Positions 1-29,703 of a stretch of DNA of 29,703 nucleotides are shown here, piece after piece (position 1 is the first letter of the stretch; each line of letters opens with the position of its first letter). This stretch comes from a virus. The stretch spans positions 1-29,703 of the IMG/VR virus record IMGVR_UViG_3300020187_000146, one strand, 5' to 3'. Position numbers and translations under genes: made by a program. The notes below the pieces were generated by a model. That model was given only the letters and a program-made list of their open reading frames with translations. It was not told the DNA's origin and did no database searches.

Positions 1-5
1 GACTC

Positions 6-215
6 ATGAGATTCCACAAGTTCGACATCCCTCGTCCCGAACAGATGCAGCAAGCCTTCGACTTCATGGACCTCGACAAAGATCAGCAGAATGAAGCAGT
101 CATTGAGATCTACAAAGCGGCAGCTGCTGCCTCTGCCCACGACATCGTCGACACCGTCAAGCGCAACCCCGGCAAGTTCCTCACTGCCTTCCTCGCTGGC
201 GCATTCACTTTCTAA
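6..215 (+). CDS. Small hypothetical protein (69 aa)
   Basis: I do not recognise this protein. It has an acidic, glutamine-rich N-terminal half (FDFMDLDKDQQNEA) and a short hydrophobic, alanine-rich C-terminus that could touch a membrane. Near the end is K-R-NPG-KFLTAFLAGAF, which resembles K-E-NPG-EVLLACITIAAF in the 62-aa protein at 738-926, so the two may be distant paralogues. The window begins GACTCATGA, identical to the end of the stop-start cassette that precedes the genes at 434 and 517. The ribosome binding site therefore probably lies just outside the left edge. The gene heads a tightly packed group of tiny genes. It looks real from its spacing and codon pattern, but no function can be given. 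Confidence 0.6.
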   Translation: MRFHKFDIPRPEQMQQAFDFMDLDKDQQNEAVIEIYKAAAAASAHDIVDTVKRNPGKFLTAFLAGAFTF

Positions 216-227
216 TTGGAGATCATC

Positions 228-437
228 ATGAAAGCATTCATCACAATCGCTCTTTCCTGCCTAGCCGTCTACGGCCTTGGCATCGCTTACGCCGCATCAA
301 CCCAATCCGTCGTTCAACCCAGCGACATCTCAGCCGACTACATCTGCATCAAAGACACGATGCCTGACGCTTACATCTGCCTACCCAAAGCAGAGAACCC
401 TGTCCCTTGGTATCTCAACATGGAGCATGACTCATGA
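228..437 (+). CDS. Small exported or membrane-anchored protein (69 aa)
   Basis: The ATG at 228 is preferred over the in-frame TTG at 216 because TTGGAG (216-221) lies at ribosome-binding distance before it. The first 22 or so residues (MKAFITIALSCLAVYGLGIAYAA) form a classic signal peptide with a hydrophobic core and a possible cleavage after AYA-A, so the product is probably exported. The mature part has two cysteines (YICIK and AYICLPK) that could form one disulfide. The last six codons (NMEHDS) come from a CATGNNN repeat cassette that is repeated at the end of the next gene. The stop overlaps the next start as ATGA at 434-437. No family was recognised. A role at the cell surface is inference from the signal peptide only. 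Confidence 0.6.
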   Translation: MKAFITIALSCLAVYGLGIAYAASTQSVVQPSDISADYICIKDTMPDAYICLPKAENPVPWYLNMEHDS

Positions 438-439
438 TT
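419..439. repeat. CATGNNN heptad array (3 units)
   Basis: Three consecutive 7-bp units starting with CATG (at 419, 426 and 433). The array contains GGAG (422-425), the TGA stop of the upstream gene and the ATG start at 434, so it acts as a complete stop-restart cassette. Confidence 0.75.
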
Positions 440-520
440 CAGTTCACAATACTCATGGGGGTCTTATTGGCCTCTGTCTTTCTCGCCATAGTTCTTGCCA
501 ACATGGAGCATGACTCATGA
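434..520 (+). CDS. Single-pass membrane micropeptide (28 aa)
   Basis: This short reading frame starts at ATG 434, which overlaps the stop of the preceding gene as ATGA, and has GGAG eight bases upstream. The product starts MIQFTILMGVLL and is almost entirely one hydrophobic segment of about 21 residues followed by NMEHDS, the same six residues that end the upstream protein. It ends in another ATGA overlap with the gene at 517. The compact overlaps and good ribosome binding site argue for translation. The micropeptide could be a small membrane regulator, but at 28 residues chance cannot be excluded. Confidence 0.5.
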   Translation: MIQFTILMGVLLASVFLAIVLANMEHDS

Positions 521-529
521 ACCATGCAC
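502..529. repeat. CATGNNN heptad array (4 units)
   Basis: Four units in exact 7-bp register (502, 509, 516, 523). The stretch CATGGAGCATGACTCATGA is identical to the cassette starting at 419. GGAG (505-508) is the ribosome binding site and ATG 517 the start of the next gene. Confidence 0.8.
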
Positions 530-741
530 CAACCGACGCTCTCTACGGGCAACAACAACTTCCGTTTTCTGACATCGAAATCGTCTGGAACAGCGACATT
601 GCAATCAACGACCGCATGTATCGCCCTTACCACGCTCAAGAGCAAGACCCTTTCCAGAACTTCATGCGTTGGTACGAGGACTCTTGTACCAGCCAAGGTC
701 TTGACCCCTTCCCAGAATGGAAAATGGAGTACTACGCATGA
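517..741 (+). CDS. Small hypothetical protein (74 aa)
   Basis: The start at 517 overlaps the previous stop and has GGAG nine bases upstream inside a heptad array. The product is polar, aromatic and acidic (for example QNFMRWYEDSC and PEWKMEYYA), with no signal peptide or membrane segment, so it is probably cytoplasmic. It ends in an ATGA overlap with the gene at 738. I recognise no family. The chain of overlapping starts suggests co-translation with its neighbours. Confidence 0.6.
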   Translation: MNHAPTDALYGQQQLPFSDIEIVWNSDIAINDRMYRPYHAQEQDPFQNFMRWYEDSCTSQGLDPFPEWKMEYYA

Positions 742-926
742 ATATACAATCCGCTAAAGCCCTCGCTACTCGCCTTGCCAAGTCCGCATGGAACGACATC
801 AAGGAGAACCCCGGCGAAGTCTTACTGGCTTGCATCACCATCGCAGCCTTTGACATCGCAGATTCTATGGACGCTATCGAGGATATGGATGGATTCCTCT
901 TCATCGACGAGACACCGGAGGTATGA
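738..926 (+). CDS. Small hypothetical protein (62 aa), possible paralogue of the 6-215 product
   Basis: The start at ATG 738 (MNIQSAKALATRL) is chosen over ATG 717 because it forms the same ATGA overlap used by its neighbours and has GGAG at 725-728. The protein has an amphipathic N-terminus, the motif K-E-NPG-EVLLACITIAAF, and an acidic tail (DSMDAIEDMD). The NPG motif followed by a short hydrophobic stretch resembles the protein at 6-215. It is the last gene before a 579-bp non-coding region. Function unknown. Confidence 0.55.
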   Translation: MNIQSAKALATRLAKSAWNDIKENPGEVLLACITIAAFDIADSMDAIEDMDGFLFIDETPEV

Positions 927-1027
927 GCCTTCGGTCAAACACACAGTGGCGGGGGTATCTACCTCCGTCCACTTACCCTCGTTCACTATCATCACCATGA
1001 TCACTGGGGGGTCCGGCGGGGGTGGAG

Positions 1028-1132
1028 CGTGCCAGTGAGTGTGCCAACCATGATTCATGCGCCATGTTCTCTGATACATGTTCCCTACCGCATCGTTTCT
1101 GGTACATGTTCCATGATTCGTGGCCCGTGTCC
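1028..1132. repeat. Long degenerate CATGNNN heptad array (about 15 units)
   Basis: Units stay in perfect 7-bp register from 1028 to 1132. Exact CATG begins units at 1049, 1056, 1063, 1077, 1105 and 1112; near matches (CGTG, CATC) begin units at 1028, 1091, 1119 and 1126. The array ends two bases before the first CTGTGAC iteron. It is the longest such array in the window. Confidence 0.75.
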
Positions 1133-1134
1133 GG

Positions 1135-1195
1135 CTGTGACACCACTGTGACGGACTGTGACAGCTGTGACGCTAACTGTGACACTAACTGTGAC
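1135..1195 (+). repeat. Direct iterons CTGTGAC x6
   Basis: Six exact CTGTGAC units start at 1135, 1146, 1156, 1165, 1177 and 1189. The spacings are 11, 10, 9, 12 and 12 bp, close to one helical turn, as expected for proteins bound on one face of DNA. Confidence 0.85.
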
Positions 1196-1253
1196 AGTCC
1201 ATTTTTTCTATAACTTACTGTTTTATATACCTTTTATCAATTTATACCCAAAA

Positions 1254-1269
1254 CTGTGACAGCTGTGAC
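1254..1269 (+). repeat. Direct iterons CTGTGAC x2
   Basis: Two exact units start at 1254 and 1263 (9 bp apart). They lie inside the AT-rich core in the same orientation as the 1135-1195 group. Confidence 0.8.
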
Positions 1270-1347
1270 ACCTTTTTTGGTTTCAGTTACACATAAGACC
1301 TTTACTTTTTTTTATGTTGTTTTTTTGAAATGAAAATACGTTTTACT

Positions 1348-1363
1348 GTCACAGTCGTCACAG
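1348..1363 (-). repeat. Inverted iterons GTCACAG x2
   Basis: Two units in the opposite orientation start at 1348 and 1357, 9 bp apart, mirroring the pair at 1254-1269 across a T-rich stretch. Confidence 0.8.
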
Positions 1364-1388
1364 TTGAGGTTTTATGCGGCTCTCCGCT

Positions 1389-1429
1389 GTCACAGTGCTG
1401 TCACAGTGCTGTCACAGTTGCTGTCACAG
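1389..1429 (-). repeat. Inverted iterons GTCACAG x4
   Basis: Four exact units start at 1389, 1400, 1411 and 1423 (spacings 11, 11 and 12 bp). They form the outer right arm facing the six units at 1135-1195. Confidence 0.85.
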
Positions 1430-1476
1430 TGTATATCCATACAGTACTTAATATTCTTTTTAGCTATTAAAACTCT

Positions 1477-1518
1477 CATGAACCATGCATCAGGAGACAT
1501 GACCCATGCTGCATCAAT
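1477..1518. repeat. CATGNNN heptad array (6 units) carrying an RBS and start
   Basis: Units begin at 1477, 1484, 1491 (CAGGAGA), 1498, 1505 and 1512. The CAGGAGA unit supplies the ribosome binding site and the unit at 1505 the start codon of the gene at 1506. Confidence 0.75.
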
Positions 1519-1688
1519 TTCGACGTTTTAATCGTTTCGAACTCTACCGTTTCAAGTCAAAGCTCAGCTCATGGCGTTTCGACAACATTGAGCTTCCTTT
1601 ACTGCGGTTAAGACTCCGACTTAGGCGTTACCGATACGTTTTCATTTGGGTAGCAATCATTGCTTTATTCATCAATCAGGAGATATGA
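1506..1688 (+). CDS. Basic protein with C-terminal membrane segment (60 aa)
   Basis: AGGAG (1492-1496) precedes ATG 1506 at a good distance. The product is strongly basic and aromatic (repeated RF and RLRLR motifs, about one residue in four being Arg or Lys). It ends in a hydrophobic stretch (VFIWVAIIALFI) that could cross the membrane once, leaving the basic part in the cytoplasm. The stop lies three bases before the next start, so the two genes are probably co-translated. No family recognised. The arginine-rich part could bind nucleic acid, which is only a guess. Confidence 0.5.
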   Translation: MLHQFRRFNRFELYRFKSKLSSWRFDNIELPLLRLRLRLRRYRYVFIWVAIIALFINQEI

Positions 1689-1697
1689 GCCATGTAC
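1670..1697. repeat. Heptad-register RBS and start cassette (4 units)
   Basis: Units at 1670 (CATCAAT), 1677 (CAGGAGA), 1684 (TATGAGC) and 1691 (CATGTAC). The same order of RBS unit, spacer unit and start unit occurs at 1491-1511. Confidence 0.6.
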
Positions 1698-1931
1698 AAA
1701 GTTTATTTCGAGTACAACAACGACCTGCACGTAGCAGAACGTGAACACCTCAAGGATGTCAAATGGGATCTCATGGTCCATCGTGATCTCTACGGCAGAC
1801 ATGCTTGGGCAACACGCGTCCTCAACGACGAACTTGAAGAGGTCGTTACGTTCAGCCAGAACCAAACGGTTCCTCGTTCCTCAGAACCGACCGTAAAGGT
1901 TAAGCAAGCGACAGCGTTTACTACCGCTTAG
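1692..1931 (+). CDS. Hypothetical protein (79 aa)
   Basis: ATG 1692 follows AGGAG (1678-1682) inside a heptad-register cassette, three bases after the upstream stop. The N-terminus (MYKVYFEYNNDLHVAE) looks like a beta strand followed by a charged region and a Thr/Val-rich tail. It loosely resembles the start of the protein at 2739 (SYKVYVQETN), but I would not claim homology. No membrane segment and no known motif. It is the last gene before the first promoter-operator at 1936-1964. Confidence 0.55.
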   Translation: MYKVYFEYNNDLHVAEREHLKDVKWDLMVHRDLYGRHAWATRVLNDELEEVVTFSQNQTVPRSSEPTVKVKQATAFTTA

Positions 1932-1935
1932 TTTG

Positions 1936-1964
1936 TTGCTTTGTAATATTAGTAGTACTAATCT
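1936..1964 (+). promoter_or_regulatory. Promoter with ATTAG-N5-CTAAT operator (operator 1948-1962)
   Basis: The -35 is TTGCTT (1936-1941), followed by a 17-bp spacer and -10 TAATCT (1959-1964). The palindrome ATTAG-TAGTA-CTAAT fills the end of the spacer and overlaps the -10, so a bound repressor would block RNA polymerase. It serves the gene at 1988. Confidence 0.75.
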
Positions 1965-1987
1965 AACTTCAACGTAAGGAATACATC

Positions 1988-2656
1988 ATGACTTCATATT
2001 CAGAATCATTCATCCCCGGTGCCATGAACAAGCTGTGTGCTGGCAAGACTAACAGCCACTTCACCAACCTCGCTAACTACATCGCTGGTTTCACTAACGA
2101 CAGCACGCCCATCGACGTAGCTCTAGCAAAAGCTGTGTTCGAGTGCCAGTCTGCCGAGCAAGAAGCCCCTTTTCACACGTTCGCTGTCCTTGGTTTCTTT
2201 CAGACCATCATGGACCGCGTTATGTGGAATGCACGTAAGCTTCGCATCGCCATGGACCGAGCCGAACAGCAGCAACAAGAGTCCGGCGGCATCTACGGTG
2301 TTGATCTTGCACAGTCTGCAATCGACGACGTAGAGGTCAACGACGTTCCCTTCAACCGTATCAAAGACGCTGTACAGTCTGACTACGAGCTTCTGTTCAC
2401 AACACAGACCCTCATCATGTCTGAGCTAGCCATCGACGGCGAGCAGTTCGGTATCGACTTGTTGTTCTTCAACCCATCTAACCTTGACGAGACATCAGGC
2501 CAGTGGGTACAGGACACTCCCGCCGATACCTACGACGATGCCATGCGTGTCATGCAAGAAATCGTCGACGACCTCAAAGCCGCAGACAACAAGACTCTGA
2601 TGGCTGGCTACCTCAAGAACCGTGAAGCCGTGCTAGCTGCGCGTCTAGCGGCGTAA
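1988..2656 (+). CDS. Hypothetical protein (222 aa) in its own transcription unit
   Basis: ATG 1988 follows AAGGA (1976-1980). The protein is soluble, acidic and mostly helical in appearance, with no signal peptide, membrane segment or recognised motif. Features include a Gln-rich stretch (RAEQQQQESGG, near residue 95) and an acidic middle (DDVEVNDVP). It stands alone, with its own operator-bearing promoter (1936-1964) and a strong intrinsic terminator right behind it (2669-2711). That suggests a single abundant product made when repression is lifted. Candidates would be a ssDNA-binding or host-takeover protein, but nothing in the sequence decides this. Confidence 0.75.
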   Translation: MTSYSESFIPGAMNKLCAGKTNSHFTNLANYIAGFTNDSTPIDVALAKAVFECQSAEQEAPFHTFAVLGFFQTIMDRVMWNARKLRIAMDRAEQQQQESGGIYGVDLAQSAIDDVEVNDVPFNRIKDAVQSDYELLFTTQTLIMSELAIDGEQFGIDLLFFNPSNLDETSGQWVQDTPADTYDDAMRVMQEIVDDLKAADNKTLMAGYLKNREAVLAARLAA

Positions 2657-2668
2657 CCCGTTGCTCCC

Positions 2669-2711
2669 CCCGATGCTAGGCAGACATGACCTGTTTAGCA
2701 TCGGGTTTTTT
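2669..2711 (+). terminator. Strong intrinsic terminator
   Basis: A perfect 10-bp stem CCCGATGCTA (2669-2678) and TAGCATCGGG (2696-2705) with a 17-base loop is followed at once by six T residues. It lies 12 bases after the stop of the 222-aa gene. Confidence 0.92.
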
Positions 2712-2738
2712 ATTTTCCCACACTGGATGGAGCGTGCC

Positions 2739-2897
2739 ATGCCTAGCTACAAAGTTTACGTCCAAGAAACCAACGTAGTCGTTTACTACGTAGATGCCGA
2801 CAGCCCCGAGGAAGCTGAAGAAAATTACTGGGATGACTTCGGCTACAAGCACCTTAGATGTGACGAGTCCGAAGTAATCGAAGTGGAGGAAACATGA
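2739..2897 (+). CDS. Small acidic protein (52 aa)
   Basis: The start at ATG 2739 has GGAG at 2729-2732. An upstream in-frame TTG at 2661 is rejected because it lies before the terminator hairpin. The product begins with beta-like strands (SYKVYVQETNVVVYYVDADS) followed by an EEAEENYWDD acidic helix. Small phage and bacterial proteins with this strand, then a SPEEAEE-type helix, are common but uncharacterised. The stop overlaps the next start as ATGA at 2894. Function unknown. Confidence 0.65.
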   Translation: MPSYKVYVQETNVVVYYVDADSPEEAEENYWDDFGYKHLRCDESEVIEVEET

Positions 2898-3079
2898 GTG
2901 AAGAACCAGTAATCATGACCAAAAAGCAGCTGTGGATGAACCAAGTTGCCGCCTTTAACTTTGAGAAGGACGAAGACGCACTCTTAGAAGCAGCCTTGCA
3001 GAAAGGTTTCGTCCATCAAGTAGGCGACGACCAGTACCAAATCAACATGAACTATCCAGAGGAGAAAGTAGACCAATGA
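2894..3079 (+). CDS. Hypothetical protein (61 aa)
   Basis: Starts in an ATGA overlap, with GGAGGA directly upstream (2886-2891). The protein is helical and charged (LWMNQVAAFNFEKDEDALLEAALQKGFVHQVGDDQYQINM). It may be a small helix-turn-strand domain, but no family is recognised. It ends in another ATGA overlap at 3076, so it is probably translated together with its neighbours. Confidence 0.6.
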   Translation: MSEEPVIMTKKQLWMNQVAAFNFEKDEDALLEAALQKGFVHQVGDDQYQINMNYPEEKVDQ

Positions 3080-3381
3080 GTTTTAAAAATACTGCAAGCA
3101 AAACAACCCAAATTGATCCCAACGAATTCCCCTTCGAAGAACTCCGCGATAAAAACGGTGACTATTTCTTAACTGTAGGTGACGCCAAAACTGCAGGTTT
3201 CGACATCGATCAAATTTGGTCTGTTGTATGCGAAGACGGTAGCGACGACAAAGTACACAGCGTCTGGTGCTACGGGCCACCACGACACGTCGTAAATGTA
3301 GTGGGTTATACCTGCACTAAAGAACGTCATGACCATGACACCTACTTCGAGGAGATTATTTACAATGATGACTTCGACTAA
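3076..3381 (+). CDS. Hypothetical acidic protein (101 aa)
   Basis: ATG 3076 overlaps the previous stop and follows GAGGAGAAAG. The product is acidic. A strand-rich region (DYFLTVGDAKTAGFDIDQIWSVVCEDGSDDKVHSVWCYGPPRHVVNVVGYTC) is followed by a very acidic tail containing HDHDTYFEE. Three cysteines and several histidines occur, but without a clear metal motif. The end overlaps the next gene by 17 bases. Function unknown. Confidence 0.6.
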   Translation: MSFKNTASKTTQIDPNEFPFEELRDKNGDYFLTVGDAKTAGFDIDQIWSVVCEDGSDDKVHSVWCYGPPRHVVNVVGYTCTKERHDHDTYFEEIIYNDDFD

Positions 3382-3667
3382 AGATCGAATCCTTCAATCT
3401 CCCCTCTACAAAACAGGCAAGCTCTTTGCATCAGGAGTCATGGCAACACGTCTTCGAGTGTCAACCTATGACGTTTCTAAAGCTTGCCGAGAGCTCTGTA
3501 ACGAAAAGCTACTCGTTATGCACATCGTCAAAGATTATGCGTGTTACTCAAAACCTGTATTCAATACTTGCTTAACAAAACCATGGGTCACGTACCATCC
3601 ACCATGCCCCACGCCCGATGAGCTGACACCAAGCACCGCATTTATCTACGGGAGACCCACCCAATGA
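3365..3667 (+). CDS. Winged-helix-like DNA-binding protein (100 aa)
   Basis: ATG 3365 (or the adjacent ATG 3368) is chosen because GGAG (3351-3354) precedes it; an in-frame ATG at 3329 has no such site. Residues about 8-60 read like a winged helix: helix 1 (DRILQSPLYKTGKLFA), helix 2 (GVMATRLRVS), recognition helix (YDVSKACRELCNEK) and a wing (LLVMHIVKDYACYSK). This pattern is common in small phage regulators. The C-terminal 35 residues are proline-rich and irregular. DNA binding is inferred from the pattern only; no target is known. It ends in an ATGA overlap. Confidence 0.55.
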   Translation: MMTSTKDRILQSPLYKTGKLFASGVMATRLRVSTYDVSKACRELCNEKLLVMHIVKDYACYSKPVFNTCLTKPWVTYHPPCPTPDELTPSTAFIYGRPTQ

Positions 3668-3870
3668 CTGATCTTTACCACGAACCCTGGCAAAAGCTAA
3701 CAACACTCGCTGTGTCGCATATCACGACATGCGTGCTTAACCACAATATAAAACCCGTTGACAAGTTTATTCAAGAGCTTTCCAACAGCACTCTTAACAA
3801 GCGTGAAGTTATGACGAAGTTTTTACTGACCTCTGCACTTGCAGAACCTACCGAGAGGCTTGAATCATGA
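3664..3870 (+). CDS. Small helical protein (68 aa)
   Basis: Starts in an ATGA overlap at 3664. The product is predicted helical (LTTLAVSHITTCVLNHNIKPVDKFIQELSN), with no motif I recognise. Its last codons overlap the -35 hexamer of a promoter-operator at 3860-3888, and its stop overlaps the next start as ATGA at 3867. Confidence 0.55.
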   Translation: MTDLYHEPWQKLTTLAVSHITTCVLNHNIKPVDKFIQELSNSTLNKREVMTKFLLTSALAEPTERLES

Positions 3871-3888
3871 TATTAGCAGGACTAATTG
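3860..3888 (+). promoter_or_regulatory. Promoter with ATTAG-N5-CTAAT operator inside a gene start (operator 3872-3886)
   Basis: TTGAAT (3860-3865), 17-bp spacer, TAATTG (3883-3888), with ATTAG-CAGGA-CTAAT overlapping the -10. The operator covers codons 2-7 of the gene at 3867, so transcripts from here would start inside that gene and mainly serve the genes behind it. The geometry equals that of the intergenic copies, which argues against coincidence. Confidence 0.6.
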
Positions 3889-4172
3889 CAGCAGCTGGCT
3901 TGCTGTTCCTACTGTTCAAATTTGGCATGCGCCGCATCATTAACTACGACATCTACATCGATGTCATCGTAACAACCCTGCTGATGTTCCTACTTGCAGG
4001 CACATTCAGCGGCATGATGGCAGCGCTCTTTGCTGGTCTGATTGTCAGCGTCATGCTCTTCCTCATGAAGCGCACCATGCGACATGAGTCATTCGGCATG
4101 ATCAAGACTGACAAGTTTCCCTACCGCAAGTTCGGCTGGCGCGTGCATGAGCCGCAAGGCGTCGTGTCATGA
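3867..4172 (+). CDS. Membrane protein with three hydrophobic segments (101 aa)
   Basis: The product starts MILAGLIAAAGLLFLLFKFG (first membrane helix). A helix around residues 28-45 (YIDVIVTTLLMFLLAG) and a third (MMAALFAGLIVSVMLFLM) follow, then a basic cytoplasmic tail (KRTMRHESFGMIKTDKFPYRKFGWRV). The size fits a small inner-membrane phage protein. A holin-like role is possible, but there is no lysis enzyme next to it. A CATGNNN array (4076-4103) lies within the tail codons. Its start is an ATGA overlap and the operator at 3872 lies in its first codons. Confidence 0.65.
   Translation: MILAGLIAAAGLLFLLFKFGMRRIINYDIYIDVIVTTLLMFLLAGTFSGMMAALFAGLIVSVMLFLMKRTMRHESFGMIKTDKFPYRKFGWRVHEPQGVVS
4076..4103. 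repeat. CATGNNN heptad array (4 units) inside a gene
   Basis: Units at 4076, 4083, 4090 (CATTCGG) and 4097, all in 7-bp register within the coding sequence of the membrane protein, where they encode MRHESFGM. A 7-bp period cannot come from codon bias. Confidence 0.65.
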
Positions 4173-4444
4173 GCAACGACATCAACAAAATGCTGACTCA
4201 ACAAATTCTAGAAATTCAAGAGGCTTTCATGCTGCACATAGATATCGACAGGTCTATGCCCTGCTCCATTACCGATGACCCACGCAACGATTATTCACAT
4301 TACTACGACGGCACCGGACCTTACGCACAGAGTGAGGAGCAAGACTGCTTCGACGCTTACCGCGAAGAACAAGATCGTGCCCAACCCCCTGAAATTGACC
4401 CTAACGAACCCAACAATTACGAGAGTAAAACTCATGGATATTAG
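4169..4444 (+). CDS. Acidic hypothetical protein (91 aa)
   Basis: Starts in an ATGA overlap. After a short helical N-terminus (MLTQQILEIQEAFMLHI) the sequence is very acidic and Tyr/Asp-rich (DDPRNDYSHYYDGTGPYAQSEEQDCFDAYREEQDRAQPPE). It looks intrinsically disordered. Highly acidic small phage proteins sometimes mimic DNA or sequester host proteins, but nothing here proves this. It overlaps the next gene by 11 bases. Confidence 0.55.
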   Translation: MSNDINKMLTQQILEIQEAFMLHIDIDRSMPCSITDDPRNDYSHYYDGTGPYAQSEEQDCFDAYREEQDRAQPPEIDPNEPNNYESKTHGY

Positions 4445-4730
4445 TAACGAGCAAATAAAACAAAGAAGCAACGCAATATCTTTACGCGTTCTTTCCTTTC
4501 TAGCAGAGCTTGATGAGGAATTTAATAACGACCCTATCTCAGGAGCCCTCATCGCAGACGCTCTCGTCCGCTTAGGTAGCTCAATGTATTTCTACTGTAG
4601 CCACGACAAAAGCCAAGCAGCTATTGCAATTCTTACAGCAACAACTCGTGGCATCGAAGAAGCTGCAGAAGTCGAAGAACCTAAGAATGCTGAAGAAAAT
4701 AATTCAACCGTCCCTACAACGCTGCAATAA
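4434..4730 (+). CDS. Hypothetical helical protein (98 aa)
   Basis: ATG 4434 (MDISNEQIKQRSN) is chosen over an in-frame ATG at 4275, because the longer form would overlap its neighbour by 170 bases and GAGAG lies at 4421-4425. The protein looks all-helical up to residue 75 (LRVLSFLAELDEEFNNDPISGALIADALVRLGSSMYFY), followed by an acidic, low-complexity tail (EEAAEVEEPKNAEENN). No family recognised. Confidence 0.55.
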   Translation: MDISNEQIKQRSNAISLRVLSFLAELDEEFNNDPISGALIADALVRLGSSMYFYCSHDKSQAAIAILTATTRGIEEAAEVEEPKNAEENNSTVPTTLQ

Positions 4731-4748
4731 ATCAGATGGAGAAGCGAT

Positions 4749-4943
4749 ATGAGTGAGCTCGCATATCACATGTGTAATCAAGACCCTGATGTTGACTACA
4801 GCTGGGAAGAATATGACGCGCGCGGCATCTATTTATGCCGAGTCTGTACCAAGTGCGTCAAAGCTAAGCTCGCCAACTACCGCCCTGAAGTTTTGAACGA
4901 CTCAAATTATTTAGCAGACGAGCCTATCGAGGAAGACATATGA
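4749..4943 (+). CDS. Small Cys-rich, possible zinc-binding protein (64 aa)
   Basis: GGAG (4738-4741) precedes ATG 4749. An HMC near residue 7-9 and a CRVCTKC cluster near residue 30-36 could chelate one zinc ion (His or Cys plus CxxC). Around these, DYSWEEYDARGIYLC resembles small phage zinc-ribbon proteins. The tail is acidic. It is followed by two further Cys-rich genes joined by ATGA overlaps, suggesting a set of small metal-binding proteins. Partner unknown. Confidence 0.6.
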   Translation: MSELAYHMCNQDPDVDYSWEEYDARGIYLCRVCTKCVKAKLANYRPEVLNDSNYLADEPIEEDI

Positions 4944-5137
4944 AATGTGAATGGTGCTGCGAACACGTATCAGAAAAAGAAGCAGCTTATTGGCCCGAAG
5001 ACGTACCTGAAGACATCCGTATCCCTGACAAAACTGACTTCATGACGTATCACAAATGGTGTTTTGAAGCAGTAATTGCTGATGAACGCCAGAACCAATT
5101 CATGAAGCATGCACCAGACAACATGGAGGTCGCATGA
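4940..5137 (+). CDS. Small zinc-knuckle-like protein (65 aa)
   Basis: Starts in an ATGA overlap. CEWCCEHVS at residues 3-11 and HKWCFEAV near residue 38-45 give a CxxC...HxxC set, a plausible zinc site. The region between is acidic and proline-containing. A CATGNNN array spans the last codons (5101-5128). The stop overlaps the next start at 5134. Metal binding is inferred from residue spacing only. Confidence 0.6.
   Translation: MKCEWCCEHVSEKEAAYWPEDVPEDIRIPDKTDFMTYHKWCFEAVIADERQNQFMKHAPDNMEVA
5101..5128. repeat. CATGNNN heptad array (4 units)
   Basis: Units at 5101, 5108, 5115 (CAGACAA) and 5122 in 7-bp register, followed by one offset CATGATG at 5133. The unit CATGGAG supplies GGAG (5125-5128) for the start at 5134. 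Confidence 0.65.
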
Positions 5138-5256
5138 TGCCCGACCCTATACCGGACGATACCGCCGACGAACCCTGTTCGTGGTGTAACGATGAAGGTG
5201 TCGTTGATGGCTATGGCGAAACTCACCCATGCTGTATATGCGGGAGTGAAGGATGA
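5134..5256 (+). CDS. DnaJ-type zinc-finger micropeptide (40 aa)
   Basis: This short frame starts at ATG 5134 (overlapping the previous stop) with GGAG five bases upstream. It has two CxxC knuckles, CSWCNDEG (residues 15-22) and CCICGSEG (residues 33-40). These match the CxxCxGxG style of DnaJ zinc fingers, where two such pairs bind one zinc. The stop overlaps the next start (ATGATGA at 5253). Many phages carry tiny proteins of this type, of unknown partner. Its position in an unbroken overlapping series supports it being real. Confidence 0.6.
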   Translation: MMPDPIPDDTADEPCSWCNDEGVVDGYGETHPCCICGSEG

Positions 5257-5450
5257 TGAAAACGCTTCCCGATGCCATCAAATGGTGCAAAGACCACCTG
5301 ACCCATCACTTACAACACATGGCTGTAGACCATGAACCACGCACCATGATTCAAGTAGACCCTGCCGAGCTCATACAGGTTCTTACAGTTTTAAATGAGC
5401 ATCAACTATTCTCAAGAGGAGACACTAATGAGAACAATCCGACCCGCTGA
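5253..5450 (+). CDS. Small hypothetical protein (65 aa)
   Basis: Starts in an overlap with the preceding stop; AGTGAAGGATG lies upstream. The product is His-rich (DHLTHHLQHMAVDHE) and helical. No family recognised. A heptad group (5331-5351) lies in its codons. It overlaps the start of the MoxR gene by 23 bases, so the two are probably translationally coupled. Confidence 0.55.
   Translation: MMKTLPDAIKWCKDHLTHHLQHMAVDHEPRTMIQVDPAELIQVLTVLNEHQLFSRGDTNENNPTR
5331..5351. repeat. CATGNNN heptad array (3 units)
   Basis: Units at 5331, 5338 (CACGCAC) and 5345, in register, inside a coding sequence; one further CATG at 5318 is one base out of register. Confidence 0.55.
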
Positions 5451-6429
5451 TCTTGCTAAGCAAGCAGCTAAAGCAGCCAAATCCGGGCAAGGCACTATGA
5501 TCTGGGGTGCCCCTGGCATCGGTAAGTCCGAGATCGTTTATCAACTTGGCGACCAATTCAACGCCAAAGTGTTTGAAATCCGCGCAAACTTATTCGACCC
5601 AGTCGATGTTCGCGGTGGTCTTAAAGTTGTCGAACAACAAGACGGCACGTACCGCACAAAATACGGCGTGCCAGAAGACTACCCAGACGCAAACTACCCC
5701 GGAACAGTGCTGCTGTTTATTGACGATTTAACACACGCACCAAAAGCTACGCAAAACGCACTACTGCAGCTTTTGTTATGTAAACGCATAGGTACTTACG
5801 AGTTACCACCAAACACAATCATTATTGCAGCAGGCAACCGCAGTTTCGATCGTGCTGGTGCAGTAGAGATGACAACCGCAGTAAAAAGCAGGTTCCGTCA
5901 CTATGTAATGGACCCACACATTGATGACTTCTGCGCGCATGCACACAAAATCAGTATGGACCCATCCATTCCGGCGTTCTTGCGCTACCGACCTAACCTA
6001 TTGCATGACATTGATACACAAGATTATGCATTTCCAACACCGCGTACTTGGTCATTCGTCAATGAGGCTTTGCCATTTATTGATGACGATGGTTTTTATG
6101 ACATTGCATCATGTGTAGGGGACGGCGCTGCAGGAGAGTACTTGTCTTTCCGCAAGATCTACCATGACCTGCCCGACATCGATCAGATCCTTCGAAGCCC
6201 CGGCAGTGTCCGTGTGCCTGACTCACCCAGTACGTTATACGCAGTAGCAGGTGCTCTTTCAGCCCGTGCAAATCAGCAAGATATCAAATCCATCATGACT
6301 TACCTACGTCGCCTGCCTACGGAATATCAGGTTGTAGCAGTCAAAGATATTTTAGGCAAAGACCAAACTCTTGCTACCGAACAAGCTGTTCAGCAATACA
6401 TTACCGATAACGCTTCAGTCATCTTTTAA
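5428..6429 (+). CDS. MoxR-type AAA+ ATPase (333 aa)
   Basis: The start at ATG 5428 is favoured by AGAGGAG (5414-5420); an in-frame ATG at 5395 lacks one. Motifs of a MoxR/RavA-like AAA+ ATPase are clear: Walker A GAPGIGKS (residues 27-34), Walker B LLFIDD (about 94-99) and sensor 1 AAGN (about 134-137). Members of this family are ring ATPases that act as chaperones or remodellers together with VWA-domain partners, coupling ATP use to metal insertion or complex assembly. Here the partner is almost certainly the VWA protein at 7096-8214, with one further gene between them. A MoxR plus VWA pair is unusual in a phage. The family assignment is firm, but what the pair does in the phage is not known. 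Confidence 0.88.
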   Translation: MRTIRPADLAKQAAKAAKSGQGTMIWGAPGIGKSEIVYQLGDQFNAKVFEIRANLFDPVDVRGGLKVVEQQDGTYRTKYGVPEDYPDANYPGTVLLFIDDLTHAPKATQNALLQLLLCKRIGTYELPPNTIIIAAGNRSFDRAGAVEMTTAVKSRFRHYVMDPHIDDFCAHAHKISMDPSIPAFLRYRPNLLHDIDTQDYAFPTPRTWSFVNEALPFIDDDGFYDIASCVGDGAAGEYLSFRKIYHDLPDIDQILRSPGSVRVPDSPSTLYAVAGALSARANQQDIKSIMTYLRRLPTEYQVVAVKDILGKDQTLATEQAVQQYITDNASVIF

Positions 6430-6439
6430 GGAGATAATC

Positions 6440-7093
6440 ATGGCTTCAGTACGACTCAGTCACGACCTGCGAAATAGAATTCAACGTGCTGCAAGAGCAG
6501 CTTATAACAAAGCAACAGTCGAACCCAATATGGACACTGCTACCATAGAACTCATCTGGCGCGGCATTGTTGAGCACCCTACGCATATTGCTCTTACTAA
6601 TTTTGTAGCTGAACACGCTGGTTCTATAGAGGATCTTTACGAAAGAACAATCGGTCAAAGAAGTACAGATAAGCTCTGCATTTTTGACAATATAAAAGGT
6701 CGCACAGACATAAAGTTACCAACGGTTCGAAAGTCATGGATTACCCGAGGCTACAATGAGCATGCTATTTTTCTACGACACCTGCATCTCACTGAAGAAG
6801 AGAAGCTTAACATTTCCGACAAACTAACAAAGCTTAATAACGATCGCGAAACTGCAGATGAAAATCAAAAAAACTACAACAAGCAGATTTCAAATTTACT
6901 TGAAAGTTGTAACACCCTGAAACAGCTCCTTGATACACAACCCTCCATGAAAGAATTTGTACCCGAAGACTTACTCCATCAAATGCACAGAAAAGTTACT
7001 CGTGAATCTCAAGCACGAGAACGACGAGAAATTGCTAAAGTCGACGGCGATCTCATCAACCGAGTTGTACTCACTTCTAAACTGGTAGCCTAA
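6440..7093 (+). CDS. Coiled-coil protein between the MoxR and VWA genes (217 aa)
   Basis: ATG 6440 has a strong AAGGAGA site ten bases after the MoxR stop. The N-terminus (RLSHDLRNRIQRAARAAYNKA) recalls, weakly and from memory, the start of phage proteins annotated Nmad5 (putative nucleotide-modification associated). A long charged coiled coil follows (about residues 110-170, LTEEEKLNISDKLTKLNND), then a basic helical end. No catalytic motif is visible. Its place between the MoxR ATPase and the VWA/metallopeptidase-like protein, with tight spacing, suggests it is an adaptor or substrate of that pair. This is inference from gene order. Confidence 0.65.
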   Translation: MASVRLSHDLRNRIQRAARAAYNKATVEPNMDTATIELIWRGIVEHPTHIALTNFVAEHAGSIEDLYERTIGQRSTDKLCIFDNIKGRTDIKLPTVRKSWITRGYNEHAIFLRHLHLTEEEKLNISDKLTKLNNDRETADENQKNYNKQISNLLESCNTLKQLLDTQPSMKEFVPEDLLHQMHRKVTRESQARERREIAKVDGDLINRVVLTSKLVA

Positions 7094-7094
7094 C

Positions 7095-7129
7095 CATGGA
7101 TCATGAATCATCAACCATGCGACGTGTCA
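7095..7129. repeat. CATGNNN heptad array (5 units) at the VWA gene start
   Basis: Units at 7095, 7102, 7109 (CATCAAC), 7116 and 7123 (CGTGTCA) in 7-bp register. The first holds ATG 7096 and the fourth ATG 7117, the two possible starts of the VWA gene. Confidence 0.7.
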
Positions 7130-8214
7130 CATCGGCACGCTCGCAGCTTATTTTAAATGAGCCTTTCTTTGGCGTGCTCAGCCTCAAACTCAAGGTACGT
7201 GAGCGCGATGACATCGATACGGCTTGCACAGATGGCACTCACTTAGATTTCAACGCTAAGTTTGTGGACAAGCTTACAGACATGGAGTTGCAGGGCCTCA
7301 TTGCACACGAAGTTATGCATTGCGTCAGTCACCACATGACACGACGACAAGAACGTAAACCAATGCAGTGGAACATCGCAGCTGATCACGCAATCAACCT
7401 GTTTCTGCTTGACACTGGATTTATACTTCCTGAAGGCGGCGTGCACGATGAGCAATATCGTGACATGTCAGCCGAAGCAATTTATGAACAGATTGACGAG
7501 GACTCAGAACCTTGCAAGTGGGGCTTGGTCAATGACGCAAGTGAAGCTGCTATCGATGCAGACTCTGGTTCAGGACTTGAAGTATCGTGGGATCTGGCCG
7601 TGCAACAAGCAACAGAAGTCGCCAAAGCAGCAGGCAAGTTACCTGGAGGTATCGAGCGTCTTGTCGATCACCTAGAAAAAGCTCAGATTGATTTCAGACA
7701 GCACCTCTGGCCTTTCTTTACTGGTAACAGCAAAGATGATTTTACATGGCGTCGACCCCATCGCGCTTACATCAGTGAAGATGAGTACTTTCCATCTATG
7801 CACAGCGAAGCACCGGGAACCTATGTTGTTGGTATGGACACATCAGGCTCAACGCACCATCAAATTTACAAATTCTTAGCAGAAATTTGTGCTATCCATG
7901 ACGATCTTAGACCAGAGCGCATGGTGTTTATACAATGTGACACACAAGTTGACGAGACCCGAATCGTAGACGTAGACAAAGATCAAGAACTGACTACTAA
8001 AATCTTAAATGTGGGCGGTGGCGGCGGCACGCTGTTTCAACCTGTATTCGATTGGGTACAGGAACACGATGTCGATCCCGAAGGCATGGTGTTCTTCACT
8101 GACTTATGTCCATGTGACGACTACCCAGCCGAACCAGCCTATCCAGTGCTATGGGTTTCAACCGATCCTGATCAAGTAGCGCCATGGGGACAGACCACTT
8201 ATTTATTGCAATAG
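7096..8214 (+). CDS. Metallopeptidase-like and VWA-domain protein, DUF2201 type (372 aa)
   Basis: The start is uncertain (ATG 7096 or ATG 7117); both lie in a heptad array and lack a good binding site, so coupling to the gene ending at 7093 is likely. The N-terminal domain has HEVMH at residues 71-75, the zinc-peptidase signature HExxH. The C-terminal domain is a von Willebrand A fold with the metal-binding MIDAS motif DTSGS (248-252) and a later FFTDL strand. Proteins of this two-domain type (DUF2201) usually sit next to a MoxR ATPase, as here, and are thought to work as an ATPase-driven metal-dependent chaperone or peptidase complex. A His- and Asp-rich segment (ADHAINLFLLD) fits the metal site. 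Peptidase activity itself is not proven for the family. Confidence 0.82.
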   Translation: MDHESSTMRRVTSARSQLILNEPFFGVLSLKLKVRERDDIDTACTDGTHLDFNAKFVDKLTDMELQGLIAHEVMHCVSHHMTRRQERKPMQWNIAADHAINLFLLDTGFILPEGGVHDEQYRDMSAEAIYEQIDEDSEPCKWGLVNDASEAAIDADSGSGLEVSWDLAVQQATEVAKAAGKLPGGIERLVDHLEKAQIDFRQHLWPFFTGNSKDDFTWRRPHRAYISEDEYFPSMHSEAPGTYVVGMDTSGSTHHQIYKFLAEICAIHDDLRPERMVFIQCDTQVDETRIVDVDKDQELTTKILNVGGGGGTLFQPVFDWVQEHDVDPEGMVFFTDLCPCDDYPAEPAYPVLWVSTDPDQVAPWGQTTYLLQ

Positions 8215-8234
8215 AAAATTAGTAAGGCTAATAT
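8206..8234 (+). promoter_or_regulatory. Promoter with ATTAG-N5-CTAAT operator (operator 8218-8232)
   Basis: TTGCAA (8206-8211), 17-bp spacer, TAATAT (8229-8234), with ATTAG-TAAGG-CTAAT overlapping the -10. It starts three bases after the VWA stop codon and precedes the gene at 8260. Confidence 0.78.
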
Positions 8235-8259
8235 CTTCTGTCGCACCGAGGGACTTTAG

Positions 8260-8580
8260 ATGAACCAAGCCGTAAGCAAGAAGCTTCTTGAAACAAACAT
8301 CACTTTTCAGGACTCGTTACGCACCGCAATAGAAATTAACAAACGACACATATCAATCAGTGATTGGACACAAATTGCTAGCCACAGCGACAGCTCTAAG
8401 TGGATTGAAGTTCCAAAAGAAAACCATGAATACCTAGATACGCTAGTAAGAAACGGAGCGACGTTTGCCTACGCTTCTCTATTACAAGCTTGTGATCGCA
8501 ACAAGATTTCATGGATACGCTTTTGTGATGAGTGTCCATTAATAAAAGGCTTGCCGGTGTTTCACGATGACTGGCCCTAA
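8260..8580 (+). CDS. Hypothetical protein (106 aa)
   Basis: ATG 8260 follows GAGGGA (8249-8254) and is the first gene behind the promoter-operator at 8206-8234. The product is soluble and mixed in character (ISDWTQIASHSDSSKWIEVPKENHEYLDTLV), with two cysteines near the end (ACDRNKISWIRFCDEC). I do not recognise a family. It is followed with a 14-base overlap by a small basic gene and then the DNA polymerase, so it opens the replication operon. Confidence 0.6.
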   Translation: MNQAVSKKLLETNITFQDSLRTAIEINKRHISISDWTQIASHSDSSKWIEVPKENHEYLDTLVRNGATFAYASLLQACDRNKISWIRFCDECPLIKGLPVFHDDWP

Positions 8581-8770
8581 GCTGACTCCAGTAAAACAAA
8601 ACGTCCTCGACCGTAAACGAATCAAAACAGAAACCGCCGAGTTTCTTGCTAAAGGCGGCAAGATTACTTACTTATCATTAACTGCAAGTGCATGGGATGA
8701 AAAGAACGTAGTTTTCATGCCCAATAAGCAAAGAGGAATTAAAAGTGAGCAAGACGCTCCTGACACTTGA
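8567..8770 (+). CDS. Small basic protein with FLAKGGKI motif (67 aa)
   Basis: ATG 8567 lies inside the end of the previous gene. The product is lysine-rich (LDRKRIKTETAEFLAKGGKITYL). The motif FLAKGGKI followed by a short strand is common in small phage and bacterial proteins of unknown function, some annotated as regulators. No further motif is visible. It overlaps the polymerase start by 26 bases. Confidence 0.5.
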   Translation: MTGPKLTPVKQNVLDRKRIKTETAEFLAKGGKITYLSLTASAWDEKNVVFMPNKQRGIKSEQDAPDT

Positions 8771-10562
8771 TTTTGAGACTTACTACGACACGCAAGTTTC
8801 ACTACAAAAGATTTCTACGATGGAATACATCAGACACCCTATGTTTAAAGTATGGGGTGTCGGCTTGCAAATTGACGACCAAAAACCCTATTGGGTATCT
8901 GAACACGAAGTAAAAGATGCATTAATGGAGTTCGATTGGTCCGAGATTGCACTATTAGCCCAAAACACCCCCTTCGATGGTTTCATACTTACCCACTACT
9001 TCAATATCAAGCCTAGCTACTATTACGATACAGCCGCAATGGCGAGAGGCTTTTGGCCTGGCCTGTCTTCGTCTCTTAGAAACATAAGCGAGCGCTGCTT
9101 TCCTGACGACCCAAGCATGCGTAAAGGAGACGAACTCGTTAATGCTAAAGGTATTTATGACTTGCCTCCAAACATCGAAGACGAGATTGCGGGGTATTGC
9201 ATACAAGATTGTGCATTAACATACGCTATTTTTCAGCAGCTTAAAGGTCACTTTCCTGCTAGTGAGCTAGATCTAATTGATCTCACAACACGCATGTTTT
9301 GCGAACCAGTCTTGCAGATCGATAGAGAAAGATTAACCATGTATCATGAATCAGAGGTCAACGCAGGTCTTAATGCAATTACAAACAGTGGCTATAGCCG
9401 AGAAGTACTAGCTTCAAACCAAAAGTTTTCCACAGCTTTGTTAGAAGACTTAGATATAACAGTACCCACCAAAGTAAGTCCGACAACAGGCAAATCAATT
9501 CCTGCCCTTGGTAAAAACGATGCTGGCTGGAAGCAGATGCGAGAGATGTATCCAGAGCATGAGCCCATTTGGGCAGGACGAGTCGCAGTAAAGTCACGCA
9601 TCAACGAGACTCGTGCCTCAAGGTTTCTAGCAGCAGCAGACCCCACTGTAAACACTCTCCCCGCACCTCTTCGATACTATGCAGCACATACAGGAAGGTT
9701 CGGAGGCACAGACAAGCTCAATCTACAAAACCTTCCTCGCGGAAGCGAACTAAGAAAGTCACTTATTGCACCGGAAGGACACCTTGTTTTTGTAGCAGAT
9801 TTAAGCAACATTGAGGCACGGATGCTTGCATGGCTTGCAGGACAAGACGATCTCTTAAAGCAATTTTCTGATGGTGAAGACATCTATTCAAACTTTGCTG
9901 GCACTGTTTACAACAAACCCATTAATAAAACTGACAACCCTACTGAACGCTTTGTAGGTAAAACAGCCATTTTAGGTCTTGGATACGGCATGGGAGCCCC
10001 AAAATTCCAGGCAACTCTTGCTTCAGGAGCTGGAGGTCCCACATTAGACTTGTCAGAAGCCCAAGCAGCCAGCGTCGTTAACAAATACAGACTCACATAC
10101 AACAGAATTCCTATCTTGTGGAAACGCTTAGAAAACTTTCTAGTAATGGCATTAAAACAGAACACTGATTTACCGTATTCAGTATTGTCGTTTTCGCCGG
10201 GCGCAATTCGCCTACCAAACGGCATGTTTTTAAAATACAAAGACCTTAAAATAGCTGACAACCAGCTCCAATATGTGGGCAAACGCGGTTTTGAGAAGAC
10301 ATACGGCGGTCGCATCACAGAAAACGTCGTCCAAGCGCTCTCTCGAATAGTAATTACCGACGCTATGTTGCGGTTGCAGCACTCTATACCAGGAGGAACT
10401 GTTGCGTTAACCGTCCACGATGAAGTGGTAATGGTTGCCCCAAACGAGAACCCTGATGTTACAATGAAAAAGATTATCGATCAGCTGTGCATTGCGCCGA
10501 GCTGGGCACCTAATTTACCGTTAGCTGCCGAAGGGGGTTTTGCACATAACTACAGTAAATAA
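8745..10562 (+). CDS. Family A DNA polymerase with 3'-5' exonuclease (605 aa)
   Basis: The start is GTG 8745 (MSKTLLTLDFETYYD), with AGAGGA nearby at 8730-8735. The exonuclease domain shows DFETYYD (residues 9-15), a second motif AQNTPFDGF (about 74-82) and YCIQDCALTY (about 149-158). The polymerase domain shows motif A DLSNIEAR (about 352-359), motif B KTAILGLGYG (about 406-415) and motif C HDEV (559-562). All catalytic acids are present, so the enzyme should copy DNA and proofread. At 605 residues it lacks the bacterial 5'-nuclease domain, as is normal for phage polymerases. It is the core replication enzyme of this module. Confidence 0.95.
   Translation: MSKTLLTLDFETYYDTQVSLQKISTMEYIRHPMFKVWGVGLQIDDQKPYWVSEHEVKDALMEFDWSEIALLAQNTPFDGFILTHYFNIKPSYYYDTAAMARGFWPGLSSSLRNISERCFPDDPSMRKGDELVNAKGIYDLPPNIEDEIAGYCIQDCALTYAIFQQLKGHFPASELDLIDLTTRMFCEPVLQIDRERLTMYHESEVNAGLNAITNSGYSREVLASNQKFSTALLEDLDITVPTKVSPTTGKSIPALGKNDAGWKQMREMYPEHEPIWAGRVAVKSRINETRASRFLAAADPTVNTLPAPLRYYAAHTGRFGGTDKLNLQNLPRGSELRKSLIAPEGHLVFVADLSNIEARMLAWLAGQDDLLKQFSDGEDIYSNFAGTVYNKPINKTDNPTERFVGKTAILGLGYGMGAPKFQATLASGAGGPTLDLSEAQAASVVNKYRLTYNRIPILWKRLENFLVMALKQNTDLPYSVLSFSPGAIRLPNGMFLKYKDLKIADNQLQYVGKRGFEKTYGGRITENVVQALSRIVITDAMLRLQHSIPGGTVALTVHDEVVMVAPNENPDVTMKKIIDQLCIAPSWAPNLPLAAEGGFAHNYSK
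9338..9358. repeat. CATGNNN heptad array (3 units) inside the polymerase gene
   Basis: Units at 9338, 9345 and 9352 (CAGAGGT) in register, encoding MYHESEV between the exonuclease and polymerase domains. Confidence 0.5.
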
Positions 10563-10563
10563 T

Positions 10564-10743
10564 ATGTCTAGACTCGTTGTAACAAGGAAAGTCAACGATG
10601 TCATCACCTTATCAAAAGGCGGTGAGCATATTGCTACGATTATTGTGGGCAAAATTGATAGAAACCAAGTAAGACTTGTCTTTGAAGCAGATCCTTCGGT
10701 CCAGATAAAGCGCGATTCTTCGCCAAAAAAATCTGCCAAATGA
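10564..10743 (+). CDS. csrA: CsrA-like RNA-binding protein (59 aa)
   Basis: ATG 10564 (MSRLVVTRKVNDVITL) is used; an earlier in-frame ATG at 10540 falls inside the polymerase gene. The protein follows the CsrA pattern closely: an LVVTRKVNDVI first strand (compare LILTRRVGETL), a central IVGKIDRNQVRLVF strand (compare VLGVKGNQVRIGV), and P-S-VQIKRDS (compare the PKEVAVHREE arginine site). CsrA dimers bind GGA-bearing hairpins in mRNA and block or stabilise translation. The conserved N-terminal and late arginines (R8 and the KRDS arginine) are kept. The basic Ser/Lys tail is short. A phage copy could reset host or phage mRNA translation. It has no clear ribosome site of its own. Confidence 0.75.
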   Translation: MSRLVVTRKVNDVITLSKGGEHIATIIVGKIDRNQVRLVFEADPSVQIKRDSSPKKSAK

Positions 10744-10761
10744 TATTAGCTGCGCTAATGG
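10733..10761 (+). promoter_or_regulatory. Promoter with ATTAG-N5-CTAAT operator (operator 10745-10759)
   Basis: CTGCCA (10733-10738), 17-bp spacer, TAATGG (10756-10761), with ATTAG-CTGCG-CTAAT. The operator starts one base after the CsrA-like gene's stop. A start point about 7 bases beyond the -10 would fall at the ATG 10769, so transcripts from here would be nearly leaderless or start elsewhere. Confidence 0.65.
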
Positions 10762-10768
10762 AGCGATT

Positions 10769-13267
10769 ATGAGAATTACCTTTCTGGGCGCTTCAAATGG
10801 CCTCAGCCTGAGTAAACATCACATATCACACAATACATTCCAACCTTACCCACAAGTAAAAAAAGTAACTTCTTTTGAACACGACATCACAGATATAGAA
10901 GAGCTTTACGAAGCAATCAGCAGCCACGCTGCAAAAGGTCACTGCTTACTAAAAGGTAATTTACAAAGGCCCCTTGTAGAAGAAAGCAGAGCAGGAGTAA
11001 CAAACCGTAGCGCACCAAGTCAATTACTTGTCTTAGACTTTGATGGCATACGCTTAAATGAAAATAAGTTTAGTCCTTACTGGAACATCAATACCGAGAA
11101 GCTAAAGAATATAGCTGAAGAACTCGTAAAGTGTTTACCCAGTGAGCTACAGAACATCAGCTATATTGCACAAGCCTCTTCAAGTATTGGCTTTAAAAGC
11201 GATGCTATTAGCATGCACATCTTTATGCTGCTTGACATACCTATTGCTGTCAAAACCATCAAACTATGGATGCAGCATGTTAATTACAACAACAATGCTT
11301 TCAAAGAGCAGTTAGAGCTATCTGTAAACGGCCAATCATTAAAGTATCCTTTAGATGTATCTGTCGCAGATAACTCAAAGCTGATCTTTATTGCACCCCC
11401 TACTTTTCAAGACTCACGAAATGATCCGTTTATGTCCTCTGATGACCGCATCATCTATGTTGCTAAACAAACGCAGCAATTGGCGCTTGCTAGTCTTGTT
11501 GCAAACTTGAGTCCACAAGCCATATACGAACAAAGCCAAAAAATTAAGAATCAATTACGAGAGAAAAATGGTTTAAGCAAAGCTGCAGAAAAAATAAAAA
11601 TCATGCAAGTCGACAACCAGTCCCAGGAGGTGTTGCTTAACCCCGACAAGATGGCTATTACAGTTGCAGATACTACTAACAAGCCTTACATACGCTGCAA
11701 CATCAACAGCGGCGACTCCAATGCGTATTGGTTCAACCTTGAAAACCCAGTGTATATGTACAATTTTAAGGGCGAACCTATCTTTCTTTTAGAAAAAGCA
11801 GACAGTGATTTCTATCAATCTATCTTTGAGATTTTTGAATCTGAAATGCAAAAAGAAGGTGCTCCAGAGCAACCCGTTGTGTTTCGAGACTTCAACACCG
11901 ACGTTTATTGGAACGGCATCTACAACCCCACCTCAAACGACTTTTTAGAATTAAAACCTACATCACGAAACTCTATTGAAGACTTCATGCGAACACATGG
12001 AAGGCCCGCACCAGATTTTATACCTGATGCAATGATGTCTTTTGACCCTCAAAACTCTGGACCTTCTGTTGACCTAAGCACTCTCCCTTATCGCATCAAC
12101 ACCTTCAAGCGCACTATGTTCATGAAAAATGCTATTGAGCCTCAAGAACCAATAGAGCTCGGTTACGCTACAAAACTCACGGAAAAATGCCCTACCATCT
12201 ATAAATTAATAAAGCACATACTTGGCGATGGGCAACAAGAAGTTGAACGCTTTATTAACTGGCTTGCTTACATCTACCAAACCAAAGAAAAAGCAAAAAC
12301 TGCATGGGTACTAAGCGGCGTACCGGGGACTGGAAAAGGTGTGTTTGCGTATCAAGTCTTACGTCCTCTACTTGGAGAAGAACAAGCTCCTGTAAAAACA
12401 CTTGAAAACCTTGAGGAGCAATTTAACTCCTATTTGCAGCAGGCGCTTGTGTGTGTCGTAGACGAGTTTCATATGGCAAGCAGTGCAGCTATGCAAAAAG
12501 TAGCTAACAAACTAAAGAACCAAATTACAGAACCTTCAGTCACAATCCGAAAAATGCGTTCAAATCAAATAGAAGTATCTAACTTTACGAGCTTTATATT
12601 TCTAACTAACCACGTTGATGCAGTACGCATCGAACCAGGTGATCGACGCTACAACATTGCACCCCGACAAGAAACCAAGCTACTAGAAAAACACCCAGAC
12701 ATTGTTGACCAGTTCAAACTTATACCAAAAGAGCTTTTACATTTTGCTGGTGCTCTAAGTACTTTCAAGTACAACGAGTCATTAGTGCGTATGCCTGTAG
12801 ATAACGAAGCCAAGCAAATGATGAAAACAGCTTCTTTAAGCGTATTCGAAGAGTTTTGCGACGCAATTCGTGGCGGAGATGTTCTGTTCTTTACTGATAT
12901 CCTCGATATCAAAGTAACAAACGTCATGATGTCAGGCGATATCGACGCTGCTCAACGACTAGTAAAGGCTTGGCTCTCAGATGCCGAGAAAAAATACTAC
13001 AGCGTCATACCAGCAGAAAATTTCAGACTCGTCTACAACGTATACACAGAAGCAACACCTCGAATATCTCTAAATGAGTTTCGTAAGCGTTTACAAAGAA
13101 ACAACATTGAAATCACTAGAAAACGCCCAGCACAAGCAGCCGGAAACGCAAATGCGACTGTTTTAAGAGGCGTTGTTTGCGACTGGGATGTTGACGAGTA
13201 TCAACTGAAGCACGTTATAAACCAGTATTTCAATAAGGAAGATCAAATGCTCTTGCGTGTTTCATAA
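10769..13267 (+). CDS. PrimPol-like primase and SF3 helicase (832 aa)
   Basis: ATG 10769 has GGAG at 10760-10763. The N-terminal third resembles an archaeo-eukaryotic primase (PrimPol): LLVLDFDGI (acidic pair near residue 90) and SMHIF (near residue 148), the usual DxD and SxH metal and nucleotide residues. The C-terminal part is a superfamily 3 helicase: Walker A GVPGTGKG (about 515-522), Walker B VCVVDEF (about 560-566), sensor asparagine in FLTNHVDAVR (about 612) and an arginine in PGDRR. Fused primase-helicases of this sort (DUF5906 group) prime and unwind DNA in phages and mobile elements. Its origin partner is probably the iteron region at 1135-1429. The middle (about 280-450) is not assigned. 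Confidence 0.85.
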   Translation: MRITFLGASNGLSLSKHHISHNTFQPYPQVKKVTSFEHDITDIEELYEAISSHAAKGHCLLKGNLQRPLVEESRAGVTNRSAPSQLLVLDFDGIRLNENKFSPYWNINTEKLKNIAEELVKCLPSELQNISYIAQASSSIGFKSDAISMHIFMLLDIPIAVKTIKLWMQHVNYNNNAFKEQLELSVNGQSLKYPLDVSVADNSKLIFIAPPTFQDSRNDPFMSSDDRIIYVAKQTQQLALASLVANLSPQAIYEQSQKIKNQLREKNGLSKAAEKIKIMQVDNQSQEVLLNPDKMAITVADTTNKPYIRCNINSGDSNAYWFNLENPVYMYNFKGEPIFLLEKADSDFYQSIFEIFESEMQKEGAPEQPVVFRDFNTDVYWNGIYNPTSNDFLELKPTSRNSIEDFMRTHGRPAPDFIPDAMMSFDPQNSGPSVDLSTLPYRINTFKRTMFMKNAIEPQEPIELGYATKLTEKCPTIYKLIKHILGDGQQEVERFINWLAYIYQTKEKAKTAWVLSGVPGTGKGVFAYQVLRPLLGEEQAPVKTLENLEEQFNSYLQQALVCVVDEFHMASSAAMQKVANKLKNQITEPSVTIRKMRSNQIEVSNFTSFIFLTNHVDAVRIEPGDRRYNIAPRQETKLLEKHPDIVDQFKLIPKELLHFAGALSTFKYNESLVRMPVDNEAKQMMKTASLSVFEEFCDAIRGGDVLFFTDILDIKVTNVMMSGDIDAAQRLVKAWLSDAEKKYYSVIPAENFRLVYNVYTEATPRISLNEFRKRLQRNNIEITRKRPAQAAGNANATVLRGVVCDWDVDEYQLKHVINQYFNKEDQMLLRVS

Positions 13268-13268
13268 A

Positions 13269-13283
13269 ATTAGCTACACTAAT
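13269..13283. promoter_or_regulatory. Operator ATTAG-N5-CTAAT
   Basis: ATTAG-CTACA-CTAAT begins one base after the primase-helicase stop and precedes the nuclease gene at 13309. TAATAA follows the right half-site as a possible -10, but the hexamer 17 bp upstream (GTGTTT) is a poor -35. Confidence 0.75.
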
Positions 13284-13308
13284 AAGCCGTGAAGACAATG
13301 GATTGACA

Positions 13309-14061
13309 ATGACTGTTACATTGACGCAGGAAGAACGTCCCGACAACTTTAAATTAATGGAGCCCCCCGCAGAATTAGGCCCATTAAAAGCTTGGTCTTA
13401 CTCAGCACTTAAAGTTTTCGAAGAGTGTCCCTACCGCTCGTATATAGCTCGTGTCAAAAAAGTTAAAGAACCTTCAAGCCCTGCTGCTGACCGAGGCTCT
13501 CAGATTCACCAAGAAGCCGAAGACTATGTCAACGGTAAGCTTGGTGAGTTTCCATCTACCCTAAAAAAATTCAAAGACGAATTCGAAGAACTCCGTGATC
13601 TGTTCGAAAAAGCAAAAGTAGAGCTAGAAGGCGAGTGGGCTTTTACTAAAGAGTGGGAGCCTTGCGGTTGGATGGAAGGACGAACTTGGGCACGAATAAA
13701 ACTGGATGCACTAGTACATGAGTCAGAAACCTCAGTTCGTGTCATTGACTACAAAACAGGTAAAAAGTTCGGCAATGAAATTGCTCACTCGCAGCAAGCC
13801 TTGTTGTACGCCATTGCAACCTTTCTTCGTTACCCAGATGTCGAGTTTGCTCAGACTGAGCTTTGGTATCTAGACAAAGCAGAGACGACAAAAAAGTCTT
13901 TCACTAGAGAAGAAGCAATGCATTTTTTCCCTGGCTTCACTGCTCGCGCTATTCGAATGACCACAGAAACACAGTTTGACCCAACACCATCAAAAAATGC
14001 GTGTCGATGGTGTTCATTTAAGACAGGAGATGACCCCCAGTGTCAATGGGGTGTTAGCTAA
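13309..14061 (+). CDS. Cas4/RecB-like PD-(D/E)XK nuclease with Fe-S cysteines (250 aa)
   Basis: ATG 13309 is chosen over the TTG at 13303, which is only two codons upstream; ATGGA at 13298-13302 gives a modest binding site. The nuclease core is seen in KLDALV, then VIDYKTGK (residues about 145-151; Asp and Lys of the PD-(D/E)XK site), with a QALLYAIA helix. One cysteine lies near the N-terminus (EECPYRS, C40) and three near the C-terminus (CRWC and DDPQC, about 232-245). This spacing holds a 4Fe-4S cluster in Cas4 and AddB. Such phage proteins are 5'-3' or end-processing DNA nucleases for recombination. There is no CRISPR array or Cas1 in the window, so this is a phage recombination nuclease. 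Confidence 0.82.
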   Translation: MTVTLTQEERPDNFKLMEPPAELGPLKAWSYSALKVFEECPYRSYIARVKKVKEPSSPAADRGSQIHQEAEDYVNGKLGEFPSTLKKFKDEFEELRDLFEKAKVELEGEWAFTKEWEPCGWMEGRTWARIKLDALVHESETSVRVIDYKTGKKFGNEIAHSQQALLYAIATFLRYPDVEFAQTELWYLDKAETTKKSFTREEAMHFFPGFTARAIRMTTETQFDPTPSKNACRWCSFKTGDDPQCQWGVS

Positions 14062-14086
14062 CAACAAAGTTTGATCGGTCCCACTT

Positions 14087-14113
14087 GACCTCGCAATAGC
14101 GGGGTCTTTTTTT
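14087..14113 (+). terminator. Intrinsic terminator
   Basis: GACCTCGC (14087-14094), loop AATA, GCGGGGTC (14099-14106; one G-U pair), then seven T residues. It ends the transcript of the Cas4-like nuclease. Confidence 0.88.
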
Positions 14114-14126
14114 ATCTGAGGTTCAT

Positions 14127-14300
14127 ATGAAACTACTACAAATAGTTCGATACGCATGTACTGCTCTCGCCATTTTTATAGTCTTTTATTTTAGCTATGT
14201 AATAACAATAGGCTTAGGCATGTTCATACTTCCTTTGTTTTTCTTCATGGCAGCTTCCGCCGTACTAGTCGCACTACTCACTCAAGACAAGCAGGAATAA
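14127..14300 (+). CDS. Small two-helix membrane protein (57 aa)
   Basis: ATG 14127 has GAGG at 14118-14121. The product is mostly hydrophobic (ALAIFIVFYFSYVITIGLGMF, then a second stretch ILPLFFFMAASAVLVALLT). That is two membrane helices with very short polar ends and a charged tail (QDKQE). It is the first gene after a terminator, so it must depend on read-through or an unseen promoter. No family recognised. Small two-helix phage proteins can be holin-like, but there is no lysin nearby. Confidence 0.55.
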   Translation: MKLLQIVRYACTALAIFIVFYFSYVITIGLGMFILPLFFFMAASAVLVALLTQDKQE

Positions 14301-14302
14301 CA

Positions 14303-14461
14303 ATGATTTGGTTATCGAGGTTATTAACGCTTCTAGAAATAATATTTGTGCTTCGAACTATCCGACAACAAATGAAGGAGGAAGAATGCTCGACAGCAAA
14401 GGAAGAATCAATGGATGTTTCTACGTTAGAGACAACGGAGAAGTCATCGAATACGCATTAG
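14303..14461 (+). CDS. Possible small protein overlapping the 14386 gene (52 aa)
   Basis: ATG 14303 sits three bases after the previous stop, and CAGGAA (14291-14296) precedes it at a good distance. The product has a hydrophobic start (MIWLSRLLTLLEIIFVLRT) and a very polar Glu/Ser/Thr tail. It overlaps the gene at 14386 in another frame for 76 bases. The start signal is as good as for neighbouring genes, but the overlap means it could also be chance. Confidence 0.4.
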   Translation: MIWLSRLLTLLEIIFVLRTIRQQMKEEECSTAKEESMDVSTLETTEKSSNTH

Positions 14462-14682
14462 CGACAGATCCACCTGAAGCCGTGTTTTGGTCTACTTACA
14501 AACTCAAACCTACACACGTAAAAGTAAAAGCCAAACTTGACAGAAAAAGTAAATACGCAATCGCAAAGGAGATATGCGATGACAGCAACGGCCTCAACGA
14601 ACCCAAGCCCGCTACAGCGAACAAGATACGTCAAAAGCGTAAAACCCCCAGCACCAAACATGTTAAAACCCGGAAAAAATAA
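14386..14682 (+). CDS. Hypothetical basic protein (98 aa)
   Basis: ATG 14386 follows a strong AAGGAGGA site (14374-14381); an in-frame GTG at 14308 has none. The first 50 residues form strands (GRINGCFYVRDNGEVIEYALA) typical of a small beta domain. The rest is lysine-rich (VKVKAKLDRKSKYAIA, then a RQKRKTPSTK tail) and may bind nucleic acid. Its last 104 bases overlap the start of the GP88-like gene, an unusually long overlap. One of the two starts may be wrong, or the overlap is real. Confidence 0.55.
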   Translation: MLDSKGRINGCFYVRDNGEVIEYALATDPPEAVFWSTYKLKPTHVKVKAKLDRKSKYAIAKEICDDSNGLNEPKPATANKIRQKRKTPSTKHVKTRKK

Positions 14683-15271
14683 TAAAAAGCTGGGCAACAA
14701 AATAACCAAAGGCAAATGGAAAGGTTACCCTATGTACTCGCTGACTCTAGAAGAGCGAGCCACTTGCCCCGCCCACTGTGAGCAATGGGATAACTGCTAC
14801 GGTAACAACATGCCGTTTGCGCTGCGCTACGATCACACGCATACAGACTTTTATCAAATGCTAGAACAACAAATAGCAGCTTTAGCCATGAAGCATGCAT
14901 CAGGATTTGTCATCAGGCTTCATGTACTTGGAGATTTTTACAGTGCCGAGTACGTCGGTTGGTGGCGAAGCATGCTTAAAAAATACCGTGCCTTAAACAT
15001 CTACGGTTACACACATCACAGTTCATTTAGTGCCATTGGATATTCCATCGTTAGACTTAACCGAATTTATGAGGAGAGATGCCGTGTTCGCTTTTCGGAT
15101 GATACTGCTACTTACTTTAGTACTAGAGTATTCAAAGGAAGTCCCGACGAGTGGCATCACTGCAGAACAGTAACCCCCTGCCCTGAGCAACTCAACCAGG
15201 TTAAATCTTGTGCGGAATGCACTTTGTGCTGGGAATCAAAGGACAAAATAATTGCATTCTATGAGCATTAG
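14579..15271 (+). CDS. GP88-like Cys-rich protein (230 aa)
   Basis: ATG 14579 has AAGGAG (14566-14571) and is preferred, though ATG 14660 (MLKPGKNNKKLG) would give a form typical of relatives. The protein has the phage GP88-type layout: LTLEERATCPAHCEQWDNCYG (five residues around three Cys), VIRLHVLGDFYSAEYVGWW in the middle, YGYTHHSS, and a C-terminal cluster with CPEQ, CAEC and CW. The eight or so cysteines suggest bound metal or an Fe-S cluster, and relatives are found only in phages as far as I know. Its biochemical role is unknown. A CATGNNN array (14887-14907) lies in the coding sequence. Confidence 0.7.
   Translation: MTATASTNPSPLQRTRYVKSVKPPAPNMLKPGKNNKKLGNKITKGKWKGYPMYSLTLEERATCPAHCEQWDNCYGNNMPFALRYDHTHTDFYQMLEQQIAALAMKHASGFVIRLHVLGDFYSAEYVGWWRSMLKKYRALNIYGYTHHSSFSAIGYSIVRLNRIYEERCRVRFSDDTATYFSTRVFKGSPDEWHHCRTVTPCPEQLNQVKSCAECTLCWESKDKIIAFYEH
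14887..14907. repeat. CATGNNN heptad array (3 units) inside the GP88-like gene
   Basis: Units at 14887, 14894 and 14901 (CAGGATT) in register, encoding MKHASGF in a conserved protein. Confidence 0.5.
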
Positions 15272-15272
15272 T

Positions 15273-15287
15273 ATTAGTGTAGCTAAT
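15273..15287. promoter_or_regulatory. Operator ATTAG-N5-CTAAT
   Basis: ATTAG-TGTAG-CTAAT begins one base after the GP88-like gene stop and precedes the gene at 15311. TAATAT follows the right half-site as a possible -10; no good -35 lies 17 bp upstream. Confidence 0.75.
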
Positions 15288-15310
15288 ATGCTACTGCGTC
15301 AGGAGGACAA

Positions 15311-15481
15311 ATGCGGATCAAAGTCGAAATTCATCTCGACGACTACGAATGGGATGGTCGCACTCTCCTACTAAAACTTGTCCCCAGTGACTATGAATCT
15401 GAAGAACCTTCTGACCCTGAAGAAATAATCTATGAAGAGCCTATTGCCTCACTAAAAGTGATCGGAAAATTACAATCATGA
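15311..15481 (+). CDS. Small acidic protein (56 aa)
   Basis: ATG 15311 follows a textbook AGGAGG site (15301-15306) 24 bases behind an operator. The product starts with strands (MRIKVEIHLDDYEWDGRTLLLKLVP), has an acidic middle (DYESEEPSDPEE) and ends with a short strand. It probably forms a small beta domain. It opens the helicase operon; the stop is 10 bases before the helicase start. Function unknown, but the ribosome site makes it a confident gene. Confidence 0.65.
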   Translation: MRIKVEIHLDDYEWDGRTLLLKLVPSDYESEEPSDPEEIIYEEPIASLKVIGKLQS

Positions 15482-15491
15482 GAAACCAAAA

Positions 15492-16847
15492 ATGCATAAA
15501 CCTTTTGAACATCAAAAAAATACTACTGACTTCATCCTCAATAACCCCAGAGTTCTCATCACAAGTGATCCCGGCACAGGCAAAACACGTTCTGTACTGG
15601 ACGCATACGCCCAGCGGAAAGCTGCTAAGCTACTTGTACTCGCCCCTCTCAGCATCCTCGGAGCCAGTTGGGGAGATGATTGTGGCAAGTTCCAACCCAA
15701 CCTAAAGTACGCAATCGCGTATGCAAAAAACCGTGAAGCTGCTTTCAAAGCTGATGTAGACATTGTCATTACTAATCATGACGCTGTTAAATGGCTTGCT
15801 AAAAAGACGAACATACACTTACTCGACACTTTCAATACTGTTTGTATTGACGAATTTACTGCATTCAAAAATCCAAACAGCCAGCGCAGCAAAGCCATGG
15901 CACGTATTGCCGAGCATTTTGATTACCGCATAGCCATGTCTGGCACGCCTAACAGCAACACCATATTAGATATATGGCACCCTACATTGCTTGTCGACGA
16001 CGGTGAGCGACTCGGTAAACGCTTTTCTGGGTTCCGTGGCGCAGTATGCACACCGCAGTTCAATGGCTTTGCTAACGTCTGGACAGACAAGCCGGAAGCC
16101 CAGGAAATAGTTGCTGCTGCTATCAAAGACATTAACGTCCGATACATGCTTGAAAGTTGTATCGACATGCCAGAACAATCAGTCAACACAGTGTATGTAG
16201 ACTTACCACCAAAAATTCTGCAGCAATACAATACGCTCGCAGAAGAATCCGTTTTGTACACGGGCAAAGGCACAATCAATGCTATTCATGCTGGCGCTAA
16301 AGTAAAGAAACTACTACAGCTGTGTACAGGCGCTGTGTACGACGACCATGGGAAGTCGCTCATGGTCCATGACGCACGCTACCAGCTTGTTATGGATCTC
16401 ATACAAGCAAGACAACATAGTCTAGTTGCATTCAACTGGCGTCACGAACGTGAAAAGCTGACTGAACTTTCTGAAAAAGCTGGCATCCGTTACGACTTTA
16501 TTGACGGTAGTACTCCAGCCAAAAATCGCAAAGACATCGTAGATCGTATGCAAGCGGGGCAGTTGCAAGTTGTATTCGCACACCCTCAGTCTGCCGGGCA
16601 TGGCCTAACACTAACGCGCGCAACCTCCGTTATCTGGGCTTCCCCTACCTACAACGCTGAGCATTACCAGCAATTCAACCGTCGTATTTACCGTGCCGGG
16701 CAAACTAAAAAGACCCAAGTAATACAGATTGCAGCACGCAATACGTGGGAACCCGATGTTTACGAAAAGCTTCAAGACAAACTTGGAAGAATGGAAGACC
16801 TACTTACAGTACTCAATAAACTCAACACACTAAGGGAATCAGCATGA
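15492..16847 (+). CDS. SNF2-family helicase (451 aa)
   Basis: ATG 15492 lies 10 bases after the upstream stop. It is a superfamily 2 SNF2-type ATPase with all main motifs: Walker A DPGTGKT (residues 26-32), motif II DEFT (about 120-123, in place of DEAH), motif III SGTP (about 150), motif V QSAGHGLTL (about 363-371) and motif VI QFNRRIYRAGQTK (about 393-405). At 451 residues it is the compact phage form. Phage members help replication or recombination by moving along DNA and removing proteins. Its operon partner at 16844 has a coiled coil. A heptad array (16347-16381) lies in its codons. Confidence 0.9.
   Translation: MHKPFEHQKNTTDFILNNPRVLITSDPGTGKTRSVLDAYAQRKAAKLLVLAPLSILGASWGDDCGKFQPNLKYAIAYAKNREAAFKADVDIVITNHDAVKWLAKKTNIHLLDTFNTVCIDEFTAFKNPNSQRSKAMARIAEHFDYRIAMSGTPNSNTILDIWHPTLLVDDGERLGKRFSGFRGAVCTPQFNGFANVWTDKPEAQEIVAAAIKDINVRYMLESCIDMPEQSVNTVYVDLPPKILQQYNTLAEESVLYTGKGTINAIHAGAKVKKLLQLCTGAVYDDHGKSLMVHDARYQLVMDLIQARQHSLVAFNWRHEREKLTELSEKAGIRYDFIDGSTPAKNRKDIVDRMQAGQLQVVFAHPQSAGHGLTLTRATSVIWASPTYNAEHYQQFNRRIYRAGQTKKTQVIQIAARNTWEPDVYEKLQDKLGRMEDLLTVLNKLNTLRESA
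16347..16381. repeat. CATGNNN heptad array (5 units) inside the helicase gene
   Basis: Units at 16347, 16354 (AGTCGCT), 16361, 16368 and 16375 (CACGCTA), in 7-bp register within a conserved gene. Confidence 0.5.
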
Positions 16848-17209
16848 TATTAGGTGAACTTATCGACGCTCGCGTCAAAAACAAACAGCAAATTGACGAG
16901 CTCAACTCGCGGCTCAAGGAACTCAATAAAGAAAAACAAGACCTTGATTGGCAATGCATCCGAAACTTAGATGATCAAGGATCTACAAAGGGCGGTAACA
17001 ATGCAGCTAACATAGCGATCAACGAGGATGTTGTGCCTGAAGTGCATGACTGGGACCTCTTCTTCGCATGGCTCCAAGAAACTAGCACCTTTGAAACAAT
17101 TCAACGCCGGTTGTCTAGCACTGCATGCAAAGAACTGTGGGCTATGGGCATTGAAATCCCTGGAGTAAAACCGCGAGAACTTCGCAAACTATCAATCCGT
17201 TTAAAATAA
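16844..17209 (+). CDS. Coiled-coil hypothetical protein (121 aa)
   Basis: The start overlaps the helicase stop (ATGA at 16844). Residues 10-40 form a charged coiled coil (KNKQQIDELNSRLKELNKEK). A linker and a helical C-terminal domain (DWDLFFAWLQETSTFETIQRR, then ELWAMGIEIPGVKPRELRKLSIRLK) follow. Similar small genes often follow SNF2-type helicases in marine phages, but I know no function. A near-match of the operator (ATTAG-GTGAA-CTTAT) lies at 16849-16863 in the first codons; it is too degenerate to call. Confidence 0.6.
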   Translation: MILGELIDARVKNKQQIDELNSRLKELNKEKQDLDWQCIRNLDDQGSTKGGNNAANIAINEDVVPEVHDWDLFFAWLQETSTFETIQRRLSSTACKELWAMGIEIPGVKPRELRKLSIRLK

Positions 17210-17218
17210 CTTAGGAAT

Positions 17219-17233
17219 ATTAGCATGACTAAT
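17219..17233. promoter_or_regulatory. Operator ATTAG-N5-CTAAT spanning a start codon
   Basis: ATTAG-CATGA-CTAAT places the operator exactly over ATG 17225. No -35 lies 17 bp upstream of the right half-site. Protein bound here could block elongation or an upstream-initiated transcript, and the site may also matter at the mRNA level. Confidence 0.65.
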
Positions 17234-17905
17234 CTAGCAATTAAGCTCGACACCGCAATGCCTGCTCACATCGCTGCCTCACTCGAAGGTGTGGGTCGTG
17301 GCAACGAAAACGTAGGCTCTAACGTAGTTATACCGCGTATCAAGCTACTACAAAAAATGTCAAACGAAGTTGACAAGCACCACAAAGAGTACATCAAAGG
17401 CGCGGAAGTTGGTGACTTCATCAACACACTAACAAAGCAAACCGCAACAGACATCTACTGTCTGTCTCTATCTTTCACCGTGCAGTGGGCTGTATGGCGT
17501 GACATAGACCTTGGCGGTGGCTTTGGTGGTAGCTTCAGTACCGAAGAAGAAGCTGTACAGTGCAAAGACGGCCAAGAGAACCCACAAGAATGGGCCATTA
17601 AGGAAAACCATGCACACCTTATACTAGTCAAAAACCCAGAAACAGGAGATCTAGAAACCGCTCCCGTTATGTTTGACTTCACTGGTTCAAAGCTCGCTAC
17701 TTCCCGTGCATGGAATAGCAAGATCGCTATGCAAGGCGGAGATAGATTTGCTTCTTTATGGCGAATCTCATCAAAATCCGTCGAAAGCAAAAGCGGTTTC
17801 AGCTACATGAACCTTGATCTTGACTGTGTGGGCTGGGCTCAAAAAGAGGACTTCGAAATCGCAGAAGCACTCTACGAGAAGTATGCAAAAACTTCGTTTG
17901 CATAA
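17225..17905 (+). CDS. Possible phage ssDNA-binding protein (226 aa)
   Basis: ATG 17225 lies within an operator; TTAGGA (17211-17216) serves as binding site. The protein has Gly-rich and aromatic strands in the middle (FTVQWAVWRDIDLGGGFGGS, and NHAHLILVKN), then FDFTGSKLATSRAWNSKI, with an acidic stretch. The position beside helicase and nuclease genes and the strand-rich middle fit a single-stranded DNA binding or annealing protein. No diagnostic motif is seen, so this is a guess from context. It is the last gene before the repeat-bounded VRR-NUC cassette. Confidence 0.5.
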   Translation: MTNLAIKLDTAMPAHIAASLEGVGRGNENVGSNVVIPRIKLLQKMSNEVDKHHKEYIKGAEVGDFINTLTKQTATDIYCLSLSFTVQWAVWRDIDLGGGFGGSFSTEEEAVQCKDGQENPQEWAIKENHAHLILVKNPETGDLETAPVMFDFTGSKLATSRAWNSKIAMQGGDRFASLWRISSKSVESKSGFSYMNLDLDCVGWAQKEDFEIAEALYEKYAKTSFA

Positions 17906-17912
17906 ACTTAGA

Positions 17913-17933
17913 GTTGCCGAAAGCGGTAATAAA
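17913..17933 (+). repeat. 21-bp direct repeat, left copy
   Basis: This 21-bp sequence, beginning GTTGCCGAAAGC, is identical to 18341-18361. It ends on the A of the VRR-NUC start codon (17933). The right copy encodes residues 4-10 of the repressor, so the two copies bracket the nuclease gene. Confidence 0.9.
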
Positions 17934-18370
17934 TGAACGAGCACGGCTTCATAAAAGCCGTGCATCGGCACCTTCCAGCTGAACTGTATCGATGGAAAAT
18001 CCATGATACATATACCGGCGGCGTTCCTGACGCTTTCTATTGTGGACCCGCCGGTTCCCTATGGATTGAGTATAAATACATACAACTTCCTAAGCGGAAA
18101 AGCACGATTGTCACCTTTGGCACGTCAGAACTACAACGAATATGGTTGACAAAAATGCAAAACAACGGACAATTAACCGGACTAATAGTTGGCTGGGAAC
18201 GACAGGCCATAGTAATCGACCCTAGCTTACTCCTTAGCCCTATCAACAGCGGCGACTTAATAAAGCGAGGTATGCCTTTTAAACACGTTGCCAAGCATAT
18301 AGAAACAACATGTATGTCAGGAGGATGTATACATGAACACGTTGCCGAAAGCGGTAATAAACTTGCGTAG
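17933..18370 (+). CDS. VRR-NUC-type nuclease (145 aa)
   Basis: ATG 17933 follows GTAATAA without a strong ribosome site. The product has the VRR-NUC layout: a short N-terminal helix, GGVPDAFY (Asp33), then LWIEYKY (Glu46 and Lys48), the PD-(D/E)XK catalytic set. Such small nucleases cut branched or structured DNA, for example replication forks or Holliday-like junctions, and are common in phages. It is bracketed by 21-bp direct repeats. Its last 38 bases overlap the repressor start, giving a repressor N-terminus duplicated from the left repeat. It looks like an inserted cassette. Confidence 0.8.
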   Translation: MNEHGFIKAVHRHLPAELYRWKIHDTYTGGVPDAFYCGPAGSLWIEYKYIQLPKRKSTIVTFGTSELQRIWLTKMQNNGQLTGLIVGWERQAIVIDPSLLLSPINSGDLIKRGMPFKHVAKHIETTCMSGGCIHEHVAESGNKLA

Positions 18371-18920
18371 AATTTGGGAAAACAAAAAACACCATTTAGA
18401 AATAACTCAAGCCCAAGCCGCAGAAAAATTAGGATGGACGCAGGGAGCGTTCAGCCAATACCTTAACAACATAACTGATTTACACCCTGATGCTGTGGCA
18501 AAGCTAGCAAATTTTCTTGAAGTTGACCCCCTTGAAATTGACCCCGCTTATAGCCCTGTAGAGGCTAAGCGCATTCGCGTGCCAGTGCTGCATATTCATC
18601 CTAAAACCCCCGCTAATCATAAAGAAATAGCGTACAGACGGCGCGTCATAACGACTGTAGCTGAAGAGAACCACAAGGCAATCTGCGCTATACGACTAGA
18701 AAAAGACTTACGACCAATAGGTTTTGCAGGTCAAATGACGCTGTGTTCAGACATGTTTAAACTAAAAAACCCCCGCCTAACGCCAGGTCGTATAATAGAA
18801 TTCTACGTGATCAAACGTAAAAACAGCGACCCGCTTGAAGTAGTAAAAATTAATGAATGCCCGCCTGACAAAGAGCTAGAAGCCAAGCTGCTGCCACTAC
18901 TCACTTACGTCATTAATTAA
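18333..18920 (+). CDS. XRE-type phage repressor, no S24 motif seen (195 aa)
   Basis: ATG 18333 has AGGAGG at 18319-18324. An XRE helix-turn-helix lies at residues about 20-45 (ITQAQAAEKLGWTQGAFSQYLNN), typical of lambda-CI-like repressors. The C-terminal half has strands (IRVPVLHIHPKTP, ICAIRLEKDLRPIGFAGQ, IIEFYVIKRKN) that recall the LexA/CI fold. I see no serine-lysine autocleavage motif, so RecA-driven self-cleavage is doubtful. Immediately behind it lie a palindrome (18921-18942) and two promoter-operators of the ATTAG-N5-CTAAT type. It is the best candidate to bind the ten operators, though direct evidence is lacking. The repeat-derived codons LPKAVIN suggest its start was rewritten by the VRR-NUC insertion. 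Confidence 0.82.
   Translation: MNTLPKAVINLRRIWENKKHHLEITQAQAAEKLGWTQGAFSQYLNNITDLHPDAVAKLANFLEVDPLEIDPAYSPVEAKRIRVPVLHIHPKTPANHKEIAYRRRVITTVAEENHKAICAIRLEKDLRPIGFAGQMTLCSDMFKLKNPRLTPGRIIEFYVIKRKNSDPLEVVKINECPPDKELEAKLLPLLTYVIN
18341..18361 (+). repeat. 21-bp direct repeat, right copy
   Basis: Exact copy of 17913-17933, lying within the repressor's codons 4-10. The two copies are 428 bp apart and enclose the VRR-NUC gene. Confidence 0.9.
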
Positions 18921-18942
18921 TTTTTTACAATGTTGTAAAAAA
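18921..18942. repeat. Perfect AT-rich palindrome behind the repressor
   Basis: TTTTTTACAA (18921-18930), spacer TG, TTGTAAAAAA (18933-18942): 10-bp arms that match exactly. It starts one base after the repressor stop and ends two bases before the first -35 region. A very small loop and an A-tract rather than a T-tract downstream argue against a terminator; an operator is more likely. Confidence 0.6.
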
Positions 18943-18944
18943 TC

Positions 18945-18986
18945 TTGCACTAAGCGTTTCTATGTATCATTATTAGCTGGTCTAAT
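18945..18986 (+). promoter_or_regulatory. Promoter-operator, copy 1 (operator 18972-18986)
   Basis: TTGCAC (18945-18950), 17-bp spacer, CATTAT (18968-18973), with ATTAG-CTGGT-CTAAT at 18972-18986 overlapping the -10. It is the first copy of a 60-bp tandem duplication (18945-19004) and could drive the leader reading frame at 19005. Confidence 0.7.
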
Positions 18987-19004
18987 GACTACATGAGGTA
19001 GCAA

Positions 19005-19070
19005 ATGATACAAAACCCTTGCACTAGGCGTTTCTATGTATCATTATTAGCTGTTCTAATGACTACATGA
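19005..19070 (+). CDS. Possible leader peptide (21 aa)
   Basis: ATG 19005 follows GAGGT (18995-18999), the same site used for the next gene. It encodes a short peptide ending in a hydrophobic part (FYVSLLAVLMTT). The TGA stop (19068-19070) overlaps the GAGGT of the downstream gene, so translation of the leader could affect that gene's start. It arises entirely from the tandem duplication, so it may be incidental. Confidence 0.35.
   Translation: MIQNPCTRRFYVSLLAVLMTT
19019..19060 (+). promoter_or_regulatory. Promoter-operator, copy 2 (operator 19046-19060)
   Basis: TTGCAC (19019-19024), 17-bp spacer, CATTAT (19042-19047), with ATTAG-CTGTT-CTAAT. It directly serves the DUF3310 gene at 19084. 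With the first copy it forms a two-operator control region behind the repressor. Confidence 0.72.
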
Positions 19071-19083
19071 GGTAGCAATAGCA

Positions 19084-19332
19084 GTGTCAGATGCAGTTGA
19101 AAACCCCCCTCATTACAATACTGGAAGCGTCGAATGCATTACTGCAATCGAAGCATCCATGTCCCCCATCGAATTTCAAGGGTATTGCAAAGGCAACTGC
19201 CTAAAATACCTTTGGAGATTTCGTTACAAAGGCAAACCCTTAGAAGATCTGAAAAAAGCCCAGTGGTACTTAAACCAATTAACAACCTCTATGAAGGAGC
19301 ACGAGCAAAATGAAACATCTACACAGACATAG
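19084..19332 (+). CDS. DUF3310-family protein (82 aa)
   Basis: The start is GTG 19084 (MSDAVENPPHYNTG), with GAGGT at 19069-19073 upstream. The sequence matches DUF3310: NPPHYNTG near the start, then ECITAIEASMSP, a GNCLKYLWRFRYKG core, and DLKKAQWYLNQL. Members are common in phages and are thought to bind nucleotides or resemble nucleotide kinases, but no reaction is proven. It stands under two repressor-type operators, so it should be one of the first genes made on induction. Confidence 0.8.
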   Translation: MSDAVENPPHYNTGSVECITAIEASMSPIEFQGYCKGNCLKYLWRFRYKGKPLEDLKKAQWYLNQLTTSMKEHEQNETSTQT

Positions 19333-19543
19333 GTGCTGGACAAACACCTGGAATTTAGACCGAGGGGAGGTCCTGCGATTTTGGTCTCGCCTCAACCTTG
19401 AATGTAGAAGCATACATTGGACTGCAAAAAGCTGCCTTCCGTGTCTCATCGTAAAAGGTCAATTCTCTCGCGGCGATTCACGTACTTGGACTTGTGAGCT
19501 ATTTGGGTTGTGGGAGGCCGTATTATGGAAGACTTATTGCTAG
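19310..19543 (+). CDS. Doubtful Trp/Cys-rich reading frame (77 aa)
   Basis: ATG 19310 has GGAG (19296-19299) about ten bases upstream and overlaps both neighbours (23 bases of DUF3310, 19 bases of the excisionase). The translation is odd: many Trp, Cys and Arg (RFWSRLN, IHWTAKSCLPC), no strong hydrophobic core. It recalls the FWS-x(n)-W pattern of phage HNH nucleases, but without the HNH residues. It could be a decayed nuclease, a real short gene, or a chance frame. No other frame of this 190-bp stretch is open. Confidence 0.3.
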   Translation: MKHLHRHRCWTNTWNLDRGEVLRFWSRLNLECRSIHWTAKSCLPCLIVKGQFSRGDSRTWTCELFGLWEAVLWKTYC

Positions 19544-19734
19544 AAAAGTATGGTCCGTTTATGGACCTCCCAGAAATTGCTAGCTTATTAAAAGTAGAGA
19601 CTAGGTCGGTTTACAGTCAAATAAACCGCGGCAAACTAGATCTCCCGCACATTAAACACGGGAAGAAATACCTGTTCCCTACTCCAGAAGTCGCGGCGTT
19701 CTTAGAGTCTAAAATAACTAATTACCCTCTATAG
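19525..19734 (+). CDS. xis: Excisionase-like HTH protein (69 aa)
   Basis: ATG 19525 has GGGAGG at 19511-19516; an in-frame ATG at 19510 has none. The protein carries a MerR/AlpA-type helix-turn-helix: FMDLPEIASLLKVETRSVYSQINRGKLDLPHIKHGKKYLF, then a short helical end. This is the usual form of phage recombination directionality factors and excisionases (HTH_17). It lies convergent to the integrase and overlaps its end by 17 bases, which fits a Xis role. The direction of its effect is inference. Confidence 0.75.
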   Translation: MEDLLLEKYGPFMDLPEIASLLKVETRSVYSQINRGKLDLPHIKHGKKYLFPTPEVAAFLESKITNYPL

Positions 19735-20764
19735 CAGCAAGAACTTGCCCAGGCTTTAGTTGAGTGTAGCGTTTAAGCGTGTCCCAAGACTTATGGCCGG
19801 ACACCAACGCTACTTGCTCTATCGTTAACTTTTGTTCAAACAAACGACTGCACGCTTCGTGCCGAAGATCGTGAAAGTGCAAATCCCCAAAACCCGCTAG
19901 CTGCGCTACATCTGCAAACTTATCTGACACAGCGCCCGCAGTAGCAACCTGGCAGAAGACTCTTCCGCGCTGCTTGCTGCATAACCATAGACCATGAAGC
20001 AGGGACCATGTCTCATGGAGCATGGGGATTGTTTCATCGTTGCCTTCTTTCTCTTGCGGATCTTTACGATCACGAATGGTAAGCGTGCGATTCTCAAAGT
20101 CCACGTCTTCCCAGGTCTGCCGATGGATCTCAGCAAGACGCATAGCATTGTGAACAGCAATAACAATGAAGTGTGAGATCCAGTGCCCTTTAGCTGCTTC
20201 CATAAGCTTTTCGTACTCACCAGAGGCGAGCCTACGTGAACGCTTGCGGCTAGGGCCTACCAACTTCATCTTTGCGAGAGCGTAGCGCGCGTCTCTCACG
20301 GGGTTTGTTTCAAAAGGCATGCCCCATGATATGCGAGCAAACTCGACGAGCTCCGCCATATATTGAAGCTGAGTATTAAGCGTGCTTCGTGCAACACCCT
20401 TCTTGTCGTCTGTTCCCAACCTACGTTGACGACCATACTCCAACACTTTCTCTACTGTAATCTCATGCAACTTGTAGTGACCAATTTCGCGTTGCGTCAA
20501 CCGATAAGTAGAAATTTTGGACTCGCAAAAATTGTTAAGGGGATGGACTTCTTTGATGTAGCGATCGATCAGATGACCGAACGTCGTCTTCTTTTCGGAT
20601 CTCTGTTTGCGTGCCAGCAAAGCGCCGGACTCAATGTCCGCTTCTGTCCGCTTCGCCCACTGACGGGCTTCGGTTTTAGTGTCAAAAGTTCTACTGACCG
20701 CTGGATGCCCAGCTTTGCGAACTTCGGCGTAAAACCGCCCGTTCCGATTGCGGATTGATGCCAT
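19718..20764 (-). CDS. int: Tyrosine integrase (348 aa)
   Basis: Start ATG at 20764 (minus), with GAGGAAG just upstream. Full-length tyrosine recombinase: an N-terminal arm-binding domain (about 1-60), a core-binding domain, and a catalytic domain with Arg209 (NAMRLAEI), Lys234, HDLR (His298 to Arg301), His324 (GHKSW) and the nucleophile Tyr333 (KRYTQL). All active residues are present, so it should integrate the phage. It is on the strand opposite to the early genes and convergent with the excisionase. Upstream of its start are direct TGCGTCA repeats (20780-20797), which may be its own binding sites. A CATGNNN array (19986-20027) lies in its codons. Confidence 0.93.
   Translation of the reverse strand: MASIRNRNGRFYAEVRKAGHPAVSRTFDTKTEARQWAKRTEADIESGALLARKQRSEKKTTFGHLIDRYIKEVHPLNNFCESKISTYRLTQREIGHYKLHEITVEKVLEYGRQRRLGTDDKKGVARSTLNTQLQYMAELVEFARISWGMPFETNPVRDARYALAKMKLVGPSRKRSRRLASGEYEKLMEAAKGHWISHFIVIAVHNAMRLAEIHRQTWEDVDFENRTLTIRDRKDPQEKEGNDETIPMLHETWSLLHGLWLCSKQRGRVFCQVATAGAVSDKFADVAQLAGFGDLHFHDLRHEACSRLFEQKLTIEQVALVSGHKSWDTLKRYTQLKPGQVLAAIEGN
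19986..20027. repeat. CATGNNN heptad array (6 units) inside the integrase gene
   Basis: Units at 19986 (CATAGAC), 19993, 20000 (CAGGGAC), 20007, 20014 and 20021 in strict 7-bp register. It lies in the integrase coding region (residues about 246-260) and encodes a HETWSLLHG-like stretch. Because CATG is palindromic, its strand is not defined. Confidence 0.7.
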
Positions 20765-20775
20765 GTCTTCCTCAT

Positions 20776-21020
20776 GAAGTGCGTCAAAAGTGCGTCATTG
20801 CACGAGGAAAACGATAGCAAGATTTTTTATTTTTGTAAAACAGCAACTTACAAGCGCTGTTTTTGATGGAGGCTCGGGTCGGAATCTTACCGTAACTGGT
20901 TGTTTTATATAGACTTACTGCTACTTAGTACTGCATGGTACATATTGAATTACTGCATATTACTGCATGCTACTGCATGAACTGCGTCAAAAATTGCGTC
21001 ATTACCAAGAGATTGCGTCA
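20776..21020. other. Candidate attP region with arm-type sites
   Basis: Direct TGCGTCA heptamers lie in two clusters, at 20780 and 20791 next to the integrase start, and at 20983, 20995 and 21014. About 190 bp separate them. Four TACTGCAT octamers lie between (20929, 20951, 20961, 20971). This fits a lambda-like attP: arm sites P and P' on both sides of a core that should lie about 20865-20950. The core itself cannot be located without the host junction sequence. The region holds no gene. Confidence 0.6.
20837..20863. terminator. Possible bidirectional terminator
   Basis: AAAACAGC (20837-20844) and GCTGTTTT (20856-20863) form a perfect 8-bp arm with an 11-base loop. A/T runs lie at both ends. 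It would end the leftward tail transcript before the integrase gene. The T-tract is short, so efficiency is uncertain. Confidence 0.5.
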
Positions 21021-21023
21021 AGC

Positions 21024-21110
21024 TTAGTAAGCAGACTTTTTCTTTTTCTTCCCAGGCTTTTGCTTCTTGCCAGGCTTCTCATTAATCATACATTTCTTAC
21101 CCTTGTGCAT
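21024..21110 (-). CDS. Very basic Lys-rich micropeptide (28 aa)
   Basis: Read on the minus strand, ATG at 21110 has GGAG about seven bases upstream, overlapping the end of the preceding gene region. The product begins MHKGKKCMINEKPGKKQK and has 14 lysines in 28 residues. Short, lysine-rich proteins with an MHK-xx-C-MINEKPGKK-like start occur as the last gene of tail operons in several phages, to my recollection. The function is unknown; DNA packing or binding is a guess from charge. It is the last gene of the tail operon, before the attP region. Confidence 0.6.
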   Translation of the reverse strand: MHKGKKCMINEKPGKKQKPGKKKKKSAY

Positions 21111-21120
21111 AGCGTGCTCC

Positions 21121-21696
21121 CTACCAGTTAATTGCGTCAAGTTCTGTTTCAGTTGTAGCAGCGTCTATCGCTGCGCGTAAACCGCGCGCTTTGACGTGAC
21201 AGGCGTTTACATGCGCTCCTAATGCCTGACCAATCTGCTGTAATTCTGTGGCATTGAACGTATGAGAAGTGTTGTCTGCCAGCGTCCAGTCCATAACTAT
21301 GCCGGTTTCGAGCGCGGCCAACTGAACTGCGCCTTGTATCCTGCGCTGGCTAACTTCGTTGCAATCGAAGGTGTAACCCCCCCACTGAAACTGCCCGAAC
21401 TCCTGCTGGCCCCTTGATCGTTTTATGCGCTCCCAAGACAAAGACTTAGCTTTATCCATGTCCAGCGCCCACGCTTGGCTTGAGAAATCAAATACGTAAG
21501 CCTCAGCAGGTTTTTCTGGGTAGCGGGCAATTTGGTTTGTAGAAACATTTACATAAAATGCATCAAGGTCAACACTTTCCTCAGTCAGCAAGTAGCTATC
21601 GCCTGACTCCTCCGCGTCTATCTGCACTGCACTGGCCGAACCAGTTCGGATACAGGTAATTAGTCCTGTTTCGTCATACATAACCGCTGTAGTCAT
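21121..21696 (-). CDS. DUF4376-containing tail-associated protein (191 aa)
   Basis: Start at 21696 on the minus strand, overlapping the stop of the next gene (ATGA, 21693-21696). The C-terminal 110 residues follow the DUF4376 pattern: WERIKRSRGQQEFGQFQWGGYTFDCNEVSQRRIQGAVQLAAL, then TADNTSHTFNATELQQIG, then VNACHVKARGLRAAIDAA. This domain occurs in phage tail-fibre proteins and tail-fibre assembly chaperones. It directly follows the large tail proteins, so a fibre-assembly or tip role is likely. The N-terminal part is not recognised. Confidence 0.75.
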   Translation of the reverse strand: MTTAVMYDETGLITCIRTGSASAVQIDAEESGDSYLLTEESVDLDAFYVNVSTNQIARYPEKPAEAYVFDFSSQAWALDMDKAKSLSWERIKRSRGQQEFGQFQWGGYTFDCNEVSQRRIQGAVQLAALETGIVMDWTLADNTSHTFNATELQQIGQALGAHVNACHVKARGLRAAIDAATTETELDAINW

Positions 21697-23783
21697 CTCT
21701 TACTCGCTAGTGCGCTAACAAAAACTCGGGTTGCAGTGCGCGTCCCAGTGCTAACTTTTGCATGTACTTCCACCTTAAATGTCGTGGCACTGCCAACTTG
21801 TGCAACAGCAAACTCCGCGCCAATCGTCATGGTATTGCCAAAATCAGACCTCACCGATTCGCCTGTCTGCTGACCGCTATAGGTATTATTTGTATAAACC
21901 CGACGAACCTCTGTAGTTATAGTTTGGTTAGTAGAACCGCTACCAGAAACTTGAACCCCAGCAGTTATTATGACGCCTGACGGTGTGTGGTCAGTGTCTC
22001 CGTAATCAATGGTCAGCTCCCCGAGCTTTGTAAAAGAGGCTCCAAGAGTTGTGTTTATTGAGCTATTAAAACCTTCAGGCACTGTAATCGCGTTGCCTGC
22101 TATTTTTAGCGTATCTACGGAGGCATTTTTAATGTAAGTGCCGTTAAGCCCATTTGAATCAAGAATAGGATTCGAATCAGCAGCTAAATCTGATTGCGTT
22201 GGATAGACCGTCAAAGCTGCAACTTTTGCGGCATTCGCATGCATGATGCCGTTAGTGTCTACAGAAAAGTTACTTACGCGGTTACTGCCACTAACTGTCC
22301 AGTTTCGAGGATCAGTAGAACCATTTTTGTTAATCGAGCCTATATTAAATGCGCCACCAAAAATTACAGGCGCATCGAGCGCTGCGGTGGCCTGTATGAA
22401 GTCTGCTACAACGCTGCCTGCAACTAAATCAAGTACACGGCCTTTGTTAATCCATGCGGTGTCAATATAAACACCGGCTGGGACGGCTTGTCCTTGGAGC
22501 GTTGTAGCAGTAGTTACAACTGCAAAAGGCATATAAGCATTAGGCGGCGCGTTTGTTTGACCGCCGTTATAAGTAGCCGTATCAATAACGGCAAACTTGT
22601 CTGCTGCCACAACAAAGGCAGAAGTGGGCGTACCGTCCACATCCTCAGTAGCAAGACCGTAACCAGTAATGTAAGTGTTTCCACTAGCCGAAGTCTGGCT
22701 TAACTTTACTGTGTACTGTTGCTCGACCTGGTCAAGGTCAGTCTCGATCTGATTAACCACCTGATTACTGGCTAATCGAGGCGTGCCATTCGAGTTAAAT
22801 ACTTCCGTCTGCAGCGTTTCAACAGATGAAGCGTTAGCAGTACCATTTGGATACACCTCGGCAACAACGCTGTTAACAGCAGTGGCGTTGAGTCTCGGGG
22901 AAGACGTATTAGGGTTCCCGTTTCCATCTAAGTTATAGATGGTAGCCTGCACCGTTGTTACGTCCGATGCAATTGCTCCGTCTGCGTTGGCCCGAGTTGT
23001 TTGTTCCGTTAGCAGTTGAGCGCTTGTAGCCGCATTACCCGCTATAATCTCGACATCCCCCATACGAGTTTGCAGACTGTCGCCAGTATATTGCGAGTCG
23101 AATCCGACAAAAGTGTCTAGCAATGGGACTTTTTCAATAGGCGTTCGTAACGCCTGCACTAGCTGAGTGCTGGTAATCTCGTCAGTTAGTAACGCGAGCA
23201 GAAATGTGATGTCAGGCTGTGTTTGAGCAAGCGTGCCAGCGTTAGCGTTATACGGGCCTTCTTCATTAGTTACGTTTACGTGACGCCCCCAGTAGTAGAA
23301 GGTCCCACCACCACCACCGATGTAGTCAATATACGCTCTGCCGGGACTAACACCAATCAGTTGTGCAGCACTGAGAACATCAGCAGTGTGCCGCCATACC
23401 TCAGTGTAACTGTGTCCGCTGTATTGATACCCAGGGTAGTCCCAAGTCACCGAGATGGTCGAGAAAGCGCCTATTGCGGTAAAATTAGTAGGTGCCGTTG
23501 GGAGTTGTACTAAGCCACTGCCGCCACCGCTAAAATCGTTGCCCGGTCTGTTTGGGTCATACGGAGCATTAGCAAGTTCTGAAGCTAAGCCACTATCAAT
23601 TAGCTCGCGCAGCGTGATTGCTCGGTCACGAATATCACCTTTTCGACCAAGCCGTATCTCTAGCGCTTCCGATAGGCTGGTAAGATACCTCTGCAAAGAT
23701 GGTGACGCATCTGAAGGCGGCTTAGGAATACCCGGTACTTTTGTCGGGTAGTTAGTCCGCTGCTTACGGCGACCATCGGTCAT
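21693..23783 (-). CDS. Tail tip/fibre protein with fibronectin III and DUF1983 (696 aa)
   Basis: Start at 23783 overlaps the stop of the upstream gene as ATGA. Residues about 90-180 resemble a fibronectin type III domain (PTAPTNFTAIGAFSTISVTWDYP and YTEVWRHT). A helical and Ala/Thr-rich region follows (ATSAQLLTEQTTRANADG). The C-terminal part has QYTVKLSQTSASGNTYITGYGLA, a DUF1983-like stretch found at the C-terminus of lambda J-type tip proteins. It is probably a tail-tip or host-attachment protein. It ends with a strand-rich domain. Confidence 0.8.
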   Translation of the reverse strand: MTDGRRKQRTNYPTKVPGIPKPPSDASPSLQRYLTSLSEALEIRLGRKGDIRDRAITLRELIDSGLASELANAPYDPNRPGNDFSGGGSGLVQLPTAPTNFTAIGAFSTISVTWDYPGYQYSGHSYTEVWRHTADVLSAAQLIGVSPGRAYIDYIGGGGGTFYYWGRHVNVTNEEGPYNANAGTLAQTQPDITFLLALLTDEITSTQLVQALRTPIEKVPLLDTFVGFDSQYTGDSLQTRMGDVEIIAGNAATSAQLLTEQTTRANADGAIASDVTTVQATIYNLDGNGNPNTSSPRLNATAVNSVVAEVYPNGTANASSVETLQTEVFNSNGTPRLASNQVVNQIETDLDQVEQQYTVKLSQTSASGNTYITGYGLATEDVDGTPTSAFVVAADKFAVIDTATYNGGQTNAPPNAYMPFAVVTTATTLQGQAVPAGVYIDTAWINKGRVLDLVAGSVVADFIQATAALDAPVIFGGAFNIGSINKNGSTDPRNWTVSGSNRVSNFSVDTNGIMHANAAKVAALTVYPTQSDLAADSNPILDSNGLNGTYIKNASVDTLKIAGNAITVPEGFNSSINTTLGASFTKLGELTIDYGDTDHTPSGVIITAGVQVSGSGSTNQTITTEVRRVYTNNTYSGQQTGESVRSDFGNTMTIGAEFAVAQVGSATTFKVEVHAKVSTGTRTATRVFVSALASKR

Positions 23784-25567
23784 GCTTGTTTAATCTCGTC
23801 CATTGTCTGCGCTAAGCAGAGCTCCCTAACCGGGAAATATGACTCAACCTGCGCCTCCCACTGCCGTGCAGTAACAGCGGGTAATCGCATAATCGGTTCG
23901 TGCAAACTTGCGCTGGAAGCGACGCTAGGCGTAGTAGCTGACATAGTGTACGTGCTGCCACTGCTGTGTAAGTAGTAGTCAGCTATAAGAGTATCATCGG
24001 CCCAAACTTTTAGGCGCAACACGCCCGTGTAATCTGTGCCAGCGGGCGCGGGGTAACTATCCGCAAACACCCCGACCCAAGCCATACTTGTAGGTTGTGG
24101 CATGACTAGCTTTTTTGATTTCCAGCGGAGCTTGTTTGTCGAAGAGGAACCCCGATACTTTCGAACGCGTCTGTTTGCGAGCGAGGTTAGTGCATCAAGT
24201 ATGTACAACTCTCCGCTTTCATTATCCGGCCAAGCAGCGTAGACGGTGTTTTCAGTGTTAATTGTAGAGATTGCTGCCTCGTTGGCGCGAGGATCAAAGA
24301 CCCATCCTTTGTGCTCCGAACCTTCGTCGTAAAATGCAACGTAAGTACCTTCGTGCTGAAATGCCTTAATAGTCGTAGGCGCAAAATCTTCATTCCACTG
24401 AGCAGGAGAAATAAGTCCTCTAGTGACCACGCGCCCTTCCGTACCAGATATCGCGCACAAGCCATCTGGGCCTGCATACAAAATTAACTCGCCCATATCC
24501 ACCACTGAGTCTCTGTTGACACAGGCTTGCGCTATATCTATCTGCAATGCACTCATTGCACTTGGATCTACACCAGTAACGAAATAAGGCTTGCCTTTCG
24601 TTAAACAAACCACCCCGTTAGCAGTAGTTGCTATCGCTACAATATCTTGTTCTAAAGTAATCCGATAAGAGATAGGCCAAGCATGTGGAAGGTAGGGTTC
24701 GCTTAAACAGAGGCGTTTCCCAGTAAACCCTGCAAAAACGCCGTTAGCTACGGGCGTCAGTCCTTGCAACGGCCCATCGGGGTATAATGAGGTGTTGTCA
24801 TCTGGTGGACCAATCCATGTAGCAGATGGTAGGACCTCTTGCAAAGTCGCCGCGTCTTTCGTATCTGAGTAAGTAGTCTGAGCGTAGGGCACGTCGTCAA
24901 CAAACTGAAACGTCGTGTTGGTAGAACCAGTGTTTGATCTATATATCCGCTTCCGCGAGAAATTTATAGACCCCGATACGCCGCCATAGTTAGGGATATT
25001 GAAAGTTGCAGACTGCTTGCTAGGGCCAATGGTAGCCTCAACTGCAGCAGTCGGAGGACTTGGTGGGCCTTCTTCGCCGTAAGCTGTCACAAACGTGTAG
25101 ACATACGACACATCTTCAGGAGTAATAGTATCATCTTGAGTGCCGCTTAAAGCCACTGACCCCATACTTTCTCCAGCTGGAACCCCCAAACGCCATGACG
25201 ACTCAGGAAAGGGTGCTGAACCATCACCCTCGATAACCGTCTGCACACTCATTTTTGGGAAGGCTTCACCTGTCCAATAGATGCGCTCATAGGTATCACC
25301 TGGGATTGGGCCTTCAATTACGTTGACGTTAGCCGAGTTAAACTGCAGCCAACGATTAGTAACGCTGTTTTCGTAGTAATAGAATGAAAGAACTGAATTT
25401 CCAGAAGAAGTAAACGTGTGTTCTACCGAACCTTCGCTTTTAATAGGCACTAAAGACCCTGACTCAAAGTCAATGTTCTCTGCGATCTGCCCAAACTGCT
25501 CAGCCAGTAGATTTGGTGCCACACCGGGCGCGATACCGCTAAACCTGTCTCTTTTAAAGTAGGTCAT
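23780..25567 (-). CDS. Large virion structural protein (595 aa)
   Basis: ATG at 25567 starts MTYFKRDRFSGIAPGVAPN. The sequence is rich in short strands and aromatic and glycine turns (EQFGQIAENIDFESGSLVPIK; LYPDGPLQGLTPVANGVFAGF; VVCLTKGKPYFVTGVDP), typical of a beta-propeller tail or stabilisation protein. The phrase NIDFESGSLVPIK is common at the start of podovirus-type tail and head-tail connector proteins. I have no exact family. Position between the tip protein and the holin-associated gene suggests a tail tube-end or stopper role. It opens two bases after an upstream stop and is well expressed by spacing. Confidence 0.65.
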   Translation of the reverse strand: MTYFKRDRFSGIAPGVAPNLLAEQFGQIAENIDFESGSLVPIKSEGSVEHTFTSSGNSVLSFYYYENSVTNRWLQFNSANVNVIEGPIPGDTYERIYWTGEAFPKMSVQTVIEGDGSAPFPESSWRLGVPAGESMGSVALSGTQDDTITPEDVSYVYTFVTAYGEEGPPSPPTAAVEATIGPSKQSATFNIPNYGGVSGSINFSRKRIYRSNTGSTNTTFQFVDDVPYAQTTYSDTKDAATLQEVLPSATWIGPPDDNTSLYPDGPLQGLTPVANGVFAGFTGKRLCLSEPYLPHAWPISYRITLEQDIVAIATTANGVVCLTKGKPYFVTGVDPSAMSALQIDIAQACVNRDSVVDMGELILYAGPDGLCAISGTEGRVVTRGLISPAQWNEDFAPTTIKAFQHEGTYVAFYDEGSEHKGWVFDPRANEAAISTINTENTVYAAWPDNESGELYILDALTSLANRRVRKYRGSSSTNKLRWKSKKLVMPQPTSMAWVGVFADSYPAPAGTDYTGVLRLKVWADDTLIADYYLHSSGSTYTMSATTPSVASSASLHEPIMRLPAVTARQWEAQVESYFPVRELCLAQTMDEIKQA

Positions 25568-25574
25568 CTAACCC

Positions 25575-25778
25575 TCACTGAGTAAGCAAAGTAAATATTA
25601 CGCCTGCCATACCACTCATTAGTGTTAAGCCAAGGATAAATAGATTTTTATTCATGCCTTTAAGCTGGCTTTCAATATTTTCTAGCCGAGTAAATATAGT
25701 CTTAGAGCGCTCTTCACACATTGCTTCATGAGTCATAATGCGATTGATCGCCTCCCAATATTTGTCATCCATTGACAT
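25575..25778 (-). CDS. XhlA-like membrane-anchored protein (67 aa)
   Basis: ATG at 25778 (MSMDDKYWEAINRIMTHE) is chosen, with GGAG at 25787-25790; a TTG at 25784 adds only two residues. The N-terminal half is a short coiled coil (ERSKTIFTRLENIESQLKGM) and the C-terminus a membrane helix (LFILGLTLMSGMAGVIFTLLTQ). This matches the layout of XhlA (haemolysin XhlA), a membrane-associated lysis accessory of phages. It is the first gene after a repressor-type promoter-operator on the minus strand, and leads the tail operon. Family assignment is by layout, not by a motif. Confidence 0.6.
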   Translation of the reverse strand: MSMDDKYWEAINRIMTHEAMCEERSKTIFTRLENIESQLKGMNKNLFILGLTLMSGMAGVIFTLLTQ

Positions 25779-25804
25779 TTTCAAAGCTCCGCGAACACGC
25801 CTTG

Positions 25805-25833
25805 GTATTAGTTCCGCTAATTATATCAGGCAA
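25805..25833 (-). promoter_or_regulatory. Minus-strand promoter with ATTAG-N5-CTAAT operator (operator 25807-25821)
   Basis: On the minus strand: TTGCCT (25833-25828), 17-bp spacer, TAATAC (25810-25805), with ATTAG-CGGAA-CTAAT covering the end of the spacer and the -10. The geometry is exactly that of the plus-strand copies. It serves the leftward XhlA-like gene and the tail genes behind it, so it links the late genes to the same control. Confidence 0.8.
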
Positions 25834-25915
25834 ACTTGATCTCAGCATCCAACTAAAAGCCACGCTGATTGAGCTAATACCTGGGCAAATATGAAAAGCA
25901 TTCACTTCAGTAGCC

Positions 25916-26197
25916 TTACTTAATTGTGGCGTCGAGTAGGGTTACCCTTCTGGCCCTAGCTAAATCTGCCATATACGCCGCTTTGCAATGATTCCCCTGC
26001 CACCAAAAAATACAATTTATAAGTAGGTGCAGATACCACCAAAAACCATAGGCGTATTCAGATGTTTTTCGTTCTCGATACGCTCTGCCGCTCAGTGATT
26101 CATTGGGGTTCTTGCCCATGAAAATTGCAACATTAATTAGCTGTGACGTAGCATCGCCCAGCCTTATTAAGTAATTAATGATTGAATTCACCAGCAC
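25916..26197 (-). CDS. Hypothetical protein with NPNESLSGRAYRE motif (93 aa)
   Basis: ATG at 26197 starts MLVNSIINYLIRLGDATSQLINVAIFMGKNPNESLSGRAYRERK. A hydrophobic helix near the start and an aromatic stretch (YGFWWYLHLLINCIFWWQG) are followed by a HCKAAYMADLARAR helix. I recall the motif NPNESLSGRAYRE from phage proteins near lysis or tail genes, of unknown function. There may be membrane contact. It lies upstream of the operator at 25807, so its promoter is elsewhere. Confidence 0.55.
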   Translation of the reverse strand: MLVNSIINYLIRLGDATSQLINVAIFMGKNPNESLSGRAYRERKTSEYAYGFWWYLHLLINCIFWWQGNHCKAAYMADLARARRVTLLDATIK

Positions 26198-26224
26198 GGT
26201 TATACCTTCGAAGTCTCTACAGCT

Positions 26225-26539
26225 TTAGCACCCACCAGAGCCGCCAAAGGTGAAAGGATCGCACTCTTCCTCTACGACCACCTCTTCTTCACAGTCAACA
26301 GAACCGCCGCCAAAGGTTAGGCTGCTGTCCTGACAGACCTCTGTAACCTCTACAACCGGCGTCAACGGGCGAAGGTCAAAGCCACCCTCGTTGAACCTCG
26401 TGAATGTCCATACAGTATTTTCTTCAACGTAAACTTTAGAGCCTACAGGCAAGTCAATAACAGTTCCGTCAGCCAAATAAATTTCTGAAGCTGTTACGTT
26501 TAAAGCCACCAAGACTAACAACAGTGCTAATACCTTCAT
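26225..26539 (-). CDS. Small exported acidic protein with Cys (104 aa)
   Basis: ATG at 26539. The first 17-18 residues (MKVLALLLVLVALNVTA) form a signal peptide, so the product is likely exported. After that come IYLADGTVIDLPVGSKVYVEE and an acidic repeat-like C-terminus with two similar phrases: SSLTFGGGSVDCEEE and CDPFTFGGSGGC. Four cysteines in the tail could form disulfides or bind metal. I recall similar small secreted proteins beside tail genes in marine phages, without known function. GAGGA lies upstream. Confidence 0.55.
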   Translation of the reverse strand: MKVLALLLVLVALNVTASEIYLADGTVIDLPVGSKVYVEENTVWTFTRFNEGGFDLRPLTPVVEVTEVCQDSSLTFGGGSVDCEEEVVVEEECDPFTFGGSGGC

Positions 26540-26581
26540 TTTTTAATGTCCTCTATCCCTGATGCCGTAAGGAACAACTGG

Positions 26582-27061
26582 TCATTCGGCAAGCAATCTG
26601 GCGGCTTCTGCCTCTGCTTCAAGCAAAGCAACTGCTGAGTTCGCGTACTCCAATTGCTCCTCTAGCCTGTCTGCCGCTTCTGCTGCCGTTTCTGGCGTAG
26701 ACTCTGCCGCTGCTGCTTCTGCTGCTGCTGCTTCTTCTGCCGCAACCCGCACATCACGCTCAACCGCTAAGTGCATATACAAACTAAACAACGCAGCATA
26801 AAGCTCTACGTATGTGCTTGATGCTCCGGTTTCTGAGCCAGTCTCGGGGTCTAGGATTGGAAATGCCGTCATCATATTTTCATTAGTAAACTCAGAAGCT
26901 ACGTGACCAATCCGCTGCCCCAGAGTTTCACCATCGTCTAAGACAACCACCTTTTCCTCTTGGAATTCGATGTGCTTGTATGAGGTATCGTTGTTAATGA
27001 TTACGGTGTGTGCGCGGATGTAAGAGGTTCCGCTAGCTGTAGTCTCTTTGTAATTAGCCAT
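26582..27061 (-). CDS. Tail-region hypothetical protein with Ala/Glu-rich coiled tail (159 aa)
   Basis: ATG at 27061 (MANYKETTASGTSYIRAHTV) has AGGAGG just upstream; a longer frame from 27175 would overlap the next gene by 106 bases, so the shorter start is preferred. The N-terminal half is strand-rich (TVIINNDTSYKHIEFQEEKVVVLDDGET). The C-terminus is a long Ala/Glu helix (AAEEAAAAEAAAAES, then LEEQLEYANSAVALLEAEAEAARLLAE) likely to be a coiled coil. The DNA there is GCT/GCA-rich and could slip in length. Probably a structural or assembly protein by location. Confidence 0.55.
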   Translation of the reverse strand: MANYKETTASGTSYIRAHTVIINNDTSYKHIEFQEEKVVVLDDGETLGQRIGHVASEFTNENMMTAFPILDPETGSETGASSTYVELYAALFSLYMHLAVERDVRVAAEEAAAAEAAAAESTPETAAEAADRLEEQLEYANSAVALLEAEAEAARLLAE

Positions 27062-27069
27062 CCGGCCTC

Positions 27070-27759
27070 CTATGGTTCTATTTTTACGTAAAAGTTTGAA
27101 GTGAATGTGGTGAGGGCGGCATTCCTCTGGGCATCCGTAGAAAAAGCATATCCCCAAGCAACCCCGCTTATCCAAGACGTATACAAAATTGCAGAAGTAT
27201 TTTGCGAAAACCAGCCGCTAGGAGAAAGGACTACTACGTTTTGCGTAAAGTTGGCGTCTGACGCTACAGTTACGTTGCCCATCGGCCACGTATATGAATA
27301 ATAAGGGGCTTGAGATGTTCTCGCCGAGGACGTACTCAGCGTACTATCACGAAAGAACGCCCTGATTTGAGTAGAAGTGGATGCCTGCCCCGGAGTAAAC
27401 GCTGCGACAAACTGATCTACGACCCACGCAACACCATTACTATTAGGTATCCAGCCCCCCTGAGTCGCTACGGCCCCAGAATCAGAAGAAGGGTTGGGCC
27501 ATCGGCTATAGGTGTGCGATTTAGAGCCTTGCTCAGTAAAGCCCCTCTGATAAGGAACAAACCCACTAGTGATTGATGTTGTAAATGCAAGGGACGCGCC
27601 ATACCACTCAGACAATGCAGACTGCGCCCCGCTCGCTTTACCAATCAAGCCCCGTATGTCTGAGTCGTTCTGTGTGCATTGCGTATTAGCGCCGCTGCCG
27701 CCGCTTGCAACTACGTGTATCTGATTCAAGTCAATCTGCGGGCCGTTAGTAACTGGCAT
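27070..27759 (-). CDS. Tail-region structural protein (229 aa)
   Basis: ATG at 27759 has AGGGGG upstream on the minus strand and overlaps the stop of the fibre gene by 14 bases. The sequence is rich in Ser, Thr, Gly and aromatic residues (DLNQIHVVASGGSGANTQC; EWYGASLAFTTSITSGFVPYQRG; WFSQNTSAILYTSWISGVAWGY), typical of virion surface proteins with beta structure. The start (LNQIHVVASGGSG) resembles N-termini of phage minor tail proteins. No enzyme motif. It lies just downstream of the S74-type fibre gene, so a baseplate or fibre-associated role is likely but unproven. Confidence 0.6.
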   Translation of the reverse strand: MPVTNGPQIDLNQIHVVASGGSGANTQCTQNDSDIRGLIGKASGAQSALSEWYGASLAFTTSITSGFVPYQRGFTEQGSKSHTYSRWPNPSSDSGAVATQGGWIPNSNGVAWVVDQFVAAFTPGQASTSTQIRAFFRDSTLSTSSARTSQAPYYSYTWPMGNVTVASDANFTQNVVVLSPSGWFSQNTSAILYTSWISGVAWGYAFSTDAQRNAALTTFTSNFYVKIEP

Positions 27760-29703
27760 TTTTTAGCCCCCTAACTTCAGCCCTCAGCTCTTTTATAGCT
27801 TCTATGAGCAGCGGAACCAATCTTGGGTAGTCAACGGTAACGTAGTCCTCCCCGCTGACGCTGTTACCTTCACCGTCATCATCGATGGGGGCAAGGTGAA
27901 CAACTTCAGGCATGACCGCTTCTACAGACTGTGCCGATACACCGACCTGCATCTCCTCGCCCTCGTAACCTAAGTCACGAGCCGTATCGTTATGCGTGTA
28001 GTAGAATGTCTCAATGGCATCCACCTTGTCTAGTGCTTCGGTGATCTGTCCTTTGACATCCTTGAGGCGCGTGTCTGAGTAGTAGGCGTAGACGTTAGAC
28101 GTAGCCAGCAGGTTGCCCGTTACTCGCCAGCCTGAAGCGTACGTGTAGCCTTTCTTGGCACCTGTGTGGTAGATGCCAGTCTCACCGTCTGGGTCCATGT
28201 AGACCAAAGCTTTGTTCTGGCCGTTTGAGTTCTCACCTTGGAACAACAGACGCCCGCCGTGGGAGTAAGAGCGACAGTAGAAGTCAGTTCCGTTAAAATC
28301 CATACGGACGTCTGCGCCGTTGCCGAATCGCAGTTCGATGTTGTCTTGGAACTCTTTGGCAGCAGTAATGTTCTGGGTGCTGTCCGTAGACAGTGGTGAG
28401 CTAACGCCGCCTACGCTTGTAGCTGTCGTAGCGTTACCATTCAAGGCTCCAAGGAACGTAGTGGCAGAGAGCGTTCCGGTAGAGGACTGAATCTTCACCG
28501 CATTGCACGAAAAAGCATGCGTGTAACCACTAACGTCTGCTCCCCAGAGTACAGGGTAGAATGTCCCATCGGTTCGACCGTCTCTGTATTCCACTCTAGT
28601 GGCTGTGGTTGCGTTACCTGATAGTGCTCCAGAGAACGTAGGGCATACCAGCGTGTTGTTACTGGTGTTAAAGTACGCACTAGTGCCACTATCTTTGTAT
28701 AGGTTCTCATCCCTAGTAGTGCCGTCAGCCGAACAGAGGACAAGCGCCCTGTTACCTGCTGAGTCGGCAGTCACTCTAGCTTTGGTAGCTGTAGCCGCAT
28801 TACCTGATAGTGCTCCAGAGAACGTCGCAGCGTATATCGTATCGGTGCTCATATCCATTTTTAAGTCAAAAGTAGAGTACACGTTACCATTGCTATTAAT
28901 CCCGTCATGAGAGCCTAAGATCCTCATGGTGGTGCTGCCATTGTAATCGTTTACGTACGCCTTAGTGGCTGTAGCCGCATTGCCTGTACAAGAGCCTGCG
29001 CTTCCTGTGACGTTGCCTGTTACATTGCCTGTAAGTGGGCCTGTAAACAACGTAGCTGATACAGATGACGAAAAGGTTGCGTCACCTGAACTGGCGAGGC
29101 TAATAGCGGTTGTAGAACCTGCGGTACTTTTAAAGGAATCTGCCTTTACGGCACCATCAACTACAATATCAGAAGCAAAATCAACCTGCTGAGAACCATT
29201 AATAGTCACTGCCGTCGTGTTTGACGGGCCAGTTTCAAATCGCAAAGTATTTGTTTCTGCCGACGCTATTCTGGCAAGGTTTCCATCAGTATTGGCAAAC
29301 ACCATGTTGGGGCCAATCGTTGTAGATTCTGCCGTCACGGTTAGGGCGTCGGCGGCAGTTGTGGATATCCCTACTTGCTCGCTTGAGTTGATCGTAATTG
29401 CCGTGCTTGTAGCGTTGTCGTCGATGCCTGTAGAGGTAAATCCCGCAACGGTCACCGAGGAGGCGTTGCTCATATCGATGATGTTCTGCACTTGATTGTG
29501 AGAGAATATGTCTGTGCTGTTATTCTTAATTCTTATTGTTTTTCCGCCAACACCACCATCGGTAATCTCAAAGCCAAAGTTAGCGGATGAGCCGTAAAAG
29601 CCAGAACCGTAATTTGAGTTAACGCTTTGGATAATTGAATTGTTGCCTGACGAACCACCCGCAACGGTCATCACTGTAGCGCTGGCATTATCATCGATAC
29701 CTG
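27746..29703 (-). CDS. Tail fibre with C-terminal S74 chaperone domain (partial)
   Basis: The frame is open to the right edge of the window (codons at 29701-29675 read GIDDNASAT in frame), so the N-terminus lies outside and no start is assigned. The visible part is strand-rich with fibre-like repeats: GALSGNAATAT, GALSGNATTAT and GALNGNATTAT (about 28430-28820), and the phrase TGIDDNA twice near the N-terminal side (one at the very edge). The C-terminus is an intramolecular chaperone of endosialidase (peptidase S74): YYSDTRLKDVKGQI (about 28050-28088) carries the Ser-Asp of the autocleavage site, followed by a helical end (LLIEAIKELRAEVRGLKNA). Such domains trimerise fibres and cut themselves off. 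It probably binds the host receptor. Confidence 0.9.
   Translation of the reverse strand, partial: GIDDNASATVMTVAGGSSGNNSIIQSVNSNYGSGFYGSSANFGFEITDGGVGGKTIRIKNNSTDIFSHNQVQNIIDMSNASSVTVAGFTSTGIDDNATSTAITINSSEQVGISTTAADALTVTAESTTIGPNMVFANTDGNLARIASAETNTLRFETGPSNTTAVTINGSQQVDFASDIVVDGAVKADSFKSTAGSTTAISLASSGDATFSSSVSATLFTGPLTGNVTGNVTGSAGSCTGNAATATKAYVNDYNGSTTMRILGSHDGINSNGNVYSTFDLKMDMSTDTIYAATFSGALSGNAATATKARVTADSAGNRALVLCSADGTTRDENLYKDSGTSAYFNTSNNTLVCPTFSGALSGNATTATRVEYRDGRTDGTFYPVLWGADVSGYTHAFSCNAVKIQSSTGTLSATTFLGALNGNATTATSVGGVSSPLSTDSTQNITAAKEFQDNIELRFGNGADVRMDFNGTDFYCRSYSHGGRLLFQGENSNGQNKALVYMDPDGETGIYHTGAKKGYTYASGWRVTGNLLATSNVYAYYSDTRLKDVKGQITEALDKVDAIETFYYTHNDTARDLGYEGEEMQVGVSAQSVEAVMPEVVHLAPIDDDGEGNSVSGEDYVTVDYPRLVPLLIEAIKELRAEVRGLKNASY

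Follow-up and report, generated by a model that had tools for sequence, protein, structure and literature searches.

The primase-helicase alpha of satellite phage P4 binds TGTTCACC sites with its C-terminal winged helix. In PICI origins, an AT-rich region always lies between two sets of iterons, and one such origin was tested and shown to work with pri-rep (PMC6092414); according to one paper, this layout is found in no known bacterial replicon other than PICIs. SaPI Rep and Cch2 bind their own origins with their C-terminal domain (PMC7581432), and for the polymerase of the Nitratiruptor phage NrS-1, recognition of an 8-nt sequence that occurs twice in the phage genome has been reported (PMC7102993). 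Classical plasmid iteron origins (RepA/TrfA) have their iterons in direct orientation next to an AT-rich region; they also contain DnaA boxes and are served by a RepA-type initiator. For the phage family carrying the phrog_24712 PrimPol, we found no origin described in the literature.

We analysed a member of this family in a marine IMG/VR record of 29.7 kb (29,703 nucleotides, here called the window), a fragment of a temperate tailed phage. An intergenic array lies there between small plus-strand ORFs. Eight CTGTGAC units on the plus strand (starts at 1135, 1146, 1156, 1165, 1177, 1189, 1254 and 1263) face six GTCACAG units, the same word on the minus strand (starts at 1348, 1357, 1389, 1400, 1411 and 1423), exactly as counted and placed by the first-pass annotation, and the steps inside the blocks are the 9-12 bp that it gave. 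The outer-left block (1135-1195) has six CTGTGAC(A) iterons at steps of 9-12 bp and is followed by a 58-bp spacer (1196-1253, 78% AT) and the inner-left pair TGTGACA-N2-TGTGACA (1254-1270, plus strand); the inner-right pair (1348-1363, minus strand) faces it, and the outer-right block (1389-1429, minus strand) has four iterons at steps of 11-12 bp. The step is exactly 9 bp in both inner pairs, which are kept in relatives, and the outer-to-inner gaps, start to start, are 65 bp on the left and 32 bp on the right. Between the inner pairs is the core (1270-1347), presumably the melting site, which is indeed T-rich (78 bp, 76% AT, 51% T); its AT content is matched by just 0.02% of the 78-bp stretches of the window. 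CTGTGAC occurs 16 times in the window against 4.2 expected, a number reached in 0 of 100 dinucleotide shuffles, and only two copies (26141 and 29005) lie outside the array. The earlier remark that no promoter explains the region also agrees with the count of sigma-70-like sites in 1-3000 (0 vs 3.7 expected). No DnaA-box cluster was found in the array region, which has a single site with one mismatch at 1242, and 900-1700 showed no DNA similarity to known phages. On sequence features and the comparisons below, the array is very probably the start site of the phage's DNA replication; GC skew shows no consistent switch at the array.

The heptad array noted on the left side is real as well, with CATG heptads at 1049-1130 adjoining the iterons. 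It is part of a second repeat system, distinct from the iterons. CATG clusters lie at 419-454, 502-523, 1049-1112, 1477-1505, 4076-4097, 5101-5122, 7095-7116, 16347-16368 and 19993-20021; they are small and frequently found at gene junctions and start codons. CATG is phased at 7 bp in the window (19, 13 and 13 pairs at distances 7, 14 and 21, vs about 1 expected). Close relatives have the same heptads, and other clades have another tetramer (CACG in G020, TATC in G019).

The window encodes tail proteins and a plus-strand early module with a MoxR-like AAA ATPase, a DUF2201 metallopeptidase/VWA protein, a family A DNA polymerase (8745-10562), the PrimPol/SF3 protein, a PD-(D/E)XK nuclease, an SNF2-type helicase, an XRE repressor (18333-18920) and an excisionase; the integrase gene is on the minus strand. 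The 10-bp repeat ATTACTGCAT occurs three times (20949-20978) in the stretch from the integrase gene to the tail genes, close to the expected place of attP. The presumed initiator is the PrimPol with its SF3 (DUF5906) helicase (10769-13267, plus strand, 832 aa), 9.3 kb to the right of the array and thus at about the 9 kb first estimated. It matches phrog_24712, listed as "unknown function", with E 2.8e-175 over residues 1-817, and PF19263 with E 4.8e-19. The full PrimPol model matches the C-terminal region of NrS-1 (Z 19.1 over 362 aa), the SaPI5 PriRep1 primase-helicase (Z 11.5, one of the best matches for the helicase part) and also poxvirus D5/E5 helicases. Residues 687-832 (146 aa) are predicted to form a winged helix (AF2; pLDDT 91, pTM 0.85), with a recognition helix at 768-777, a strand at 783-785, a wing at 786-798 and a second strand at 799-805. 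Its best solved match is NrS-1 617-718, with Z 7.0 over 96 aa after realignment, a value within the range of common arrangements; Z under 8 alone would be no proof of kinship. Foldseek with the C-terminal domain alone gave nothing at E under 0.001.

Compared with known systems, the locus resembles the PICI/SaPI origins in its two iteron sets around an AT-rich region, and its candidate initiator resembles SaPI Rep, SaPI5 PriRep1 and SCCmec Cch2, self-loading helicases of SF3/D5 type with a C-terminal DNA-binding domain, which is predicted here. On the other hand, those origins lie directly 3' of the rep gene while the array is upstream of PrimPol, a distance that counts against the origin reading; PICIs and SaPIs are satellites without structural genes of their own, whereas the window has tail genes and records of relatives reach 57-62 kb; and the presumed initiator here, with NrS-1 as its closest match, is a PrimPol fusion, and the word is TGTNNCA. 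Because of its distance from the initiator gene and its place in a phage of full size, we do not file the array as a PICI/SaPI origin, but by analogy it most probably works like one. P4 also has a primase-helicase initiator and short sites beginning with TGT in both orientations, and in its crr two plus-strand sites (TGTTCAC) 9 bp apart face two minus-strand sites. However, its type 1 iteron is TGTTCACC and not the TGTGACA of the window or the TGTNNCA of the relatives, the facing distance in crr is only about 35 bp, and P4 needs two separate cis sites, while one array locus per record is found here, the window being a fragment. The NrS-1 PrimPol is the closest solved structure to that of the window, and a search of NrS-1 for a comparable facing array found none. 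The array differs from the RepA/TrfA origins in that its blocks face each other, there is no DnaA-box cluster and the candidate initiator is an SF3 PrimPol. The iteron-Rep specificity of geminiviruses involves a rolling-circle Rep of unrelated fold and host.

A counterpart is present in the Pseudomonas phage KPP25 (Kochitakasuvirus), whose PrimPol is of the same family (32% identity). In an unannotated intergenic gap of 677 bp (26218-26895; L245 6219-6896), 12 kb upstream of PrimPol, TGTTACGA pairs with a 9-bp step lie on one side of an AT-rich stretch, and TCGTAACA/TCGTGACA face them from the other; the word is different, the sites are fewer, the core is longer and there are extra direct repeats on the right. 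KPP25 is in culture, and an origin is predicted in this gap.

We also looked for arrays in 80 viral loci collected with the PrimPol as query, four of them at about 68% identity and the others at 44-53%. Arrays were seen where enough DNA upstream of PrimPol was present, in most relatives about 7-14 kb upstream, with a common design of TGT-NN-CA blocks, inner pairs exactly 9 bp apart and a core of about 70-90 bp. In G001, G003 and G004 the neighbours of the array are homologues of window 738-926 and 1988-2656, so its position is orthologous. Of 28 records, 27 have the array at a single locus, near-complete relatives among them; the remaining one is G020, whose left pair has a 10-bp step. In an alignment of 19 arrays, the invariant columns are nearly all within the TGTNNC iterons of the inner pairs. 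A strict model required two TGTNNC sites of the same word, 8-12 bp apart, to be opposed by two others. In several diverged lineages of the family it picks out arrays whose inner steps are 9 bp and whose cores measure about 72-91 bp, and in 2.0 Mb of reversed sequence it picks out none. In the DNA examined, the strict array is absent from more distant members (about 34% identity) in Oceanisphaera, Pasteurella, Parendozoicomonas and Spirabiliibacterium and in phage phiA008, the distant prophage relatives of the PrimPol being in Gammaproteobacteria; no facing array was found in G016 and G017 either, and these absences weigh against the origin reading. ACTATCATC was considered as a common element beside the arrays and dropped, as it is present in some clades only.

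The two middle bases of the word switch in all copies together: they are GA in the window, GC in G001 (TGTGCCA, as in G003, G004 and G020), AC in G002 (TGTACCA, as in G024, G026 and G022), AG in G012 and G007 (TGTAGCA) and GT in G006 (TGTGTCA, as in G015). G019 has a mixture of TGTGTCA and TGTGCCA, and further relatives have more divergent words (TGGTTCC in G023, TGAGACA in G011, TGTGCGC in G027). In L217 (6950-7400), L251 and L258 the left and right halves differ in word (TGTGTCA, TGTGCCA); these mixed arrays are possibly word-switching intermediates or served by relaxed readers.

We asked which protein follows this word. The PrimPols of G001 and G002 are 90% identical, their words differ, and most of the divergence between the two proteins is in the last 62 aa. 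Across 23 genomes, we correlated the similarity of each of 36 PrimPol segments with that of the words, controlling for the remainder of the protein, and the two highest values were those of 769-789 (partial r 0.34) and 790-810 (partial r 0.31), neither reached in 300 permutations, with r at most 0.23 for the other 34 segments. These two segments are the helix and the wing of the predicted winged helix. The repressor, integrase, excisionase, SNF2 helicase, nuclease, VRR and gp34 gave r between -0.25 and 0.01 against the word, compared with 0.38-0.43 (p at most 0.001) for PrimPol 768-808 in the same genomes. Among close pairs, defined by 72% or more identity in aa 76-760, the mean drop in identity in 768-808 was 10 points when the word was the same and 24 points when it was different. 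These tests are indicative, as the genomes share ancestry and phylogeny was corrected in part only; single-residue covariation (p 0.11 and 0.02) was weak and clade-bound and was dropped. As the word in all copies changes along with the PrimPol tip (768-808, recognition helix, beta strand and wing, encoded at 13070-13192 on the plus strand), the tip is, on this comparative evidence, very probably the reader. The suggestion that the PrimPol/SF3 protein is the initiator is thereby strengthened, the word following its winged helix and no other protein tested.

To look at the DNA independently of the protein, viral contigs were scanned for facing pairs of TGTGNCA or of TGTANCA with 62-92 bp between them, yielding 86 + 67 = 153 viral stretches. 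The PrimPol family (E 1e-47 or better) was present in 15 of the 50 longer array records, with one weak SF3 match in addition, and PF19263 matched 9 of the remaining 35, the weak SF3 one included. A DUF5906/D5-type helicase is therefore found in 24 of 50 array records; among 50 controls, taken from a scan for unrelated repeats, 1 had such a helicase. The other 26 array records showed no DUF5906-type helicase, a point against the origin reading; some are fragments, and some are probably another kind of element. In seven of the nine helicase records outside the PrimPol family, the array is just 3' of the helicase gene, a PICI-like placement; in L261, L256, L351 and L250, phage records without the PrimPol, about 80-100 bp separate the 3' side of a D5/DUF5906-type helicase gene from the facing array. 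The origin claim thus gains from both sides, as the geometry is kept in relatives and these helicases appear in records found by DNA geometry alone.

An early broad scan with three CTGTGAC copies returned mostly unrelated direct repeats and was abandoned. Beside a terS-like gene, L276 (3210-3309) has a two-plus-two facing array of TGTGACA/TGTGCCA with a 68-bp gap, and L267, L273, L278, L281, L283, L284, L287, L289, L301, L311, L315, L316 and L319 resemble it. No PrimPol was found in the tested records of this type, and these arrays, with two copies per side, were set aside as probably another element, perhaps a packaging site or another origin.

We also considered that PrimPol might bind the array chiefly to control copy number, to titrate the initiator or for partition, with the true origin elsewhere. 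Each side has inner and outer block types, extra iterons can serve in control in plasmids, and P4 has its second cis site, crr, apart from ori. Still, we regard this as unlikely: the AT-rich core is kept between the inner pairs at a near-fixed distance, records, those of near-complete relatives included, have a single locus of this kind, and in PICIs this layout works as an origin. That the array serves as an operator or a cluster of regulatory sites for the XRE repressor, the excisionase or the integrase is very improbable. The window has all three genes, as a temperate phage would, and many relatives have a repressor. However, in G031 (L404) the first 70 aa of the repressor, HTH included, are identical to those of the window, and the excisionase and integrase are 95% and 96% identical, yet all 14 iterons are TGTGCCA and not TGTGACA, which excludes that repressor as the reader; its PrimPol is 44% identical to that of the window in 768-808 vs 74% in 1-760. 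None of the three proteins is associated with the word, no promoter-like site is near the array, and KPP25, which has a similar facing array, is closely related to CRPAP1904, a phage reported as lytic. Hardly credible, finally, is that another phage or host DNA-binding protein reads the array, such as the small left-end protein once suggested, for which no support was found: the small ORFs nearby vary between relatives, but no adjacent ORF is common to all array-bearing relatives compared, PrimPol 769-810 alone follows the word among the proteins tested, and D5/DUF5906-type helicases are strongly enriched in array records, with the array mostly 3' of the gene in those outside the PrimPol family.

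In conclusion, we give a probability of about 0.86 to the reading that 1135-1429 is a replication origin whose iterons are read by the C-terminal winged helix of PrimPol (aa about 740-808), with one helicase ring per block. According to this model, the winged helix would bind the iterons, and each of the facing blocks, with a median of six sites per side, would carry one ring. The rings would meet across the core, melt it and load as a pair of opposed helicases, with priming by the N-terminal AEP domain of PrimPol; replication would then probably be bidirectional, with the phage family A polymerase.

The array would provide a testable origin and initiator for a PrimPol family that is common in marine viral contigs, and extend the PICI-type origin layout to full-size phages. 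It is about an even bet that this origin class with two iteron sets is general in full-size tailed phages with D5/DUF5906-type helicases and that their iterons share a TGT-NN-CA frame in which the middle bases of every copy change at once, along with the initiator's recognition helix and wing; such re-coding would mean that the class holds a natural, readable specificity code, one that would keep a phage or satellite from firing the origin of a relative. The many natural pairs of word and winged helix may then show how an initiator and its approximately 14 sites shift specificity together.
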